From Asanoa sp. WMMD1127 (lineage in GTDB: Bacteria; Actinomycetota; Actinomycetes; Mycobacteriales; Micromonosporaceae), in the NCBI RefSeq assembly GCF_029626225.1, contig NZ_JARUBP010000001.1, forward strand, positions 4,960,001-5,024,000: a DNA stretch of 64,000 nt. The letters are read 5' to 3'. The stretch's first letter is position 1; the number at the start of each line of letters is the position of its first letter. Below, one piece after another: positions 1-64,000 of the stretch. The notes beneath the pieces are model-generated. The model searched no databases. It had not been told where the DNA came from and saw only the letters and a list, made by a program, of their open reading frames with translations. Both the position numbers and the translations under genes were made by a program.

Positions 1-2
1 GC

Positions 3-500
3 AGCCGGCGTGAGCGCATCGGGCTCGCGGCGGCGCCGGTCGTGCTCGTGGTCGCGGTGGTCGGTGTCCTGCTGGCCGGCGGTGGCGGCGACGCCGGCCG
101 GTGGCTGGCCGGTTCCCCGACGGACACGCAGAGCGACGAGGCGGTCGAGACCGGTGGTGGCGAAAACCCCGACACCGCACCGGAAAGCGAGCCGCGGACC
201 GGGCCGACGGGCGTGGTGCCGCCCTACGTGCACTCGTTCGCCGAGCAGCCCGGCACCAAACCGCGGGCCCCGGAGGCCTCGCCGACCGCGGGCGTGGACG
301 TCGCGGAGGGCACCGACGGTTGCGACCACGCCTACGGTGACCGTAACGTCTGCGTGCCGTGGGAGTTCCCGGCCGGGGTCGGCGACCGGTGCGGGTGGCT
401 GCGGGAGCGGGGCTTCGAACCGCTCAAGATCACTGGTGGGCGCGACCGGCACGGCCTGGATCGCAACGGCGACGGGACGGCTTGTGGCTCCGGCGACTGA
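3..500 (+). CDS. Secreted or membrane-anchored protein with Excalibur-like C-terminus (5' partial)
   Basis: The frame is open from the first bases, so the true start lies upstream. The visible N-terminus is basic (SRRER) and followed by one hydrophobic segment (about residues 8-28), consistent with a membrane anchor or signal peptide. A Pro/Glu/Thr-rich linker of about 60 residues follows. The C-terminal 60 residues hold four Cys and end in DRNGDGTACGSGD, a Ca-binding-loop pattern like Excalibur domains (DxDxDGxxC). This suggests an extracytoplasmic Ca-binding surface protein; the role is unknown. The shorter start at 42 would lose the basic cap of the membrane segment. Confidence 0.6.
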   Translation, partial: SRRERIGLAAAPVVLVVAVVGVLLAGGGGDAGRWLAGSPTDTQSDEAVETGGGENPDTAPESEPRTGPTGVVPPYVHSFAEQPGTKPRAPEASPTAGVDVAEGTDGCDHAYGDRNVCVPWEFPAGVGDRCGWLRERGFEPLKITGGRDRHGLDRNGDGTACGSGD

Positions 501-514
501 CAGCACAACGACCG

Positions 515-2095
515 ATGACTAGGGCGGCGCGCTCGCAGCTGCCCGTCGTGACCCCCAACGGTCCGGTCCACATCCCCCTGCCCCGGCGGGTGGGCGTCCC
601 GGACACGACGGACCCGCCGACCGATGCGACCATGCTGCTGCCGCGGTCGCCGAGCCAGGAGGAGGCCGAGCGGGCCAAGCGGCAGGCGGTCTGGCTCGAC
701 CGGATCGCCTGGATCGCGCCCGCGGCGCTGACCCTGGCGCTGTGCCTGATCAGCCTGACCCGCGCCGGGCTCTGGGCCGACGAGCTGGCCACCTGGGGCA
801 ACACCACGGTGTCCTGGGGCGAGTTCTGGCACCAGCTCAAGGGCACCGACGCCAGCATCGGCCCGTTCTACGTGCTGATCCGCATCTGGACGGCCGTCTT
901 CGGCGACTCCGACCTGGCGCTGCGGCTGCCCTCGGTGCTGGCGATGGCCGGAGCCGCCGCGATCATCGGCCGCCTCGGCATCCGGCTCGGCTCGTGGCGC
1001 GTCGGCCTGCTCGCCGGCATCACGTTCGCCATCCTGCCGATCGTCACCCGCTTCGGGCAGGAGGCCCGGCCGTACGCGCTGGCGACGTTCTTCGCCGCCC
1101 TCGCCACGCTGCTGCTCCTGCGCATGCTCGAGGGCTTCACGCTCGGCATCGCGATGGCCTACGCCGCCGCGGTCGCCGCCGTCGGCCTCATGCACCTCGT
1201 CGCGCTGCTGCTGCTGGCCGCGCACGGCCTCGCCGTACTCCTGCTGAAGCGGAAGTTGTTGTGGCGCTGGATTCCCAGCGCGTTCGCCGGTCTCCTCCCG
1301 CTGATCCCGATCGTGCTGATCGGCCGCCGGCAGCAGGGCAACCAGATCGGCTGGATCCCCTTCACGGACCTGCACCAGATCCAGGCGTACGGCCTGGAGT
1401 TCTTCGGCGGCGCGCTGATCGGCGGCGCGATGCTCGCCCTCGGCGTGGCGGCGGTCTCCCGCGAACGCGGCGCCGTGGTGGGCATCAGCATCGGCGTCGT
1501 GCCGGTGGTGACGCTGATGGCCCTCGGCTCGGTGGCCCACCTGTGGCAGCAGCGCTACGTGCTCTACACCGTCGTCGGCTGGGCGGTGCTGGTCGGCCTG
1601 CTGCTGGCCAAGCGCAGCGTGGTCGCCGCGGTCTCGACGCTGGCCGCGCTGGCCATCCTGGCACTGCCGGGGCACGTCGAGGTGCGCAAGCCGTCGTTCC
1701 GCTACCAGGACACCAAGGCGGTCGTGGCCCTCATCGACCGGGACTTCCAGCCGGGCGACGGCATCGTCTACGGGCTGAAGGACCGCGGACCCGGCGTGCT
1801 CAACCGCGACGTGATCGCCCACTACCTGCCGCCGGAACGCCGGCCCGTCGACCTGCTGATGGACCGCCCGATGCGCACCGACGGCTGGATGGTGTCCAGC
1901 GAGCACACCGACGTTGCCGCCCGGCTCGGCACCACGAAGCGGATCTGGGTGCTGCGCCTGGGCGAATACGGCGATCCGCTCGACGAACTCGACGGAAACA
2001 AGAAGGACGTTCTTAACGAACGTTATGATGTCGCGGGCAGCTGGTGGACCACCGGCTACACCGTCGCATTGTTGACCCGGAAGGACGCTGTGTGA
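515..2095 (+). CDS. GT39-like polyprenol-dependent glycosyltransferase (mannosyltransferase-type), integral membrane
   Basis: A 526-aa protein with a cytoplasmic N-terminus of about 60 residues and roughly 10 hydrophobic segments. Loop 1 carries the acidic pair in LWADELATW, the Asp/Glu position typical of GT39/PMT and ArnT-like GT-C enzymes. RFGQEARPYAL matches the conserved Q-E-x-R-x-Y loop of these actinobacterial mannosyltransferases. Such enzymes transfer sugar from a polyprenyl-phosphate donor on the outer face of the membrane. The start ATG at 515 gives the full N-terminal tail. The stop overlaps the GTG of the next gene (GTGTGA), so the two are translationally coupled. The acceptor is unknown. 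Confidence 0.75.
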   Translation: MTRAARSQLPVVTPNGPVHIPLPRRVGVPDTTDPPTDATMLLPRSPSQEEAERAKRQAVWLDRIAWIAPAALTLALCLISLTRAGLWADELATWGNTTVSWGEFWHQLKGTDASIGPFYVLIRIWTAVFGDSDLALRLPSVLAMAGAAAIIGRLGIRLGSWRVGLLAGITFAILPIVTRFGQEARPYALATFFAALATLLLLRMLEGFTLGIAMAYAAAVAAVGLMHLVALLLLAAHGLAVLLLKRKLLWRWIPSAFAGLLPLIPIVLIGRRQQGNQIGWIPFTDLHQIQAYGLEFFGGALIGGAMLALGVAAVSRERGAVVGISIGVVPVVTLMALGSVAHLWQQRYVLYTVVGWAVLVGLLLAKRSVVAAVSTLAALAILALPGHVEVRKPSFRYQDTKAVVALIDRDFQPGDGIVYGLKDRGPGVLNRDVIAHYLPPERRPVDLLMDRPMRTDGWMVSSEHTDVAARLGTTKRIWVLRLGEYGDPLDELDGNKKDVLNERYDVAGSWWTTGYTVALLTRKDAV

Positions 2096-3630
2096 CGACG
2101 CACGTCGAGGCCTCACGCCGCGACGAGCCGGGGGAGCGGACCCAGATCATCCCGCGCCAGCAGGCACACCCCGGCGAGACGCACGTGATGCCCGCCGTGC
2201 GCATGCCGATCACGCCCGGTGCGACCACCATGGCACAGCGTCACGCCAGTTGGCTGCCGCGGTTCTGGCCGCTGGTGCTGTGGTTCGTCGTCGTCCTGGC
2301 GGTCACGCTCATGCTCAGCGTGAAGTCGACCGGTCCGCTGGGCGCCGTGGTGACGGTCGTCTGGACCTATCCGGTGATCGGCACGATCGCGGGCCTGGTC
2401 GGCGCCGTCATCACCCGCCGCCGGCTGCGCCGCGACCGGCTGACCGCCGCCGACAACCGGGTCATCCAGTGCCGCGACCGGCTCGTGGTGGTGGTGCCGA
2501 CGATCGGCCGCCACGACACCTATCCGGCCCTGGACCGCGTCGTCCGCTCGTACATCACCTATCTGCCCGAGTGTTTCGCCAAGCTCCGGGTCGACGTGGT
2601 CATCGAAGAGGGCTGCGAGGCGGCGGAGAAGATCTATCGGCTGGGCGAGATCAGCCGCTACATCCGGGTCGTCACGGTGCCGCAGAGCTACCACACGGTC
2701 AACGGCACCAAGTTCAAGTCGCGCGCCAACAACTACGCCCACGAGCTGCGGATCGCCCAGCACGAGGACCGCGACGACGTCTGGGTCCTGCACATGGACG
2801 ACGACACCGGCGTCGGGCTCGACACCGCGATCGCGCTCGCCCGGCTCATCGAGCAGCAGCGCGGGCTCGGCGACGAGGCCTGCCACCTGGCGCAGGGCAT
2901 CCTGACCTACCCGCGCGAGCACGCCAACAACCGGTTGACCTGGCTGGCCGACGCGAGCCGGCCGATCGCCGACGTGACCGTCTACTCGGCGTTCACCGGC
3001 AGTGGCCACCCCCTGGCCGGCGTCCACGGCGAGTTGCTGCTGGTGCGGGCGTCGGTCGAGGCCGAGATCGGCTGGGACTTCGGCCCGGAGGCGATCGTCG
3101 AGGACGCCCAGTTCGCGCTGATCTTCAGCCGGCGCTATCCCGGGCGCAGCGCGTGGTTCGCCGGCCGCTGCTACGGCGCGTCGCCGGCCACCGTCCGCGA
3201 CTTCTTCCGCCAGCGGGAACGCTGGGCCTGGGGGCTGATCGGGCTCGCCCTCGACGACCGGCTGCCGCTGCGCGACCGGCTCTACATTGGATATTCCACG
3301 TTCACGTGGGTGATCAGCCCGCTGCAGCACCTCGGCACCATCCTGCTGGTCGGCTGGGTGCTCGGCTCGTTCGACACGGTGCCGCTCACGCTGATGGTGC
3401 TGCCGATCTGGGCGCTCAACATGGCGTACGCCATCTGGCTCTACTCCGAAGGCCTGCGGATCAACGTCAGCGTCTCGCGCCGGGCGAAGTACCGGTGGTG
3501 GGAGGGCATAGCGGTGATCCTGCTCGTGCCGCTGTTCTCGCTGATGGAAGGCGTCGGCGCCGTTCGCGGCCTGATCAAGCACATCCGCGGCGGCCAGCAG
3601 CAGTTCGTCGTGATCGCGAAGCCGATATGA
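2092..3630 (+). CDS. Family 2 glycosyltransferase, membrane-associated
   Basis: A 512-aa protein starting at a GTG that overlaps the upstream stop. Two N-terminal membrane segments (about residues 55-105) precede a GT-A domain. DDDTG (in VLHMDDDTGVGLD) is the metal-binding DxD, ED in AIVEDAQF is the likely catalytic acid, and the Q-RxRW box is QRERWAW. Three or four membrane helices follow at the C-terminus. This layout is that of processive, cellulose-synthase-like or hyaluronan-type enzymes. Between a GT39-like enzyme and a GH113-like lipoprotein, it probably makes or modifies an exported polysaccharide. The sugar is unknown. Confidence 0.8.
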   Translation: MTTHVEASRRDEPGERTQIIPRQQAHPGETHVMPAVRMPITPGATTMAQRHASWLPRFWPLVLWFVVVLAVTLMLSVKSTGPLGAVVTVVWTYPVIGTIAGLVGAVITRRRLRRDRLTAADNRVIQCRDRLVVVVPTIGRHDTYPALDRVVRSYITYLPECFAKLRVDVVIEEGCEAAEKIYRLGEISRYIRVVTVPQSYHTVNGTKFKSRANNYAHELRIAQHEDRDDVWVLHMDDDTGVGLDTAIALARLIEQQRGLGDEACHLAQGILTYPREHANNRLTWLADASRPIADVTVYSAFTGSGHPLAGVHGELLLVRASVEAEIGWDFGPEAIVEDAQFALIFSRRYPGRSAWFAGRCYGASPATVRDFFRQRERWAWGLIGLALDDRLPLRDRLYIGYSTFTWVISPLQHLGTILLVGWVLGSFDTVPLTLMVLPIWALNMAYAIWLYSEGLRINVSVSRRAKYRWWEGIAVILLVPLFSLMEGVGAVRGLIKHIRGGQQQFVVIAKPI

Positions 3631-4757
3631 GGCGCGCCCTCGCGGCGCTCGCCGCTGTCGCCCTGTTCGCCGGCGGCTGCTCCTCCGGCGACGGCGACGA
3701 CGACCCGATCGGCCGGATCTCCGAGACGCCGCCCGGCGCCACCTCGTCGGCCGGGCCCGCGGAGAAGCCGGTGGTCAAGGTCCGCGACCCGTGGAAGCCA
3801 GGGATGCGCCAGCACGGCATCGCGATCTACTGGGAGAACAACCCCGACGACACCGACCAGGTCGTACGCGCGAAGGCACAGAAGATCCTCGACCACGTGG
3901 TGGCCCTGGGCGCCAACGCGGTCTCCGTCTCGTTCTCCTTCACCATGGACTCGGCGTACGCCAGCGCGGTGCGGATGGACCACGAGATCACCCCGTCGCC
4001 GGCCCGGCTGGGCATCGTGCTCGACGAGGCCAACAAGCGGGCCCTGCGGACGGCCGTGCGGCCCATGCTCAGCGAGCGCAACCTGACCGACGACGACCCC
4101 GACATGTGGCGCGGCGCGATCAAGCCCGACAGCCGCACGAAGTGGTTCGCCTCCTACCGCGACATGCTCGTCAAATATGGCAGGGTCGCCGAGGAGGCCA
4201 AGTCGGCGACGTTCGTCATCGGCACCGAGCTCAACTCGATGGAGACGAGCTCGACGGGCTGGGGCACGGTCGCCACCGGGGTCAAGAAGGTCTACTCGGG
4301 CGAGATCGACTACAGCGCCAACCACGACCGGCTGCGCGAGTCCGGGCCGGCCGACGGCATCACGCTCTCCGTCGACGCGTACCCGCCGGTCCGGGTCTCC
4401 GACAGCGCTTCGGTGAGCCGGCTGGTCGAGGGCTGGAACGACTGGCTCGACGACAACCGCGGCGACGGTGAGCTGCCCGACCTGGTGCTGGCGGAGGTGG
4501 CCATCGCGGCCCGCACGGGCGCCTATGCGGAGCCCTGGTCGCCGCACGCCAAGGGCTCGATCAAGCCGGAGATCCAGCAACACTGGTTCGACGCGGCCTG
4601 CCAGGTGATGCGCGACCGCGACCTGGCCGGCATCTACTTCTGGATGATCAACCTCGACGCCGACCCCAAGGCGAAGCCTTCGAGCAAGTCGCCGATGGAC
4701 TTCCTCGGCCGGCCGGGCGAGAAGAACATCAGCAAGTGCTTCAAGAACGACGTCTGA
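3627..4757 (+). CDS. GH113-like glycoside hydrolase lipoprotein
   Basis: The ATG overlaps the GT2 stop (ATATGA). A signal peptide ends in the lipobox FAGGC, with Cys at about residue 17, predicting a lipid-anchored extracellular protein. The rest reads as a (beta/alpha)8 barrel of the GH113 type: HGIAIYW near the start, VIGTELNSME carrying the putative acid/base Glu, and LVLAEVAIAAR carrying the putative nucleophile Glu. GH113 members are beta-mannanases. As the third gene of a glycan operon, it may trim or hydrolyse the exported polymer, like other synthase-coupled hydrolases. The substrate assignment is inference. Confidence 0.7.
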   Translation: MRRALAALAAVALFAGGCSSGDGDDDPIGRISETPPGATSSAGPAEKPVVKVRDPWKPGMRQHGIAIYWENNPDDTDQVVRAKAQKILDHVVALGANAVSVSFSFTMDSAYASAVRMDHEITPSPARLGIVLDEANKRALRTAVRPMLSERNLTDDDPDMWRGAIKPDSRTKWFASYRDMLVKYGRVAEEAKSATFVIGTELNSMETSSTGWGTVATGVKKVYSGEIDYSANHDRLRESGPADGITLSVDAYPPVRVSDSASVSRLVEGWNDWLDDNRGDGELPDLVLAEVAIAARTGAYAEPWSPHAKGSIKPEIQQHWFDAACQVMRDRDLAGIYFWMINLDADPKAKPSSKSPMDFLGRPGEKNISKCFKNDV

Positions 4758-4861
4758 TCTCCTTTATGGGGTGATTGCCGGATCTTCTCCGGGCGGACAG
4801 CGCAGGCCATCTTCGCGCAGAATTGTGATGGCTGTGTGACCGACCGAGACGGGGGTCTGGA

Positions 4862-5212
4862 ATGTCCATCAAGAAGGTCGTGGTCGCCGACGCGCTGGCC
4901 GACGAGGGCAGCCACGAGTGGGGCGCGCCCCGCAGGACCGAGATCCACGCCGACGCGGATCGCGGCCACTCCTGGGAGGCTCCGGTCAAGACGGAGAGCC
5001 GCGACTGGAACTGGCTCGCGCCGCGCAGGACTCCGGTCCGGGCCGAGGTTGACCGCGGCACCGACTGGCTCGCGCCGCGCAAGACGCCGGTGGTCGCCGA
5101 GTTCGACCGCGGCACCGACTGGGAGGCGCCGCTCAAGACACCGATCGAGGGTGAGTCGGCGCGGGACCTCAACTGGGTGGCGCCGCGGACGGCGCCGATC
5201 GACGCGGCCTGA
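4862..5212 (+). CDS. Multi-core RiPP precursor peptide with six W-x-A-P repeats
   Basis: A 116-aa hydrophilic peptide without signal sequence or Cys. After a short N-terminal segment (about residues 1-15) it consists of repeats with Trp at residues 20, 38, 51, 69, 87 and 105. The spacing is 18, 13, 18, 18 and 18. The consensus is DRGTDW-x-AP-[RL]-K-TP-x-x-A-E. The stop is 5 nt before the radical SAM start, so the two are probably co-transcribed. A repetitive core next to a RiPP-maturase-type radical SAM protein is the classic layout of a multi-core precursor. The invariant W-x-A-P-x-x-T core suggests Trp, Pro or Thr as modification sites. The product is unknown to me. Confidence 0.75.
   Translation: MSIKKVVVADALADEGSHEWGAPRRTEIHADADRGHSWEAPVKTESRDWNWLAPRRTPVRAEVDRGTDWLAPRKTPVVAEFDRGTDWEAPLKTPIEGESARDLNWVAPRTAPIDAA
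4907..5197 (+). repeat. Tandem 54-bp coding repeats (one unit 39 bp) in the RiPP precursor
   Basis: Units encode an 18-residue period, each with W-x-A-P-x-x-[TA]. Units 4 and 5 are closest to each other (both begin GACCGCGGCACCGACTGG). The third unit has lost five residues. This points to growth by internal duplication. Confidence 0.8.
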
Positions 5213-5217
5213 CGCCG

Positions 5218-7089
5218 ATGCGGCTGTGTCTGGCCGCGATGCCCTGGCTGGCTCTCGACACGCCGTCGTTGCCGATCGGGATCCTGCGCCGGCGGGTCGC
5301 CGAGACCCGCCCGGCGGACACCGTCGTGGAATACCACGGCGGCCTCCGGTGGGCCGAATACCTGCTTTCGGCCAGCGCGGGTGAGCTGACGCCCAACGAC
5401 TACGTGCGGCTGGGCGACCAGGGTCTCGGGCACGGGCTCGGCGACTGGGTGTTCGCCGGCGCCCTCCACGACGATCCACTGTGGCGGGTCACGGAGCTGC
5501 GCGACCACGCCACCCGGTGGTCCTTCGACCTGGGCCTCGCGGAACGGATGCGGGCGCACGCCGGCGACTTCGTCCGGCTGGCCGCCGACGAGATCCTGCG
5601 CGCCGAGCCCGACCTCGTCGGCTTCACCACCACGTTCATGCAGACGGTGCCGAGCCTCGCCGTCGCAGCCGAGCTCAAGCGCCGCCGGCCCGGCATCGTC
5701 GTCGTGCTCGGCGGCGCCAACTGTGAGGGGCCGATGGGCGCGGCGTTGCACCGCAACCACAGGTTCGTCGACTACGCGGTGCGGGGCGAGGGCGAGATCG
5801 CCTTCCCCGCGCTGCTCGACCACGTCGAGGCCGGCACCGCCCCCGCCGACGTCGCCGGCCTGTGCTGGTGGCGCGGCGCGGAGTCGGTGGCCAATCCCGA
5901 GACGACCGCGAGCGTGCCGCCGGCGCTGATCCCGATGCCCGACTACGACGAGTGGTTCGCCCTCGTCGAGCGGTCGCCGCTGAGCGCCTACCTCAGCCCC
6001 TACGTGTTCATCGAAGGCTCCCGCGGCTGCTGGTGGGGCGAGAAGCACCAGTGCACGTTCTGCGGCCTCAACCCGGAGTTCATCGCCTTCCGCAGCAAGC
6101 CGGCCGAGCGGTTCTGGACCGAGCTGTCGACCCTGGTCGAGCGGCACCAGGTCCTCGACATCATGACCGCCGACAACATCATCGACATGGCCTACTACCG
6201 CGACCTGCTGCCCCGCCTGGCCGCCGCCGACTGGGATGTCCGGCTGCAGTTCGAGGCCAAGGCCAACGTGCAGGCCGAGCACATCGCGATGCTGGCCGAC
6301 GCCGGCGTCTCGTCGGTCCAATATGGAGTGGAAAACCTCGACAGCCGGGTCCTGAAGATCATGGACAAGGGCGTCACGGGCGCCACCAACGTCCGCGTAC
6401 TGCGCGACAGCGAGGACAACTCCATCACCGTGCGCTGGAACTATCTCTACGGCTTCCCGGGGGAGGCCGAGTCCGACTACCTCCCGGTGATCGGGCAGAT
6501 CCCGGCGCTGGTCCACCTGCAGCCGCCCTCCGGCGCGACCCGGATCGCGCTGGAGCGGTTCAGCCCCTACTTCGAGCGGCCCGAGCTCGGCTTCCCGCGC
6601 CGCGAACCGGCCGAGTTCTACCGCTTCAGCTACGACCTGCCCGACTCAGAGCTGCACGACCTGGCCTACTTCTTCGAGTGTGACGACCAGGGCATCGGCG
6701 GCGAGGTCGAGCGGCGGCTCAGCGACGGCATCGAGTGGTGGCGCGACAACTACCCGACCTCAGCGCTGCTGCGGGTCGACGGGGACGACGCGCTGACGAT
6801 CAAGGACCGCCGGGCCGGCTGGCCGCAGCGCGACCACACGCTCACCGGCGTCGCCCGGATCGCCTACGACGCCCTGCGCCGCCCGCGCACCGCGGCCGCG
6901 CTCGGGCGACACCTGCGCGAACAGGGCCATGACGCGGACCTGGTCCCGGAATGGTTGGCCGCGTGGCAGGCCGACGGGTTGGTCTTCCTCGACGGCGCGA
7001 CGTTCGTGGCCCTCGCGCTGCGGAACCTGCCGGTCAAGATCGCCCGGCAGCGTGGGCGAACCCGGCAGCCCGCCGGAGCGCCGGCATGA
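5218..7089 (+). CDS. RiPP-maturation radical SAM protein with N-terminal B12-binding domain
   Basis: A 623-aa protein. Residues 1-230 resemble a cobalamin-binding Rossmann domain (VVLGGANCEGPMG is the loop region). The radical SAM cluster motif is GSRGCWWG-x4-CTFC with Cys at about 271, 279 and 282. This CX7CX2C form is typical of the ribosomal-peptide-maturation radical SAM protein 1 group (TIGR03975-type) rather than canonical CX3CX2C. The C-terminal 110 residues look like a wHTH or precursor-recognition domain. Members are thought to be B12-dependent methyltransferases acting on peptides. It sits directly downstream of the W-x-A-P peptide and overlaps the next gene by 4 nt (ATGA). Confidence 0.85.
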   Translation: MRLCLAAMPWLALDTPSLPIGILRRRVAETRPADTVVEYHGGLRWAEYLLSASAGELTPNDYVRLGDQGLGHGLGDWVFAGALHDDPLWRVTELRDHATRWSFDLGLAERMRAHAGDFVRLAADEILRAEPDLVGFTTTFMQTVPSLAVAAELKRRRPGIVVVLGGANCEGPMGAALHRNHRFVDYAVRGEGEIAFPALLDHVEAGTAPADVAGLCWWRGAESVANPETTASVPPALIPMPDYDEWFALVERSPLSAYLSPYVFIEGSRGCWWGEKHQCTFCGLNPEFIAFRSKPAERFWTELSTLVERHQVLDIMTADNIIDMAYYRDLLPRLAAADWDVRLQFEAKANVQAEHIAMLADAGVSSVQYGVENLDSRVLKIMDKGVTGATNVRVLRDSEDNSITVRWNYLYGFPGEAESDYLPVIGQIPALVHLQPPSGATRIALERFSPYFERPELGFPRREPAEFYRFSYDLPDSELHDLAYFFECDDQGIGGEVERRLSDGIEWWRDNYPTSALLRVDGDDALTIKDRRAGWPQRDHTLTGVARIAYDALRRPRTAAALGRHLREQGHDADLVPEWLAAWQADGLVFLDGATFVALALRNLPVKIARQRGRTRQPAGAPA

Positions 7090-7595
7090 CGACCCATCCG
7101 CACCCGCACGTCGTGGCCGAGCCGATCGTCCTCGCGGCCGATCCGGCGACGCTAACCTTCCTCGCCTGGCTGCGCGACCAGCACTCGGCGACCACCGCCG
7201 TGGCCTGGCGGGCCACCGTCGACCCAGCCCTCGACACGGCACCGCTGCACCACCTGCAGCCGCCCGAGCCGGTCGGCCCGCTGCCGGCCGAGGTCGCCCG
7301 ATGGCGGGCCAGCCACCGGCCGGCGCTGCGCTACTACCGGCGCGGGCCGGGCTTCATCCAGGTCAAAGACGTCCGGCGGCCCAGTGCCGGCGCCCGCTTC
7401 GTGCTCGACCACCCGCCGCTGATCGAGGCGTTCGACCGCTGCCTCGCGCCGACCCGCCTGAGCGACCTCGCCGAGCCCCACCGCCGCGCCGCCGAGGCGC
7501 TGGTCGACGAGCAGCTGTTGATGCTGGTCGATGGCTGGGCTCTCACCCTGCCCTATCGCATGCGCCGCTGGCCCGTCCCCAGTCAGGTCGCCTGA
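7086..7595 (+). CDS. Small RiPP-cluster partner protein, DUF5825-like
   Basis: A 169-aa soluble protein whose ATG overlaps the radical SAM stop. Notable segments are FLAWLRDQHS, a Pro-rich middle, YYRRGPGFIQVKDVR, and a helical C-terminus ending in an LPYRMRRW stretch. From memory this resembles DUF5825 proteins that accompany TIGR03975-type radical SAM enzymes; I could not verify this. A role in precursor binding or delivery is plausible given the strict coupling. The last 13 nt overlap the convergent TenA gene. Confidence 0.55.
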   Translation: MTTHPHPHVVAEPIVLAADPATLTFLAWLRDQHSATTAVAWRATVDPALDTAPLHHLQPPEPVGPLPAEVARWRASHRPALRYYRRGPGFIQVKDVRRPSAGARFVLDHPPLIEAFDRCLAPTRLSDLAEPHRRAAEALVDEQLLMLVDGWALTLPYRMRRWPVPSQVA

Positions 7596-8209
7596 GCCCA
7601 GGCCGCCTCGAAGAAGCCGACCTCGAGCCGCATCGCTCGGCGGTAGACGATGGGCACACGGGAGTCGTCAGGTGCGGCGTAACGGTCGAGGAGGGCTTCC
7701 AGGGTCGCGGCGAGGTCGGCGAAGCCCGGATCGGCGTACGTCCGGATCCACTCGCCGTAGCGGTCGGCCGGTTCCGCGGCGGCGAGCGACCGCCCGAGGT
7801 GCGCGTAGAGGCGCATGCACGGGGTGAGCGCCGCGCAGGTCTGGCCGAGGTTGCCCAGCGCGGCGGTGGCGAGCAGGAAGTCGGTGTAGGCGAGCGTGGC
7901 CGGCAGCGGCTCGACGCGGCCGAGGTCGATGGCGAGGCGCCGCGCGTACCCCTCGTGCAGCCGAAGTTCGTCGCGCACCCCCGACAGCAGGTCCGCGAAC
8001 GCGTCGAAGCCGGCACGGTCGGGGCTGTGGGCGATGGCCAGGGCGTACGCGCGGGCGAACGACTCGAGATAGAAGGCGTCCTGAGCGACGTAGCCCGCGA
8101 ACACGGCCTCCGGCAGCGTCCCGTCCCCGAGGCCGCGGACGAACGGGTGGTCCGACGCGGCCGAGGCCAGGTCGGCGTTGTCGCGCCACAGCGCCGCGGC
8201 GAGGCTCAT
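7583..8209 (-). CDS. TenA/THI-4 family protein (thiaminase II-like), cysteine-containing
   Basis: A 208-aa all-helical protein. It has the TenA landmarks YVAQDAFYL near residue 38, ALTPCMRLYAHLG with the position of the nucleophilic Cys, YGEWIRTYADPGF, and the C-terminal F-x-A-W Glu region. This pattern fits TenA_C enzymes that hydrolyse aminopyrimidines for thiamine salvage. It is downstream of, and overlaps by 4 nt, a second TenA-like gene. No thiamine gene is visible nearby, so thiamine salvage is inferred from the family alone. Confidence 0.75.
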   Translation of the reverse strand: MSLAAALWRDNADLASAASDHPFVRGLGDGTLPEAVFAGYVAQDAFYLESFARAYALAIAHSPDRAGFDAFADLLSGVRDELRLHEGYARRLAIDLGRVEPLPATLAYTDFLLATAALGNLGQTCAALTPCMRLYAHLGRSLAAAEPADRYGEWIRTYADPGFADLAATLEALLDRYAAPDDSRVPIVYRRAMRLEVGFFEAAWAQAT

Positions 8210-8781
8210 GCCGCGTCCCAGAACGCGGTCTCGGCGGCAGCGACCGCGCGGAACACCTCGTCGTCCCCGGCATCGCCGGCGGCCGCCGCCAGCCCGGCCA
8301 CGTAGTCGGCGAACGCCGGCGCGGTCCAGTGCGCGACGTACTCCCGGTAGGCCGGCGCGCCCGGCGCGGCGAACGTCCACGCGTCGAGATAGGCCCGCTC
8401 GATGGCCCACAAACCGACCAACGCCTGGGGCACCGGCGCGGCGTCGAGCCGGCCCAGCAGGTCCCGGTAGGCCAGTGTCGCCGACCCCGGCGCGGTGGCC
8501 AGGTCGAGCCCGTGCTGCGCGGCCCGGTCCTCGAACCAGCTCAGCTCGTCGACCAGGGCCACCAGCCCGGCGGCCAGCACCGCCTGCGCCGGCCGGGGCG
8601 CGCGGGCCAGCAGGCGGGCCTGGAACACCAGCAGGTCGGCGACGAAATGGTGGTCCTGCACGAGCCACGCGGCGAACGCCTCCGCCGGCAACGTGCCGTC
8701 GCGTACGCCGGTCAGGAAGGGGTGCCGGGTGGCCGCGGTCCAGGCGTCCGCATGCCGGTCGAGAAGATCATCCAGCCGCAC
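8206..8781 (-). CDS. TenA-like protein, cysteine-less
   Basis: A 191-aa helical protein with WLVQDHHFVADLLVFQARLL, SWFEDRAA and a C-terminal AAAETAFWDAA segment, all TenA-fold positions. The catalytic-Cys segment is replaced by WAIERAYLDAW, so it belongs with the TenA_E-like or non-thiaminase group. Its stop overlaps the following TenA_C-like start by 4 nt. A coupled Cys-plus and Cys-minus pair suggests a heteromeric or divided activity. The start ATG at 8781 is the only sensible one. Confidence 0.7.
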   Translation of the reverse strand: MRLDDLLDRHADAWTAATRHPFLTGVRDGTLPAEAFAAWLVQDHHFVADLLVFQARLLARAPRPAQAVLAAGLVALVDELSWFEDRAAQHGLDLATAPGSATLAYRDLLGRLDAAPVPQALVGLWAIERAYLDAWTFAAPGAPAYREYVAHWTAPAFADYVAGLAAAAGDAGDDEVFRAVAAAETAFWDAA

Positions 8782-8791
8782 CCCGCCGACC

Positions 8792-9298
8792 TTACCCGCT
8801 GGCGGCTCGCCGCTGGATCTCCGCCCGCAGCTGACGCACGCCAGGCGTCACGCCCACCAGGGACACCCGGATCCCGTACGGCCGCTCGATCCCCGCGGCG
8901 CGCGTCCCCTTGGCGGCCTCGGCCCATCCCCATCGTTCGAGCGGCGGATGTGCGCGGTCCCCGTCGGCCAGCTCGCACAGCAAGGCGGGGCTGAGCCATC
9001 GGCGTACCCGTGCCGTCTTCACGTTGTCCCACGGGGTTTCCAGCGTCTCGCCGTCGGCGCCGGTCAACGTCAGGCTGTCCGCCGTCAGCCGCATCGGCAG
9101 GCCCGGCTCGCGCCGGATCGGCAGGTAGACGGCGGCGCCGACGATGGCGACGACCACGAGGGCGAACGGATCGCGCCACGACTCGTCGAACACGAGGCCC
9201 ATGAAGCCGGCGAAGATCAGGGCAGCCAACGCCACGACGACGGCGTACGTCAGGACGCGCGCGGTGGATCGCCGGAAGGTGATCTCGCTCGGGGTCAC
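8792..9298 (-). CDS. Membrane protein with PH-like domain
   Basis: A 168-aa protein from a GTG that overlaps the upstream stop by 4 nt. Two N-terminal membrane segments (about residues 14-58) precede a cytoplasmic domain with a strand-rich pattern (RLTADSLTLTGADGETLETPWDNV), as in bacterial PH-like (bPH2) membrane proteins. It forms a two-gene unit with the preceding four-helix membrane protein. The function is unknown. Confidence 0.6.
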   Translation of the reverse strand: MTPSEITFRRSTARVLTYAVVVALAALIFAGFMGLVFDESWRDPFALVVVAIVGAAVYLPIRREPGLPMRLTADSLTLTGADGETLETPWDNVKTARVRRWLSPALLCELADGDRAHPPLERWGWAEAAKGTRAAGIERPYGIRVSLVGVTPGVRQLRAEIQRRAASG

Positions 9299-9885
9299 GA
9301 CTGCTGCCGCTGACGTAGGTAGCGTGCGCTCCGTCGGCGGGTGACCCACACCAGGGCCACGAGAGCCGCCCAGAGAACAACGTTGGCCGCCGCCAGGGCC
9401 GTCTTCCACGCCTCGTCCTGGTCGGCGATCCGCAACACGAGCAGTGCCACGTTGAGGGCCAGCAGTCCGCTGTAGAGCCACAGGAGCCAGGATCCGCGGA
9501 GCGTGCGCTGGGCTGCCTCGCGCGCGAGCGCGTCGATGCGGGCGTCGTGGGGCTGCCCGGTGCGCAATGCCTGCTGCACCGCTCGCCGGGTGGTCCGGCT
9601 CGTGCCGGCGAGCAGCGGCGGTCGTGGCCTGAGCCGGTGAATTCCCCACGCCACGACGGCGCCGAGCGCGGCCACCACCCACAGCATGCCGACGAGGCCG
9701 ACGGCTTCGCGGCTCGAGAGGGAGCCGCTGCTGCCGGCCATGAGTGCCATCGGTGTGAGCACCAGGGGCAGGACGACCAGCACGATCGTCGCGATGAACC
9801 TGCCGTTGCGGGACCGGCGTGCGGCGGTCCGGGTCAGTTCCGCGCGGTCGGGTATCGCGTCGTCGGCTGCCACGACGCCATCCAT
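9295..9885 (-). CDS. Four-helix membrane protein of unknown function
   Basis: A 196-aa protein with hydrophobic segments at about residues 28-50, 62-84, 131-150 and 160-180, separated by a charged cytoplasmic loop with many Arg. I recognise no domain. It is coupled to the downstream PH-like membrane protein. Confidence 0.6.
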   Translation of the reverse strand: MDGVVAADDAIPDRAELTRTAARRSRNGRFIATIVLVVLPLVLTPMALMAGSSGSLSSREAVGLVGMLWVVAALGAVVAWGIHRLRPRPPLLAGTSRTTRRAVQQALRTGQPHDARIDALAREAAQRTLRGSWLLWLYSGLLALNVALLVLRIADQDEAWKTALAAANVVLWAALVALVWVTRRRSARYLRQRQQS

Positions 9886-9898
9886 ACCCGTGTGCGGC

Positions 9899-10618
9899 TC
9901 AGGCGAACCCGATGTGGACGAGGACCCGCAGGCCGTCCTGAGGCAGTTCCAGCACTTCGTAGTCCGGCGCCTTCGTGGGCGACGGCGGCGCCGACCAGCG
10001 GGCGGTGAAGGCCGGGCGGTCCGCCAGCTCCGCGGCCAGGGCCTCGGCGTGCGGGTCGTCGGTGCGGGCCGCCGCTTTGAGCGCTGCGACCTGATCGGTG
10101 GCGACGGCCGGCCAGTCGGCGAAGGCGTGGTGGGCGCGTGGATCCGTGAACAGGTAGCGGACCAGGTTGGGGCGGTCGTCGTCGAACAGACCGGTCATCA
10201 GCTTGGCGTAAGCGGGGTTCCAGGCCAGGACGTCGCCGAGTCGGTTGAGCAGCACCGCCGGTGTCGGGTCGAGGCTGTCGACCACCTGGCGCACCGGAGC
10301 GCGGACCGTTGTCGCCGGGTCGGCCGCGCGGGGGCAGCGGACGCCGGCGGTGGTCTTGGCGGCCAGCCTGAGCAGGGCGCGGTCGTCAGTGTCGAGGCGC
10401 AGCGCGTCGGCGAGGGCGTCGAGCACCTGAAGGGACGGCCGGCGGTCCGTGCCCTGCTCGATGCGGGCGAGGTATTCCACGCTGACGCCGGAGAGGGTGG
10501 CCAGCTCGGACCGGCGCAGTCCGGGCGTGCGGCGGCGGCGACCGGCCGGGAGGCCGACCTCGCCCGGGGTGATCGCTTCTCGCCGGCTCCGCAGGAACGG
10601 GCCCAGCTCTCCGCTCAT
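9899..10618 (-). CDS. XRE-family regulator with MmyB-like ligand-binding domain
   Basis: A 239-aa protein. The N-terminal HTH (about residues 10-70) reads RRTPGLRRSELATLSGVSVEYLARIEQG, the standard motif of this family. The C-terminal two thirds match the MmyB-like domain (WNPAYAKLMTGL, RNLVRYLFTDP-type segment). Family members are cytoplasmic repressors that often control the adjacent dehydrogenase gene. Here an SDR gene lies immediately upstream on the same strand, 20 nt away. Confidence 0.85.
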   Translation of the reverse strand: MSGELGPFLRSRREAITPGEVGLPAGRRRRTPGLRRSELATLSGVSVEYLARIEQGTDRRPSLQVLDALADALRLDTDDRALLRLAAKTTAGVRCPRAADPATTVRAPVRQVVDSLDPTPAVLLNRLGDVLAWNPAYAKLMTGLFDDDRPNLVRYLFTDPRAHHAFADWPAVATDQVAALKAAARTDDPHAEALAAELADRPAFTARWSAPPSPTKAPDYEVLELPQDGLRVLVHIGFA

Positions 10619-10638
10619 GCCACCGAACGTAGCGCGGC

Positions 10639-11394
10639 TCAGGCGCCGCCGGACACGGCGATCGCCTGGCCGGTGATGCCGGTGTTGGCGGCCGAGCCGA
10701 GATAGACGACGGCGTTGGCGACCTCAGCGGCGTCCAGCAGGCGGCCGAGCGGGGTGTGGGCCGCGATCTGTGCGCCGGCCGCGTCGACGATCGCGCCGTT
10801 GCGGTCGGTGCGGGTCAGGCCGGGCATGGCCACATTGGACAGGATGTCACCGGCCCGACCCAGGCTGTACGCGGACGAGCGGCTGAAGCCGTGCAACGCC
10901 GACTTGGCCGCGACGTAGTACTCGCCACCGGCCATGCCGTTGACGGCGGCGACCGACGAGACGTGCACGATCCGGCCCCAGCGGTGGCGCCGCATGACCG
11001 GGGCGACGGCGCGCGTCAGGTCCAGGGCGCCCTCGATGTTGGCGCGGAGCACGGTCCGCCAGGCGTCGCCCGGCTCCTCCTCGAACGGCCGCTCGTCGTC
11101 GGGCGCGCCCATGCCCCAGACCACGGCGTTGTTGACCAGCACGTCGACGCGGCCCGTCCGGGCGGTGGCCGCCTCGACCAGTGCCGTGGCGGCGCCCGGT
11201 TCGCCCAGCGCGTACCGCACCGCCAGGCCCCGGCCGTCGAGGTCCCGCACCAACCGGTCGGCCTCGTCGCGGGCGTGCAGGTAGGTGACGACCACGTCGG
11301 CCCCTTCCGCGGCGAAACCCCTGGCGATGTGCCTTCCGATGCCGCCGGTGGCGCCGGTCACGATCACGGTGCGGCCCTTGAGTCCCAGATCCAT
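10639..11394 (-). CDS. Short-chain dehydrogenase/reductase (SDR)
   Basis: A 251-aa classical SDR. TGATGGIG is the cofactor glycine motif near residue 14, NNAV follows, VSSVAA holds the catalytic Ser, and YYVAAK holds the Tyr/Lys pair. The C-terminus GITGQAIAVSGGA is typical of FabG-like proteins. There is no acidic residue at the end of beta2, so NADP(H) is likelier. It is co-oriented with the XRE/MmyB regulator. The substrate is unknown. Confidence 0.85.
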   Translation of the reverse strand: MDLGLKGRTVIVTGATGGIGRHIARGFAAEGADVVVTYLHARDEADRLVRDLDGRGLAVRYALGEPGAATALVEAATARTGRVDVLVNNAVVWGMGAPDDERPFEEEPGDAWRTVLRANIEGALDLTRAVAPVMRRHRWGRIVHVSSVAAVNGMAGGEYYVAAKSALHGFSRSSAYSLGRAGDILSNVAMPGLTRTDRNGAIVDAAGAQIAAHTPLGRLLDAAEVANAVVYLGSAANTGITGQAIAVSGGA

Positions 11395-11438
11395 GCGTCT
11401 CAGCCTGCGGTGCGGTTCGGATCGGAGACAGGCCGCCG

Positions 11439-12323
11439 TTATCCGCGCCCTGCGGGGGCGTGGCTGATCTGGCTCACGTCGGCGAAGTGGTAGCGGCCGA
11501 TGCCCAGCGCGTCGACGATGGCGCCGGCGCTCGTCCCCTCGCCGGCCGGCAGCAGGTGGAAGGTGTGTGCGAAGAGCATCGTCGGGCCGCGGCTCGCCTC
11601 GGCGTCGCGGATGTCGAGCAGGTTGTGGGCCATCAAGGTCGAGCGGGTGGACATCAGGAGGGGGATCCGCTCGTCCCGCGGGAGGGGCCGGGCCGCCTGC
11701 CAGTGGTAGTGGAGCAGGCCGAGGCCGGCGTCCAGGTGCGTCCTGGCGCGGCGCCACGCGTCCCGCGAGGTGTGCGCGACCAGCTCGGGGGCGCGGGCGT
11801 ACAGGCTGGTGCGCAGGTCCGCGCCGATCGCCTTCAGCCGCTCGGCCTCGGGGGTGGCGCCCATCGACTGTCCGAAGTCGAGGATCGCCTCGTCGCGGCT
11901 CCAGCGGTGGTCGTCGCCGGCCATCGCGGCGATGTCGAGGTGGTCGAGGCCGAGGTAGTCGCGGGCGTACTCCAGATAGCTTCGCGGGCTCGGCGCGCTG
12001 GTGTTCTCGGTCGGGGGGTCGAAACCGTGGAAGGTCAGCTGCTCCGGGTGGTCCCGCATCCAGACGACCAGTCGTCTATTGGCGTCGAGGGCGCCGAAGT
12101 CGTGGGAGAAGCCGGCGCGCATGACGTCGTCGAGGTCGCCGATGCCGTGCGACACGTAGTCGTTGACGGCGAGGGCGGCCACGCGGTCGGTTTCGAGGGC
12201 GATCGACCGGAAGCCGGCGTCGACCAGTCGGGCGAAGATCTGGTTGCGGACCGCGCCGAACGCGGGATTGTCGTGGGCGGGCTCGCCGAGGGCGAAGAGG
12301 TCACACTCGCTGTCATAGCTCAT
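11439..12323 (-). CDS. Erythromycin-esterase-like protein
   Basis: A 294-aa protein starting at ATG 12323. The N-terminus FALGEPAHDNPAFGAVRNQIF and FRSIALETDRVAA match the Ere family, in which GE-x2-H and the Glu of ALE are active-site residues. FHGFDPPTENTSAP and LLHYHWQA extend the match. At 294 residues it is shorter than EreA/EreB (about 400). It is divergent from a double-MerR regulator, with a 12-bp inverted repeat between them, so it may be the regulator's target. Drug hydrolysis is family-based inference. Confidence 0.75.
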   Translation of the reverse strand: MSYDSECDLFALGEPAHDNPAFGAVRNQIFARLVDAGFRSIALETDRVAALAVNDYVSHGIGDLDDVMRAGFSHDFGALDANRRLVVWMRDHPEQLTFHGFDPPTENTSAPSPRSYLEYARDYLGLDHLDIAAMAGDDHRWSRDEAILDFGQSMGATPEAERLKAIGADLRTSLYARAPELVAHTSRDAWRRARTHLDAGLGLLHYHWQAARPLPRDERIPLLMSTRSTLMAHNLLDIRDAEASRGPTMLFAHTFHLLPAGEGTSAGAIVDALGIGRYHFADVSQISHAPAGRG

Positions 12324-12352
12324 GTGGTTCAACCGTACCGTTGAAGCTTCGG

Positions 12353-12400
12353 TTGAGACTTTACTCGTTGTGCGCGTGAGGCGGCTCGGTAAAGTCTCAA
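12353..12400. promoter_or_regulatory. 12-bp inverted repeat in the ere/merR divergent promoter region
   Basis: TTGAGACTTTAC at 12353-12364 and its exact reverse complement GTAAAGTCTCAA at 12389-12400, 24 nt apart. The right arm ends 3 nt before the GTG of the MerR-like gene. A smaller repeat, TTCAAC (12328-12333) / GTTGAA (12340-12345), lies next to the esterase start. These are candidate operators. Both genes lack clear Shine-Dalgarno sequences, so leaderless mRNAs are possible. Confidence 0.6.
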
Positions 12401-12403
12401 ACC

Positions 12404-13078
12404 GTGCGACCGGCTGACCTCGCGCGTGAGCATGGGCTGTCGACCCAGGCGGTACGCAACTACGAGCGGGACGGGTGCCTCCCGCCGGCGGAGCGCACGG
12501 CCAGCGGCTACCGGGTCTACACCGCGGTGCACGCGGCCGCGTTGCGGGCCTACCTGGCCCTGGTCGCGGGGCACGGCCATGCGGCGGCGGGCCAGATCAT
12601 GCGGCTGGTGCACGACGGCGCGCTGGACGACGCGTTGGCGGTGGTCGACCAGGGACACGTCCAGCTGGTGCGGGACCGGGCCACGCTAGACGCGGTGCGG
12701 TCAGCGCTGCCGGTGACGCCGGTCGACGCTCCGCGCGCGGGCGCCTGGACGGTCGGCGAGCTCGCGCGCCGGCTGGTGATCACGCCGGCCACCGTACGCA
12801 AGTGGGAAAGCGCCGGGATCCTCGCGCCGGCCCGGGATCCGGCGACGGGCCACCGGGTCTACGGGGCGAGCGACGTCCGCGACGCCGAGCTGGCGCACCT
12901 GCTGCGGCGCGGGGGATACCCGCTGGACCACATCGCGACCGTGGTCCAGCAGGTCCGCACCGCCGGCGGCACCGAGGAGCTCGCCCGTGCCCTGGCCGAC
13001 TGGCAGCGGCGGCTGACCGCGCGAGGCGTGGCCATGCTCGACGCCGCCGCCCGCCTGAGCGACTACCTGCGCGTCTAG
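12404..13078 (+). CDS. Regulator with two tandem MerR-type HTH domains
   Basis: A 224-aa protein with a MerR winged-helix near residues 1-45 (LAREHGLSTQAVRNYERDG, YRVYT) and a second complete one near residues 108-160 (ELARRLVITPATVRKWESAG, HRVYG). The two are separated by an Ala-rich helix. No Cys metal site is present. Two fused DNA-binding domains in one chain fit an operator with two widely spaced half-sites, as seen just upstream. The stop overlaps the convergent VOC gene. Confidence 0.8.
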   Translation: MRPADLAREHGLSTQAVRNYERDGCLPPAERTASGYRVYTAVHAAALRAYLALVAGHGHAAAGQIMRLVHDGALDDALAVVDQGHVQLVRDRATLDAVRSALPVTPVDAPRAGAWTVGELARRLVITPATVRKWESAGILAPARDPATGHRVYGASDVRDAELAHLLRRGGYPLDHIATVVQQVRTAGGTEELARALADWQRRLTARGVAMLDAAARLSDYLRV

Positions 13079-13464
13079 CCGTCGTACTGGGCGATCTGGA
13101 TGAGGTTGCCGCACGTGTCGTCGAGGATGGCCGTGGTCACCGGACCCATTTCCGTCGGCTCCTGGAGGAACCGCACGCCGAGCGCGCGCATCCGCTCGTA
13201 CTCCGTGCGCACGTCGTCGACGGCGAACGAGGTGACCGGGATGCCGTCGGCGACGAGCGCGTCCTTGAACGGCTTGGCCGCGGGGTGCTCGTCGGGCTCG
13301 AGCACGAGCTCGGTGCCGTCGGGCGCCTCGGGGGAGACCACGGTGACCCAGCGGTGCTCGCCCAGCGGCACGTTGTGCTTCTCCTTGAAGCCCAGCACCT
13401 CGGTGTAGAAGCGCAGGGCCTTCTCCTGGTCGTCGACGAACAGGCTGGCCAGGTTGATCCTCAT
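13075..13464 (-). CDS. VOC (glyoxalase-fold) family protein
   Basis: A 129-aa single-module protein. It shows the VOC pattern VDDQEKALRFYTEVLGF, RWVTVVSPE, VDDVRTEYERMRALGV and DTCGNLIQIAQ, where the C-terminal D-x-x-GN is the usual metal-ligand or substrate loop. Start ATG 13464 is chosen because it overlaps the ArsR stop (ATGA). It may be a glyoxalase or resistance protein, or a small-molecule sensor. Coupling to an ArsR repressor is a very common actinobacterial pair. Confidence 0.8.
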   Translation of the reverse strand: MRINLASLFVDDQEKALRFYTEVLGFKEKHNVPLGEHRWVTVVSPEAPDGTELVLEPDEHPAAKPFKDALVADGIPVTSFAVDDVRTEYERMRALGVRFLQEPTEMGPVTTAILDDTCGNLIQIAQYDG

Positions 13465-13742
13465 GGTGCCCCTTCCCGCCGGAGCCAACGATCCACAATG
13501 GACGTCAGTGGCGTGGTGTCGATGTGATGGAACTTGTAGCGGCCCTCGCGCCTGGTCTCGACCAGACCCGCGGCCTCCAGCACGTCGAGGTGCTGCGAGA
13601 TCGCCTGCCGCGACGAGCCGAGCCCGTGCTTGCTCGCCAGGCGCGCGCAGATCTCGAAGAGCGTCTGACCGTCGCGCTCGGTCAACTCGTCGAGAATCGT
13701 GCGGCGCGTAGGGTCCGCCAGGGCCTTGAAGACGTCACCCAC
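13461..13742 (-). CDS. ArsR-family transcriptional repressor
   Basis: A 93-aa protein that is almost all winged-helix: FKALADPTRRTILDEL, then SSRQAISQHLDVLEAAGLV (recognition helix) and a wing (EGRYKFHH). No metal-binding ELCVC motif is present, so it is not a metal sensor of the ArsR/SmtB type. It is translationally coupled to the VOC gene and probably autoregulates the pair. Confidence 0.85.
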   Translation of the reverse strand: MGDVFKALADPTRRTILDELTERDGQTLFEICARLASKHGLGSSRQAISQHLDVLEAAGLVETRREGRYKFHHIDTTPLTSIVDRWLRREGAP

Positions 13743-13776
13743 ACCACGGAACGTTATGCAAGCAGCTACTTGCCTG

Positions 13777-14361
13777 TCAAGCCCGGCGGCGCCGATAGGT
13801 CGCGATGATGACGCCGGTGGTGGTCGGGACCGTGTCGGTCAGGTCCAATGTGGTCCACACGCCGTCGAGGAGTCGCGTGCCTGTGCCGAGCGTGAGTGGG
13901 TGGATCGACAGCGTCAGGACGTCGACCAGGTCCGCCCGCAGCAGGGCGCGCACCAGCTCGCCGCTGCCCAGCACCGCCAGGTTGCCGTCGAACTCGCGCT
14001 TCAGGGCCGCCACGGCCGCCACGGCGTCCCCGTCCAGCAGGGTCGAGTTCTGCCACGGGAGCGGGTCGCGCAGCGTGCGCGAGGCCACGTACTTCCGCCG
14101 GCGGTTCAGCACCTCCGTGTAGGGGTTGCCGTCCGTCCGGTCGGCCCATGCGCCGCGCAGGTGCTCGTAGGTGCGGCGGCCGAACAGCATAGCGCCCTCG
14201 GCGCGCATGCCCGTGCCCATCGTCTCGGCCATGACCTGGTCCATGTAGGGGACCGCCCAGCCGCCGTACGCGAATCCGCCTCGCTGGTCCTCGTCAGCGG
14301 CCGCCGGCGCCTGCATCACCCCGTCGAGCGTCACGTTCTCCACGACAACGACGTTGCCCAT
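13777..14361 (-). CDS. Dihydrofolate reductase family protein (RibD C-terminal-like)
   Basis: A 194-aa protein with VENVTLDGVMQAP at the start, LFGRRTYEHL near residue 60, NLAVLGSGELVRALLRADLVD and LTLSIHPLTLGTGTRLL. These are hallmarks of the RibD-C/DHFR-like family common in actinomycetes. It is likely an NADPH-dependent cytoplasmic reductase; the substrate is unknown and these are not usually folate enzymes. Confidence 0.8.
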   Translation of the reverse strand: MGNVVVVENVTLDGVMQAPAAADEDQRGGFAYGGWAVPYMDQVMAETMGTGMRAEGAMLFGRRTYEHLRGAWADRTDGNPYTEVLNRRRKYVASRTLRDPLPWQNSTLLDGDAVAAVAALKREFDGNLAVLGSGELVRALLRADLVDVLTLSIHPLTLGTGTRLLDGVWTTLDLTDTVPTTTGVIIATYRRRRA

Positions 14362-14373
14362 CGCTTGGTCTCC

Positions 14374-14598
14374 TCAGGTGGGTGGCCGGTCCGTCGCCGG
14401 CCTCTCCTCACCTACCCGAACGAGCCGGGCCCGGATCGACACCACGAGAAGCACAGTCGCCACAAGCGTCACGAGCAGCATCACCACGAAGCCGCTCCAG
14501 CGGCCGGGTGCGCTCAGCGCGTTGCGGAGACCGGCCGCCGTCATCCCCACCGCGGCCAGCCAGACCAGGGCGAGGAAGCCAACCACCGCGTGTCGCAT
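14374..14598 (-). CDS. Small two-helix membrane protein
   Basis: A 74-aa protein with hydrophobic segments at about residues 4-25 and 34-56 and a short charged C-terminal tail. No domain is recognised. It lies between the DHFR-like and GntR genes on the same strand. Confidence 0.5.
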   Translation of the reverse strand: MRHAVVGFLALVWLAAVGMTAAGLRNALSAPGRWSGFVVMLLVTLVATVLLVVSIRARLVRVGEERPATDRPPT

Positions 14599-14607
14599 CG
14601 GCGCAGC

Positions 14608-15345
14608 CTAACGCTCGTCGATGGTCACGTCGATGGTGTAGTCACGGGCCCGGTACGAGTGGTCGCCGTACTCGACGGCGAGCCCCGCCGCGTCGAAGGC
14701 GGCCCGGGTCATCGTCAGCACCGGCTCGGACGGCTTGAGGCCGAGCTGCCGCCGCTCGGCCGCGGTCGCGCTGCGGGCGCCGATCTCCTGGTGCGCCACC
14801 ACCGCCCGCACGCCGCGCGCCCGCAGCAGGGAGTAGAGCCCGTGTGACTCGAGCTCCGCGGCGGTCACCTCGGCCGAACGTGGCGGCAGCCAGTTGCGCA
14901 GGATCGCCAACGGCTGCGGGCCGGCCATCCGCAGCCGCACGATGGCGAGCAGCTCGACGTCCGCCGGCAGCTCGAGCTCCGCCGCGATCCGTTCGTCCCT
15001 CACCACGTGGTACGCGAGAACGACCGTCCGCGGGCGGCCGCCGGCGCGGTCGAGGTCCTCGTAGAGGCTGGTCAGGCCGGCCCGGCGGTGCACCTTGCGG
15101 GTGGCGACCGTCGTGCCCCGGCCCCGGCGGCGCAGCAGCAGGCCCTGGCCGACCAGCTCCTGGATCGCGCGGCGGACCGTCGGCCGCGACAGGTCGAGCC
15201 GCTCGGCGAGGGCGATCTCGTTCTCGAACGGGTCGCCGGGCTGGAGCCGGCCGTCATCGATCGCCGAGCGGAGCTGCTCGGCGAGCTGATGGTAGAGCGG
15301 CACGGGCGACGACCGGTCGATCGTCACACCCACCTCGAGCGCCAT
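14608..15345 (-). CDS. GntR/HutC-family regulator with UTRA domain
   Basis: A 245-aa protein. The N-terminal wHTH (about residues 12-80) contains PLYHQLAEQLRSAI, NEIALAERLDLSRPTVRRAIQEL and the wing RRRGRGTTV. The C-terminal UTRA effector domain includes LLAIVRLRMAGPQPLAILRNWLP and a final DYTIDVTI strand. It is divergent from a sugar-uptake and dehydrogenase operon, the usual target for this class, with a sugar (phosphate) as probable effector. Start 15345 fits the domain; a start at 15372 would add nine residues. Confidence 0.85.
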   Translation of the reverse strand: MALEVGVTIDRSSPVPLYHQLAEQLRSAIDDGRLQPGDPFENEIALAERLDLSRPTVRRAIQELVGQGLLLRRRGRGTTVATRKVHRRAGLTSLYEDLDRAGGRPRTVVLAYHVVRDERIAAELELPADVELLAIVRLRMAGPQPLAILRNWLPPRSAEVTAAELESHGLYSLLRARGVRAVVAHQEIGARSATAAERRQLGLKPSEPVLTMTRAAFDAAGLAVEYGDHSYRARDYTIDVTIDER

Positions 15346-15376
15346 GGGCGCACTGTACAGGCTCAACAGCATGACG

Positions 15377-15384
15377 TTACGTAA
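15377..15384. promoter_or_regulatory. TTACGTAA palindrome in the GntR/IolG-like divergent region
   Basis: A perfect 8-bp palindrome in an AT-rich stretch between the GntR start and the dehydrogenase, flanked by AACGTTAC-like bases. It may be part of the GntR operator or a promoter. Only position and symmetry support it. Confidence 0.3.
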
Positions 15385-15471
15385 AAATGTTGGAACAAAA
15401 ACTTGACCGCCATATTGACGCGCGTGCACGCTACGTCCAGCCCTTCGAGCCCGACGGGACAGGTGACCGCG

Positions 15472-16476
15472 ATGCGCATCGGCCTGGTAGGGGTGGGAAG
15501 GATCGGCGCCTTCCACGCCCGCACACTGGCCTCCCTCGACGCCGTCGACGAGCTCGTCGTCACCGATGCCGACCAGACCGCGGCGCGCACGCTCGGCACC
15601 GAGCTCGGCATCCCGGTCGCCGAGGGCACCGAAGCGCTCCTCGGCGCCGGCATCGACGGCCTCGTGATCGCCGCCGCCACCCCGGCCCACGCGAGCCTGC
15701 TCGCGGCGGGGGTCGCCGCCGGCGTACCCACCTTCTGTGAGAAGCCCCTCGCGGCCACCCTGCCCGAGACGCTCGCGGTGGCCGCGCTCGTGGAGGACAG
15801 CGGCGTCCCGGTCCAGATCGGCTTCCAGCGCCGGTTCGACGCCGGCTACCTGCGCGTGCGGCAGGCGGTCCGCGGCGGCGTCCTCGGCTTCGTCCACACC
15901 ATCAGGGCCAACACCCACGACCAGGCGCCGCCGCATCCCGCCTACATCCCGACCTCCGGCGGCATCTTCCGCGACTGCTCGGTGCACGACTTCGACATCA
16001 TCCGGTTCGTCACCGGCCGCGAGGTGTCCACGGTGTACGCCACCGGCGCCAACAAGGGCGCCGACTTCTTCACCGCGGCCGGCGACGTCGACACCGGCGC
16101 GGCCGTCCTCACCCTCGACGACGGCACGATCGTGCTGGTCTCGGCCACCCGATACAACGGCGGCGGGCACGACGTGCGCCTCGAAGTGCTCGGTGAGAAG
16201 GGCGCGCTCGGCGTCGGGCTCGACCACTCGCTGGCGCTCGACTCCGCCGAGGCGGACGTCGACTTCCCGGCCGGCCCGCGGCACTGGTCCTTCATGGACC
16301 GGTTCCAGCCGGCCTACCGGGCCGAGCTCGCCGCGTTCGTCGACGTCGCACGCGGCGAACGGCCCTCGCCGTGCACCGTCCGCGACGCCCTGGAGGCGTT
16401 CCGTGTCGCCGAGGCTTGTGAGCTGTCCCGGGCCGCGCACCGTCCGGTCGCGCTGGCCGACATCAAGGGCGCATGA
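15472..16476 (+). CDS. Gfo/Idh/MocA dehydrogenase, inositol 2-dehydrogenase-like
   Basis: A 334-aa protein. Rossmann motif GVGRIG lies near residue 8, FCEKPLAAT carries the family EKP Lys, and DCSVHDFDIIRFVTG carries the catalytic Asp/His pair. This matches the IolG group, which oxidises inositols or related sugars with NAD. ATG 15472 is chosen; GTG 15463 is also in frame. It is the first gene of an operon with a sugar ABC importer. Exact substrate (myo-inositol or another cyclitol/sugar) is not proven. Confidence 0.8.
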   Translation: MRIGLVGVGRIGAFHARTLASLDAVDELVVTDADQTAARTLGTELGIPVAEGTEALLGAGIDGLVIAAATPAHASLLAAGVAAGVPTFCEKPLAATLPETLAVAALVEDSGVPVQIGFQRRFDAGYLRVRQAVRGGVLGFVHTIRANTHDQAPPHPAYIPTSGGIFRDCSVHDFDIIRFVTGREVSTVYATGANKGADFFTAAGDVDTGAAVLTLDDGTIVLVSATRYNGGGHDVRLEVLGEKGALGVGLDHSLALDSAEADVDFPAGPRHWSFMDRFQPAYRAELAAFVDVARGERPSPCTVRDALEAFRVAEACELSRAAHRPVALADIKGA

Positions 16477-16532
16477 TCAATCCACCACCGACACCGCCCC
16501 GAGGACGCGGCGGATGGAGAAAGGCTACCGAG

Positions 16533-17522
16533 ATGACGCACAGACTTCGGATGTCCCTGCTGGCCGTCGGGGCCGCGGCCGCGCTGACCCTGGCGGCGTG
16601 CAGCTCCAGCGGCGGCCGGCAGGACAACGACGAGCCCGAGAACAGCGGCGGCGGCGCCAACACCCCGCGGATGACGGTCGCGTTCATCACCCACTCCGCG
16701 CCCGGTGACACGTTCTGGGACCTGGTCCGCAAGGGCGCCGAGGACGCGGCGCGCAAGGACAATGTGGAGCTGCAGTACCAGGCCGATCCAGACGGTCCGG
16801 CCCAGGCCAACCTGGTGCAGTCGGCGATCGACAAGAAGGTCGACGGCATCGCGGTCACGCTGGCCAAGCCCGATGCGATGAAGGCCAACGTGACGGCGGC
16901 CGCGCAGGCCGGCATCCCGGTCGTCGCGCTCAACGGCGGCATCGACGCGTGGCAGGGCATGGGCGTGCTGGGCTACTTCGGCCAGGACGAGCGGATCGCG
17001 GGCCGCGCGGCCGGCCAGAAGCTCACCTCCGACGGCGGCAAGAAGGCCCTCTGCGTCATCCACGAGCAGGGCAACGTCGGCCTCGAGGCGCGCTGCGACG
17101 GCGCCAAGGACAGCTTCGCCAACACCGAGAAGATCTACGTCACGGGTACGGACATGCCCGGCGTCCAGGCGGCGGTCACCTCGAAGCTCCAGCAGGACAA
17201 GGCGATCGACCGGGTGCTGACGATGGGCGCGCCGTTCGCGCTGGCCGCCGTGCAGTCCGTCAAGGACAGCGGCAGCTCGGCCAAGGTGGTCACCTTCGAC
17301 ACCAACAAGGAGCTCGTCGCGGCCATCAAGAGCGGCGACGTGCAGTGGGCCGTCGACCAGCAGCCCTACCTCCAGGGCTACCTGGCCGTCGACAGCCTGT
17401 GGCTCTACAAGACCAACGGCAACACGATCGGCGGCGGGCAGGCGACGCTGACCGGCCCGGCGTTCATCGACAGCAGCAACGTGGCGTCGGTCGAGCAGTA
17501 CGCCAACAACGGCAAGCGGTGA
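16533..17522 (+). CDS. Sugar ABC transporter substrate-binding lipoprotein (RbsB/FrcB-type)
   Basis: A 329-aa lipoprotein. The signal peptide ends at LTLAAC (lipobox Cys near 22), followed by a Ser/Gly/Glu-rich linker. The rest is a periplasmic-binding-protein type I fold (VAFITHSAPGDTFWDLVRKGAEDA, VDGIAVTLAKPDAM, GYFGQDE). A strong SD, GGAGAAAGG, sits 8 nt before ATG 16533, so the in-frame upstream ATG is rejected. It would bind the imported sugar outside the membrane and feed the permease next to it. Confidence 0.85.
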   Translation: MTHRLRMSLLAVGAAAALTLAACSSSGGRQDNDEPENSGGGANTPRMTVAFITHSAPGDTFWDLVRKGAEDAARKDNVELQYQADPDGPAQANLVQSAIDKKVDGIAVTLAKPDAMKANVTAAAQAGIPVVALNGGIDAWQGMGVLGYFGQDERIAGRAAGQKLTSDGGKKALCVIHEQGNVGLEARCDGAKDSFANTEKIYVTGTDMPGVQAAVTSKLQQDKAIDRVLTMGAPFALAAVQSVKDSGSSAKVVTFDTNKELVAAIKSGDVQWAVDQQPYLQGYLAVDSLWLYKTNGNTIGGGQATLTGPAFIDSSNVASVEQYANNGKR

Positions 17523-18562
17523 GCACCGCGACCGACGTGGCGGCGACCCGGGACGACCGGGTCGCCGGCCGGTCGCTCGGCGCCCGGCTGTTCAGCCGGC
17601 CCGAGGTCGGCTCGCTGGTCGCCGCCGTCGTCATCTTCCTGCTCTTCATGGCCGTCGCGGAGCCGTTCCGCAACGTGGCCAACATCGGCACCATCCTCTA
17701 TGGAGCGTCGACGATCGGCATGATGGCCGTGCCCGTGGCGCTGCTGATGGTCGGTGGCGAGTTCGACCTGTCGGCCGGTGTCGCGGTGACCACCGCCGGC
17801 CTGTCCGGGACGCTGCTGGCCTGGAACTTCGGCCTCAACGTGTGGGTCGGCGTGCTGCTCTCGCTCGTGCTGGCCGTGGCGATCGGCGCCTTCAACGGCT
17901 GGCTGCTCCTGCGCACCGGGCTGCCGAGCTTCCTGGTCACACTCGGCACGTTCTTCATCCTCCAGGGCGTCAACCTCGGCGTGACCCGGATCGCCACCGG
18001 CAACGTGGCCAGCGCCGACATCAGCGACATGGACGGCTTCGCCAGCGCGCGGTCGCTGTTCGCCTCGCAGGTCACGATCGGCCTCGTCAACCTGAAGATC
18101 ACTGTCCTCTACTGGGTGCTGCTGACGGTCATCGGCGCGTACGTGCTGCTGCGTACCCGGATCGGGAACTGGATCTTCGCGGTCGGCGGCGACGCCCCAG
18201 CGGCGCGGGCCGTCGGCGTGCCCGTGCGCGCGACGAAGGTCGGCCTGTTCATGGCGGTCGGGTTCTGCGCCTGGCTGTCGGGCATGCACCTGCTGTTCCA
18301 GTTCAACACGGTGCAGTCCGGCGAGGGCGTCGGCAAGGAGTTCATCTTCATCATCGCCGCGGTCATCGGCGGGTGTCTGCTCACCGGCGGGTACGGGTCG
18401 GTGGTCGGCGCGTCGATCGGCGCGCTCATCTTCGGCATGACCCAGCTCGGCATCAACTACGCGGGCTGGAACCCGGACTGGTTCCGCACGTTCCTGGGCG
18501 TGATGCTGTTGCTGGCGACGATCGTCAACCTGTACGTGAAGAGACGGGCGGACCTGCGATGA
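17519..18562 (+). CDS. Sugar ABC transporter permease (RbsC/FrcC-type)
   Basis: A 347-aa protein with 8-10 membrane segments. It contains GGEFDLSAGVAVTTAGLSG and FNGWLLLRTGLPSFLVTLGTF, the conserved cores of BPD_transp_2 sugar permeases, plus the late FIIAAVIGGCLLTGGYGSVVGA. GTG 17519 overlaps the binding-protein stop. It pairs with the single-domain ATPase downstream. Confidence 0.85.
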   Translation: MSTATDVAATRDDRVAGRSLGARLFSRPEVGSLVAAVVIFLLFMAVAEPFRNVANIGTILYGASTIGMMAVPVALLMVGGEFDLSAGVAVTTAGLSGTLLAWNFGLNVWVGVLLSLVLAVAIGAFNGWLLLRTGLPSFLVTLGTFFILQGVNLGVTRIATGNVASADISDMDGFASARSLFASQVTIGLVNLKITVLYWVLLTVIGAYVLLRTRIGNWIFAVGGDAPAARAVGVPVRATKVGLFMAVGFCAWLSGMHLLFQFNTVQSGEGVGKEFIFIIAAVIGGCLLTGGYGSVVGASIGALIFGMTQLGINYAGWNPDWFRTFLGVMLLLATIVNLYVKRRADLR

Positions 18563-19380
18563 GCATCCTCGCGTTGTCGGACGTCGGCAAGAGTTATGGC
18601 AACGTCCACGCCTTGCGGTCGGTGTCGTTGACCGTCCGCCAGGGCGAGGTGACCTGCGTGCTGGGTGACAACGGCGCCGGCAAGTCCACATTGATCAAGA
18701 TCGTTTCCGGGCTGCATCAGCACACGTCCGGGACGATGGTGCTGGACGGGTCGCCGGTGTCGTTCGGGTCGCCGCGCGAGGCCCAGGCGGCCGGGATCGC
18801 GACCGTCTACCAGGACCTGGCGTTGGCGCCGTTGATGTCGGTGTGGCGGAACTTCTTCCTCGGCAACGAGCTGCGGCGCGGTTTCATGCGCATGCTCGAC
18901 ATCGCGGCAATGAAGCGGATCTGCGCCGACGAACTGTCCAAGATGGGCATCGTCATCCCCGACCTCGACCGGCCGGTTGCCAGCCTGTCGGGTGGGCAGC
19001 GGCAGTGTGTGGCGATCGCCCGCGCCATCTACTTCGGAGCCCGGGTCATCATCCTCGACGAGCCGACGGCGGCGCTGGGCGTCAAGCAGTCCGGGGTGGT
19101 TCTCCGCTACGTGGTGAAGGCCCGCGATGCCGGGCTCGGCGTCATCTTCATCACCCACAACCCGCACCACGCCTATCTGGTCGGCAACCACTTCGTGATC
19201 CTGAAGCTGGGGCGGGTCGTGCTGGACGCGCACCGCGACGAGCTGACGGTCGACCAGTTGGCCGCGGAGATGGCCGGCGGGGACGAGTTGGTGTCGTTGA
19301 GCCATGAGCTGCGCGGGGTGGATGCCGGGAAGGTCGTGTCGCCGTCGTCGGTGACGCCGGGGTCGGTCGAAGCGCCGTGA
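18559..19380 (+). CDS. Sugar ABC transporter ATPase, single-domain FrcA-type
   Basis: A 273-aa protein with one nucleotide-binding domain. Walker A is GDNGAGKST, signature LSGGQRQ, Walker B VIILDEP, followed by TAALGVKQSG and ITHNPHHAY. The ALGVKQ and HNPHHA words are characteristic of FrcA-like ATPases, not the double-domain RbsA/MglA type. ATG 18559 overlaps the permease stop. Together with the two upstream genes it makes a complete importer. Confidence 0.88.
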   Translation: MSILALSDVGKSYGNVHALRSVSLTVRQGEVTCVLGDNGAGKSTLIKIVSGLHQHTSGTMVLDGSPVSFGSPREAQAAGIATVYQDLALAPLMSVWRNFFLGNELRRGFMRMLDIAAMKRICADELSKMGIVIPDLDRPVASLSGGQRQCVAIARAIYFGARVIILDEPTAALGVKQSGVVLRYVVKARDAGLGVIFITHNPHHAYLVGNHFVILKLGRVVLDAHRDELTVDQLAAEMAGGDELVSLSHELRGVDAGKVVSPSSVTPGSVEAP

Positions 19381-20330
19381 GCCGCCTACGGGTCGGCGTG
19401 GTCGGGGTCGGGGTGATGGGCGCCGACCACGCGGCCCGGGTGGCATCGCTGCCGTCCGCGTCGTTGGTGGCGGTGTCGGATCCTGCTGCGGACCGGGCGG
19501 CGGCGGTGGCCGCGGCCGTGCCCGGTGTGCAGGTTTTCCCGTCGGCCTTGTCCCTGATCTCATCGTCCTCAGTGGATGCTGAGCTGATCGCGTCGCCGGG
19601 GTTCGCGCACGAGGAACAGGTGTTCGCGTGCCTGGCCGCCGGGAAGCCGGTGCTGTGCGAGAAGCCGCTCACGGACTCGGTCGCCTCCGCCGCTCGGCTG
19701 CTGGCGGCCTCGCGGGATCTGGCCCGGCCACTGGTGCAGGTCGGCTTCATGCGGCGCTTCGACCCGGCGTACGCCCGGCTCCGCTCGGATCTGGCATCGG
19801 GCTCGATCGGGCGGCTGCTTCTGCTGCACAACGTGCACCGCAACAGGTCGGCGCCGGCCTCGTTCTCGACGGAGCTGATCGTGCGGGACTCGCTGGTGCA
19901 CGAGGTCGACGTCTGCCGGTGGCTGTTCGACGACGAGATCGCGTCGGTCCAGGTGCTGACGCCGGCGTCCTCCGGGCTCGCGCCCGCGGGGGTCCGGGAT
20001 CCGCTGGTGGCGGTGTTCAGGATGGCGGGCGGCGGGGTGGCGACGACGGAGGTGTTCGTCAACAGCCAGGTCGGCTACGAGGTGCGGTGCGAGGCGGTGG
20101 GGGAGTCGGGGAGTTTGTTCGTCCCGGCGCCGCGGCCGCTGCCCGCTGACTTTCTCGCGCGCTTCCGGACGGCGTACGACCTCGAGGTTTCGGCCTGGGT
20201 CTCGGCGTGTCTCGGTGGCTTCAGCGTCGGACCTGGGTTGGCGGACGGTTGGGCGGCCACCGCGGCAAGCGAAGCAGGCGTACGGTCACTGCAGAACGGC
20301 GGCGCGCCGGTCGCCGTCGACTTGTCGTGA
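19377..20330 (+). CDS. Second Gfo/Idh/MocA family dehydrogenase
   Basis: A 317-aa protein with Rossmann GVGVMG near residue 9, LCEKPLTDS, QVGFMRRFDPAYARLR and DSLVHEVDVCRWLF carrying the His/Asp pair. GTG 19377 overlaps the ATPase stop. It is paralogous to the first dehydrogenase of the operon, so two successive oxidation or epimerisation steps on the imported sugar are likely. The substrate is unknown. Confidence 0.8.
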   Translation: MSRLRVGVVGVGVMGADHAARVASLPSASLVAVSDPAADRAAAVAAAVPGVQVFPSALSLISSSSVDAELIASPGFAHEEQVFACLAAGKPVLCEKPLTDSVASAARLLAASRDLARPLVQVGFMRRFDPAYARLRSDLASGSIGRLLLLHNVHRNRSAPASFSTELIVRDSLVHEVDVCRWLFDDEIASVQVLTPASSGLAPAGVRDPLVAVFRMAGGGVATTEVFVNSQVGYEVRCEAVGESGSLFVPAPRPLPADFLARFRTAYDLEVSAWVSACLGGFSVGPGLADGWAATAASEAGVRSLQNGGAPVAVDLS

Positions 20331-20914
20331 GGTGGCCGATGGACGAGCCGCTCCAGGCGCTGTTAGCTTCGCTCTACGCCGACGGCGTGCACCATGACGC
20401 CGCGGAACCGGACCGCCTTCTGCGCCGGCGCAACCTCGAGCCTGCCACTGCTGAGTTGCTGGCCCAGTTGGTCCGCATCGTCGGGGCCCGTCGGGTGGTC
20501 GAGATCGGGACGTCCAACGGTTATTCAACGATCTGGCTGGCGGTCGCGGCCCGGGACGTGGGCGGCCGGGTGGTGTCGGTGGACGTGCAGGAGTGGCCGG
20601 AGCTCCGCGCCAATTTGCGGCGCGCGGGCGTCTCGGTCGACCTGCGCCTGCTGGAGGGCGGCGCCTACCTGGCCTCGTTGCCGTCCGGGAGCGTCGACCT
20701 GCTGTTCCTGGACGCGGAACGCGAGGAGTACGCGGGCTGGTGGCCGGACCCGATCCGCGTGCTGCGGCCCGGGGGAGTGCTGGCGGTCGACAACGTGCTG
20801 TCCCACCCGGGCGAGGTGGCGTCGTTCCTGTCGTTGATCGCTTCGGACCCACGCTGCCGCTCCGCCACGGTGCCGGTCGGCAAGGGCCTGTCTCTTACGT
20901 GGCGCGGCCACTGA
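20327..20914 (+). CDS. Class I SAM-dependent methyltransferase, O-methyltransferase (caffeoyl-CoA type)
   Basis: A 195-aa protein. It has the SAM-binding core VVEIGTSNGYSTIWLA, VVSVDVQEWPELRANLR, VDLLFLDAEREEY and a C-terminal LRPGGVLAVDNVLSHPGEV. These fit the Methyltransf_3/24 O-methyltransferases. GTG 20327 overlaps the dehydrogenase stop and follows the coupling used in the whole operon; ATG 20339 is the alternative. Its 3' end overlaps the convergent RidA gene by 20 bp. Confidence 0.75.
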   Translation: MRWPMDEPLQALLASLYADGVHHDAAEPDRLLRRRNLEPATAELLAQLVRIVGARRVVEIGTSNGYSTIWLAVAARDVGGRVVSVDVQEWPELRANLRRAGVSVDLRLLEGGAYLASLPSGSVDLLFLDAEREEYAGWWPDPIRVLRPGGVLAVDNVLSHPGEVASFLSLIASDPRCRSATVPVGKGLSLTWRGH

Positions 20915-21308
20915 GCGCGGCGGTGACGTCGAGCTCGATCAGCTGGCCCGGGAAGCCGAGCCGCGAGACGCCGAGAAGCGTGCTTGCGGTGGTGAACGCG
21001 GGCGCGAGCTCGGAGTCGAGCAGGCGGCGCCAGACGTCCCCGAGGCTGCGATCGGCGTCGTCGGTGACGTAGATGACGGTGCGTACGACGTCGTGGGGTG
21101 TGGCGTCGACGCTGGCGAGGGCGGCTCGCGTGTTGGCCACGACCTGGTCGACCTGAGCGAACACGTCCCCACCCCCGACAAGATCGCCACCGGCGTTGAG
21201 CGGACACTGCCCGGCGAGATAAACGGTCGTCCGCCCCTCCACGAGAGTGACATGGTGGTAACCGGGCGTAGCGTGCAGTCCGTCAGGGTTGAGTCGGGTG
21301 ATCGTCAT
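20895..21308 (-). CDS. RidA family protein (YjgF/YER057c/UK114)
   Basis: A 137-aa protein with VYLAGQCPLNAGGDLVGGGDVFAQVDQVVANTRAAL and VVRTVIYVTDDADRS. Both are standard RidA segments, although the catalytic Arg of true enamine deaminases (usually late, C-x-R-x-E) is not evident. It is a cytoplasmic trimer by family. It stands alone, convergent with the methyltransferase. Confidence 0.8.
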   Translation of the reverse strand: MTITRLNPDGLHATPGYHHVTLVEGRTTVYLAGQCPLNAGGDLVGGGDVFAQVDQVVANTRAALASVDATPHDVVRTVIYVTDDADRSLGDVWRRLLDSELAPAFTTASTLLGVSRLGFPGQLIELDVTAALSGRAT

Positions 21309-21432
21309 GCCGCCCAGTCTGTGCTGGTGCTGGAGTGACACGCGACCGGTTTTGCCCCCCGAGAGCCGGCCCCGGACCCGTCGTGTACAGTTAGCGCCCG
21401 TGCGTCCCGGTAAACTGGGCTGCACAAAGCAA

Positions 21433-21516
21433 GTCCGGGTGGCGGAATGGCAGACGCGCTAGCTTGAGGTGCTAGTGCCCGTATAGGGCGTGGGGGTTCA
21501 AGTCCCCCCTCGGACA
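21433..21516 (+). tRNA. tRNA-Leu(GAG)
   Basis: The acceptor stem GTCCGGG pairs with CTCGGAC, with discriminator A at 21516. The anticodon stem CTAGC/GCTAG encloses the loop TTGAGGT, giving anticodon GAG. A long variable arm (GCCCGTATAGGGC) marks a class II leucine tRNA. The T-loop is TTCAAGT in a GGGGG/CCCCC stem. CCA is not encoded. Its 3' end is the integration site of the element that follows. Confidence 0.93.
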
Positions 21517-23175
21517 CGCAGAAAGCACACGGCCGAAGTCGTTGGACACGACTTCGGCCTTGATCGTTTCTGCGCCAGGTTCGTATCGCATCCGCAGACC
21601 GATGCGGCTGTAGATCTCCGCCTTGTCGCGCGGGTCGGCCCGATTCAGGATCGCGAGCAGCCCGCCGAGCCCTTCCACGATCGCGGCGATTTGATCTTCG
21701 TTGAGCCGCTGTGGCGGGCCGTCGGCGACGCCGATCCGGGCCACGGTGGCGGTCCGGATCGTCGCGGTTTCCCGGATCCAGCCGGCGATGAGCGCCGGGT
21801 CGCCTCCGGCGTCGAGGGTCGCTCGGTATCGGGCGATCTTCGTGTCGCAGTCGTCCACGATCTTCTGGAGGCGCGCGGTTTCGTCGTTCGCGCGGTACTC
21901 GGCGAGTTGGGCGCGGTGGTGGGCGTCGGCGAGCTGGCGCAAGGTTGCGGTCAGCTTCTCGGATCCCAACTCTTCGAACAGGAACCGGTCGATCTGGTTG
22001 GCGATGGCGTCCTCGCGGAGATAGAGGACCGGCGGGTGCGCGATGCCGTGCTGGCGCACGAAGTCACGCGTTGCCTTGCAGCGGTAGTAGAGGCGGCCGT
22101 GGTTGGAGTTGCCGACCATTCGCCTTTCGCAGAGGCCGCATGTGATCAGACTGCGGTAGAGGTAGGGGCGCTCGGTCCTGCGCGGCGCCTTGCCGCTCTC
22201 GCCTGATGTGCCGCGGTGTTTGATGGTGTCCTGGACGCGTTCGTAGAGGTCGACGCTGACGAGCGGTGTGTGCGCCTCGGCTTTCGACCAAACCCAGTCC
22301 TCCGGGGCGTTCCACCGATGACGGTTCTCGTGACCGAGTGCGATGTCCTCGACGTCGAGGAGTACCTCATCGGTTCGTTGGCGGTTCCAGACCTGTCGGC
22401 CGGTGTAGCGCGGGTTGAGGAGGATCGCGCGGATGGCGGTCGTCTCCCAGACCTCGGCACGGCGGTGCGGGTTGCGCGCCCGGTCGTAGGCGGACGGGCA
22501 CGCGATCCCGTCTTGCGTTAGACCGCGCGCGATCGACGTCATTCCGCGGCCAGCGACGTACTCCACGAAAATGCGCTCGACGACCGGTGACGTGACGGGA
22601 TCGGGTTCCAGCTTGTGAAGCCGCTTGCCTTCCGCGGCCTTCCCCGGGTTCGGGTGCGGTCCGGCGTCGGCGAGCCGGTAGCCATAAGGCGGGCGCCCGC
22701 CGAGGAAGCGGCCCTCAGTCTCCGTTTGCGCCTTCATGGCTGACCGGACGCGAATCTTGATCCGGTTCCGCTCGCCCTTGCTCATGCCGCCGTAGAGCGC
22801 CATCACGAGGTCGTGCGCGTCGCTTCCGGGGTCGACGGCACCGCCAACCTCGGGCACCCAGAGCTGAACGCCGTAGTGCACGAAGACGGGGAAGGTCATG
22901 CCGAACTGGCTTCCGTAGAACGCGCGCTGCGGCTCGCCGATGACCACAGCGTCGAAGGTGCGAGCCGGACTCTTGATGGCGTCGAGCAGGCGGAGCGCGT
23001 CGGGGCGTCGCTTCCATGGCAGCGATCGGGAGAGGCCGACGTCGAAGAACTCTTCGACGATCGCTCCGCCCGCTGGTGCGATGAGGCTGCGGGCGCGGGA
23101 GAGCTGCCAGCCCTTCGACGCCTCTGGGTCCTGCTGGTCTTCGGTCGACACGCGTCCGTAGAAGACGAACCTCAT
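21472..23175 (-). CDS. Large serine recombinase (element integrase)
   Basis: A 567-aa protein. The resolvase domain starts FVFYGRVSTEDQQ, with the catalytic Ser in RVS near residue 10. A recombinase domain follows (GMTSIARGLTQDGIACPSAYDRAR, ILLNPRYTGRQVWNRQR), then a zinc ribbon CGLCERRM-x8-YYRC and a coiled-coil C-terminus. ATG 23175 is chosen because it overlaps the small upstream ORF. The last ten codons read antisense through tRNA-Leu, so the stop is supplied by host DNA. tRNA targeting is more usual for tyrosine integrases. Confidence 0.9.
   Translation of the reverse strand: MRFVFYGRVSTEDQQDPEASKGWQLSRARSLIAPAGGAIVEEFFDVGLSRSLPWKRRPDALRLLDAIKSPARTFDAVVIGEPQRAFYGSQFGMTFPVFVHYGVQLWVPEVGGAVDPGSDAHDLVMALYGGMSKGERNRIKIRVRSAMKAQTETEGRFLGGRPPYGYRLADAGPHPNPGKAAEGKRLHKLEPDPVTSPVVERIFVEYVAGRGMTSIARGLTQDGIACPSAYDRARNPHRRAEVWETTAIRAILLNPRYTGRQVWNRQRTDEVLLDVEDIALGHENRHRWNAPEDWVWSKAEAHTPLVSVDLYERVQDTIKHRGTSGESGKAPRRTERPYLYRSLITCGLCERRMVGNSNHGRLYYRCKATRDFVRQHGIAHPPVLYLREDAIANQIDRFLFEELGSEKLTATLRQLADAHHRAQLAEYRANDETARLQKIVDDCDTKIARYRATLDAGGDPALIAGWIRETATIRTATVARIGVADGPPQRLNEDQIAAIVEGLGGLLAILNRADPRDKAEIYSRIGLRMRYEPGAETIKAEVVSNDFGRVLSACPRGDLNPHALYGH
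21508..21517 (+). other. attL core candidate at the tRNA-Leu 3' end
   Basis: CCTCGGACAC covers the last bases of the tRNA and one base beyond. The same 10-mer occurs at 38367 and 40716. The integrase reading frame passes antisense through it. Confidence 0.55.
21531..21559. terminator. 12-bp perfect hairpin downstream of tRNA-Leu
   Basis: GGCCGAAGTCGT (21531-21542), a 5-nt loop TGGAC, and the exact complement ACGACTTCGGCC (21548-21559), followed by a weak T stretch. It could terminate the tRNA transcript. It is also inside the 3' coding end of the integrase and close to the att core, so a role in recombination or int expression is possible. Confidence 0.55.
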
Positions 23176-23312
23176 GTCTGTCGATTCTTCCGGGCGCGGT
23201 CGATGATTCGCCACAGAGCGTCAGCGGCTGCGTCCGACATATGGACGTCTACGGACGCCTTGACCTGCCCATCCTCGATGACCAGCGTTTTCGTCTTTCG
23301 CGATGTGCGCAT
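23172..23312 (-). CDS. Small basic protein in the excisionase position
   Basis: A 46-aa protein (starts MRTSRKTKTL; middle VKASVDVHMSDAAADALWRIIDRARKNR) whose stop overlaps the integrase ATG (ATGA). Size, charge and coupling suggest a recombination directionality factor or int regulator, but no known xis motif is visible. No SD precedes ATG 23312. A strong AGGAGG lies upstream with in-frame ATC codons at 23345 and 23342, so translation may begin there, giving 57 or 56 residues. Confidence 0.5.
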   Translation of the reverse strand: MRTSRKTKTLVIEDGQVKASVDVHMSDAAADALWRIIDRARKNRQT

Positions 23313-23381
23313 TTCGGCGGTGCTCGCCGCTTCGTCGTCGATGATCGTTTGAGCCTCCTCTCAGTCGTGGTGGGTGCCGCG

Positions 23382-23448
23382 CGGACGTCCGTCCGTCGTT
23401 CGTCCGCGCGTTGATGTGCGCAGACGCGCGCGCGGGAGCGGACGTCCG
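23382..23448. repeat. Two copies of palindrome CGGACGTCCG
   Basis: Copies at 23382-23391 and 23439-23448, both preceded by G and embedded in further CGTCCG/CGGACG words, in the 140-bp gap between the translocase and the int operon. They are candidate operators, directionality-factor sites or transfer-locus repeats. Confidence 0.4.
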
Positions 23449-23460
23449 CGCGGACGATCG

Positions 23461-25221
23461 CTACCTTGCGGTGCCTCGCCAACGCCCGCGGGACACTTGC
23501 TGGGCGTGGTTGTCGGCGGCGAGCACTTGTAGCCGGTCGTAGATCCATGTGCGTCCCATTCCGGTGAGTTGCATCAGGTGCGGGATGGTCAAGCCCTCGT
23601 CCGGTGCGTCTCGCAACGCTTGCCGCAGCGCTTGTTCCGGATCGTCGCTCTTCGGTGGCGCGATGACTTCGGTGGGCTCGATCGGCGTTGGCCGGTCGAT
23701 CGCGGCGGCGGAGAGCGGGTCGAGGTGCGGCCTGGTGGCCGCGTAGCGGTGGGCGGTCGCGTTGACGTGGTCGTCGGTAACGAGGTAGCCGCGGGCGCGG
23801 CGTGGTTGGGTGTGTCCTTCGGCGAGGACGTAGAACTTGCCGGGCGCGTCGAGGGTATGGGCGTGCCAGCCGGCGGCTAGCAGCCCTTGGTCGAGGATGA
23901 GGTCGACGTCGCGGCGTTCCCGGACGCGTAGGCAGATGCGCACGCTCATCTGCGAGCGCAGTGCGCCACCGCCCATCGCCTTCTGCGTCGGTCGTTGGGT
24001 GGCGGCGAGCAGGTCGACAGCGACGGCTCGGCCGCGCCGGGCGATGGACTCCGCCCGGTTGACGGCGTCGGGCGCAGTGTCGACCAACTCGGCGTACTCG
24101 TCGATGATGATCACGAGGGCCGGTCGGTCTGGGCTTGTCTGCCACACGCGGACGTTGTGTTCGGCCGCGTGGTGCGCCCGTGCTTCGAGGATGGCAACGG
24201 CGTCTGTCAGGAGGGTGGTCGCCTCCCCGGGTGTGGTGGCGAGCCGGTCGAGGCAAGGTGCCCAGGGGCGAAGCTCCATGCCGCCCTTGAGGTCGATGCC
24301 CCACAGGACGACGTCGTTGCAAGCGGCGAGGTTGCCAACGATGACGTTGACTACGCCGCTCTTGCCCGAATCGGTAGTGCCGCCGATGAGCGCATGTCGG
24401 CGTAGCAGCGAGACGCGGACATTGCTGGCGTCTTCGAAGACGCCGAGGTCGATCGGGTCGGCGATTGAGCGTGCGGTCGGGCCTGACCATGGGATGGCGC
24501 CCGCGTGCGGGTCGGCGGCGAGGACGCGCATCATGAACCGTCCGGCGTGGGTTGGGTCCTGCTCGACGCGGACGGCGCCGGGTCGTGTTCCGAGCGCGGA
24601 TTCGATCGCCGGCACGTGGGTCACCACGTCTTGGAGCGTCTGGCCGGGCCGTAGTGCCATCCGAGCGCGCCAGCCCCAGGTGTCGACGACAGCGGACATG
24701 ACGCGTGAGCCGGCAAGGCCGATCGCTTCGGCGATGTCCGGCCATGCTTGGATCGTCCGGTCAACTCTCACGCGAGCCCGGCGACGACGGTGTGTCCACC
24801 ATGGAACGCCGAGCAACACAACGGATGCCAGCAACAGCAACGGGAGCGGTTCCCGTCCCGGACCGACTGCGGTTGCTGTCGCGAGCCACCCGCCCGCCGT
24901 GACGGTGGCGACCGTAGCGAAGGCGCGTTCGGTTGTGCGGGAGATCCCCCAGGGCAGGCCACGGAACGCCGCCAGGATGGCTGCTGCGCCGGTTGTGAGG
25001 GCAATCCAGGGCCACGTCCCCGGGTTGGTGCTGTGGAGCACCGCGGCGGCGACTGCGAGGGTGAGCGCGAGGCTGAACGGAGCCAACTCCGATCGGTATC
25101 GGAACACTGCCCGACCGACGGCCGCGAGTCCCATGAGCACGAGAGGCTCACGGTCGATGATGAGCAGCGGTTGGGCGTTCTTTCGGCTCCATCGGCGATG
25201 CCGCCTGCTGTAGGCCCTCAT
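23461..25221 (-). CDS. FtsK/SpoIIIE-type DNA translocase (TraB/TraSA-like)
   Basis: A 586-aa protein. Four N-terminal membrane segments (about residues 40-135) precede the motor domain with Walker A GGTTDSGKSG, Walker B ALVIIIDEYAELVD, and LLAATQRPTQKAMGG. A C-terminal winged helix (LTIPHLMQLTGMGRTWIYDRLQVLA) could read DNA, like the gamma domain of TraB. Such proteins move double-stranded plasmid or element DNA between mycelia. It is the last gene of a coupled transfer operon (26697 down to 23461). Confidence 0.85.
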   Translation of the reverse strand: MRAYSRRHRRWSRKNAQPLLIIDREPLVLMGLAAVGRAVFRYRSELAPFSLALTLAVAAAVLHSTNPGTWPWIALTTGAAAILAAFRGLPWGISRTTERAFATVATVTAGGWLATATAVGPGREPLPLLLLASVVLLGVPWWTHRRRRARVRVDRTIQAWPDIAEAIGLAGSRVMSAVVDTWGWRARMALRPGQTLQDVVTHVPAIESALGTRPGAVRVEQDPTHAGRFMMRVLAADPHAGAIPWSGPTARSIADPIDLGVFEDASNVRVSLLRRHALIGGTTDSGKSGVVNVIVGNLAACNDVVLWGIDLKGGMELRPWAPCLDRLATTPGEATTLLTDAVAILEARAHHAAEHNVRVWQTSPDRPALVIIIDEYAELVDTAPDAVNRAESIARRGRAVAVDLLAATQRPTQKAMGGGALRSQMSVRICLRVRERRDVDLILDQGLLAAGWHAHTLDAPGKFYVLAEGHTQPRRARGYLVTDDHVNATAHRYAATRPHLDPLSAAAIDRPTPIEPTEVIAPPKSDDPEQALRQALRDAPDEGLTIPHLMQLTGMGRTWIYDRLQVLAADNHAQQVSRGRWRGTAR

Positions 25222-25532
25222 CGGCTCGGCTCACCCAGCCCGGCATCTGGGTCGTGCTGCGCGAGTTCGTCGCGGAGGTAACTGAGGGGGTCGCTCTCAC
25301 CCTCGTGCTCGGCCGCGAGGGTTGCACGACCCGCGGCGAGGACGTTGGCCAACTCGGTCCTGGTCCACGCGAGAAGCGTCGCCAGGCGGCGCAGCTCGGC
25401 GAGCATGACCGGGATGTCGGCAAGCGCGGTGCGGACGGCGATGGGCGTTCGCCGCGCGATGGCTGCTTCGAGGTGGCGGGTGATTACTGTCCGATTGACG
25501 GTCGTCCTGGGTTTGTCCGATGAGGACTTCAT
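25218..25532 (-). CDS. Small helical protein of the transfer operon
   Basis: A 104-aa mostly helical, soluble protein (LEAAIARRTPIAVRTALADIPVMLAELRRLATLLAWTRTELANVLAA is the central part, split here by function only). An AGGAGG lies 13 nt before ATG 25532. It is coupled by 4-nt overlaps to the SpdB-like gene before it and the translocase after it. No family recognised. Confidence 0.6.
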   Translation of the reverse strand: MKSSSDKPRTTVNRTVITRHLEAAIARRTPIAVRTALADIPVMLAELRRLATLLAWTRTELANVLAAGRATLAAEHEGESDPLSYLRDELAQHDPDAGLGEPSR

Positions 25533-26308
25533 GGGGTCGGCGTTACCTCCTTTCGTTCTGGCGTAACGGTGTCGTCGGCCGCGGTTCCGGACTCCGATGC
25601 GAGCTGTCGGCGGATCTCGGTGGCTTTGGGTCCGGCGACGCGGAGCTTCTTGCGGAGGGCGTCGCGGGTGATGGGTCGGCCGTTGTGCGCGGCACGGTGT
25701 TCCGTGTCGGCGCGGCGAGCGGCTTCCATGAGTGCGTCGTCGGTGCGTGGCGCAACGCGCCGACGGGGACGTGGCCGGGGACGATCGGTGGGACGGGACT
25801 CGGTCCGGTCCTGAGTCCGGTCCTCGATCGGGAACCGCGCTGGTGCTGCGGCCTGGTCGCGGGTGCCTGGGTCGGTACCGCCGTGCGTTGGGGCGCCGCG
25901 GGCGATCGTTCGCAGCGCGTGAAGGTGTGCCGTGAGCCCGAGGACGGCCGCAGGCACGGCACCGACGAGAACGACGACTGGCCACGAGATGAGGACCAAG
26001 CCGGCGGCAACCAAGTGGTAGACGGCGTTGCCGACGATGCTCGCCATGATGGCGCCGATGGCGTTCGCACGGGCGAACCGGCGAGCGCCGCGCTCGCCGT
26101 GCGGACCGGAGAGCCAGACCCGAGCGGCGGTCATCGCGTACGCGTCGATGGTGATCGGCAGCAACCACGCCAGCCGCTCAGGCCAACCGGCGAGCAGCGC
26201 CAGCCCGCGCAGTCCGGTGAAGCTCGCCGTGGCAGCGGACGCTGCCGCGACCGCCATGCCGACGATCACCCATGCGTCGCGGTCGGACCGCTTGTGTCTA
26301 CCCACCAC
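25529..26308 (-). CDS. DUF2637 (SpdB-like) membrane protein
   Basis: A 259-aa protein. Four membrane segments in the first 125 residues, with WLLPITIDAYAMTAARVWL as the signature of DUF2637/SpdB. A long basic, Pro/Arg-rich region and a helical C-terminus follow (ITRDALRKKLRVAGPKATEI, HTH-like). SpdB proteins assist spread of conjugative elements inside mycelium and interact with TraB. The GTG start is at 26308. Confidence 0.8.
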   Translation of the reverse strand: MVGRHKRSDRDAWVIVGMAVAAASAATASFTGLRGLALLAGWPERLAWLLPITIDAYAMTAARVWLSGPHGERGARRFARANAIGAIMASIVGNAVYHLVAAGLVLISWPVVVLVGAVPAAVLGLTAHLHALRTIARGAPTHGGTDPGTRDQAAAPARFPIEDRTQDRTESRPTDRPRPRPRRRVAPRTDDALMEAARRADTEHRAAHNGRPITRDALRKKLRVAGPKATEIRRQLASESGTAADDTVTPERKEVTPTP

Positions 26309-26503
26309 TCAGAGCTCGATCCCGGCGACGAACCGCGCGACGGAGCGCAGCCCGTTGCCGATCTCAGGACCGATCGAGGACGACGCCAGGAAGTAGCCGA
26401 ACGCGGCACAGATCGCGGCCTGCCAGAGCGGCAGTCGGGCGTACCGCCAGAGCAGGTAGACGAACACGCCGAGCAGGACGACCGCGGAGACGGAGACGAT
26501 CAT
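26309..26503 (-). CDS. Small membrane protein of the transfer operon
   Basis: A 64-aa protein with an N-terminal helix (VSAVVLLGVFVYLLW) and a second weaker hydrophobic segment. It abuts the SpdB-like gene and overlaps the preceding ORF by 4 nt. Small Spd-type proteins of this kind are common in these operons. Confidence 0.6.
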   Translation of the reverse strand: MIVSVSAVVLLGVFVYLLWRYARLPLWQAAICAAFGYFLASSSIGPEIGNGLRSVARFVAGIEL

Positions 26504-26697
26504 TCGGCACCCCCGTCCGATCGCCGGGTGCGGCGCCGACGACGGCGGGCCGTACGGTCGACACCCTCGTGCGAGCCGCGAGCCTGCCGGCGGCTCTGCC
26601 ACCGCAACCGGGCGGAGCACTTCCGGCAGCGACCCGCGCCGGTCCGGTCGTCATCGAGCCGCGCCCCGCACGCGCATGCCGGGCCGTCCGATCCCAA
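26500..26697 (-). CDS. Small zinc-ribbon-like basic protein, first gene of the transfer operon
   Basis: A 65-aa protein from TTG 26697. It carries ACACGAR-x9-GRCRKCSARLRW (paired Cys motifs) followed by an Arg-rich tail. AGGAGG is 18 nt upstream of TTG, but 6 nt before an in-frame ATC at 26709, so a rare AUC start adding INVN is possible. A role in DNA or protein binding is inferred from composition only. Confidence 0.5.
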   Translation of the reverse strand: MGSDGPACACGARLDDDRTGAGRCRKCSARLRWQSRRQARGSHEGVDRTARRRRRRTRRSDGGAE

Positions 26698-26779
26698 GTT
26701 GACGTTGATCGTGGACCTCCTCTCGTCACGTCACCGCCGTGATGCGGCGACGCAAACGAGAGTGCGGCGAAAGCACGAG

Positions 26780-26794
26780 ACGTAGTCACTACGT
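26780..26794. promoter_or_regulatory. ACGTAGT-C-ACTACGT palindrome between the transfer operon and the DUF5919 gene
   Basis: A perfect 7-bp inverted repeat with a 1-nt centre in the divergent intergenic region (26698-26863). Its place fits an operator controlling transfer genes, the regulator, or both. The GntR-type protein at 29124 or the DUF5919 protein are candidate binders. Confidence 0.5.
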
Positions 26795-26863
26795 GGCTGG
26801 ACGTATCGAAGATGTCTTGACTAATGTGGTCACGCCTGCGAGACGTCCTGTCCTGGGGAGACG

Positions 26864-27598
26864 ATGGCCAACGACCGACTACGCAGCGCCATGCTCGAAA
26901 AAGGTGTGTCGACCTCCGAGCTGGCGACTGTCTTGCAGGTTGATCCAAAGAGCGTCGAGCGCTGGGTCGGCGGACGGACTCCGTACCGTCGCCACCGCTA
27001 CACCGTGGCCGCTCACCTGGGCGTCGACGAGGACTATCTCTGGCCCGACGCGCTGACACGCGACCAGATCGCCAACGCCAGCGAAAGCGAGATCGTCAAC
27101 ATCTACCCGCACCGCTGGATGATGCCGTCGGACATGTGGCGCAACTACTTCGACAATGCCGAGCGCGAGATCGGCATCCTGGTCTACGTCGGCCTCTCGC
27201 TAGCCGAGGACGAGGGATTCCAGCGCATCCTGCGGAGGAAAGCCGGCGACGGAGTCAACGTCCGCATCCTCCTGGGCGACCCGGACTCGGAGAACGTCAA
27301 GCTACGCGGCGAGGAGGAGGGCATCGAGTCGACCATCATCGCCAAGGTTCACAACGCGCTGGTCCTCTACCGGCCACTGATGTCGGTCGACGGGGTGGAG
27401 TTCCGCCTCCACGGCACGACGCTCTACAACTCGATCTACCGCGCTGACGACCAACTGCTGGTCAACACTCACATCTACGGCTTCCCGGCGTCGCACGCGC
27501 CCGTGTTGCACCTGCGCCGGGTAGCCGGTGGTGACATGGTGTCGACGTACATGGAGAGCTTCGAGCGGGTCTGGAACCTCGGCCGCCCGCTGGACTGA
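26864..27598 (+). CDS. HTH regulator with DUF5919 (PLD-fold-like) domain, copy 1
   Basis: A 244-aa protein. An XRE-like HTH (about residues 1-55: STSELATVLQVDPKSVERWVGGRTPY) precedes a C-terminal domain with VRILLGDPDSENV, TTLYNSIYRADDQLLVNTHIYG and YMESFERVW. The latter looks like a phospholipase D fold without the HxK of active enzymes, as in DUF5919. It lies 9 nt before a Pif-like Nudix gene. A paralogue is at 29926. It probably regulates element transfer or maintenance. Confidence 0.8.
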   Translation: MANDRLRSAMLEKGVSTSELATVLQVDPKSVERWVGGRTPYRRHRYTVAAHLGVDEDYLWPDALTRDQIANASESEIVNIYPHRWMMPSDMWRNYFDNAEREIGILVYVGLSLAEDEGFQRILRRKAGDGVNVRILLGDPDSENVKLRGEEEGIESTIIAKVHNALVLYRPLMSVDGVEFRLHGTTLYNSIYRADDQLLVNTHIYGFPASHAPVLHLRRVAGGDMVSTYMESFERVWNLGRPLD

Positions 27599-27606
27599 GG
27601 AGAACC

Positions 27607-28083
27607 GTGGCGAGCCGCATCGACTTCTACGACGACCCGACCGCACCCAAGCCGAACAGCATCGTCCTGTCGACCAACGTCGTCGTCACCAACGAGGCAG
27701 GCGAGATCCTGCTGATCAAGAGGAGCGACAACGACAACTGGGCTCTGCCGGGCGGCGCCATGGATCTTGGCGAGTCGCTTCCCGATGCCGCAGTGCGCGA
27801 GACCTTTGAGGAGACGGGAGTGTCCGTGGAGATCACCGGCCTGGTCGGGATCTACACCGACCCGAAGCACGTGATCCTCTACACGAGCAACAACGAGGCG
27901 CGTCAGGAGTGCGCGGTGGTTTTCGCCGCGCGCTCGCTCGGCGGGGCGCTGACGCGCAGCTCGGAGTCGCGCGAGGTCGAATGGGTAGCACCGGCTGCGG
28001 TCGACGGCTTGGCCATGGACCGATCGATGCGCCTGCGCCTCGGCCACTTCCTCGCCGGCGGCGACGCGCCGCACCTCGGGTAG
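27607..28083 (+). CDS. Nudix hydrolase, Pif-like (element immunity factor candidate)
   Basis: A 158-aa protein from GTG 27607, preceded by GAGGAGA. The Nudix box is complete: GGAMDLGESLPDAAVRETFEETGV (G-x5-E-x7-REUxEExGU), residues about 49-72. In pSAM2-type elements, Pif is a Nudix protein that blocks redundant transfer between cells carrying the element. The same gene pairing here supports that role, but a housekeeping nucleotide hydrolase cannot be excluded. Confidence 0.8.
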   Translation: MASRIDFYDDPTAPKPNSIVLSTNVVVTNEAGEILLIKRSDNDNWALPGGAMDLGESLPDAAVRETFEETGVSVEITGLVGIYTDPKHVILYTSNNEARQECAVVFAARSLGGALTRSSESREVEWVAPAAVDGLAMDRSMRLRLGHFLAGGDAPHLG

Positions 28084-28090
28084 CGACGCC

Positions 28091-28552
28091 TTGGACCCAG
28101 ACTGGCTTAGCGCGAGCGCGGACATCTTCTCCGCGGTCGGCACCGTCGGCGCATTCGTGGTCGGGTTCACGATCCTGCGCCGCGAGCTGCGTCGCGAGGC
28201 GGACCGAGCCGACGACCAGCGCCGTGCACAGGCAGAGCGCATCAGCGCGTGGGTAGAAGCATCCCGCAAGCCCGACGGCACCCGCGAGCTGGCGTTCCAC
28301 ATCCACAACGCGAGCGCGATGCCGATCTACGACGTCGAGCTGCCGCTCCCTAGCCACCCTGGGGAAGAGAACGGCGCCGAGTTCATCGGCCTGGTGCCGC
28401 CTGGTCAGACGATCCGCCGCGCCGCCCCGCCTGAGTGGATGCGGTCATACGTCGAGCCAGAGCCAGTGCAGATCGAGTTCCTCGACAGCGCCGGCCGCCG
28501 CTGGGCGCGAGACGAACAAGGATCGCTCGCCGAGGCGGATGCCGACCGCTAA
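28091..28552 (+). CDS. Membrane-anchored protein of unknown function
   Basis: A 153-aa protein from TTG 28091, one hydrophobic segment (ADIFSAVGTVGAFVVGFTIL, residues about 9-28), a charged coiled linker and a beta-rich C-terminal region (ELAFHIHNASAMPIYDVELPL). The same architecture is common in actinobacterial elements, but I know no function. The stop overlaps the convergent HD gene by 4 bp. Confidence 0.55.
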   Translation: MDPDWLSASADIFSAVGTVGAFVVGFTILRRELRREADRADDQRRAQAERISAWVEASRKPDGTRELAFHIHNASAMPIYDVELPLPSHPGEENGAEFIGLVPPGQTIRRAAPPEWMRSYVEPEPVQIEFLDSAGRRWARDEQGSLAEADADR

Positions 28553-29097
28553 GCGTGCGCCAGCGCTGCCTCGACGGCGCGCACAGACGCGAAAATGACC
28601 GGCGTCGCCTCCTGCATCGTCAGCGTGACGAGGTGGCCGTCGCCGTACCGAGCGACGATCTCGGAGAGCCGGTCACGCGCTTCGACGGGCTCGCCGTCCG
28701 GGCTCGTCGTGATGTCCGCGTAGGTGATGGCGTCGGCCAGAAGCCCATCGACCGCTGGGAACTCAGCGATGAGCTCCTCGTCCAAGCCGCGGTTTCGCGC
28801 CTCGATCACGGCACAGGTGTGGTGGGCGATAAGCCGGCAGAGACCTGGACTGGCCCCGACGACATCACGCAGGTAGCGCGCGCCATCGAGCTGATGCATC
28901 CCGGTCCGGACAAGCGCAGGCGCGTAGCCGATGTCATGGAGCCACGCGGCGGCGACCAACAACTCGGCCTGGTCGCCCACGACATGAGCCACAGCCTCAG
29001 CCTTGATCCCCACGCCGCAGCAGTGCGACCACCGCCGCGGAAGCACCTCGCCGAGCACCTCGCGCGCCAGGTCGCGCGCCCATTGGATATCCCCCAC
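28549..29097 (-). CDS. HD-domain phosphohydrolase-like protein
   Basis: A 182-aa protein with RRWSHCCGVGIKAEAV (first His), AAWLHDIGYAPAL (HD pair) and LIAHHTCAVIEARNRG (second His pair), then a conserved-looking Asp near ITYADITTSP. These are the metal ligands of HD hydrolases. It recurs in actinomycete integrative elements next to GntR regulators. The substrate is unknown, possibly a nucleotide. Confidence 0.75.
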   Translation of the reverse strand: MGDIQWARDLAREVLGEVLPRRWSHCCGVGIKAEAVAHVVGDQAELLVAAAWLHDIGYAPALVRTGMHQLDGARYLRDVVGASPGLCRLIAHHTCAVIEARNRGLDEELIAEFPAVDGLLADAITYADITTSPDGEPVEARDRLSEIVARYGDGHLVTLTMQEATPVIFASVRAVEAALAHA

Positions 29098-29123
29098 GCA
29101 AGGAGACTAACGATCGGCGCCAA

Positions 29124-29576
29124 TCACTCCGAGCGGACGAACCATCCGACGCCATGAACAGCGCGGATGAGCCCGGCGCCCTCGAGCTTTGCCAACCCGA
29201 TGCGGACGGTGCTGCGAGTGACGCCATATTGCCGCGCGATGGCCGCTTCGCTGGGGAGAACGTCAGCCGGTCCGAACTCGCCGCGCTCGATCCTCGCCAG
29301 CAGGTCACAGCCGATGAGCCGGTGCCGCGCTTGCGCCAGGCTGTGATCGCCTTCCGCCACGGTCACGAACCATCCTCGGCCGCTGGTCGCGGTAACGAGG
29401 CCCTCGTTCGCGAGCGTGCGCAGCGCGCGGCGGAGCGTGTTGCGTGCGACGCCATACTGCCGCGTCAGCGTGATCTCCTTGGGCAACTGTTTGTGCAGCT
29501 CGCCGCGAACGATCCGGGTTCGCAGACTGGCCGCGATGTCCTTGTACGGTGCCGGTCTATCGGCCGAGCGCGCCAT
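29124..29576 (-). CDS. GntR-type regulator with two winged helices and no effector domain (KorSA-like position)
   Basis: A 150-aa protein with two GntR wHTH units: residues about 10-72 (KEITLTRQYGVARNTLRRALRTL) and 85-148 (SEAAIARQYGVTRSTVRIGLAKL). The usual C-terminal ligand domain is absent. Element-borne GntR proteins such as KorSA repress transfer genes; duplication of the DNA-binding unit is unusual. ATG 29576 overlaps the preceding stop (TGATG). Confidence 0.75.
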   Translation of the reverse strand: MARSADRPAPYKDIAASLRTRIVRGELHKQLPKEITLTRQYGVARNTLRRALRTLANEGLVTATSGRGWFVTVAEGDHSLAQARHRLIGCDLLARIERGEFGPADVLPSEAAIARQYGVTRSTVRIGLAKLEGAGLIRAVHGVGWFVRSE

Positions 29577-29824
29577 CACGCGACGCCGTCAGGCGGAAGA
29601 ACGATGCCCGCTGCGGCAGCTCGCGACAGGACGGTGGTGAGTCGTTGAGCGGTCGATTCGGCTATCTGTCCAAGGTCAACGGCCGGCCGCGCGCGGTAGT
29701 CGACAGCGCTCCGCAGCATGCCGAACTCGCGACCGACGTCGAAGCCGACGTTCTCCAGCGCCAGGGCGAGTAGGTCTGCTGACATCCGCGCAGCCTGACG
29801 CGGGTCGGATGGTCCTCGTGTCAT
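29576..29824 (-). CDS. Small helical protein upstream of GntR
   Basis: An 82-aa protein from ATG 29824, predicted all-helical (ADLLALALENVGFDVGREFGML, IAESTAQRLTTVLSRAAA). It is coupled to the GntR gene by a one-base stop/start overlap. The function is unknown. The upstream extension to 30043 lies antisense to the second DUF5919 gene and is rejected. Confidence 0.55.
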   Translation of the reverse strand: MTRGPSDPRQAARMSADLLALALENVGFDVGREFGMLRSAVDYRARPAVDLGQIAESTAQRLTTVLSRAAAAGIVLPPDGVA

Positions 29825-29925
29825 ACCTGAAGCGTTGACGCTCCGTAGCTGTCGCTGAACCACGCGGTAGGGACGTCTCCGGACGAGTTCGGTACCATCG
29901 AACGACCATCGCCGATGGGAGCGAC

Positions 29926-30660
29926 ATGGAGCATCCGCTTGCCGACGCTCTCCGCAGCGTCGGGGTAAGCAAAGTCGAGGTCGCGCACCGCCTGAGCGTC
30001 GATCCGAAGACAGTAGAGCGGTGGATTGCCGGCCGGACGCCATATCCCCGCCATCAGCGGGCGCTCGCCGGACTAGCCCGGCGAGACGCTAGCGACCTGT
30101 GGCCGAATGCCACTGCCGCTGGGCCACATCGAAGGCGGCGTGCGACTGCGCCGAGCGCTGCCTACCCGCATCGTTCCGAGGTGCCGACCGACGCCTGGCT
30201 CCGGCTGTTCAGAAACGCGCGAGCGGAGATCGATGTCCTGGCATACGGCTGTCTGTTCGTGGTGGACGAGCCAGAAATCCAATTGGCGCTCGTCGACCGC
30301 GCCAAGGCCGGCGTGACCGTTCGTGTGGCTCTCGGCGATCAGAGTGGCGATCGAATCCGGGCACGCGGGGTAGAAGAGTGGGGAGGACGCGGGATCGAGA
30401 CACGTGTTCGCACGGCACTAGCGACGTTCAGGATCCTCGGCCGTCAGCAAGGGATCGAGGTGCGCACCCACAATACGACGCTGTACAACTCGATCTACCG
30501 CGCGGACAACGAGATTATGATCAACATGCACGTATTCGGGACGCCGGCTGCGGATGCACCAGTTCTTCGCCTCAACGCTGACCTCAGTCCGGAGACGGCG
30601 AGCGTCTACCAAACATCCTTCGAGCGGGTGTGGGTCAACGCTAGGCGACTGACGTGGTGA
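29926..30660 (+). CDS. HTH regulator with DUF5919 domain, copy 2
   Basis: A 244-aa paralogue of the protein at 26864. HTH: SKVEVAHRLSVDPKTVERWIAGRTPY; core: TTLYNSIYRADNEIMINMHVFG, then SFERVW. The identical length and conserved core imply a duplication inside this element family. It is not followed by a Nudix gene. An inverted repeat GTTCG/CGAAC (29887-29903) lies 23 nt upstream. Confidence 0.78.
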   Translation: MEHPLADALRSVGVSKVEVAHRLSVDPKTVERWIAGRTPYPRHQRALAGLARRDASDLWPNATAAGPHRRRRATAPSAAYPHRSEVPTDAWLRLFRNARAEIDVLAYGCLFVVDEPEIQLALVDRAKAGVTVRVALGDQSGDRIRARGVEEWGGRGIETRVRTALATFRILGRQQGIEVRTHNTTLYNSIYRADNEIMINMHVFGTPAADAPVLRLNADLSPETASVYQTSFERVWVNARRLTW

Positions 30661-30838
30661 CCGGGCGAGGGTGATCCTCGATCATCGACATTAAGGCAAG
30701 GATTGCCGTAGCCAGCTTGCGTGCCTGGAGGATGGGAAGTTGACGAGTGCTGTCAACACCGTCCTCGACGAACTCGATCTCCACCACTGTCACCGGAATC
30801 CGAGAGCCGAGCGAGACGAGCCGAACGTTGGTGCCCAC
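30641..30838 (-). CDS. Small protein of unknown function
   Basis: A 65-aa protein from GTG 30838, with a beta-strand pattern (VRLVSLGSRIPVTVVEIEFVEDG) then a helix (QARKLATAILALMSMIED). Its stop overlaps the DUF5919 gene by 20 bp, convergently. No SD is evident, so it is only probable. Confidence 0.4.
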   Translation of the reverse strand: MGTNVRLVSLGSRIPVTVVEIEFVEDGVDSTRQLPILQARKLATAILALMSMIEDHPRPVTTSVA

Positions 30839-31261
30839 GAGGTCGTTTGGCGACGAGGCCGTCCGGCCCTCAGACCGATGTCATCCCCAAGTTGTTCGTT
30901 CCCCCCGCACCATCCAGGGTGTCGAGTGAGCATCTCGCCTCCCTTCGCGACCTACTTCCCTACCATCTGTACTCGCCTCGCATGGCTGGAGAGTAGGGCC
31001 TACTTCAGACGTCCTCGGTCACCGCGCGTCCCTACTTGGAACCGTCGCCATCCAGCCATCCGGACGCCGGAGGCGAGTGGTTGCGAGGAGCACCTGTCGG
31101 TCAGGCTCCGACCCACGGGACCGGAACACGTAGCTCATCGACCTCTTCGCACCACACGATGGGCCTAAGTCACCATCACGTGTAACCCATTCGTATGAGG
31201 ACACACAGCATTCATTCGGTAAACTTTCCGTACGAAGATCGCAACCTCGGGAGCAGCGGCG
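30839..31261. other. Intergenic region before the defence genes
   Basis: No convincing gene. The base composition falls toward AT near the right end (31190-31250), probably holding the promoter of the defence operon. Small ORFs here have neither SD nor domain. Confidence 0.4.
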
Positions 31262-33409
31262 ATGCCACTCCACATTAGCCGTATCGAGATCGAAAACTTT
31301 CGGAACTTCAAGCGTCTGCTAATTGACCCGTTTCCCTCGACCGCAGTCGTAGTCGGTGAGAACAACGTAGGAAAAAGCAACCTCCTAATGGCGATTAGGT
31401 TACTGCTGGACCCTGATCTTCCCGACAGCGCGAGATCGCTGCGCGAGGAGGACTTCTACGATAGTGGCCAAGGCCCCTGTCTGGGCGAGAGCATTCGGAT
31501 CGCGGTGGAGCTGAAAGGGTTTGATGAGGATGTAAAGGCAATGGCCGTCCTGGCCGACTGCCTAATTTCCGACGAACCCGCGCATTCGCGAATCGAGTAT
31601 GTGTACGAACTCAAGTCGTCTATTGATCTTCCCGACGATGAACTCGATGACGAAATCGGGGATGACGATGACGAGGCAGACGACGAGGACGACAACGAGG
31701 GGGACGACAACGAGGAGGTCCAGGAGCCATCGATAGACGACTACGAGTGGGTCGTCTACGGCGGACCTGAGGAGGAGTGCAGAGCCGTTCGGTTTGAGCC
31801 GCGCCGATACATTGGTGTCCGCGTTTTGCCAGCGATGAGGGACGCAACCGACGAACTCCGCAGCAGGAGGTCACCTCTCCGGGAACTTCTCTCTCGGACA
31901 CGGCCTGAGAGCCAGGTATTGTCGAGCGTTGCTTCCGAGGTCACCGCGGCAGTCGAGGAGCTTCTGGAGGACGACGCAATGTCCTCCCTGCAAGACGCGA
32001 TCCGAATGCAAACAACAGAGATGGTCGGACCGGCATTCCCTGCCCTGCCGACACTCGGCATCGCCCCCGCGGTCCCAGCGCAGCTACTACGTCAAATTCG
32101 GCTGTATACCGATCAGACTCGCCGCCGCGGGATGCTAGATACAAGCCTTGGTATCGCAAATATTCTCTACTTGGCCTTACTCCTCCAGGCGGTCTCGGAG
32201 CGACGGGGAACCGACAGCCACGTAACAACCATTCTTGGAGTGGAGGAACCCGAGGCGCATCTTCATGTTCAGATTCAGAGGAGGCTATTCGGCTATCTGC
32301 TGCGCGCGGAGCCAGCCATTCTCTTGACGTCCCACAGTCCGCACATCGCAGCGGTCGCCCCACTCGACAGCATCGTGCTGTTACGGGAAACCGATGAAGG
32401 AACTGCTGCCACAACCGCAATGAACGTCGGATTTACTGAGGAGGAAAAGGAGGACATCGAAAGATACCTGGACGCGACTCGCGCTGAATTGTTGTTCGCT
32501 CGCTTCGTGATTCTCGTCGAAGGCGACGCGGAGCGGCATGTTATTCCTGCCATCGCCTCCGCGTACGGGTTTGACCTCACGGAGTATGGAATTAGTGTAG
32601 TATCCGTGCAAGGAACCGATTTCGGTCCTTACCGATCGCTTCTCGGAGCTAGTGGACTAGACATTCCGCACATCGCAATAACTGATGGCGACCGGCGAGA
32701 CCAGGTTGGCCCATCCACGACTGACGGGATTCTTCGAGGTCTTCGCCTGATGTCCAACCAAGTCCTGGCAAAGTCACTCCGGGCGGAACTCGGGTTTCCT
32801 GCAAGGCCGCGGGCCGTTGGGCACGTCAGGCTCACCGGGACTTTCCGTCGGTTGCGAGGGTAAAGAATAGCGATCTCGTGCGCAGGGACGCCGGCCTGGA
32901 GGATTCCCTGCGTTACCTCGACGCATTTTTCCGCATGATCGGCGACACCGCCATCAACAGCCTGGAAATCGACGAGCCCGGAGCAAGATTACGGTCGTGT
33001 GCTTGAGGCGCTGGAGCAGGACGGAATATTCGTTGGCGACACGACCTTGGAGACGGATCTCGCCCGAGTGTTCCCGAGTGCGTTCAAGGCCGCGGGGGAT
33101 GAAATTTTCAGTACAGCGATTGCCGCCAAGATGCGGGACGAGATTGACCGGCTCTGCGCCACTGATGATTTTCAGATTCGCAAGGAAATCGTCCGCCGTA
33201 TCGAAAGCAGGGGAAAGGGCCGGTTCGCTCAGCGACTCGCGAGCCACCTTGTCCGCGAACTCACCTATCCAACTTCAGAGGAAGCTCTTGGGAACAGCGT
33301 TTTGCGCGCGCTAGATTATGCAAGCGTGGTATGTCGTGGGCACCCGTTGAACGACGGGGACGATGACTCTGAACGCGTAGGCGCCGAAGCGCGAGCCGCT
33401 AGACCGTGA
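31262..33409 (+). pseudogene. Gabija-like GajA: OLD-family ATPase with TOPRIM nuclease, frame disrupted
   Basis: An ABC-ATPase N-terminus (IEIENFRNFK, Walker A GENNVGKSN) leads to ILGVEEPEAHLH (Walker B), LLTSHSPH, then TOPRIM motifs ILVEGDAE and ITDGD. Homology resumes in the same frame at about 32978 (YGRVLEALEQDGIFVGDTTLETDL). Between them, the coding signal runs in frame +1 from about 32790 to 32975, so two compensating shifts exist; the first frame stops at 32863. An Asp/Glu-rich insert occupies residues about 122-160. The GTGA overlap couples it to a UvrD-like helicase, as in Gabija. Confidence 0.75.
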
Positions 33410-35089
33410 AGCGACTGTATGTAAGCCGCGTACTCGCTTCCGAGATCGGCCGCCTAAATCAGGAGCAGCGCGACGCTGTCCTGTACGACAAGAGTTCTGC
33501 TGTGCTAGCGGGACCCGGCAGTGGAAAGACCCGGCTTCTCGTGACTAAGGCGGCATACGTTTCTGAAACCTCGGTAAGCGCGCCCGGGCGAGTAGCGTGT
33601 ATCACCTATGGGAATCAAGCTGCTGACGAGATTCGACTGAGACTAGCAAAGTTGGCCCCCGGCGCTCTTCGGTCGGGCGTGGTGTCGACCGTGCATGGAT
33701 TCTGTCTGTCCGAAGTGATCGCCCCATTCTCGGCGCTCTCTGGGTACGCCCCCTTCGTGAGCGGATGCGTACTGAACCAGCGGCAGGAACTGCGGCTCAG
33801 AGGAGCCGCGTACGATGCTGTCGGCCTTTACCAGGACCCCACGTGGAACCGCGAGAGAGACACAGCCTGCAGGCGTGCGCTCTTCGCCGGAGAAGACACG
33901 AGCTCGCTCAGCGTTGACGTGGTTGCAGCGGCGGCAAAGTACGACGAAATGCTGGTTGCTACCAACAAACTCGACTTCGAAGCTATGGTGGGCCGGAGCC
34001 TCGGAATACTTCGATCCCGCGAGAAGGTTCGGCGGATACTTGCGGCCCGGTTCCCCTGGATCCTTGTAGACGAGTATCAGGACTTGGGTCCGGTCTTACA
34101 CGGCATCGTAACTCTACTGAATGAGGCGGGGTCGCGGATCTTCGCGGTTGGGGATGCGGACCAGTCAATCATGGGGTTTACGGGGAGTGATCCGAAACAC
34201 CTCATCGATTTTAGCAGGAGCGTCAGGTGCTTCACACTGTCCGTCAATTATCGGTCGGGAAGCGCAATCGTCTCTGCAGCCACGAGGGTGCTTGGCGAAG
34301 AACGCGGCTACTCTTCAGGAGCTGACATAGGGGACGTTAAGAGATTGGCTTACAAAACAGTTAGATTTGGCGGGCCTGCCGGTGTTATCCGAGCAAGCGG
34401 ACTCATGGCCTTACGGACGTATCGTCCGATTCCTCCAGAGTGCCGCAAGCTGGCAGCTTGACCGGCGCCTAGAGCATTCGGCCGGCGCCTCGCGGTTTGG
34501 GTTTGATGATTTGGTGGACAGCTACCGCCGCGTTACTCGGCCAGCGTCCGGCGCTGTACCGTCACTAATCTCAGATAGGCTTAGTCTTTGGCGTTTTCTC
34601 TCTAAAGTGCCAAGTGGCGCAATCACATTGCAAGGTTGGTTGAGCGAAGCAGAGGATCATTTGAAGCTCGCGGTGCGGTTAGGAGACGCTGCGGAAATTC
34701 AGGAACAGTCCGCTCTTAGAGAGCTATCTAGCTCAAAGTTTAGCAAGGTATCCCTCGCCGAATTTGCGGGCGATGCTGCCTCAGTTGGGAAAGTGCGAAT
34801 AGCGAACTACTATGCATCTAAGGGGCGCGAGTGGCGTTACGTCATCCTCCCTTACCTCCAAGAGGCGATCGTCCCAGGATGGCCACTGGACTACGGTCGA
34901 CCATACAGGCCCGACGAAAAGTACGTGCAGCAGGAGCGTCTCCTCTTTTACGTTGCGATGACACGAGCGAAAGAGGCGGTGGTCCTAATTTACTCTCCGG
35001 AGTATCCAGTAAGAGCGCAGCCTGTTGCCTACCTAAGCCCGTCCCGCTTCCTTGCCGGGGTTGGCGCGGTGAGTCTTCCGACGACGTAG
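33406..35089 (+). pseudogene. Gabija-like GajB: UvrD/PcrA-type helicase, broken near 34330
   Basis: The first part (33406 to about 34327) has LNQEQRDAVL, Walker A GPGSGKTRL, VDEYQDL, VGDADQSIMGF and VNYRSGSAI (motifs I to III). The frame then shifts from +1 to +2. The second part runs from about 34331 to 35089 and has YYASKGREWRYVILP and LLFYVAMTRAKE (motifs V, VI). The segment between motifs III and V is shorter than usual, suggesting a deletion plus frameshift. The helicase partner of Gabija is therefore probably inactive here unless the sequence is in error. Confidence 0.75.
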
Positions 35090-35446
35090 TATTTCCGTCC
35101 CGCAGAGGCTAAAACGAGGCGGGGAGCGTTGCATGCTGCTACCGCGATGTGTCGAGATCCTTACAACGGAACCTGACTAAGCAAAAGAACCTCCAGGTTC
35201 GGCATTAGCCGGAGCGCGGCGGTCGCTGCGCTCTTTCGCTCCTCGATCTGCTGTGCCTTATAAGGGTTGAGGGCGTTCGTACGTGGTATCAGTTGCAGCA
35301 TGGGACCGCGAGCGTCAGAGGTCCCAAGTCGGCTGCCTGCTCGGCTCGTTGAGGCGTCTCGCGATGTGTCCGATGCCTATGACGCTCGTGGGACAACGTT
35401 CCACTAGGATCCTGAACGAGGAACGATTCAAGGGGGGAGAGGCTCC
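35090..35446. other. Intergenic region before the NACHT gene
   Basis: I see no gene in this 357-bp stretch. The last 20 bases hold the SD (GGGGGGAGAGG) of the NACHT gene. Confidence 0.5.
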
Positions 35447-38251
35447 ATGGACATGGCGACTCTCAGCGGACTCGCCACGAAAGCAGTGATCAGCGGCAGC
35501 GCTCTGGTTGGTCGCAAGCTCTTGACAACCCATCAGCGCAACAAGATCGCCACGGAGGCGGCAAGTGTTGTGGTCGCCGGAAACACCGAGCGTTTCGTCG
35601 AACATCTTGAAGGGCGCCAACTCCGAAGTTTTAAGGAGTTCGTGCAGTCTGCGCAGTTCGAGAGCCTCGTCCGCCAAGCGATGATTGCGTCGCTTGCGGC
35701 GAAGAAGGATGAGGCGCACAGCTCCATTCGAGAACAACTCCGCCATGGCCTTCGACTCAGAGCGTTCACTGAAGCCGACTTGTTACAAGCCACCGACATC
35801 CTTCACGAACTCGTTGATGCCGCTGTCCACGCAGTGCGTCAATCGGCGACGCCGGGCACGCTTGACACTGCCCTAGCGGTGGCGATGGCCGGAAATGTCG
35901 CCATTGCTGGTGTGCGTAATAGCGAGCTTTTACGTCAGATCGGATCCCTAGACGAGATTGATCGCTTTGTGCGGGCGGCTCGGGCGGCGGCCAAGTCTGG
36001 CCACGCCAAACTACGCTTGGCTGCTCATGACATGAATAGACACGTCGACTATTCGCAGCTTTACGTCGCACCGACGTTTTTATTGAATTCCTCCTTCACG
36101 CGAGAAGGCGTTCCGCCTTCTGGGGCTGAGCGTTGTTCGCTTACCGACGCGCTGTACAACAAGATGAGGTTCGTCGTTCTAGGTGACCCGGGCGCAGGGA
36201 AGTCGACGCTGGCGGGAAAGCTGGCCCATGACCTGGCGACCGACAAGATCGCCGGGCTTGAAGGACAGGTTCCGATACTGCTCGTCGTGCGAGCGCATAC
36301 CCAGTCTTTACGGACGGACCATCAAACTCTGCTGCACTACCTTGAGGCAGCCTGCCGCAGGCCCGGCAATGTGACTCCTCCGCAAGGATCACTTGAACAT
36401 CTTCTGCTAAATGGTCGAGCAACAGTGATAATAGACGGAGTCGACGAACTCGGCGAAGGCGCGTTTCGGAAGTCGTTCGTACAACTTGTTGAAGGATTTG
36501 CGCATCGCTACCCACTCGCTCGCGTCGTCGTAACTTCGCGAATCGTTGGATACCCAGAAGCCTCTCTCGACGCGGAGCTATTCCCAACAGTTAACATCGC
36601 ACCATTTGATGAAACGCAAGTTGCCTCGTATGCCAGCCGATGGTTCCGGCTAAATCCGTCGTTGAACGCAGAGCAGCGGAAGCAGCTTACGCAATCGTTT
36701 ATGCGTGAAAGTGCCGCCGCACATGATCTGCGAATCAATCCGCTGCTGCTTTCGCTTTTATGCGGACTATATTCTACAGTCCATTATATTCCGCGCAACA
36801 AGCCGGAGATTTACGAGAAATGTGCCGAGCTGCTATTCGAGACGTGGGACCGGTCAAGGGGGATTGAAGTAACCCACCGCTACGCCGCGCATATTCGGCC
36901 GGCTGTTCAGCGGCTCGCGTGGAGGCTTTTCACAGATGAACGGGGTCGACAGGCACTGCCACGATCGGAGATCGTCGGGTTCCTCGCCGAGTATATGCGG
37001 GCTAAAAGGTTCGAAGATCCTGATGAGGCCAGTCAGGCTGCTACCGATTTCCTGGACTTTTGCGCAGGTCGCGCATGGGTACTCACGGAGGTCGGATCCG
37101 ACGCTTTGCAGCCCCGTTACGGGTTCGTCCATCGTACGTTTCTTGAATACTTCGCAGCGTCGCAGCTTGTAAAGCAAGACCCCAACCCCGCGGGAATCTG
37201 GGAGCGGCTAGAGCCGCGCTTGCGAAATGGCACTTGGGACGTCGTTGGGCAGCTTAGTGTCCAGATCCTGGACCGCAATATTGAGGACGGAGCGGATCGC
37301 ATACTCCAACTAGCCTTGGACCACCTCGACAGGGCTGTTTCCAATGTCGACAATCACCTGTCCTTTGTTGCTCAGTGTATGGACAATATTGCGCCGGATA
37401 ACGCCACCGTGCGCGGAGTCGCCTACGGCATTCTCAAGAAGGTCTGCGAGGTTCCTGCGTCCGCGCGTCGTACCACGAGCATGACGGTGGCTCGGTCTGT
37501 GAATGATGATTCCTTGAGCCGCCTCTTAAGCGTCAATTCACCAGACAACGCCGATCGCCTCGTGCGAGGAATCGCCGAAGCGGTGATCCATTATGCGGAG
37601 GAGATGCCGTCGTCCCGTTCGGCTGGATTAGTGTACCAATTCTTTCTAGGCAAATTGTTCAAAGCAACCAACCCTCTGCCATTGCAGGCCCGAGTGGCTG
37701 AGGAAATTGAGAAGTACCCGGTACCTGAGGCTGCGGCGCTCTGGCGTCGTCGCCTTGTCGGCCCCAGCGTGGAGGATTTGGCGGCAGGCGGGTTGTCTTT
37801 GCTCTACGAGACCTCACATGTTTGTCTTACCATGAGAGGGCCCACGTTACGTTTCTTACTGCCCCGAGCGCCGTCAGATTTTGCTGGCGCGGAAGGCGAC
37901 CCTGATGTTGCCGCGAATGCAACTCTTGAGAGTTACTACTCACAGGTTGTCGCGGGGTTACATTGGCTTGAACGAGCGGAACTATCTCCGCATCCATGGG
38001 GGTACGCCCTCACGCTCATTGACCTCACCGCGTTCAAGTCATTGTCGCAGCGAGCGCGAGGTTCGCTTTTACTACTCCTATTACCGGTTTTGAGGATAGC
38101 CGACGCACAGCGTGACCATGGCTTGTTCAATCAGTTCATTTCGGCAGTCCAAGGCCGCTACGCGGAGGCCGCCATCGAATCCGTCAATTCGTGGGCTTTG
38201 CCAACTGAAGCACATGATTTCATGGTCGACTGGGTGCGCCGGCCCCGATAG
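35447..38251 (+). CDS. NACHT-domain STAND NTPase (bacterial NLR-like, candidate antiphage)
   Basis: A 934-aa protein. An all-helical N-terminal region (about 1-220) resembles NACHT N-terminal helical domains. The NACHT core has Walker A LGDPGAGKST near residue 247, Walker B ATVIIDGVDELGE and sensor VVVTSR. The winged-helix region contains YGFVHRTFLEYFAA, a typical NACHT end. About 330 further residues form a helical, possibly sensor, region without recognisable LRR or TPR units. bNACHT proteins are known antiphage effectors. It follows a Gabija-like pair, has low-GC codon use and is intact. Confidence 0.8.
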   Translation: MDMATLSGLATKAVISGSALVGRKLLTTHQRNKIATEAASVVVAGNTERFVEHLEGRQLRSFKEFVQSAQFESLVRQAMIASLAAKKDEAHSSIREQLRHGLRLRAFTEADLLQATDILHELVDAAVHAVRQSATPGTLDTALAVAMAGNVAIAGVRNSELLRQIGSLDEIDRFVRAARAAAKSGHAKLRLAAHDMNRHVDYSQLYVAPTFLLNSSFTREGVPPSGAERCSLTDALYNKMRFVVLGDPGAGKSTLAGKLAHDLATDKIAGLEGQVPILLVVRAHTQSLRTDHQTLLHYLEAACRRPGNVTPPQGSLEHLLLNGRATVIIDGVDELGEGAFRKSFVQLVEGFAHRYPLARVVVTSRIVGYPEASLDAELFPTVNIAPFDETQVASYASRWFRLNPSLNAEQRKQLTQSFMRESAAAHDLRINPLLLSLLCGLYSTVHYIPRNKPEIYEKCAELLFETWDRSRGIEVTHRYAAHIRPAVQRLAWRLFTDERGRQALPRSEIVGFLAEYMRAKRFEDPDEASQAATDFLDFCAGRAWVLTEVGSDALQPRYGFVHRTFLEYFAASQLVKQDPNPAGIWERLEPRLRNGTWDVVGQLSVQILDRNIEDGADRILQLALDHLDRAVSNVDNHLSFVAQCMDNIAPDNATVRGVAYGILKKVCEVPASARRTTSMTVARSVNDDSLSRLLSVNSPDNADRLVRGIAEAVIHYAEEMPSSRSAGLVYQFFLGKLFKATNPLPLQARVAEEIEKYPVPEAAALWRRRLVGPSVEDLAAGGLSLLYETSHVCLTMRGPTLRFLLPRAPSDFAGAEGDPDVAANATLESYYSQVVAGLHWLERAELSPHPWGYALTLIDLTAFKSLSQRARGSLLLLLLPVLRIADAQRDHGLFNQFISAVQGRYAEAAIESVNSWALPTEAHDFMVDWVRRPR

Positions 38252-38366
38252 TCGCCTAGGCTCGCCCGAGCGGTGTGTTGCTGTCGAGTGCATAGGCCCC
38301 TGACAGAACCGTCAGTTTAGAGAATTCTGGCCTGCGGCCAGGTTCCTGAATGTCCCTCGTATCGAT

Positions 38367-38376
38367 CCTCGGACAC
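38367..38376 (+). other. att-like core copy 2
   Basis: CCTCGGACAC, identical to the tRNA-Leu end, 115 bp after the NACHT stop. It may be a former attR/attL junction. A 10-base match can occur by chance in sequence this size. Confidence 0.4.
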
Positions 38377-38466
38377 TTGATCTTGGCGGTGCGCTAGACG
38401 ACTGTGCGCCGCTTTGTTACTCGCCGACTTGGCGCAGCGGCTGTGCGCCCCGCCCTGTGATGTCGT

Positions 38467-39163
38467 TCATATTGGTCGCCATTCGGTAAACAGTTCGCCG
38501 AGTCGGGCCTTGGTCTGGTCCGTCAGGATCTTCGCTGCATCGTCTCCGAGTGGCTTTAAAGCGTACCGCCGTACGTCCCGATGCTTCTCAGGTGCAGGGC
38601 AGATGAACACGGCCATAATCCGCAGCGCGCGTGTGGCTTCTTCGCTTGTCACAAGGTCAAGGAGTGGGAAACCGGCGAACGTCGCTGCCTCGAAACCCTT
38701 CCAAACCTTGTCTACAACAAGGACGACGACGGCGTCGGTGACGTACGAGCGTTCGATATGCGAAGGCGAAGCTAGGATGGCGCCTTTGACAATGTCCGGG
38801 ATGCTGTTGAACGCCCGTCGCGCCGTTTCCGTCGCTCGCGCCATTGCAACGAACAGTTCGCACCAGCCGTGGTCTGCGAGCTCGCGCCTTGCGCCAGCAG
38901 CGTCCCGGGCTGCTCGGTCGAGCTCACTCGCGATCTCATGCCAGGTGTCCTTCGTCATCGCTTCAGCGAAGAGCGTCACCTGGTCAACGGGAGAAGGGTG
39001 AGCTGAGGCCGGTTCCGGTCGTCGCGCTTCGGCCGGAAGCGCAAGCCAGTCTGCGATGTCGAGCCTCGCAAGGTCACTGGTGAGCTCACGGTTCCGATCG
39101 TTCTGGGCCAGTAGCCTCGTAGCCGGACGGATGCGGAGTGCCGTCTCACACCGCTCGCGACTA
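38467..39163 (-). pseudogene. 3' part of a gene cut by the insertion sequence
   Basis: About 230 residues remain in frame to the IS edge, beginning SRERCETALRIRPATRLLAQ. The middle is helical (VTLFAEAMTKDTWHEIASELDRAARDA). A hydrophobic AVVVLVVDKVWKGF lies toward the C-terminus, which ends LGELFTEWRPI. No family recognised. The IS at 39164 separates it from its original start, and no clear N-terminal half could be reconstructed on the other side. Internal restarts are possible. Confidence 0.5.
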
Positions 39164-39182
39164 GGGCGTGTCCTGGCGATCA
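39164..39182 (+). repeat. Left terminal inverted repeat of the IS
   Basis: GGGCGTGTCCTGGCGATCA; 19/19 complementary to the right end. Confidence 0.9.
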
Positions 39183-40051
39183 TCGGAGCCAGATCAACGC
39201 GGCGACGAGGAGCAGGCTTGACCGGTAGAGGGCGGCGCGTTTGGCGAAGCGGGTGGCCAAGGCACGCCATTGTTTGAGCCGGTTGAAGCAGCGTTCCACG
39301 ACGTTGCGTTGTCGGTAGACGTGCGGGTCGAACGTGGGTGGGCGTCCGCCGCGGCTGCCTTTGGCAGCCCGGCGGGCGACCTGGTCGGACCGTTCCGGGA
39401 TGGTGTGTGGGATACCGCGCCGGCGTAGCCCGCTGCGGGTCGGGTCATGGGCGTAGGCCTTGTCCGCGATCAGCATCCGCGGCTTCTTACGCGCCCGACC
39501 GCGTCCAGACGTGTGGACCGCGATGGCGTCCAGCAGCGGGAACAACAGCGGATTGTCACCGGCTTGCCCGGCGGTCAGCAACACCGACAACGGCCGCCCG
39601 CGGCCGTCGACCGCGAGGTGGATTTTGGTGCTCAGGCCGCCCCGGGACCGGCCCAACGCCTCACCATCCGCCGCTGGTATGGCCACACCACCGGCAGATC
39701 CCCTTTTTTGCGTGCCCCGGCGGCGTGCTGGTGGGCACGCACAACACTGGAGTCCACGCTGATGATCCATTCGACTGGTTGGCCGTCGTCGTAGACCTGC
39801 GCCCGGGCCAGGATCAGTTCCCAGGTGCCGTCCGTGGTCCACCGCCGCAGCCGCTCGTGGCAGGTTTTCCACGGCCCGTAGCGTTCCGGCAAATCCCGCC
39901 AGGGCGCCCCGGTCCGCAACTTCCACAAGATCCCGTTGATCACCTGACGGTGATCACGCCACCGCCCGGACCGACGACCAGGCTCGGGCAGCAACGGCCC
40001 GATCACCGCCCAAGCCTTGTCCGTCAACTCACCACGACCTACACCCGACAC
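39180..40051 (-). CDS. IS5/IS427-type transposase, two frames joined by programmed frameshift
   Basis: Frame A (40051 to about 39700) starts ELTDKAWAVIGPLLPEPGRR and includes WIISVDSSVVRAHQHAAGARKKG, with the first catalytic Asp. Frame B continues GRSRGGLSTKIHLAVDGRGRP, IADKAYAHDPTR (second Asp) and VVERCFNRLKQWRALATRF (Glu). The join is the A6-G4 run at 39700-39709 on the minus strand, as in IS427-group elements. The fused product would be about 280 aa. Confidence 0.85.
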
Positions 40052-40071
40052 ATCAACCAGAAACGATCAAC

Positions 40072-40090
40072 TGATCGCCAGGACACGCCC
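40072..40090 (-). repeat. Right terminal inverted repeat of the IS
   Basis: TGATCGCCAGGACACGCCC on the plus strand, the exact complement of the left end. Confidence 0.9.
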
Positions 40091-40715
40091 TAGCCCGACG
40101 GTCTGTCTGACCGCTGCCGGCTTGATCGAGCCATCCCTGCCAACCGTGCTGCGACCCACCACAGCCGGTGCAGCGACACGAACGGCCCGTTGCGGTCGCA
40201 CAGTTGGAGTTGTGGTTGCCGTTCTCCACAGTGCGATCACCCCACGCAGCTGTGCTTGACGGTCACGAGGGAGCAGGTCTGTCCTGGCGCACCCTTCGTA
40301 CACATGTAAATACGTTACGTGGCGAGCGCCAGACTGAGCTACCGCTGAATCGACATCACGTTGGTCGCAGTCGCCCAGTTGACGCGGTTGTGGCCGGATC
40401 CCTATCGATCTCGCTGTGACCTGCGGCGTATGCGAGCTGACACTGCTGGGTGGACGACCCAGCCGGCAACCCGATCGGGCGGGCTTTGCGCAAGATCTTG
40501 GCTGGCTGGACGTCATCGGCGGCGCGGCAGAGGTACGGCGGGGTGCCGCCGCTGTCTCCCCTAGCCGGAGCGGGTCGTGGCGGAGTTGTCAGTGGACCGA
40601 GGCTGCGCCTGACCGCTGCTCGTTCTGCATCAGATCGCGATCTCGGCCGCGGCGATCCTGGCGCGAGCGCCAACTCCCTGGCAGCGACCACCGTGTGAAT
40701 GCTCCTCGTGTTGAG
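40091..40715. other. No recognisable gene
   Basis: This 625-bp stretch between the IS and the second recombinase has only incoherent ORFs. It may hold the decayed 5' part of the IS-cut gene and remnants of an older element. Confidence 0.45.
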
Positions 40716-40725
40716 CCTCGGACAC
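40716..40725 (+). other. att-like core copy 3, next to the second recombinase
   Basis: CCTCGGACAC at the 3' end of a serine recombinase remnant, in the same place relative to that gene as copy 1 has to the intact integrase. In both genes the complement TGTCCGAGG is read near the C-terminus (CPRG in the first, GVRG in the second). Confidence 0.5.
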
Positions 40726-40737
40726 CAACCGAATCCC

Positions 40738-40783
40738 AACGGTGCGGCCCAAGATCGATCTGGGCGCGCACCGTTCTTGTTTT
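40738..40783 (+). terminator. Hairpin with T-rich tail at the end of the second recombinase
   Basis: AACGGTGCG-GCCCA pairs with TGGGC-(G)-CGCACCGTT (14 bp, one bulged G, 9-nt loop), then CTTGTTTT. It has the form of a rho-independent terminator on the plus strand. The intact integrase has a hairpin in the matching position. Confidence 0.6.
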
Positions 40784-41763
40784 CGGTTCGTAGGTCAGGT
40801 GCAGGCCGATGGTCCGTAGACATCGAGCTTATGTTCGGGTTCTGCCTCGCGGAGCGCGCTGACCAGGTCGCCCAGCTCCTCGACGATGCTGGTGATCTCT
40901 TCTGCGTTTGGTAGATCGACCTTGTTGGTCGCTTCCCGAGCAGGTCCGGTTCGCCTTTCCAGAGCCTGTTCACGGTCGGCTTGGGTTTCGGCGATCCAGC
41001 TGGCGACTACGGCTGGGTCGGCGCCTGCGTCAAGGGCTCGGCGGTAGCGAGCCAGTTTTGCGTCGCAGTCGGCCACCGTCGGTCCGTCCGGAAGTCGGAT
41101 TTCTGAGGTGGGGATCTCCCTCTGGGCCTGCTCGACGAGCTTGGCGACGGTTCGCATTCGCTGGGCCGGGTTGAGCTCCTGGACGAGCCATGTGTCTAGG
41201 GGGCGGATGAGCGCTTCTTCCCGCATGATGACGTTCCGCGGGTGATCAAGGGAGTTGGCGACGGCGTATTCCTGCGGGTAACGGCACCGGTAGTAGGCAG
41301 TGCCGTGCGCGTGCAGGCCCTGCATTTTTCGCTGGCAGATGCCGCAGTGAACCAGGCTCTTGAAGATGTAGGGATGGCGGCCGCTGTTGGTCCGGCGGGC
41401 CGAGGTCGCGGTTCGGGCCCGCTTGGCGAATGTCGCCTGGGTTTGCTCAAAGGCGTGGTCGTCGACGAGCGGTTCGTGGACAACATCCTTGGACAGGACC
41501 CATCGCTCGCGGTTGTTCCATCGCATGACCGCGGTGTGGCCGAGTGCGACGTCATCCACGTCCAGGAGCACCTCGTCGGTGCGCTGTTTGTTCCATACTT
41601 GCCGGCCGGTGTAGCGGGGGTTTCACAGGATGGTGCGGATGGCGCTCTTGGACCAGCCTTGACCGTCGCGGTGTCGGCTCCGGGCTCGGTCCTGTGCTGA
41701 CGGGCAAGGGATGCCGTCCTTGGTGAGCGCTTCGGCGATCGCGAAGATGCCATATCCATTTAG

Positions 41764-42237
41764 GTAATCAGGGCCAACGGCAGGTACCAACTGGACCGCG
41801 AAACCGTCGACATCGACCTCTGGCAGCTCCGCGACCGGCTTCGCAACGCCTCCACCGCCCGAGCCGGCAACCGGAGACGTCTTCTCCAAGCCGCATGCGA
41901 CCTCTACACGGCGCCGTTAGCGGCGACGGCCGACTACGACTGGATCCAGCCGCACCGCGAGGCCGTCCGCCGCTGGGGCACCGAAGCCCACCTCCAGCTG
42001 GCAGAACTGCTGCTGCCGGAGGACCCCAGCGCAGCCTCAGGCCTCCTGGACAAGGCCATCGCGCTCGACCGGTTCAACGAGGCGTTATATCGGCTCGCGA
42101 TGCGAGCTCTTCACGCCCTTGGGGAAGCGGGGTCTATCGGCACGCTCCTGAACGCGTTGAGTCGGACCCTGGCAGAAATCGACGCCGCACCCGCCGACGA
42201 GACCACCAGCCTCGCGAATCAGCTGTTGAGGAGGTGA
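41764..42237 (+). pseudogene. C-terminal BTAD fragment of an AfsR/SARP-like activator
   Basis: 157 codons without a start, beginning directly after the recombinase break. GRYQLDRETVDIDLWQLRDRL, LYTAPLAATADYDWIQPHREAVRR, LLDKAIALDRFNEALYRLAMRAL and TLAEIDAAPADETTSLANQLL are the complete hallmarks of a bacterial transcriptional activator domain. The N-terminal remainder of the protein is missing, so this is a recombination scar. It ends with AGGAGG-TGA. Confidence 0.8.
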
Positions 42238-42520
42238 GTGGCCCCCGGCGGCCGCAGCGTGTCGGGAGAAGCCGGCTCCGCGCCTCGGTCGCGGAGAATG
42301 ACGCGATAACGCAGCGAGCGCTTTGTGCCTGGCATTTCGCCCATCCTCGCCCGCCAGGCTCATACCGGCTGTCGAGGCGTTTGATCGCGACGCCTTCACG
42401 CCAATCTTCTGGGATATTGGGCATCCACCACCACTGTGTGAGCGAAGTGGTGCATGAACGGGCCACGGGGACGCGTGGTTAACCAGCAGTAGCTGAACAT
42501 TGACAAATCTGGAGGCCACC

Positions 42521-42700
42521 GTGGACTCAAGCGCCGAGCGAGCGCCACGCTCAACAACGAAGTGGGTCATCGGCGGTGTGGTCTTACTGGCAGCCGCGAT
42601 CCTCATCGTCGGCGCGATCATCGCCGCCGCAACCGGTGATGACACAAGATCGGACTTTGGTCCCAGTGGGGTAAGTCCAGCGCCCGCATCCAGTTGGTAG
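42521..42700 (+). CDS. Small single-helix membrane protein
   Basis: A 59-aa protein from GTG 42521, with GGAGG 5 nt upstream. A charged N-terminus (DSSAERAPRSTTK), one helix (WVIGGVVLLAAAILIVGAII) and a short polar tail. Such proteins often follow BTAD-type genes, but its function is unknown. Confidence 0.55.
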   Translation: MDSSAERAPRSTTKWVIGGVVLLAAAILIVGAIIAAATGDDTRSDFGPSGVSPAPASSW

Positions 42701-42789
42701 CGAGCGATCCGCATGACGGCCCCGGGCGACGCGCGCGTTGCCCGGGGTCTTCAGACTGCACTGGCCCGGTCGCTGCCGCCGCCTGACGG

Positions 42790-43313
42790 GTACACAGTCG
42801 ATCTTCTGGCGCGACGGCTCTCCCAGGTAGAGGGCATTTTGAGCGCCTGGGCAAGCCAGTGCAGGTGGGAGAGGTCGACGCCGGCCTGGCGGAAGTGGGC
42901 GGCGAGGGTGTGATGGGTGTGCAGGGCCGTCCCTGGCGGGTCAGGGAGCCGGTGTCGGCGCTGATCAGCCGGCGAACCGCCTGCACGACCCTGACCGACC
43001 GGCCGGCGGTGCGGTCGACGGTCCGCACACCTAGGGCGACCCCGGGGCGATCCACCACCGCCCATTCGTCATGGTCGACGAACTGCCCGTTTACGAAGGT
43101 GGAGTCGACACCGCAGACCGGCAGGTGCTCAGCGACGAAGGTTGCCAACCCGAATTCCTGCCGATGGCGTCTGCCCGCACCGTCGTATACCGGGCGGGAG
43201 TCGCTGGTTATGAAGATCGGCTGATGTCGCGGCAGCGCGGCGCGAACGTCAGCCAGAAGATCAGCACGTTGCGGCAGCGTTCGTTCAGCGTCGTCGAAGC
43301 GCGTTCACCCGGT
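42790..43313 (-). pseudogene. Decayed reading frame of unknown family
   Basis: A coherent protein-like frame runs on the minus strand from about 43313 to 42960: FDDAERTLPQRADLLADVRAALPRHQ, then PIFITSDSRPVYD, CGVDSTFVNGQFVDHDEWAVVDRPGV, and VRVVQAVRRLIS. It appears to continue after a frameshift as HHTLAAHFRQAGVDLSHLHWLAQALKMP. No good start codon exists. I do not recognise the family. Confidence 0.4.
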
Positions 43314-43531
43314 CGGGCCCGGTGTCCGTGTCATCTCCTGCAAACACACGAGGCTCGCCTCGCTGCGGGGCAGCGTCGAGCAGCTCGTCGGACAATGCGC
43401 CGCCCGAGGCGTTCACACTCGCGATGCGCACCACGGTCCACCTGCCGTCTCGTGCCATCTGCCGGCGGCGGCGATGCCGGCAGCGGTATCGGTGACGGCG
43501 CCGGACGGGCGGCCGGCGAACGACGGCGGCT

Positions 43532-44158
43532 TCACGCGGCTGGCCCGGCCGATCCCGGCTGGCCGGGGGCGGCGTGTCGCTGCTGCGCCGCGAGAAGCGT
43601 GAGCGCCGCGGCCTTCGCGAGGCGGGCCGCGTCCGGGTCGCCGTGATGGTCGGCCAGAACCGTGGCGCCGGATCGCAGTGCCAACAGCTGTTTGGCGGTG
43701 GCGACCGGGTCGGCCACCGCGGCACGGCGGGTGATGTCGGTCAGCACGTCGAGCTGGCGGTCCAGGTGCTGGCGGGCAACCGCGCGGGCCGGGCCATCGT
43801 GATGCTGAGTGGCGGCATTGAGGATGGCGCAGCCTCGGAAGGTCGGCTCGCCGTGCCACTGCGTGAGGGCGTCGAAGGCGGCCGCGAGTTGGGCGGTGGG
43901 GTCATCGCCGGCTGCCGCCACGGCCTCGTGCACCCATCGCAGAATGCGGTCGCTGCGGGCCTGCAGCACCTCGCAGACGAGGCCTTCCTTGGAGCCGAAG
44001 TGACGGTAGAGCGTCTCCTTGGACACCCCCATCGTGGTGCACAGTTCGGCGACCCCGATGCCGTCCAGGCCACGCTGGTAGAGCAGGTCGGTTGCCGCGC
44101 GCAGGATCGTCGCGCGGGTCTGGCCCGGGTCGAGCGCGGCGCCCTTGGGGATCGGCAT
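43532..44158 (-). CDS. TetR-family repressor
   Basis: A 208-aa protein. The N-terminal HTH reads ILRAATDLLYQRGLDGIGVAELCTTMGVSKETLYRHFGSKEGLV, then a helical C-terminal ligand domain. It is divergent from a hydrolase/MFS pair, with two ACCGATCGGT palindromes between. ATG 44158 gives a standard start; 44170 would add four residues. Confidence 0.88.
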   Translation of the reverse strand: MPIPKGAALDPGQTRATILRAATDLLYQRGLDGIGVAELCTTMGVSKETLYRHFGSKEGLVCEVLQARSDRILRWVHEAVAAAGDDPTAQLAAAFDALTQWHGEPTFRGCAILNAATQHHDGPARAVARQHLDRQLDVLTDITRRAAVADPVATAKQLLALRSGATVLADHHGDPDAARLAKAAALTLLAAQQRHAAPGQPGSAGPAA

Positions 44159-44170
44159 GGCAACGATCAT

Positions 44171-44217
44171 ACCGATCGGTTCGATCTCCTGCTACGTTGC
44201 TTCGAACCGATCGGTTC
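44171..44217. promoter_or_regulatory. Candidate TetR operators (two ACCGATCGGT palindromes)
   Basis: ACCGATCGGT at 44171-44180 and a longer form GAACCGATCGGTTC at 44204-44217, centres 35 bp apart, in the 78-bp gap between the TetR and hydrolase genes. The identical 10-bp core and position support autoregulation and control of both directions. Confidence 0.7.
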
Positions 44218-44236
44218 TATCTCCCACGAGGCGGTC

Positions 44237-45082
44237 ATGAGCATCGACTTTCTGTACACGGACCCGTCCCCCACGGCGAGCCCATCGGCGTCCACGCCGG
44301 CGGTGACGATCGTGAGCGGTGGCGAGACGCTGCCCGGTGTCCTTCACATTCCGGCCGGCCCCGGTCCGCATCCGGTGGTGGTCCTGCTTCATGGCTTTCC
44401 CGGCATCGAACGCAACTTCGACCTCGCCCATGCGTTGCGCCGGGCCGGCTATGCGGCGCTGGTGTTCCATTACCGCGGCTCGTGGGGCACGGGCGGAGTC
44501 TGGTCGTGGGGCAACGTGCTCGGCGATGCCCTGCGAGTGGTCGCCGCCGTCGGCGAGGACCGCCTCTGGGCCACACACCGGCTCGACCCGCGGCGGGTGG
44601 CTGTGGTCGGCCACAGCCTCGGCGGCTTCGCGGCGCTGATGACCGCCGCCGTCGCGCCGGGGGTGCGGGCGGTCGTTTCGGTAGCCGGTTTTGATTTCGG
44701 CGCCGTGGCCGCAGCCCTGCGTGCCGACCCGCGCATGCGGAAGTCCTTGGTGCAAGCCTGGGACGAGGAGCTGCTGGCGTTACGGGGCACCAGCGGCGAG
44801 GCGCTGGTAGCGGAGATGGAGGCGGCGGACGAAGCGTGGCGGCTGGACCAGCTCGCGCCGCGCCTGGCGGACCGGCCGGTGCTGCTGGTTGGCACCGCCC
44901 GCGACCCGGTCACTCCCGCCGCGACGCATCACCTGCCGCTCGTGGAGGCTTACCGGGCATACCCGCTGGACTGTCTGGAACACCGGCTCTTCCCGACTGA
45001 CCATGCGCTATCCGACCACCGGGTGGCGCTGGCCCGTACCGTCGCGGAATTCCTCGACCGGCACTTGGCGCCATTGCCGTGA
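44237..45082 (+). CDS. Alpha/beta hydrolase (S9/dienelactone-hydrolase-like)
   Basis: A 281-aa cytoplasmic protein. It has VVVLLHGFPGIERN (oxyanion region), VAVVGHSLGGFAALM with the nucleophile Ser in GHSLGG, a late acid region TARDPVTPAAT and LFPTDHALSDHR with the His. It is divergent from TetR and coupled to an MFS gene by a 4-nt overlap. It probably inactivates or processes the compound sensed by TetR. Confidence 0.8.
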   Translation: MSIDFLYTDPSPTASPSASTPAVTIVSGGETLPGVLHIPAGPGPHPVVVLLHGFPGIERNFDLAHALRRAGYAALVFHYRGSWGTGGVWSWGNVLGDALRVVAAVGEDRLWATHRLDPRRVAVVGHSLGGFAALMTAAVAPGVRAVVSVAGFDFGAVAAALRADPRMRKSLVQAWDEELLALRGTSGEALVAEMEAADEAWRLDQLAPRLADRPVLLVGTARDPVTPAATHHLPLVEAYRAYPLDCLEHRLFPTDHALSDHRVALARTVAEFLDRHLAPLP

Positions 45083-46251
45083 CCGCGCCGGGGAGGAGGG
45101 CGCTGTGTCTCGCGCTCGGCACGGCCTCGGCGCTCGGTTTCGGACGCTTCGCCTATGGGCTGGTTCTCCCGGCGATGGCCGAGGACCTCCACTGGGATCT
45201 GGCCCGCGCCGGCGCGATGACCGCGGCGAACGGGCTGGGGTATCTCGCCGGAGCGGTCGCCACGGCAACGCTGGCACGACGGATAGGCGTCGCGGCGACG
45301 TTCCGGCTCGGCATGGTGCTTTGCACGGTCGCGCTCGCCGCTACCGCTGCCGGCGGCCACTACACCGCGCTGCTCGCCGCCCGGGTACTGGCCGGGATCG
45401 CCGGCGCCTTGGTGTTCATCGCCGGCGCGGTGCTGTCGCCGACCGCGATCTACTTCGCTGGCGCCGGCGCCGGGATCCTGATCAGCGGGATTGCCATCCC
45501 CCCACTGGTCGACTACGCCCCGCAACGCTGGCCGCTCGCCTGGCTGGGACTCGCGGTCGCCGCAGGGCTGGCCACCGTAGCGAGTTGGACCGCCGCTCAC
45601 CCGGCCGGCTCGGTCGGCGAGGCCCCCACCACCGCCCCCGTTCGTCGACTGTGGCCGGTCGCGACCGTCTATCTGCTGTACGCCGCCGGCTACCTCGCCT
45701 ACATCACGTTCCTCTCGGCGTACCTGCAGGACCGGCACGCCTCGACGGCACAGACCATGCTCGTCTGGATCCTGCTCGGGGTCGCCGTCATGGCCGCACC
45801 GCGCCTGTGGCAACGACCGATCCGGCACTGGCCGGGCGGGCGGACCCTCACCGTGCTGCTGGGTGTCATCGCCGTCGCCACCACGCCCTTGCTGCTATGG
45901 CCGACTCCCGCGATCGTGATGATCTCGGCCATCGCCTACGGCGTGACCTTCATGGCAGTGCCGGCCGCGGTCACCGAGATCGTCCGAACATCCACGCCGC
46001 CGGAGAGCATGACCCGCACATTGTCGACCTTCACCGTGATCTTCGCCCTGGGGCAGATGGCCGGCCCGTGGCTCGCCGGAGCATTGGCCGACCGCACCAC
46101 CCCCGGCACCACGCTTGGCTGGACCGCCGCATGGTGCGGTGCCGCCGCGGCGCTGGCCGCCGCGGCCGTGCGGGCTGCTCCAGATGGAAGCAGCCGCGTC
46201 CGGGGCTCGCCGCCCGTCGACCACGAAAGTATCCTGCGGCAGCGATCGTGA
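45079..46251 (+). CDS. MFS transporter, YbfB/YjiJ-like
   Basis: A 390-aa, about 12-helix protein. ALGFGRFAYGLVLPAMAEDL near residue 18 and AANGLGYLAGAVATATLARR are the words typical of the YbfB/YjiJ family. GTG 45079 overlaps the hydrolase stop. In a TetR-hydrolase-MFS unit, efflux of the TetR ligand or its hydrolysis product is the likely role. Confidence 0.8.
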   Translation: MTAPGRRALCLALGTASALGFGRFAYGLVLPAMAEDLHWDLARAGAMTAANGLGYLAGAVATATLARRIGVAATFRLGMVLCTVALAATAAGGHYTALLAARVLAGIAGALVFIAGAVLSPTAIYFAGAGAGILISGIAIPPLVDYAPQRWPLAWLGLAVAAGLATVASWTAAHPAGSVGEAPTTAPVRRLWPVATVYLLYAAGYLAYITFLSAYLQDRHASTAQTMLVWILLGVAVMAAPRLWQRPIRHWPGGRTLTVLLGVIAVATTPLLLWPTPAIVMISAIAYGVTFMAVPAAVTEIVRTSTPPESMTRTLSTFTVIFALGQMAGPWLAGALADRTTPGTTLGWTAAWCGAAAALAAAAVRAAPDGSSRVRGSPPVDHESILRQRS

Positions 46252-46257
46252 CAGACA

Positions 46258-46392
46258 CTAAGGCGTTTGGCGCCTGTCGAATTCGATCTGGGTCTCGGCG
46301 ATCCAGCCAGCTACGACAGCCGGGTCGGCGCCGGCGTCGAGTGCGGCGCGATATCGGGCCAGCTTCACGTCGTACTCAGCGACGGAGGGTCC
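46258..46392 (-). pseudogene. C-terminal fragment of a third serine recombinase
   Basis: About 43 codons: VAEYDVKLARYRAALDAGADPAVVAGWIAETQIEFDRR. Nearly the same sequence occurs in the second recombinase (ARYRRALDAGADPAVVASWIAETQADRE) and, less closely, in the intact integrase. The rest of the gene is gone. It is a remnant of a further element. Confidence 0.75.
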
Positions 46393-46511
46393 CGGAGGCG
46401 TCGTGATGCTCGGCGCGGAGACCCCGGCGGTGGGTGGCAACATACCTAGTACGCGAGGGCCCGCCCGGTGAGGTCGAACGCCCAGCCCGCATTGCCTGGC
46501 CGTCGCGTGCC

Positions 46512-47027
46512 TTACTGTTCGGGCCAGAACCGGGCCAGTCGGTGCTCGGCACGTTTCGGGTCGACGTGGCGGATGTCCACCTGAACCTGGTACGTGTCGG
46601 CCCGAACTCCTCCGCGGGTGAGCCCGTCGCGGCTGGTGAGCAAGCGGTGCCGCAGATAGCCGACAGCGGCCCCGAGCCCGGCCCCCAGCGCAATCCCGGA
46701 AAGGGTCACGTACGCCGCTGCGGGCGGCAGGACGTCGATGAGTCCGAGCAACGCGCCGAGCAGGCCGAAGATCGCCGCTCCCAGGGCGGCGGCGCGCCCG
46801 GTCGATCGCCATGCGACAAGGCGGTCGGCAGCGGGCGAGGGAACCAGGCCGCGGCCGACGATGGTGACGTCTTCGGATGAGACGCCCAGGCCGTGGAGGT
46901 GATCAGTCGCCTGCTCCGCGGAGACAAAGGTCGGATAGCGCGCGACGGTACGGAAGGCCGGTGCGCGATCCAGGCGCTGGGGCGGCTGCGTGGGCGCGCT
47001 GTGGGGATGGTCGATGGACGTGGTCAT
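46512..47027 (-). CDS. General-stress-protein-17M-like membrane protein
   Basis: A 171-aa protein from ATG 47027. TVARYPTFVSAEQATDHLHGLGVSSEDVTIVGRGL is the 17M/YflT-like N-terminal domain. Two membrane segments follow (AAALGAAIFGLLGALLGLI and AAYVTLSGIALGAGLGAAVGYL). The C-terminus (YQVQVDIRHVDPKRAEHRLARF) is strand-rich. It is in the same orientation as three STAS genes, so it may belong to the same stress regulon. Confidence 0.75.
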   Translation of the reverse strand: MTTSIDHPHSAPTQPPQRLDRAPAFRTVARYPTFVSAEQATDHLHGLGVSSEDVTIVGRGLVPSPAADRLVAWRSTGRAAALGAAIFGLLGALLGLIDVLPPAAAYVTLSGIALGAGLGAAVGYLRHRLLTSRDGLTRGGVRADTYQVQVDIRHVDPKRAEHRLARFWPEQ

Positions 47028-47077
47028 GGCTTTGCTCCTCTCGTCGTACCTCATGCCCGTGCTCTCGTTTGGGCGGG

Positions 47078-47395
47078 CTATTCGTCCAGTGCGGCCGCCC
47101 GGCCACGGCGCTCGAGCTTTTCCCGCACCCGTGGTTCCGGGTCGGCGAGCATGAGCCGCGCGTGTTGGGCGGCGGCGAGCTTCTGCCCGTCCCGCAGGGC
47201 GTCGATGCCGGCCTCGTCGATGTCGGGCACCGCGTGCAGGTCGACCACGATGTGTTCGGGGTGGGTGGCTGCCAGGACTGCGATGATCCTGTCGCGGAGA
47301 AGCTGCGCATCGGGTGACCGGAACTCGCCTTGGGGTGTGATCGCGATGGTCATCGCGGGCGCGGGCACGCGGTGGGTCGTCACCAACAAACTCAT
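47078..47395 (-). CDS. STAS-domain protein (anti-anti-sigma-like), copy 1
   Basis: A 105-aa protein. MTIAITPQGEFRSPDAQLLRDRI, then HIVVDLHAVPDIDEAGIDALRDGQKLA. In STAS antagonists the phosphorylated Ser/Thr lies in the D-S-S/T-G-L loop; here it is DEAGID, with no phosphorylatable residue. The C-terminus continues with a charged helix. It may be a constitutive antagonist or a scaffold. Confidence 0.7.
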   Translation of the reverse strand: MSLLVTTHRVPAPAMTIAITPQGEFRSPDAQLLRDRIIAVLAATHPEHIVVDLHAVPDIDEAGIDALRDGQKLAAAQHARLMLADPEPRVREKLERRGRAAALDE

Positions 47396-47435
47396 CTCGT
47401 CTCCGTCCGTCGGGAAGCAATCGCCTCGGGGGCTG

Positions 47436-48101
47436 TCACCGTCCAGATTTCCCGCCGGTCATGGCGATCGGCGGTCGGAGGTGCTGCGGTCTCATGACAA
47501 AAACGTCCGCATCACTCGCTGTGGTCCACGCCATCGCGGAGAGCGCGCTGGCGCGGCTGGGGAAGATCGGAAAGGCGTTTCGAAGGCGCATCGTGTGGAG
47601 CACCGCGAGCATGAAGCGGGATGGACAGGCCAGGCACAGGGGCACCTCCTGCGCGCGGGCAGCCTGCCGAGCTCGGACCAGGACCCCCAGGCCGACGGAG
47701 TCGATGAGGTTGACCCCTTCGAGGTCCAGCAGCACCGGCCGGCCCGTGCCGATCGCGGCCGCGAGCAGGGTGCGCAGGTCGTCGGCCGTCTGCATCTCGA
47801 TGTCGCCTTGAGCGGCGACGACGACCACGCCTGCCTCGTGGCGAACCGTGAAACTCGCCGGCGGGCCCACCCGCTCGTCGGCACCGGGGTCGTCAGCCGG
47901 CGGGCGCTGGGTCCGGGCCGCGCATCGGGGGCAGCTGTGCCGGCCGGCGGCGAACGGCGAGCCCGTCCAGCCCACCTCGATCAGCACCGTCCAGACCAGG
48001 TCCTCGTCGTGCGCGTACGCGCTCGTCGCGGTGGTGACGGTGCCGCAGTCATCACAGATCAGGTCGACGGTCGTGCCGTTGGTGCTGGGTACGGCGGTCA
48101 T
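47436..48101 (-). CDS. STAS protein with N-terminal zinc-ribbon-like region
   Basis: A 221-aa protein. Residues about 15-68 contain two CxxC pairs (CDDCG and CPRCAAR), probably a zinc ribbon. Residues about 85-190 are STAS (VVVVAAQGDIEMQTADDLRTLL, PVLLDLEGVNLIDSVGLGVLVRAR); the loop IDSVGLG keeps a Ser at the regulatory position. It ends 41 nt before the first STAS gene. It may act in a partner-switching pathway. Confidence 0.75.
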   Translation of the reverse strand: MTAVPSTNGTTVDLICDDCGTVTTATSAYAHDEDLVWTVLIEVGWTGSPFAAGRHSCPRCAARTQRPPADDPGADERVGPPASFTVRHEAGVVVVAAQGDIEMQTADDLRTLLAAAIGTGRPVLLDLEGVNLIDSVGLGVLVRARQAARAQEVPLCLACPSRFMLAVLHTMRLRNAFPIFPSRASALSAMAWTTASDADVFVMRPQHLRPPIAMTGGKSGR

Positions 48102-48102
48102 G

Positions 48103-48438
48103 TCACCTCGTCCTGTCGTCCTCGTCGGGGCTGATGTCCAACACCTGTGCCGCCCGGGCGATCGTCAGCAGACGGCGTAGCCGGGGGCTGGTCGATCGCA
48201 GCGTCAACCGGGCGTTCTGGCGCCAGAGCGTGCGGTGCACGTCGAGCAGCAGGTCGATGCCGGCGGCGTCCAGGGCCTGGCAGGCCGCGAGGTCCACGAC
48301 GACGTGCTGGGGTCGCAGCGCGAGGATGTCCCGAAAGGCCTTCGTGAGACGTGGAACGGCGGTCTGGTCGACGTCCTCGGTCACGCTGACCTGGACCAGC
48401 GGCACGGTGCAGGTCGCCGGTCGTGTCGTCGTCTCCAT
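48103..48438 (-). CDS. STAS-domain protein, copy 3
   Basis: A 111-aa protein from ATG 48438. VPLVQVSVTEDVDQTAVPRL, HVVVDLAACQALDAAGIDLLLDVHRTLW. The regulatory loop reads LDAAGID, again without Ser/Thr. It is separated by 1 nt from the zinc-ribbon STAS gene. No RsbW-type kinase gene is in the window. Confidence 0.7.
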   Translation of the reverse strand: METTTRPATCTVPLVQVSVTEDVDQTAVPRLTKAFRDILALRPQHVVVDLAACQALDAAGIDLLLDVHRTLWRQNARLTLRSTSPRLRRLLTIARAAQVLDISPDEDDRTR

Positions 48439-48582
48439 CGGCCCTCCTCTCATGCGCCGAACGTGCCTGCAAGGCTGGTGGGCCGGTATGGCGGAGATCC
48501 CGCGGCCCTGTGTCGATTCGGTGACAATCACCGTTGCGGGCGCCCACGGGTGGGGAACACCCCGGTCAGTGGGCATGATGCG

Positions 48583-49269
48583 ATGGTGACGGCCGTACTG
48601 GTGATCGAAGACGACAACCGGATCCGCCTGTCGCTGGTGCTCGCGCTCGAGGACGAGGGCTACACGGCGCAGGGCGTCGGCACCGCGGAGGAGGGCCTGC
48701 TGCTGCACCGCCGCGCGCCGGCCGAAGTGGTGATCGTCGACCTGATGCTGCCGGGTCTCGACGGCTTCGAATGCATCAAACAGCTGCGCGACGGTGACGA
48801 CGACGTGCCGATCGTCGTGGTCAGCGCCCGGGACGACAAGAGCGACATCGTCGCCGCTCTCGAGGCGGGCGCCGACGACTACGTGGTCAAGCCGGTGGCG
48901 ATCGAGGAGTTGACGGCCCGGCTGCGCGCGCTGCGGCGCCGGGCGCGCCGCCCGGTTGCCGCCGAGGAGATCCCTGCGCTGGTGTTCGGGGATCTGGAGG
49001 TGCGGCCGGAGGCGGGGGAGGTGCGGCTGCGTGGGCAGCAGGTGGCGGTGACGCGCACCGAGTTCCGGCTGCTGTGCGAGCTGGCGGAGCACTCGGGCCG
49101 GGTGTTGTCGCGGGCGCAGCTGCTCCAGCGGGTATGGGGATACGACATGGGTGACGAACGGGTCGTCGACGTCCATGTCGGCCGGCTCCGGAACAAGATC
49201 GAAGAAGACTCGGGGTCGCCACGGCATCTCGTGACGGTCCGCGGTCTGGGTTACAAGCTGCAGCGGTGA
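48583..49269 (+). CDS. OmpR/PhoB-type response regulator
   Basis: A 228-aa protein. Receiver domain: VIEDDNRIR acidic pair, VIVDLMLPGLDG phospho-Asp near 54, VVSARDD and VVKPV (Lys). DNA-binding winged helix: VAVTRTEFRLLCELAEHSGRVLSRAQLLQRVWG and VDVHVGRLRNKI. GTGA overlap couples it to the sensor kinase. The upstream start at 48235 is rejected because it is antisense to a STAS gene. Confidence 0.92.
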   Translation: MVTAVLVIEDDNRIRLSLVLALEDEGYTAQGVGTAEEGLLLHRRAPAEVVIVDLMLPGLDGFECIKQLRDGDDDVPIVVVSARDDKSDIVAALEAGADDYVVKPVAIEELTARLRALRRRARRPVAAEEIPALVFGDLEVRPEAGEVRLRGQQVAVTRTEFRLLCELAEHSGRVLSRAQLLQRVWGYDMGDERVVDVHVGRLRNKIEEDSGSPRHLVTVRGLGYKLQR

Positions 49270-50624
49270 AACGGCCGAGGGGCCTGCGGGCCCGGATCAC
49301 CGCGGGCTTCGCCGCCGGGGCGTTGCTGCTCTCGGCGTGCCTGGCGCTGGCCTCGTACGAGCTGATCCGCACGTCGCTGATCCAGGAACGTGAGCGGACG
49401 GCGGTCCGCGCCGCCTACTTCAACGCGACGATCGTCAACTCCGGCATCAGCGGGGATCAGCCCGACCTGCTGGCGGTGCTGCGGTCCCTCGATACCGGCA
49501 GCGCGCGCCGGCCCGTCCTGCGGCGGGACGGGCGGTGGTACGCCCGCGGCGCCGACAGCGGGGTGACGGACGCGATCCCCACGGGCTTGCGCGAGGTCGT
49601 TGAGGGCGGCCGCCCGGCCGTCCAGCGGATACAGGCGGCGGACGGCCCGGCGTTGGTCGTCGGCGTGCCGTTGGCCGAAGGGACGGCGTTCTACCAGGTC
49701 GATTCATTGACGGAACTGGCGGGAACCGTCCGTACGCTCGGAGTGGTCCTGCTCCTCGTGGCGCTCGCGACGACGGCGGCCGGGGCGGCGGTCGGCTGGT
49801 ACGCCACGCGGCGGGTCCTGCGCCCCCTCGCCCAAGTGACGCGGGCCGCCCGGGACATCGCCCGAGGTGACCTGTCAGCCCGCCTCGACGCCGCCTCCGA
49901 TCCGGACCTGATCAGCCTGACCAGCTCCTTCAACGACATGGTCGGCGAGCTGTCCCACCGGCTCGAACGTGACCGCCGGTTCGCCGCCGACGTCGCCCAC
50001 GAACTTCGCTCACCGTTGCAGACGCTCGCCGCCTCGGCCAGCGTGCTGACCCGGCGGCGGGACGGTCTCGACGCGCGCACGGCCACGGCGGCCAGTCTGG
50101 TCGCCGCCGAGATCCAGCGCTTCCAGGCGCTGGTCAACGACCTGTTGCATCTTGCCCGAAGCGATCAGCCCGCCCAGCGCGAGCACGTCGCCGTCGCCGA
50201 GCTCGCGCGGAACGTCTGTCGCTCGCGCCGGCTCCCGGATGAGCTGGTGACGCTCGTCGACGGCACGGCGGAGCAGTGGCACGTCGACCGGAGCCGGTTC
50301 CAGCAACTGCTCGGCAATCTGCTCGACAACGCCGTCCAACACGGGGGAGGGCCGGTCGCGGTCCGTCTCGGCGCCGCGGGGGACATCTGCTATCTGGAGG
50401 TGGATGACGAGGGACCCGGCGTACGGGCCGAGGACCGCGAGATGGTTTTCGCGCGGTTCGTCCGCGGGTGGGCGGCGACGGCACGCGGTGACAGCGAGGG
50501 CACCGGGCTGGGGCTGGCGCTGGTCGCCCAGCATGCGGCCGCGCATCAGGGACAGGCGGTCATCCTCGACCGGCCCGGTGGCGGCGCCCGCTTCCGCGTC
50601 GAGCTGGCCGGGTGTCTGCGATGA
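49266..50624 (+). CDS. Sensor histidine kinase (HAMP, HisKA, HATPase_c)
   Basis: A 452-aa protein. TM1 at about 13-32, extracytoplasmic loop of about 120 residues, TM2 at about 158-180, HAMP (TRRVLRPLAQVTRAARDIARGD), H-box FAADVAHELRSPLQTL with His near 244, N-box LLGNLLDNAVQH, G1 DDEGPGV and G2 GTGLGLALV. It is the partner of the regulator before it. The ligand is unknown. Confidence 0.92.
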   Translation: MKRPRGLRARITAGFAAGALLLSACLALASYELIRTSLIQERERTAVRAAYFNATIVNSGISGDQPDLLAVLRSLDTGSARRPVLRRDGRWYARGADSGVTDAIPTGLREVVEGGRPAVQRIQAADGPALVVGVPLAEGTAFYQVDSLTELAGTVRTLGVVLLLVALATTAAGAAVGWYATRRVLRPLAQVTRAARDIARGDLSARLDAASDPDLISLTSSFNDMVGELSHRLERDRRFAADVAHELRSPLQTLAASASVLTRRRDGLDARTATAASLVAAEIQRFQALVNDLLHLARSDQPAQREHVAVAELARNVCRSRRLPDELVTLVDGTAEQWHVDRSRFQQLLGNLLDNAVQHGGGPVAVRLGAAGDICYLEVDDEGPGVRAEDREMVFARFVRGWAATARGDSEGTGLGLALVAQHAAAHQGQAVILDRPGGGARFRVELAGCLR

Positions 50625-51178
50625 GGCGCCGACTGGCCGTGTTCGCCGCCGCGATCGCGTTGCTGGGCGGGTGCGGTGTGGCTGCCGAGAAGACGCCGCG
50701 ACAGATCGAAGCGCCGCCCGGTCCGTTCCCGACCTATGCGGCGGCCACGCCGGCGCCGCCCGGTGCCGCGGACGCGGTCGAGCGGCTGTGCTTCGTCCGC
50801 GACGCCCGCCTGGTCGCCGTGACCCGCCGGACGACGACGGTGCCGACCCTCGCCGAGCAGTTCACGCATCTGTTGGCCGGTCCGACCGACGCGGAGCGCG
50901 ACCAGGCACTGACCACCGCCTTGACGGGCAGCCCCACCGTGTCGCGGACGGCCGGGAGCACACTCGTCACCGTCGAGGTCACCGCCGACGGCGTGGGCGC
51001 GGGCCGCAGCGACGAGGCGGTCGCTTACGGACAGATCGTCTGCACCCTCGCCGGCCGCACCGACGTGAGCGGGGTGGTCTTCACTCGCGACGGCCAGCGA
51101 CGCGGGGTCCCGCGCGGAGACGGCTCGTTGTCGGAGGGTCCCCTGACCACCGAGGACTACCGCGCGATCATGGACTGA
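50621..51178 (+). CDS. Lipoprotein with GerMN-like domain
   Basis: A 185-aa protein from ATG 50621, which overlaps the kinase stop. Signal peptide ends in IALLGGC (lipobox Cys near 16). The mature part has LCFVRDARLVAVTRRTT and EQFTHLLAGPTDAERDQALTTAL, characteristic of GerMN (LpqB-N-like) domains. In actinobacteria such a lipoprotein often accompanies a two-component pair and may modulate the sensor at the outer face. Confidence 0.75.
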   Translation: MRRRLAVFAAAIALLGGCGVAAEKTPRQIEAPPGPFPTYAAATPAPPGAADAVERLCFVRDARLVAVTRRTTTVPTLAEQFTHLLAGPTDAERDQALTTALTGSPTVSRTAGSTLVTVEVTADGVGAGRSDEAVAYGQIVCTLAGRTDVSGVVFTRDGQRRGVPRGDGSLSEGPLTTEDYRAIMD

Positions 51179-51313
51179 GATCGGGGGCGTGACGCGCGGA
51201 CGGGCCGCTTTTGAACGGGGCCCACGCCCGGGCGGCGGCGATCTTGGAGCCGGGCGCCGCGGGTGCCGCCCAGCCCCGTGGAACGTCCCGGGCCGCCGCC
51301 CAGGTCGCTGCGA

Positions 51314-51592
51314 CTAGCTGGCCGGCTCGTCGACGGCGAAACGCACGCCGCCGTTGCCGTCCATCTGGGCGTCGAGCCGCTTGCCGTCAAGCTGTCGGAC
51401 CGCGTCACCGTCCAGGAAGACCAACGCTCCTGATGCGTTGAAGACCGCGTCGCCTTCGTGCGGACCGCGAGCCACGGAAACCCGCAGCGCGTCGCCGTCC
51501 GCGGAGATCCGCACGCCGGAACCGGCCGGCAGATCCTCTGCCGTCGTCAGAGTGGAGATCGCGGTCACCGCGTCCTCGGTCACCGTCAGCAT
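51314..51592 (-). CDS. HesB/IscA-fold protein lacking cysteines, copy 1
   Basis: A 92-aa protein. LTVTEDAVTAISTLT, GSGVRISADGDALRVSVARGPHEGDAVFNASGALVFLDGDAV follows the A-type Fe-S carrier pattern, but none of the three cluster Cys residues is present. Such proteins are annotated HesB-like in actinobacteria; Fe-S transfer is unlikely without Cys. A paralogue of equal length lies 94 bp upstream on the same strand. Confidence 0.65.
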   Translation of the reverse strand: MLTVTEDAVTAISTLTTAEDLPAGSGVRISADGDALRVSVARGPHEGDAVFNASGALVFLDGDAVRQLDGKRLDAQMDGNGGVRFAVDEPAS

Positions 51593-51686
51593 TCGTGAGC
51601 CTCCTCGTCTGGGTCTGGCCAACTCCCGGTGCGGGAGCGCGGGACGGCTGCCCGACCGCGCCATCCGCGAAACCCGCCCGGCTGTC

Positions 51687-51965
51687 TCAGCCCGGACGAC
51701 GGACGGCGAACCGCACCCTGCCCACCCGATCGGCCTCGGCGTCCAGCGTCCGGTCGCGGAGACTCAGCACGGCTTCGGCATCGAGGAAAACGCGCGCACC
51801 CGCCCGGTCGACGACCGCGTCGCCCGCGTCGGGTCGAGGTGCGAAAGTGAGGCGGAGCCGCCGGTGTGGATTCGTCGAAATCCGCAGGCCTGCGCCCTGG
51901 GGAACGTCGTCCTGCGCCAGCAACAGGCAGATCGCCGCGATGGCCCGTTCAGTGATGCTCAGCAC
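51687..51965 (-). CDS. HesB/IscA-fold protein lacking cysteines, copy 2
   Basis: A 92-aa protein from GTG 51965. LSITERAIAAICLLLAQDD, GAGLRISTNPHRRLRLTFAPRPDAGDAVVDRAGARVFLDAEAV. It aligns end to end with the downstream copy. The single Cys lies in helix 1, not at a cluster position. The pair arose by duplication; the role is unknown. Confidence 0.65.
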   Translation of the reverse strand: MLSITERAIAAICLLLAQDDVPQGAGLRISTNPHRRLRLTFAPRPDAGDAVVDRAGARVFLDAEAVLSLRDRTLDAEADRVGRVRFAVRRPG

Positions 51966-52164
51966 GAGGCGCGTCCCCCATCCCTGCAGATACCCGCCGC
52001 GTCGAGGCGGCGACTTCGTCCTCGATCGTGAAGGTCGTCGCCGTCCATGCTCCCGGCTGATCATGGCGATCGCTGCTCGGAAATACTGCAGTCGGATGAC
52101 AGACGGCGTCCGAACTGGCGGCGCGAGCGGGATTGGAAACCACAGTGCCGGGCACCAGACGAAC

Positions 52165-52428
52165 ATGGAAGAACGCCGAGAGCCCAGCATCGTCGACACG
52201 CCACAGGCCAACACTCCGACGGAGGACCGGCGCTCGGGCGAGGCCGACGACCACGCCAAATGGCGCGACGAAAAGACGCCCCACACCGGTCCAGACCAGG
52301 AGTTGGATCCGCCCGACGCCGCTGACCCCGACGGCGACGAGCGTGAGCGAAACGACCGGATCGGCTCGGCGGGCGGGGGCGCCTACCATCCGTCGTCGCC
52401 GCAACACGACCACGGTGATGCGGGCTGA
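52165..52428 (+). CDS. Small hydrophilic, disordered protein
   Basis: An 87-aa protein dominated by Asp, Glu, Pro and His (EERREPSIVDTPQANTPTED, DQELDPPDAADPDGDERER). No fold is predicted from the sequence. Stress-related proteins of this composition occur next to sigma/STAS systems. The start is uncertain and it may be an artefact. Confidence 0.4.
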   Translation: MEERREPSIVDTPQANTPTEDRRSGEADDHAKWRDEKTPHTGPDQELDPPDAADPDGDERERNDRIGSAGGGAYHPSSPQHDHGDAG

Positions 52429-52462
52429 GCTGTCACAGCACTCGGTTCCCGGGCTGCGGCCC

Positions 52463-52732
52463 CTACTTCGGCTTCAGGGCCTTGGCCAGCTCGTCGCGGC
52501 CCATCTTCGAGCGGCCGGGTAGATCCCGCTTCTTGGCCAGCTCGTACAGCTCGGCCCGCGTCTTCGGCTCGCTGGAACCGGTGCGCTTCCGCTGCGCCAC
52601 CGCCGCGCCCTGCTTGCCGAGTGCGGAACGCGTCTTGGCCGGCACCTTCGAGATTGTCTTCTTGGCCTTCGCGCCGGCCTGCGCCTTGCGTACGTTGGTG
52701 CGGGCCGCGTCGGTCTGTTTATTGGTCGCCAT
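52463..52732 (-). CDS. Lys/Arg-rich DNA-binding-like protein with SAP/Rho-N-type C-terminus
   Basis: An 89-aa protein. The N-terminal half is basic and Ala-rich (KAQAGAKAKKTISKVPAKTR). The C-terminal third, TRAELYELAKKRDLPGRSKMGRDELAKAL, matches the helix-extended-loop-helix of Rho N-terminal or SAP motifs. It is probably a nucleic-acid-binding, histone-like protein. Confidence 0.7.
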   Translation of the reverse strand: MATNKQTDAARTNVRKAQAGAKAKKTISKVPAKTRSALGKQGAAVAQRKRTGSSEPKTRAELYELAKKRDLPGRSKMGRDELAKALKPK

Positions 52733-52749
52733 GATGACGGGTTACCCAC

Positions 52750-53340
52750 GCTCGGGCACACTCAACATCGCGAGGAAGCCGCGTCCGCTGGTGCTCAGCA
52801 GCCGACGAGCGGCGCAGGTCAGCGCGTCCAGCGGCGCCTGCGGCGTGTAGGCGAACGGCGATCCGCGCTGGAGCCAGCAGGGACCCGACTGTCGAGACCG
52901 CACACGGAAGCCAGCCGATGCCGAGGACCACGACCGCCACGACGAGCAGCACGGCGGGCAGGTAGCCGGGGGGACGCCGAGCAGCCGGCGACCGCGACGC
53001 TAAGGTGGCTGCCGATAGCCCGAGGACGGCGACCGATACTCCGAAGAGGACAGAGCCGGCCGGCGGGCCGTGCCGGCGGTCACGGCGGACAGCACCGCGA
53101 CGGCCAGGTTGGCCAGCCCGAGGCCCGCAGCGGCGCCCGACCCGGGCCGAGCGGACGAGCTCGGCCCGGCCGGACTCCTCGTCGGCGCGCGTGTGCGACT
53201 GACGAGAATGCTCTGGGTCGACTGGATGAGCACCAGAACGTTGCGCCCAGCAGCCAAAGAGACGCCGGCGAGGTGGCCGGCGCGCAGGCCGCCACCGACG
53301 CGGTCGAGGGTCGCCTCGGCATGCCGTAGAATCGATGGTT
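52750..53340 (-). pseudogene. Decayed membrane-protein gene, possibly SulP-type permease
   Basis: Membrane-like pieces occur in different minus frames: RNVLVLIQSTQSILVSRTRA, GLGLANLAVAVLSAVTAG and LLVVAVVVLGIGWLPCAVSTVGSLL. The order and spacing remind me of the central part of SulP sulfate permeases, but no frame is continuous. I see no intact gene in this stretch. Confidence 0.3.
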
Positions 53341-53341
53341 A

Positions 53342-53391
53342 GGAGCGCCGGGAAGCCTGGTCGGCATGTTGTCGTCGACCGGAAAGGCTCC
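53342..53391 (+). promoter_or_regulatory. Structured leader of nhaA sharing motif CCGGGAAGYCTGGTCGGC
   Basis: Outer stem GGAGC (53342-53346) / GCTCC (53387-53391). The inner hairpin CTGGTCG (53357-53363) / CGACCGG (53376-53382) closes a 12-nt loop. The conserved word CCGGGAAGCCTGGTCGGC starts at 53348. The same word and helices occur before the second antiporter (59084), with changed but pairing stems. The SD-like AAAGG (53383-53387) touches the outer stem. Confidence 0.6.
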
Positions 53392-53396
53392 CGTTC

Positions 53397-54707
53397 ATGC
53401 CCAAAACGATTCAGGACCGGCTTTTCGCCCGTGGCAGCTGGGCCGAAACCCGTCGCATCGGCGACATCCTCCGGACCGAGACCGCGGGCGGTGTTCTCCT
53501 GCTGCTCGCGGCGATCGTGGCGCTGGTGTGGGCCAACTCGCCCTGGGCGGACGGCTACCGCTCGCTGTCAGCCATCGAGGTCGGCCCCGCGGCCTGGCAT
53601 CTGGACCTGACGCTCGCCGAGTGGGCGGCCGACGGGCTCCTCGCCATCTTCTTCTTCGTCGCCGGCCTCGAGCTCAAACGCGAGTTCGTCGCCGGCGACC
53701 TGCGGGACCCGCGTCGGGCGACCCTGCCGGTGGCGGCCGCCGTCGGTGGCGTCGCGGTTCCGGCCGGCGTCTACCTCCTCGTCAACGGACTCAGCTCGAC
53801 CGGCGCACCGATCGGCTGGGCGATTCCCACGGCGACCGACATCGCGTTCGCCCTCGCCGTGCTGGGTCTACTCAGCACCCACCTGCCCGCCGCGTTGCGC
53901 ACCTTCCTGCTGACCCTGGCCGTGGTCGACGACCTGCTCGCGATCACCATCATCGCCATCTTCTTCACCAGCTCCCTGGCCTGGGCGCCGCTCCTGCTTG
54001 CGTTGATCCCATTGGGCGCCTTCACCCTGCTCGTGCAGAGGCGGATCCGGTCCTGGTGGCTGCTGCTGCCACTGGCCGCCGCCACCTGGATCCTCGTGCA
54101 CGCGTCGGGCATCCACGCCACGGTCGCGGGCGTTTTGCTGGCCTTCGCGGTTCCGGTGGTCCGTCGCTCGGCCGGTCCCGGCCCGGGCCTCGCCGAGCAT
54201 CTCGAACACCGTTGGCGCCCGCTGTCCGCCGGTGTCGCCGTGCCCGTGTTCGCCTTCTTCGCCGCCGGAGTGGCGCTGACGGGTGCCGGCGGTGTCAGCG
54301 GCGCCCTGCGCGACCCCGTCACCATCGGAATCGTCCTCGGCCTTGTCGTCGGCAAGACGATCGGCATCACCGGTGCGACCTGGCTGGTGCAGCGGTTCAC
54401 CCGGGCCCAGCTCGCCGACGGGCTGTCGTGGTGGGACGTCATAGGGTTGGCCCTGCTCGGCGGCGTCGGGTTCACCGTCTCGCTGCTCATCGGCGAGCTG
54501 GCGTTCGGCGCCGGAACCGCCCGGGACGACCACTCCAAGCTCGGCATCCTGCTCGGCTCGGTCCTGGCCGCGGTGTTCGCGGCGATGGTCCTGCGCACCC
54601 GCAACCGTCACTACCGGCAGCTGTGCGCGGAGGAGGAACGCGACCTGGACGCCGACGGCGTGCCGGATGTCTACGAAGTCGGGTTCGAGCAGCGCGCCCA
54701 CGGCTGA
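53397..54707 (+). CDS. nhaA: Na+/H+ antiporter NhaA
   Basis: A 436-aa protein with 11-12 membrane segments. [36 protein letters not shown] and [10 protein letters not shown] hold the family's double-Asp ion-binding site (VVDD). [16 protein letters not shown] is the late conserved helix. It exchanges Na+ (or Li+) for protons. At 436 aa it is longer than E. coli NhaA, with a charged C-terminal tail containing DLDADGVPD, a Ca-loop-like run. A conserved leader precedes it. Confidence 0.92.
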
Positions 54708-54733
54708 GCCGGGACGACGAACGTCACCGGCGG

Positions 54734-55174
54734 TCACTGAGGCAGGACGGCGGTGTCGCGATAGAACTCGTTGATCTTCTGCACCGCGGACTCGAAATCG
54801 TCGAGTTCCAGTGGCTTGGTGACATAGGCGTTGGCCTGGCGCTGATAGCTGGTGATCACGTCGTCCGGCGCGCCCGAGGTGGTCAGCACCACGACGGGAA
54901 TGGAGGTGAGCTCGTCGTCGGTCCTGATCTCGATCAGCGTCTGCCGGCCGTCCATCCGCGGCATGTTGAGATCGAGCAGGATGATGTCCGGCCGGCTGGC
55001 GTCCCGGTGCTGATCCTGTCGTCGGAGAAAGCGAAGCGCCTCCTCACCGTCACCGACGCGGTCGATGTGGACGTCGGCATCGCCCATGTGCAGCGCCTCC
55101 TCGATCATCAACGCATCGGCGTCGTCGTCCTCGACGACCAGGATGTGGAGTGCCCGACGACCGGTCGCCTGCAT
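54734..55174 (-). CDS. Single-domain response regulator, Rcp1-like
   Basis: A 146-aa protein. LVVEDDDADALMIEEAL (acidic pocket), DIILLDLNMPRMDGRQTL (phospho-Asp), VVVLTTSGAPDD and AYVTKPLELDDFESAVQKI (Lys). The insertion RRQDQHRDASRPD is typical of Rcp1/CheY-like regulators serving phytochrome-type kinases. It has no output domain. It is convergent with nhaA. Confidence 0.88.
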   Translation of the reverse strand: MQATGRRALHILVVEDDDADALMIEEALHMGDADVHIDRVGDGEEALRFLRRQDQHRDASRPDIILLDLNMPRMDGRQTLIEIRTDDELTSIPVVVLTTSGAPDDVITSYQRQANAYVTKPLELDDFESAVQKINEFYRDTAVLPQ

Positions 55175-55323
55175 GGGTGGCCTTTCCGCTGATGATTTGC
55201 AGGATGAATGCTACTGCCGCGAACGATCGTCGAGTACCACGGCATGAGTTCGACACCGTTTGTCCCGGGCAATAGTGGTAATCACTCACTTACAGGTTCC
55301 ATGACGCCAGCCGGGGGTGGACG

Positions 55324-56592
55324 GTGGCGAACGAGGCTCGTTACCCCGATGATGTCGGATTCGACGCCGTCCTCGCGGGGCGGCTGGTCGAACCCGTTTT
55401 CCAGCCGGTCGTCGCGCTCGCGGATCGACGACCCGTCGGTTTCGAGGCGCTGGCCCGCGGTCCCGAAGGACGCTTCCACGAAGCGACCGCGCTGTTCGCG
55501 GCCGCCGCGCGGGCGGGCCGGTCGGCGGAACTGGACTGGCTCTGCGCCGACCAGGCGCTGCGACGCTTCGGCGAGGCGGGATTCCCGGGACTCGCGCTGT
55601 TCGTGAACCTCAACCCCGACACCTTGGCCACCGACGCGCCTGAGGAACTCGTCGAGGCGTACGAACAGCTGCGGCAGGAGCGGGACGTGGTGCTGGAGAT
55701 CACCGAGCGGTCGGTGATGGGGCAACCGGCTCGCCTGCTCGACGCGGTGCTGGACGCCAGGCGACGGACCGCCCGTATCGCCCTGGACGACATCGGAACC
55801 GAGCCGGCCAGCCTGGCCGCGATGCCGCTGATCAATCCCGACATCATCAAGCTCGACCGGTCGATCATCCAGAGCCGATCCGAGGCGTGGGAGGTTTCCC
55901 GCGTCGTCAACGCCGTGCTCGACGAGGCCCAGCGGCGCGGCGCGCAGATCCTGGCGGAGGGCATCGAACGACCCGAGCACGTCGCGGTGGCCCGCTCGCT
56001 CGGCGCGACCCTCGGGCAGGGCTGGCTGTTCGGGCGGCCGGGACCACTCCCGTCGGCGGTCGACCCCTCGCCCGAGCCGCTGGCCCGGGTCGAGCGCTAC
56101 CACCCGCGCGTCTCTGACACCACCCCGTTCGACGTGCTGGCCGAGACCGCACAGGTCGCGCCCACCCCTACGGACCTTTACGCGTCGATGGCCGCGCACG
56201 TGGAGAACCAGGCGGCACAGACGGCCAACCCGGCGATCCTGGCCGTCAACCTCGGCGACGACGGCCTCGGCGACGCGGCTCGCATGCGCTACAGCTACCT
56301 GACCAACCGGGGGATCGACGTCTTCCTGTTCGGCACTCGCGTGTCGCCGACGCCGGGTGGCCGCATCCGCGGTGTCACCCTCGACCACGACGACGTCCTC
56401 GCCCGGGAGCGGACCGTCCTTTTCGCCGGCACCCGATATGGCAGCGGCGCGTTCGGCCGGCGGCCCACCCACGACCGCGGCGACGACTCGCTCGATGCCG
56501 GCACCTGCTACGACGCGGAGTGCGTCATCGAAGCCATGCTCGCGCTCGTCGGTCGCCTGCCGGCCATGTCGACGGACACCGCGCCGAGCTGA
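55324..56592 (+). CDS. EAL-domain phosphodiesterase with C-terminal DICT domain
   Basis: A 422-aa protein from GTG 55324. EAL domain (about 15-240): FEALARG (signature EAL), LFVNLNPDTL, LEITER, IALDDIGTEPAS (DDIG instead of DDFG), IIKLDRSII, ILAEGIE and GQGWLFGRP. The C-terminal 170 residues fit the DICT sensory domain. Most catalytic positions for c-di-GMP hydrolysis are retained, so activity is plausible. It is cytoplasmic. Confidence 0.82.
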   Translation: MANEARYPDDVGFDAVLAGRLVEPVFQPVVALADRRPVGFEALARGPEGRFHEATALFAAAARAGRSAELDWLCADQALRRFGEAGFPGLALFVNLNPDTLATDAPEELVEAYEQLRQERDVVLEITERSVMGQPARLLDAVLDARRRTARIALDDIGTEPASLAAMPLINPDIIKLDRSIIQSRSEAWEVSRVVNAVLDEAQRRGAQILAEGIERPEHVAVARSLGATLGQGWLFGRPGPLPSAVDPSPEPLARVERYHPRVSDTTPFDVLAETAQVAPTPTDLYASMAAHVENQAAQTANPAILAVNLGDDGLGDAARMRYSYLTNRGIDVFLFGTRVSPTPGGRIRGVTLDHDDVLARERTVLFAGTRYGSGAFGRRPTHDRGDDSLDAGTCYDAECVIEAMLALVGRLPAMSTDTAPS

Positions 56593-56628
56593 CCTGCGGC
56601 CGCCGCCCGGTTAGGAGACCATGGGTCG

Positions 56629-58992
56629 ATGATCGGACGCGCGGTCTTTCCCGTCGAGCCCTGGTCCGTGCGCGAACCCGCGCTGCACTCGGAGCTGCTG
56701 GCGCAGACCGAGTCGGTGTTCGCGCTGTCCAACGGTCACATCGGCCTGCGCGGCAACCTCGACGAGGGCGAGCCGCACGTCGTGCCGGGCACCTACCTCA
56801 ACTCGTTCTTCGAGGAACGTCCCCTGCCGTACGCCGAGGGTGGTTACGGCTATCCCGAGCAGGGGCAGACCGTCGTCGACGTCACGGACGGCAAGATCCT
56901 GCGCCTGGTGGTGGACGACGAGCCGTTCGACGTGCGCTACGGCGAGTTGGTCGCCCACGAGCGGGTCCTCGACCTGCGCGCGGGACTGCTGCGACGCGCC
57001 GCGGACTGGGTCTCGCCGACCGGCAAACGGGTGCGCGTCCGGTCGACCCGGCTGGTGTCGTTCACGCAACGTGCGGTCGCCGCTATCGAATACGAGGTCG
57101 AGGCCGTCGACGACGAGGTGCTGGTCCGGGTCCAGTCTGGTCTCGTCGCCAACGCGCACGAGCCCGCGCGTTCCGCGGATCCGCGGGCGGCCGCCGCTCT
57201 CGATCGGCCCTTGGTCGCGGTGGACCAGGACCAGGAGCAGCACGGCGCGATCCTGCTGCACCGCACCCGCCGGAGCGGCCTGCTGATGGTGGCCGGCATG
57301 GACCACATCGTCGAGGCGCCCGCGGCGTGCGACGAGGAGACCGACGTGCGACCCGACTGGGCCCGCACCACGTTCACCTGCGTGCTCCAGCCGGGGGAGC
57401 GGCTGCGGGTGGTCAAGTTCCTCGGATACGGCTGGAGCGCCCGGCGGTCTCCGCAGGCGTTGCGCGACCAGGCCGCCGCCGCGCTCAGCGGCGCCCGGCA
57501 CACCGGCTGGGACGGGCTGGTCGCGGCGCAGCGGGCCTATCTCGACGAGTTCTGGGACGCCGCCGACGTGGAGGTCGACGGTGATCCCGTGCTGCAGCAG
57601 GCGGTGCGGTTCGCGCTGTTCCACGTCCTGCAGGCGGGCGCCCGGGGGGAGCGGCGCGCCATCCCGAGCAAGGGCCTGACCGGCCCGGGCTACGACGGGC
57701 ACGCCTTCTGGGACACCGAGGGCTTCGCGCTGCCGCTGTTGACCTACACCCGGCCGGAGGCAGCGGCGAACGCCCTGCGTTGGCGGTTCGCGACCCTGGC
57801 CAAGGCCAAGGCCCGGGCGGCGACGCTGCGGCTGGCCGGAGCGGCGTTTCCCTGGCGCACGATCGCCGGCGAGGAGTGCTCCGGCTACTGGCCGGCCGGC
57901 ACCGCGGCGATGCACGTCAACGCGGTCATCGCGTACGCCCTGGAGCGGTACCGGATCGTCACCGGCGACCTGACGCTGGACCGCGAGTGCGGCACCGAGC
58001 TGCTCGTCGAGACGGCCCGGCTATGGGCGTCGCTCGGCCATCACGACAGCGAAGGCGCCTGGCACATCGACAAGGTGACCGGGCCCGACGAATACAGCGC
58101 GATCGCCGACGACAACGTCTTCACCAACCTGATGGCCGCCCGGAACCTGCGCGCGGCCGTCGACGCCTGCGCCCGCAACGAAGACGTCGCCGCGCGGCTC
58201 GAGGTGACCGGGGAGGAACGGGCGGCGTGGGCGCGGGCCGCCGAGGCCGTCCACCTTCCCTACGACGAGGGTCGCGGCGTGCACCCGCAGTCCGCGGGAT
58301 TCACCCGCTACGCGCCGTGGGACTTCGAGGCCTCGCGGGACCAACGCCCGCTGATGCTGCACTCCCCGTACTTCGTGCTCTATCGCAGCCAGGTCGTCAA
58401 GCAGGCCGACCTGGTGCTCGCCATGCACTGGTGTCCGGACGCGTTCACCGCCGAGCAGAAAGCCCGCAACGTCGACTACTACGAGCGCATCACTGTCCGG
58501 GACTCGTCGCTGTCCGCCTGCACCCAGGCCGTGATGTGCGCCGAGGTCGGCCACCTCGAGCTCGCACACGACTACGCGTACGAGGCTGCCCTCGTCGACC
58601 TGCGGGACCTGCACCACAACACCCGCGACGGTCTCCACATGGCGTCGCTGGCCGGCACCTGGTCGGCCCTCGTCGAGGGCTTCGGCGGCCTGCGCGAGCA
58701 CGACGACCTGCTCGCCCTCGACCCGAGGCTGCCGGCCGGCATCGACCGGCTCGCGTTCCGCCTGCGCCGGCGCGGCGCGCGCCTGCTGGTCGAGGTCGAC
58801 CACACCACGGTGCGGTGCAGCCTCCGCGACGGCCCGGGCGACCCTCTGGCCCTGCGGCTCTACGACGAGGTCGTCGAGATCCGCCCGGGCGCGCCGGTCG
58901 AGCGGGCCGTGGCTCCGCTGACGCCGCTTCTTCCGCCACCCGGACAGCCACCAGGGCGTGCGCCGCGGCCGCACGCGGAGGTGGTGGACTGA
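56629..58992 (+). CDS. Glycoside hydrolase family 65 protein (disaccharide phosphorylase)
   Basis: A 787-aa protein of the usual GH65 size. The N-terminal beta-sandwich (ALSNGHIGLRGNLDEG), (alpha/alpha)6 barrel with HIDKVTGPDEYS containing the catalytic Glu, and TVRDSSLSACTQAV plus HTTRDGLHMASLAGTW-like phosphate-loop segments. GH65 enzymes phosphorolyse trehalose, maltose, kojibiose or similar glucosides. No beta-phosphoglucomutase gene follows, so the exact substrate is open. Confidence 0.88.
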   Translation: MIGRAVFPVEPWSVREPALHSELLAQTESVFALSNGHIGLRGNLDEGEPHVVPGTYLNSFFEERPLPYAEGGYGYPEQGQTVVDVTDGKILRLVVDDEPFDVRYGELVAHERVLDLRAGLLRRAADWVSPTGKRVRVRSTRLVSFTQRAVAAIEYEVEAVDDEVLVRVQSGLVANAHEPARSADPRAAAALDRPLVAVDQDQEQHGAILLHRTRRSGLLMVAGMDHIVEAPAACDEETDVRPDWARTTFTCVLQPGERLRVVKFLGYGWSARRSPQALRDQAAAALSGARHTGWDGLVAAQRAYLDEFWDAADVEVDGDPVLQQAVRFALFHVLQAGARGERRAIPSKGLTGPGYDGHAFWDTEGFALPLLTYTRPEAAANALRWRFATLAKAKARAATLRLAGAAFPWRTIAGEECSGYWPAGTAAMHVNAVIAYALERYRIVTGDLTLDRECGTELLVETARLWASLGHHDSEGAWHIDKVTGPDEYSAIADDNVFTNLMAARNLRAAVDACARNEDVAARLEVTGEERAAWARAAEAVHLPYDEGRGVHPQSAGFTRYAPWDFEASRDQRPLMLHSPYFVLYRSQVVKQADLVLAMHWCPDAFTAEQKARNVDYYERITVRDSSLSACTQAVMCAEVGHLELAHDYAYEAALVDLRDLHHNTRDGLHMASLAGTWSALVEGFGGLREHDDLLALDPRLPAGIDRLAFRLRRRGARLLVEVDHTTVRCSLRDGPGDPLALRLYDEVVEIRPGAPVERAVAPLTPLLPPPGQPPGRAPRPHAEVVD

Positions 58993-59083
58993 GCAGATCG
59001 TCGAGCCCGCTCTGCTCCACTGTGGACGCTGGGCGAGGAGCGTTGGGCTCGCGCTCGGGCGGCGGGATGGGTATGGTGCCCGC

Positions 59084-59150
59084 AGGTGTGCCGGGAAGTC
59101 TGGTCGGCGAGGCGACCCCCACTGTCCGGAGGCCGGTCATGCGCGCACCT
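59084..59150 (+). promoter_or_regulatory. Structured leader of the NhaD/ArsB-type gene, homologous to the nhaA leader
   Basis: Outer stem AGGTGTGC (59084-59091) / GCGCACCT (59143-59150), 8 bp with one G-U pair. Conserved word CCGGGAAGTCTGGTCGGC at 59091-59108. Inner hairpin GGTCG (59102-59106) / CGACC (59113-59117), and a downstream CCGG (59126-59129). The outer stem differs in sequence from that before nhaA but still pairs, evidence for a conserved RNA fold. Confidence 0.6.
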
Positions 59151-59182
59151 CTTCGTCACGCACCCTTCTCCTGTGTCGAGTC

Positions 59183-59207
59183 GTCGACGCCCGCGATGCG
59201 GGTCGAC
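59183..59207 (+). promoter_or_regulatory. Hairpin ending 2 nt before the antiporter start codon
   Basis: GTCGAC-gc-CCGC, loop GAT, GCGG-GTCGAC: ten base pairs with a 2-nt bulge, directly before GTG 59210. The only SD-like bases are inside it, so it could block initiation and act as expression platform of the leader at 59084. Confidence 0.45.
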
Positions 59208-59209
59208 GC

Positions 59210-60508
59210 GTGAGCGTCACGGCATGGCTCGCCATCGCCATCTTCGCGGTGGCCTACGCGTTCATCGCGACCGAGAAGATCCATCGCGTGGCCGCCGCGC
59301 TCGGCGGCGCGGCGCTGATGTTGGTGATCGGGGCGACCGACGCGGAGCACGCCTTCTTCTCCGAAGAGGCCGGCATCGACTGGAACGTCATCTTCCTGCT
59401 GCTCGGGATGATGCTGATCGTCGCGGTGCTGCGCCGGACCGGAGTGTTCGAGTTCGTCGCGATCTGGGCCGCGAAACGGGCGCGTGGCCACCCGTACCGG
59501 CTGATGGTGATCCTGGTCCTGGTGACGGCGGTGGCGTCGGCGTTCCTCGACAACGTGACCACCGTGCTCCTGGTCGCGCCGGTGACGTTTCTCGTGTGCG
59601 ATCGCCTCGGCGTGCCGGTCGCCCCGTTCCTGATCGCCGAAGCGCTGGCGTCGAACATCGGTGGAGCGTCCACGCTGGTCGGCGACCCGCCGAACATCAT
59701 CATCGCCAGCCGGTCCGGCCTGTCCTACAACGACTTCATCGTCCATCTCGCGCCCATCGTCGTGTTGCTGTTGCTCGCGTTCCTGGGCCTGTGCCGGTGG
59801 TTGTTCCGCGACGCGTTCCGCTATGACCCGCAACGGGCGGCGTCGGTGATGGCGCTGCGGGAACGCGACGCCATCACCGACGTGCGCCTGCTGGTCGTCT
59901 CCCTCACCGTGCTCGGCCTCGTCACGGTCGCGTTCGTGCTGCACACGGTGCTGCACCTGGAACCCTCCGTGGTCGCGATCGTCGGCGGCCTGGTGTTGCT
60001 GGCCGCGTCCCGGCTCGATGCCGGCGAGGTCGCCCGGGACGTCGAGTGGCCGACACTGGCCTTCTTCGCCGGCCTGTTCGTCATGGTCGGGGCGTTGGTC
60101 TCCACCGGCGTGATCGACCGCGTCGCGCAGGCCGCCACCGACGCGGTCGAGGGCCGCCTGCTGCTTGCCTCGATGGTGCTGTTGTGGGGGTCGGCGGCGC
60201 TGTCGGCGATCGTCGACAACATCCCCTACGTGGCGACGATGAGCCCGGTCGTCGCCGAGTTGGTGCAGGCCGACTACGGCGGCCAGGACCCGCAGGTGCT
60301 GTGGTGGTCCCTGGCCCTCGGCGCCGACCTCGGCGGCAACGCCACCGCCATCGGCGCGTCGGCCAACGTCGTCGTGCTCGGCATCGCCGAACGTGCCGGC
60401 CGGCGGATCAGCTTCTGGGAGTTCACCAAGTACGGCCTGGTCGTCACCGTCATCACGGTGGCGCTCTGCATGCCGTACCTCTGGCTGCGCTACTTCGCCT
60501 TCGCATGA
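59210..60508 (+). CDS. NhaD/ArsB-type ion transporter
   Basis: A 432-aa protein from GTG 59210 with 11-12 membrane segments. DWNVIFLLLGMMLIVAVLRRTGVFEF, SAFLDNVTTVLLVAPVT and NIGGASTLVGDPPNIIIASRSGLSYNDF are the signature regions of the IT superfamily (ArsB/NhaD/CitMHS). GGNATAIGASANVVV is the matching late motif. It is either a Na+/H+ antiporter or an anion exporter. Sharing a leader with nhaA favours cation homeostasis. Confidence 0.85.
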   Translation: MSVTAWLAIAIFAVAYAFIATEKIHRVAAALGGAALMLVIGATDAEHAFFSEEAGIDWNVIFLLLGMMLIVAVLRRTGVFEFVAIWAAKRARGHPYRLMVILVLVTAVASAFLDNVTTVLLVAPVTFLVCDRLGVPVAPFLIAEALASNIGGASTLVGDPPNIIIASRSGLSYNDFIVHLAPIVVLLLLAFLGLCRWLFRDAFRYDPQRAASVMALRERDAITDVRLLVVSLTVLGLVTVAFVLHTVLHLEPSVVAIVGGLVLLAASRLDAGEVARDVEWPTLAFFAGLFVMVGALVSTGVIDRVAQAATDAVEGRLLLASMVLLWGSAALSAIVDNIPYVATMSPVVAELVQADYGGQDPQVLWWSLALGADLGGNATAIGASANVVVLGIAERAGRRISFWEFTKYGLVVTVITVALCMPYLWLRYFAFA

Positions 60509-61413
60509 GCGAGGCGGTGGTGACCCTCGCCCGGGTCAGCAAGCGGTACGGCGACGTGGTGGCCGTCGACGACCTGTCGCTGCGGATCAACCGTGGAGAC
60601 ATCTACGGTCTGCTCGGCCTGAACGGCGCCGGCAAGACCACCGTCATCCGGATGCTGCTCGGCATGGTCCGTCCGACGACGGGCACGGTGTCGGTGTTCG
60701 GCGTGCCCGTGCGCCCGGACGCGCGGCGGGTCTGGGCCCGGGTCGGCTACCTGGCCGGGCCCGCGAGCGCCTACCCGGAGCTGACGGTGCGGCAGAACCT
60801 GGAGCTCCACGCGCGGCTGCACCACCTGCCCGACCGCCGGGCAGCCGCGGACGACGTCATCGCCACCCTGAACCTCGGGCCCTATGCCGGCCGCCGGGCA
60901 GGGACGATCTCGCTCGGCAACCTGCAGCGGCTGGCCCTGGCCAAGGCCTTGCTGCACCGCCCGGAGCTGCTGGTGCTGGACGAGCCGGGCAACGGCCTCG
61001 ACCCGGCGGGCGTGGTCGAGTTCCGTGCCCTGATCCGCGACCTCGGCGTCACGGTGCTGCTGTCCAGCCACGCCCTGGGCGAGGTGGCGCGGGTCGCGTC
61101 GCGCATCGGGATCATCCACACTGGACGGCTCCGGCGTGAGTTCGACGCGGCCGCGCTGGCGGCGGCCACGCGGCCCGAGCTGTTCGTCTCGACCCGCGAC
61201 GACGGGGCGGCGACGACCGTCCTCCAGGCCGCCGGATATCAGCCGCGGACGGGGGAGAACGGGATCCGCCTCGGCGACCCGCGGGCCGTCGAGGCGCCCG
61301 AGGCCGTGTCGGCTCTGTTGGCCAGCGCCGGGCACCCACCGACCCGCCTGGTGGTGCGGGCGGATGACCTCGAGACGGTGTTCCTGCGCACCATCGGCGG
61401 CGAGCATGCGTAA
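60505..61413 (+). CDS. ABC transporter ATP-binding protein (exporter-type)
   Basis: A 302-aa protein from ATG 60505, which overlaps the preceding stop. Walker A GLNGAGKTT, signature SLGNLQRLALA (degenerate from LSGGQ), Walker B LLVLDEPGNGLDPAG, and LLSSHALGEV (His switch). It belongs to the CcmA/NatA-like group (drug or lantibiotic-type exporters). The partner permease follows with an 8-nt overlap. The substrate is unknown. Confidence 0.85.
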   Translation: MSEAVVTLARVSKRYGDVVAVDDLSLRINRGDIYGLLGLNGAGKTTVIRMLLGMVRPTTGTVSVFGVPVRPDARRVWARVGYLAGPASAYPELTVRQNLELHARLHHLPDRRAAADDVIATLNLGPYAGRRAGTISLGNLQRLALAKALLHRPELLVLDEPGNGLDPAGVVEFRALIRDLGVTVLLSSHALGEVARVASRIGIIHTGRLRREFDAAALAAATRPELFVSTRDDGAATTVLQAAGYQPRTGENGIRLGDPRAVEAPEAVSALLASAGHPPTRLVVRADDLETVFLRTIGGEHA

Positions 61414-62184
61414 CGCCGTCCTCGTGGAAGCGTGGAAGCTTGGTCGCTCGCGGCTGGCCTGGCTGACCGTCGCCGCGTTCAGCCTGGCGGTCGCGGTGTG
61501 CGGGCTGTTCACCTATCTGCAGGCCGCACCCGGTCGCGCCGACCGGCTGGGGCTCGCCGGGGCGAAGGCGCAACTGGCCGGCGTCAGCGCCGACTGGCCG
61601 TCGTACCTCGGGTTGCTTGCCCAAGCCGTTGCCGTCGGCGGATTCCTGATCTTCGGGCTCACCGTCATCTGGATCTTCGGACGCGAGTTCAGCGATCGCA
61701 CCGTCCTCGATTTGCTGGCGACCTCGACCTCCCGGGCTTCCATCGTCCTGGCGAAGTTTCTCGTCGCGGGAACCTGGTCCGCTCTCCTGGCGGTCTACGC
61801 CGCGCTGCTCGGCCTGGCCTTCGGTGGTGCCCTGCGGCTGCCCGGCTGGTCCTCGCAGGTCGCCGGGACAGGGCTCGGCCGGCTGCTCGGCGCCGCCGTC
61901 CTCACCGCGCTCGTGGTCACCACTCTGGGGCTGGCCGCCAGCCTCGGCCGGGGATACCTGGCGGCGGTCGGGGTGTTGTTCGGCGTCCTGTTCGCCGCGA
62001 GATCACCGCGGCGCTGGGCTTCGGCCATTGGTTTCCGTACGCCGTGCCTTCCGTCGTCAGTGGCGCGGCGGGTGAAAGCGCGGCGCACGTCGGCGCGGTC
62101 GGCTATGGCCTGGTGCTGCTGGTCGCGGTGGCCAGCGTGGGCGGCACGGCGGCGGTCTGGCGGCACGCCGACCAGTCCGGCTGA
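61406..62184 (+). pseudogene. ABC-2 type permease, frameshifted near 62000
   Basis: Frame 1 runs MRNAVLVEAWKLGRSRLAW through LASLGRGYLAAVGVLFGVLFA with five helices. It then loses coherence and would run to 62209. The correct sense continues in the next frame as EITAALGFGHWFPYAVPS and YGLVLLVAVASVGGTAAVWRHAD, stopping at 62184. A single missing base (GCCGCGAG where GCCGCCGAG is expected) explains it. It is either a recent mutation or a sequencing error; otherwise complete at about 259 codons. Confidence 0.75.
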
Positions 62185-62263
62185 CGTATCGATAGGGCAC
62201 GGACCCTAGCGGCACGGGAACGGATGCGGTGGTATAGAGAAACCCCTTCTTTGGATCGGTCCG

Positions 62264-62611
62264 ATGTCCACTGACGAGAAGCACCCCTACTCGATCATCC
62301 CGGCGACGCTCGGCGGCTGCGTCGCGGTCGCCCTCACCGCGCTCGCCGTCCGCGTCGCCGTCCCGGGCACCGCCGAACGAGTGGTGATCGTCGCCGTCGC
62401 GGTGGGCGTTCTCTCGGCGTTGTTGCGCGACACGCGGCCGTGGTTGGCGGTAGTCGCCGTCGGGGCGGTCGCAGTGGTCGTCCTCGCCGGTGCCGCCTAC
62501 CTCTTCACGATCGGCGTCGCCGCGTTCCTGGGCCGCGGACAGCGCTGGATCCGTTCGCCCCGAACTCTCGCCCTCGATTGGCACACGCCGCCCGACGCCC
62601 GACGCCGGTGA
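62264..62611 (+). CDS. Small membrane protein
   Basis: A 115-aa protein with three hydrophobic segments (about 12-32, 38-54, 60-88) and a basic C-terminal tail. No domain is recognised. It is convergent with the SPW-like gene. Confidence 0.55.
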   Translation: MSTDEKHPYSIIPATLGGCVAVALTALAVRVAVPGTAERVVIVAVAVGVLSALLRDTRPWLAVVAVGAVAVVVLAGAAYLFTIGVAAFLGRGQRWIRSPRTLALDWHTPPDARRR

Positions 62612-62614
62612 GCG

Positions 62615-63031
62615 TCACCTGTGCGAGATGCGTCCGGCTCCCGCCGGGGGCCGGGTCTGGCCTGCCAGCGCGAGCGAGGCGATGAGGACCCCGGCCAGGA
62701 CGCCGCCCCAGGTCAGCGACTCCCGCATCGGGAACGCGAGCGAAGCGACCACGAGCCACGCCCCGGCGATGATCAGAGCTCGGCCCAGCACCACCCGATG
62801 TCTGGTCAGGACGCCGAGCAGGGCGGCCAGCAGGAGCACAACAAGGCCGGTCACGAAGGTGATCCAGCGTCCGGCGGCCCGCTCGCCGAGTACGAACGGT
62901 GAGACCATCACCCAGCAGGCGACCAAGGCGATCACGGCGGCCGCCACGGTCGGGTAGCCCACGCGGCTGAGTCGCCGGCGCGGCCGCTCCGGTATCCCGG
63001 CCCGGTTCGTGGGGCTAGCGTCGCTGGTCAT
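62615..63031 (-). CDS. SPW-repeat-like membrane protein
   Basis: A 138-aa protein from ATG 63031 with four helices. ALVACWVMVSPFVLG and AGRWITFVTGLVVLLLAALLG, then ALIIAGAWLVVASLAFPM, give two copies of the W-x-x-x-S/A-P pattern of SPW repeats. Its start region overlaps the PRC-barrel gene end by 17 bp. Confidence 0.7.
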   Translation of the reverse strand: MTSDASPTNRAGIPERPRRRLSRVGYPTVAAAVIALVACWVMVSPFVLGERAAGRWITFVTGLVVLLLAALLGVLTRHRVVLGRALIIAGAWLVVASLAFPMRESLTWGGVLAGVLIASLALAGQTRPPAGAGRISHR

Positions 63032-63485
63032 CTGGCCTGTCCTCGCGAGAGACTGGCGGCGGCTCGAACGCGACGGGGGTGGGGAAGCCCGGGTACAGGT
63101 AGCCGGGGCTCCAGTAGGGCATGTATCCGTAGTAGCCGTAGAGGCTCTCGAAGTAGGGTCGTTGGTCGACGAGATCGGGGTCGTACGCCGGCGCCTCCGC
63201 GACGTCCTTGCCCGCCCGCGACAGGTGCACCTCGTCGTCGGTGACCCGCGCCACCGCGTCGACCGGCACGAACGATGGCGTCGCGCCGAATCCCAGGATC
63301 CCGCCGTGTTCGACGCGGAGGAAGCGCACCTCCCGCGCATCTGCGTCGATCAGGAGATCCTCGACCTTCCCGACCTCTTCACCGGCGTGGTCGCGAACGG
63401 TGCGGCCGCGTACGTCCTCCGCAGGGTCGGCGACCGTCTGCCCGCTGTCGCTGAGCCGGACGAGTGTCCCGGTCCGGTCCGTCAT
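63015..63485 (-). CDS. PRC-barrel domain protein
   Basis: A 156-aa protein. LVRLSDSGQTVADPAEDVRGRTV, HAGEEVGKVEDLLIDADAREVRFLRVEHGG, FVPVDAVARVTDDEVHL form a PRC-barrel (about residues 8-95). The C-terminal tail is Tyr/Pro-rich (YGYYGYMPYWSPGYLYPGF). PRC-barrel proteins of this type are common in stress regions of actinobacteria. Confidence 0.8.
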   Translation of the reverse strand: MTDRTGTLVRLSDSGQTVADPAEDVRGRTVRDHAGEEVGKVEDLLIDADAREVRFLRVEHGGILGFGATPSFVPVDAVARVTDDEVHLSRAGKDVAEAPAYDPDLVDQRPYFESLYGYYGYMPYWSPGYLYPGFPTPVAFEPPPVSREDRPDDQRR

Positions 63486-63528
63486 GCCTCTGCCCTCCTT
63501 CGTTGTCGGGTGGGCTCTTCTCGACCGG

Positions 63529-64000
63529 CTACCCGGATCGGCCGCGCCTTACACCGCTGGTCGGCGAGGGGCACGGGTCGGTGACCGTGTGCTGGGCCGT
63601 TCGGGCGGCGGCGCCGTCGGCGGCCCGGACGGCCACCCACCATTCCGTGGTGTACCGCAGGGCCGGGCGTTCGCCCCGCGCGGTCGTCCCGGCGTGGACC
63701 AGGGCCGTGCGGGTCGGCGTGGTGGCGGGACCGCGCAGCACCAGGGTGGCCGAGGCCAGCTGTCGGGTGGCGTCGACGAAGACGGTCAGCCGATAGGAAC
63801 GGGCGCCGGCGGAGCACGCGACGCGGGCCGTGGCCGCGACGGCGAAGGGCACCGACGGTCCGGGGGAGTCCAGGCTTGCCGCCGGGCTGGCAGGCCTGGG
63901 TGGCGGTCCGGTCGCAGGTGGGGGGAGCAATCGCGGCTCGGCCTCGTCGGCGGCCGTTGCCGGGCTCTCGGTGGTCGAGGGCGTGGGCGCGGGGGAGCGG
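63529..64000 (-). CDS. Pro-rich, probably extracytoplasmic protein (5' partial)
   Basis: The frame is open to the window edge, so the N-terminus is missing. A Pro/Ala/Glu/Thr-rich linker (about 50 residues) precedes a beta-rich C-terminal domain (VAATARVACSAGARSYRLTVFVDATRQLASATLVLRG). The linker suggests a cell-wall-spanning anchor. No family recognised. Confidence 0.5.
   Translation of the reverse strand, partial: RSPAPTPSTTESPATAADEAEPRLLPPPATGPPPRPASPAASLDSPGPSVPFAVAATARVACSAGARSYRLTVFVDATRQLASATLVLRGPATTPTRTALVHAGTTARGERPALRYTTEWWVAVRAADGAAARTAQHTVTDPCPSPTSGVRRGRSG

Follow-up and report, generated by a model that had tools for sequence, protein, structure and literature searches.

A repeat peptide beside a radical SAM gene

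The window analyzed here, a stretch of 64,000 nucleotides from Asanoa sp. WMMD1127, contains a short open reading frame (ORF) in which the motif W-x-A-P-x-x-[TA] recurs six times, immediately upstream of a gene for a B12-type radical SAM enzyme. This arrangement raises the question of whether the peptide is a RiPP precursor with six cores and, if so, what the enzyme does to each of them. The relevant features are as follows.

4862..5212, + strand: predicted multicore RiPP precursor, 116 aa, with six W-x-A-P-x-x-[TA] units and a leader common to precursors adjoining homologous enzymes
4862..4891, + strand: predicted leader strand MSIKKVVVAD, with the leader motif M-x-[IVL]-[KRND]-[KR]-[VTI]-x-[VIL]
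4919..4939, + strand: core unit 1, WGAPRRT, from sequence
4973..4993, + strand: core unit 2, WEAPVKT, from sequence
5012..5032, + strand: core unit 3, WLAPRRT, 13 residues past unit 2, from sequence
5066..5086, + strand: core unit 4, WLAPRKT, from sequence
5120..5140, + strand: core unit 5, WEAPLKT, from sequence
5174..5194, + strand: core unit 6, WVAPRTA, from sequence
5218..7089, + strand: predicted B12-dependent radical SAM enzyme of the TIGR03975 family, 623 aa (TIGR03975, PF02310, PF04055; model fold)
6028..6063, + strand: CX7CX2C iron-sulfur cluster motif (C271-x7-C279-x2-C282)
7086..7595, + strand: DUF5825 partner protein, 169 aa read from the ORF start at 7086 (PF19142; model; homology to the radical SAM C-terminal part)

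The original prediction described the repeats correctly: Trp residues lie at positions 20, 38, 51, 69, 87 and 105 (spacings of 18, 13, 18, 18 and 18), giving an 18-residue period with one 13-residue unit. Its gene order also holds. The enzyme gene begins with ATG at 5218, 5 nt past the precursor stop, and its 3' end is overlapped by 4 nt (ATGA) by the third ORF. An extra Trp that the original prediction did not list, W49, lies within D-W-N-W outside the six motifs.

When the peptide was shuffled 200,000 times, two motifs arose in 22 shuffles and more than two in none. On both strands of the whole window, a single stop-to-stop frame carries six motifs and six frames carry one. GC content by codon position (0.70/0.56/0.95) is coding-like. 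Between pairs of units, which are not independent, codons for constant residues show silent versus changing differences of 5 to 0 for Ala, 5 to 0 for Pro and 9 to 5 for Thr, and all five changing Thr pairs reflect the T-to-A change of unit 6. At positions +1, +4, +5 and +7 from Trp, the same non-independent pairs show three silent differences versus 41 amino-acid changes. Because the constant-residue codons differ mostly silently, the motif is kept by selection and is not merely a recent DNA repeat.

The enzyme and its DUF5825 partner

As predicted, the enzyme belongs to TIGR03975, scoring 535.4 bits against a cut-off of 281.85, with residues 4-601 aligned to columns 2-606 of 606. PF02310 (B12-binding) and PF04055 (radical SAM) also score above their cut-offs, and the CX7CX2C cysteines are invariant in all 29 aligned sequences. 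A structural model (pLDDT 90.5) matches the folds of OxsB, TokK, MgmA, TsrM and CysS, which are B12 methylase folds. By profile, domains and fold, the enzyme is a predicted RiPP maturation radical SAM C-methyltransferase. In its available part, one report (PMC11285071) ascribes C-beta methylation to PoyC, which is said to carry a Cx7Cx2C motif, and methylation of Phe, Val and Pro to enzymes of the bottromycin pathway.

The third gene had been guessed to encode DUF5825, and PF19142 indeed matches at 88 bits (cut-off 25). After 17 copies were dropped, a DUF5825 gene was found 3' of the enzyme gene in 106 of 112 close homologs versus 2 of 28 distant ones; these two (L093 and L011) are probably close homologs with interrupted frames. 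In a profile comparison, DUF5825 proves homologous to the C-terminal region of the radical SAM enzyme (profile columns 387-605). The DUF5825 model (pLDDT 93.9) and the enzyme model each contain three strands succeeded by helices and two further strands. Foldseek found no structure matching the DUF5825 model at E≤0.001; what it did return were local pieces of winged-helix type with weak scores. The RRE-type fold expected of such a partner thus lacks a structural match, and it is a tentative lead that DUF5825 or the enzyme C-terminus might serve as an RRE, a PqqD-like leader-binding domain. The homology to the enzyme's own C-terminal part offers a first testable idea of the partner's role.

Most relatives share a leader but differ in their cores

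The sister of the enzyme in the tree (L095) is 61% identical, and the pairing has support of 100/98; it was retested separately because the 90-row tree flagged a meeting of long branches. The sister gene follows, at the same 5-nt spacing, a peptide with the same leader type and a single E-W-C-A-P-I-G-T unit. E-W-x-A-P-x-x-T arose in only 57 of 1,000,000 shuffles of the sister peptide body. With this one-unit peptide beside the sister enzyme, the six-fold peptide looks, on sequence comparison, as if a conserved core had been multiplied in tandem. The original prediction named a lack of conservation beside the enzyme in relatives as refuting; by that condition it is not refuted, since the unit recurs, once, beside the sister enzyme.

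Most enzyme relatives examined adjoin short peptides with the leader M-x-[IVL]-K-K-[VT]-x-[VIL] and differing cores. The broader motif listed above occurs upstream at 48 of 69 loci. On the reverse strand none of the 69 has it, shuffling (20 rounds) gave a mean of 0.3 and a maximum of 3, and a looser pattern gave 49 loci versus 3 on the reverse strand. The 48 loci represent 21 distinct ten-residue starts, and 11 further loci have looser leaders by eye. No leader peptide was found at 10 of the 69 loci, two of which (L035 and L078) belong to Actinomadura enzymes that are fairly close to that of the window. What is expected of RiPP precursors, namely a constant leader with varying cores beside homologous enzymes, is thus present here.

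Core type tracks the enzyme tree, with 15 changes versus a shuffled mean of 53.8 (13 labels, of which one, covering 25 rows, is "unknown"). Different 8-aa cores occur in tandem in two or three other lineages, which the tree does not join. Ten peptides compared with NCBIfam reached no cut-off and gave two weak matches.

For these comparisons, at most the 30 best matches of each genome search were taken as loci, which were oriented by tblastn. The core comparison used the 90-row tree, from which enzymes below 500 bits were left out; the leader count omitted those below 540 bits. From both, 21 loci were dropped as re-fetched or identical copies or as partial or interrupted enzymes (L031, L142-L147, L026, L028, L025, L030, L151, L149, L150, L122, L097, L100, L075, L094, L130 and L071). 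Two of these, L071 and L094, carry the leader peptide.

Searches for other six-repeat precursors

The six-repeat form was found nowhere else in searches of family genomes, plasmids and homologous loci, all of which are insensitive. Of the family's 299 other genomes, three yielded weak matches to the precursor query (E of 0.0017-0.008). These matches (L032-L034) have no homologous enzyme in the 3.2 kb of sequence taken at each and were regarded as chance. The same search missed the one-unit sister peptide even though its genome (G120) was included. A match on a Sinorhizobium plasmid was also regarded as chance: it comes from the gene of a long T-A-P-D repeat protein, read in the wrong frame. 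Among the best 25 candidates listed for the 900 nt upstream of the enzymes at 140 loci, including the window, there was no second W-x-A-P repeat.

Profile matches to the peptide itself were rejected: NF041510 (the AMED_5909 family) is weak at 16.9 bits against a cut-off of 35, and NF053824 (10.1 bits, cut-off 700) and PF07267 (15.5 bits, cut-off 25) were taken as chance. A genome search for the NF041510 family was blind: none of 246 genomes had a match, and neither did any of 14 controls. We met no described product with a repeated W-x-A-P core.

Comparison with known systems

Multicore RiPPs, such as cyanobactins, dikaritins and plant peptides, resemble the window peptide in having several cores per precursor, but are made by other enzyme classes. 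PoyC and PoyB (polytheonamides) and the bottromycin C-methyltransferases, which are likewise B12 radical SAM enzymes acting on ribosomal peptides, have single-core precursors as known substrates. We noticed no multicore substrate of a B12 radical SAM C-methyltransferase among the literature matches listed. The available part of PMC11285071 mentions neither DUF5825 nor a tandem W-x-A-P precursor for the PoyC/PoyB and bottromycin systems.

A closer parallel is L171, on a Streptomyces clavuligerus plasmid, whose TIGR03975-type enzyme is 44% identical to that of the window. To judge by organism name, a POP-like hydrolase and gene order, L171 is likely the clavusporin locus. As in the window, DUF5825 follows the enzyme and a small precursor lies just upstream. 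However, the 39-aa precursor of L171 contains an N-D-P stretch and apparently a single core, whereas that of the window has an M-x-I-K-K leader and six W-x-A-P cores. L171 also has an MFS transporter and the POP-like hydrolase upstream, neither of which was met beside the window operon. A prolyl oligopeptidase (POP), MpcP, is reported for the clavusporin leader in the part of PMC12951456 available. The pairing of an N-D-P-type leader with such an enzyme, seen at L171 and by eye at L007, L008 and L021, does not occur here, where the leader is MSIKKVVVAD. Among the genes scanned around the window operon, there is no directly adjoining protease or MFS gene, unlike at some relatives, and no hydroxylase, MNIO, arginase or POP.

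PbsB, of the biphenomycin type, is also a B12 radical SAM enzyme acting on a short peptide. In the available part of PMC12257519, its motif is FHAFRF rather than W-x-A-P and its partners are an MNIO and an arginase, both absent among the window neighbors scanned. Related loci with YHxYxY precursors also carry a second B12 radical SAM gene and a DUF5825 gene, according to the same text.

The machinery is of a known kind, the B12 radical SAM and DUF5825 type of clavusporins, on which the six-fold W-x-A-P core is a new variation. The three-gene RiPP reading of the original prediction holds, but to call the system undescribed goes too far for its machinery.

Proposed modification and alternatives

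That the locus is a RiPP locus is well supported. We consider it fairly probable that, as a whole, it is a three-gene operon for leader-guided, repeated C-methylation of six units, followed by cleavage. Leader-guided C-methylation is the best mechanism because a homologous B12 radical SAM/DUF5825 pair is reported to C-methylate clavusporins (PMC12257519, as far as available). The N-terminal 8-10 residues would be a leader bound, probably as a beta strand, by the enzyme/DUF5825 pair, with DUF5825, a detached relative of the enzyme C-terminal part, presumably holding the substrate. The enzyme would then move along the chain and place at least one methyl group on an unactivated carbon of each W-x-A-P-x-x-T unit, with the invariant Trp the first choice as target and Pro the second. 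Val or Ile may be an alternative, because one of these, the usual PoyC target, lies in or just after every unit, although not at a constant position. A protease encoded elsewhere would then cut the chain, perhaps at the recurring D-R-G linkers, and so release six short peptides that resemble one another.

It is very improbable that the repeat peptide is a small protein of another role that precedes the enzyme by chance. The six-repeat form has been seen once, in insensitive searches, but the sister enzyme adjoins a peptide of the same leader type, spacing and unit, other relatives adjoin different repeat peptides with similar leaders, and the Ala, Pro and Thr codons of the units are under selection. 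We also think it unlikely that the six units are modified while the chain stays uncut, yielding one long decorated molecule such as a surfactant or surface coat. The lack of a protease gene directly adjoining the operon would fit, and the reference list of PMC12257519, in the part available, seems to cite the related clavusporins under a peptide-surfactant title, if name and title are correctly linked. By eye, however, the units are hydrophilic and charged rather than amphipathic, and D-R-G linkers recur; an S8 subtilase is also encoded upstream, albeit with no tie to the operon.

Quite unlikely, too, is an enzymatic cross-link between Trp and the residue at Trp-2 (X-x-W), which would close a small ring in each unit like those of triceptides and biphenomycin-type peptides. 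Aromatic C-C cross-linking by PbsB (PMC12257519, available part) speaks for this reading and against methylation, and the residue at Trp-2 (H, H, W, T, T and L in the six units, Y in the sister) is aromatic or His in four of seven units. In the other three it is Thr or Leu, and for the enzyme class with CX7CX2C and DUF5825 methylation precedents have been reported (PMC12257519 and PMC11285071, both in part). Moreover, PbsB substrates are hydroxylated aromatics or Tyr in the available part of PMC12257519, and the neighbors scanned include neither a hydroxylase nor an MNIO gene.

Extending the C-methylation reading, we advance only tentatively that the enzyme, guided by DUF5825 as a detached copy of the enzyme's C-terminal domain and by one short leader, may processively modify six tandem W-x-A-P cores, and that new cores, in amplified form, have been joined to this leader time and again, which would make the family a natural core-swapping and core-multiplying platform. 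B12 radical SAM methylases act on carbons that are hard for chemists to reach, and few have designable peptide substrates. Because one leader of ~10 residues serves very different cores across species and tandem cores occur in unjoined lineages, the system may be a testable platform in which the core is swapped, the leader kept and the rules of methylation read.

The S8 subtilase gene and an AI-2E-family gene, which were not adopted as operon partners, lie ~9.5 kb upstream of the operon.

The repeat peptide and its operon

The operon under study contains three genes and is flanked as follows.

Operon and neighbours (window coordinates)
Upstream: GT2-like gene and GH113-like gene
4862-5212, +: 116-aa repeat peptide
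5218-7089, +: B12-dependent radical SAM (rSAM) enzyme, 623 aa, TIGR03975 (535 bits)
7086-7595, +: DUF5825 protein (PF19142), 88 bits
Downstream, opposite strand: two TENA/THI-4 genes

Each tryptophan at positions 20, 38, 51, 69, 87, and 105 of the peptide lies inside a W-x-A-P-x-x-[TA] motif. In 200,000 shuffles of the peptide, the maximum was two such motifs, reached 22 times, and other frames of the window hold at most one each. The rSAM gene begins 5 nt after the peptide ORF and encodes a B12-binding domain, a radical-SAM domain, and CX7CX2C; its stop codon is overlapped by the DUF5825 gene. The enzyme model (pLDDT 90.5) structurally resembles OxsB, TokK, MgmA, TsrM, and CysS, and its profile gives sequence matches to TokK, 9ccb, OxsB, and CysS.

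No RiPP machinery was recognized among the scanned neighbors of the operon, and neither an MFS gene nor a POP-like hydrolase was found directly beside it. The two adjacent TENA/THI-4/PQQC-family genes (7583-8781, minus strand) converge on the operon; the first of them and the DUF5825 gene overlap at their ends by ~13 nt. Approximately 9.5 kb upstream (L170, G000 C1 4951872-4956602) are genes for a large S8 subtilase (1166 aa) and, adjacent, an AI-2E-family transporter.

Precursors beside related enzymes

Short peptides upstream of many homologous enzymes are alike at the start and differ in their bodies. Many Streptomyces encode MEIKKVVVRED..RRPAILEKRPTR, and Micromonospora MKIKKVAIKKVTHGSCKYHVV.. 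Among 69 non-redundant enzymes of at least 540 bits (window included, many of them near relatives, with 21 different ten-residue starts), a fixed leader pattern precedes 48 on the coding strand and none on the reverse strand; 20 crude dinucleotide shuffles gave a mean of 0.3 and a maximum of 3. With a freer start, the counts are 49/69 and 3/69 (shuffles: mean 0.1, maximum 1). Looser leaders were seen by eye at 11 more loci (L079, L152, L123, L055, L067, L068, L104, L102, L003, L103, and L110), and no leader peptide was found at 10 of the 69 (L035, L078, L154, L062, L063, L153, L155, L156, L157, and L109).

Repeat peptides at other loci
L002: S-Y-K-V-D-A-A-R type, 5 units
L038: P-M-I-R-S-A-A-T type, 6 units
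L079: A-V-R-V-A-S-S-P type, 6 or 7 units

Among the best 25 candidates from 900 nt upstream at 140 loci, no further internal repeat was judged precursor-like; repeats at L159 and L066 were set aside by eye as low-complexity and intergenic.

Many of the Streptomyces loci in the range L036-L083 encode a highly conserved peptide of 27-28 aa (MEIKKVVVREDQ..RRPAILEKRPTR), frequently initiated at GTG, whose ORF stops no more than ~60 nt short of the enzyme gene; neighbors at L040 include Hen1/Pnkp RNA-repair and arginine deiminase genes. A second core type, G-x-C-[KR]-Y after a similar leader, occurs in Micromonospora and kin (L065, L069, L097-L108, L073, and L093), with two consecutive precursors at L101.

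MFS genes adjoin L002, L038, and L095 (the sister locus described below); none was found among the scanned neighbors of L096 and L040.

A sister locus with a single unit

The most informative relative is L095, in genome G120, whose enzyme is 61% identical to that of the window. Its peptide, MKLKKTEIRGRVAQQRTYEWCAPIGTRRDEALEMDRQPAAVSFIES, carries one E-W-x-A-P-x-x-T unit and ends 5 nt before the enzyme, the spacing seen in the window. When the body of this peptide was shuffled 1,000,000 times, W-x-A-P-x-x-[TA] arose in 1,069 cases and E-W-x-A-P-x-x-T in 57. A tree of 31 rows places the two enzymes as sisters with support of 100/98, and a quick tree of 90 rows, which carries warnings about long branches, supports the pair at 98. 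Because the sister enzyme is accompanied by a single E-W-x-A-P-x-x-T unit, the window peptide appears to be that core expanded six-fold.

A single clade of the four repeat-bearing rows, a group chosen with knowledge of the 90-row tree, is rejected (p-AU 0.00015). The repeat state needs three changes on the tree, two forced by well-supported branches, with gain and loss indistinguishable; L038 and L079 are joined at only 82/74.

DUF5825 and the C-terminal part of its partner enzyme

Counting tblastn matches (E ≤ 1e-3) 1.7-2.9 kb downstream of the enzyme start, DUF5825 follows 106 of 112 enzyme homologs of at least 400 bits (window included), whereas it follows only 2 of 28 of 150-400 bits. The rSAM/DUF5825 pair thus marks one branch of the family.

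In a profile comparison (hhalign; alignments A1 and A2, the latter of 29 sequences with invariant CX7CX2C), 140 DUF5825 columns align with rSAM columns 387-605 (probability 97.3, score 85.4). Control scores were 18.3 and 14.0 for reversed rSAM and DUF5825, at most 26.6 for 60 column-shuffled rSAM alignments, and 10.9 and 13.7 for rSAM residues 1-250 and 150-380. Predicted secondary structure has the same order in both, namely three strands, helices, and two strands, with the middle helix very short in DUF5825. These profiles show homology between DUF5825 (7086-7595) and the C-terminal part of the rSAM enzyme that it accompanies (5218-7089). DUF5825 may be a copy of that part split off from the enzyme, a putative direction of descent that fits the lack of DUF5825 beside most of the distant enzymes. 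No statement of this homology was found in the available text of literature naming DUF5825; it could account for a Pfam family of unknown function.

Comparison with clavusporin and proposed modification

The Streptomyces clavuligerus plasmid pF1D18A (L171, 2392-8797) encodes, in order, an MFS transporter, a POP-like hydrolase, a 39-aa precursor (MQKDVIHNDPLAGDEENRKPSVGITITVPFRNAEDADED; 5812-5931, absent from the gene table), an rSAM enzyme 44% identical to that of the window, and DUF5825. This is probably the clavusporin locus. The enzyme pair is common to both loci, but the window peptide lacks the N-D-P leader of L171, and no POP was found among the scanned neighbors of the window operon. 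No description of the W-x-A-P core was recognized in literature on DUF5825, TIGR03975, clavusporin, B12-rSAM, multicore, or C-methylation, where the motif is unsearchable as a word and subscription journals mostly fall outside the scope. The machinery is of a known kind, and its six-fold W-x-A-P core is a new variation on it.

Amino acids of clavusporins are reported to be C-methylated by a homologous B12-rSAM/DUF5825 pair (PMC12257519), and PoyC, with Cx7Cx2C, is reported to perform C-beta methylations (PMC11285071). Each unit of the window peptide would likewise be C-methylated, guided by the leader. What the sequences show directly is the gene order, the conserved leader, the core common to the sister, conservation of the pair, and the DUF5825/rSAM homology. 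All seven units (six in the window and that of L095) share W, A, and P, and six of the seven have T. Every unit also has a Val or Ile, the residues that PoyC usually targets, within it or immediately following it, but at varying positions (W+8 for unit 1, W+4 for both unit 2 and L095). Because these positions shift between units, we favor Trp, then Pro, as the putative modified residue, with Val/Ile a lesser candidate.

Distribution of the enzyme

Sixty loci with enzyme homologs were collected from genome contigs, and further loci from the genome searches below, each of which contributed at most its 30 best. A close homolog is found in none of the five other genomes of the genus, two of which have matches of E ~1e-4; the locus is therefore sporadic. 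Homologs occur in 20 of 61 near genomes (E ≤ 0.001), and at E ≤ 1e-60 in 89 of 350 genomes of the family and 21 of 394 of the class. Another family (f91) has them in 19 of 260 (E ≤ 1e-100), and elsewhere they are few (2/7 and 2/35 genomes).
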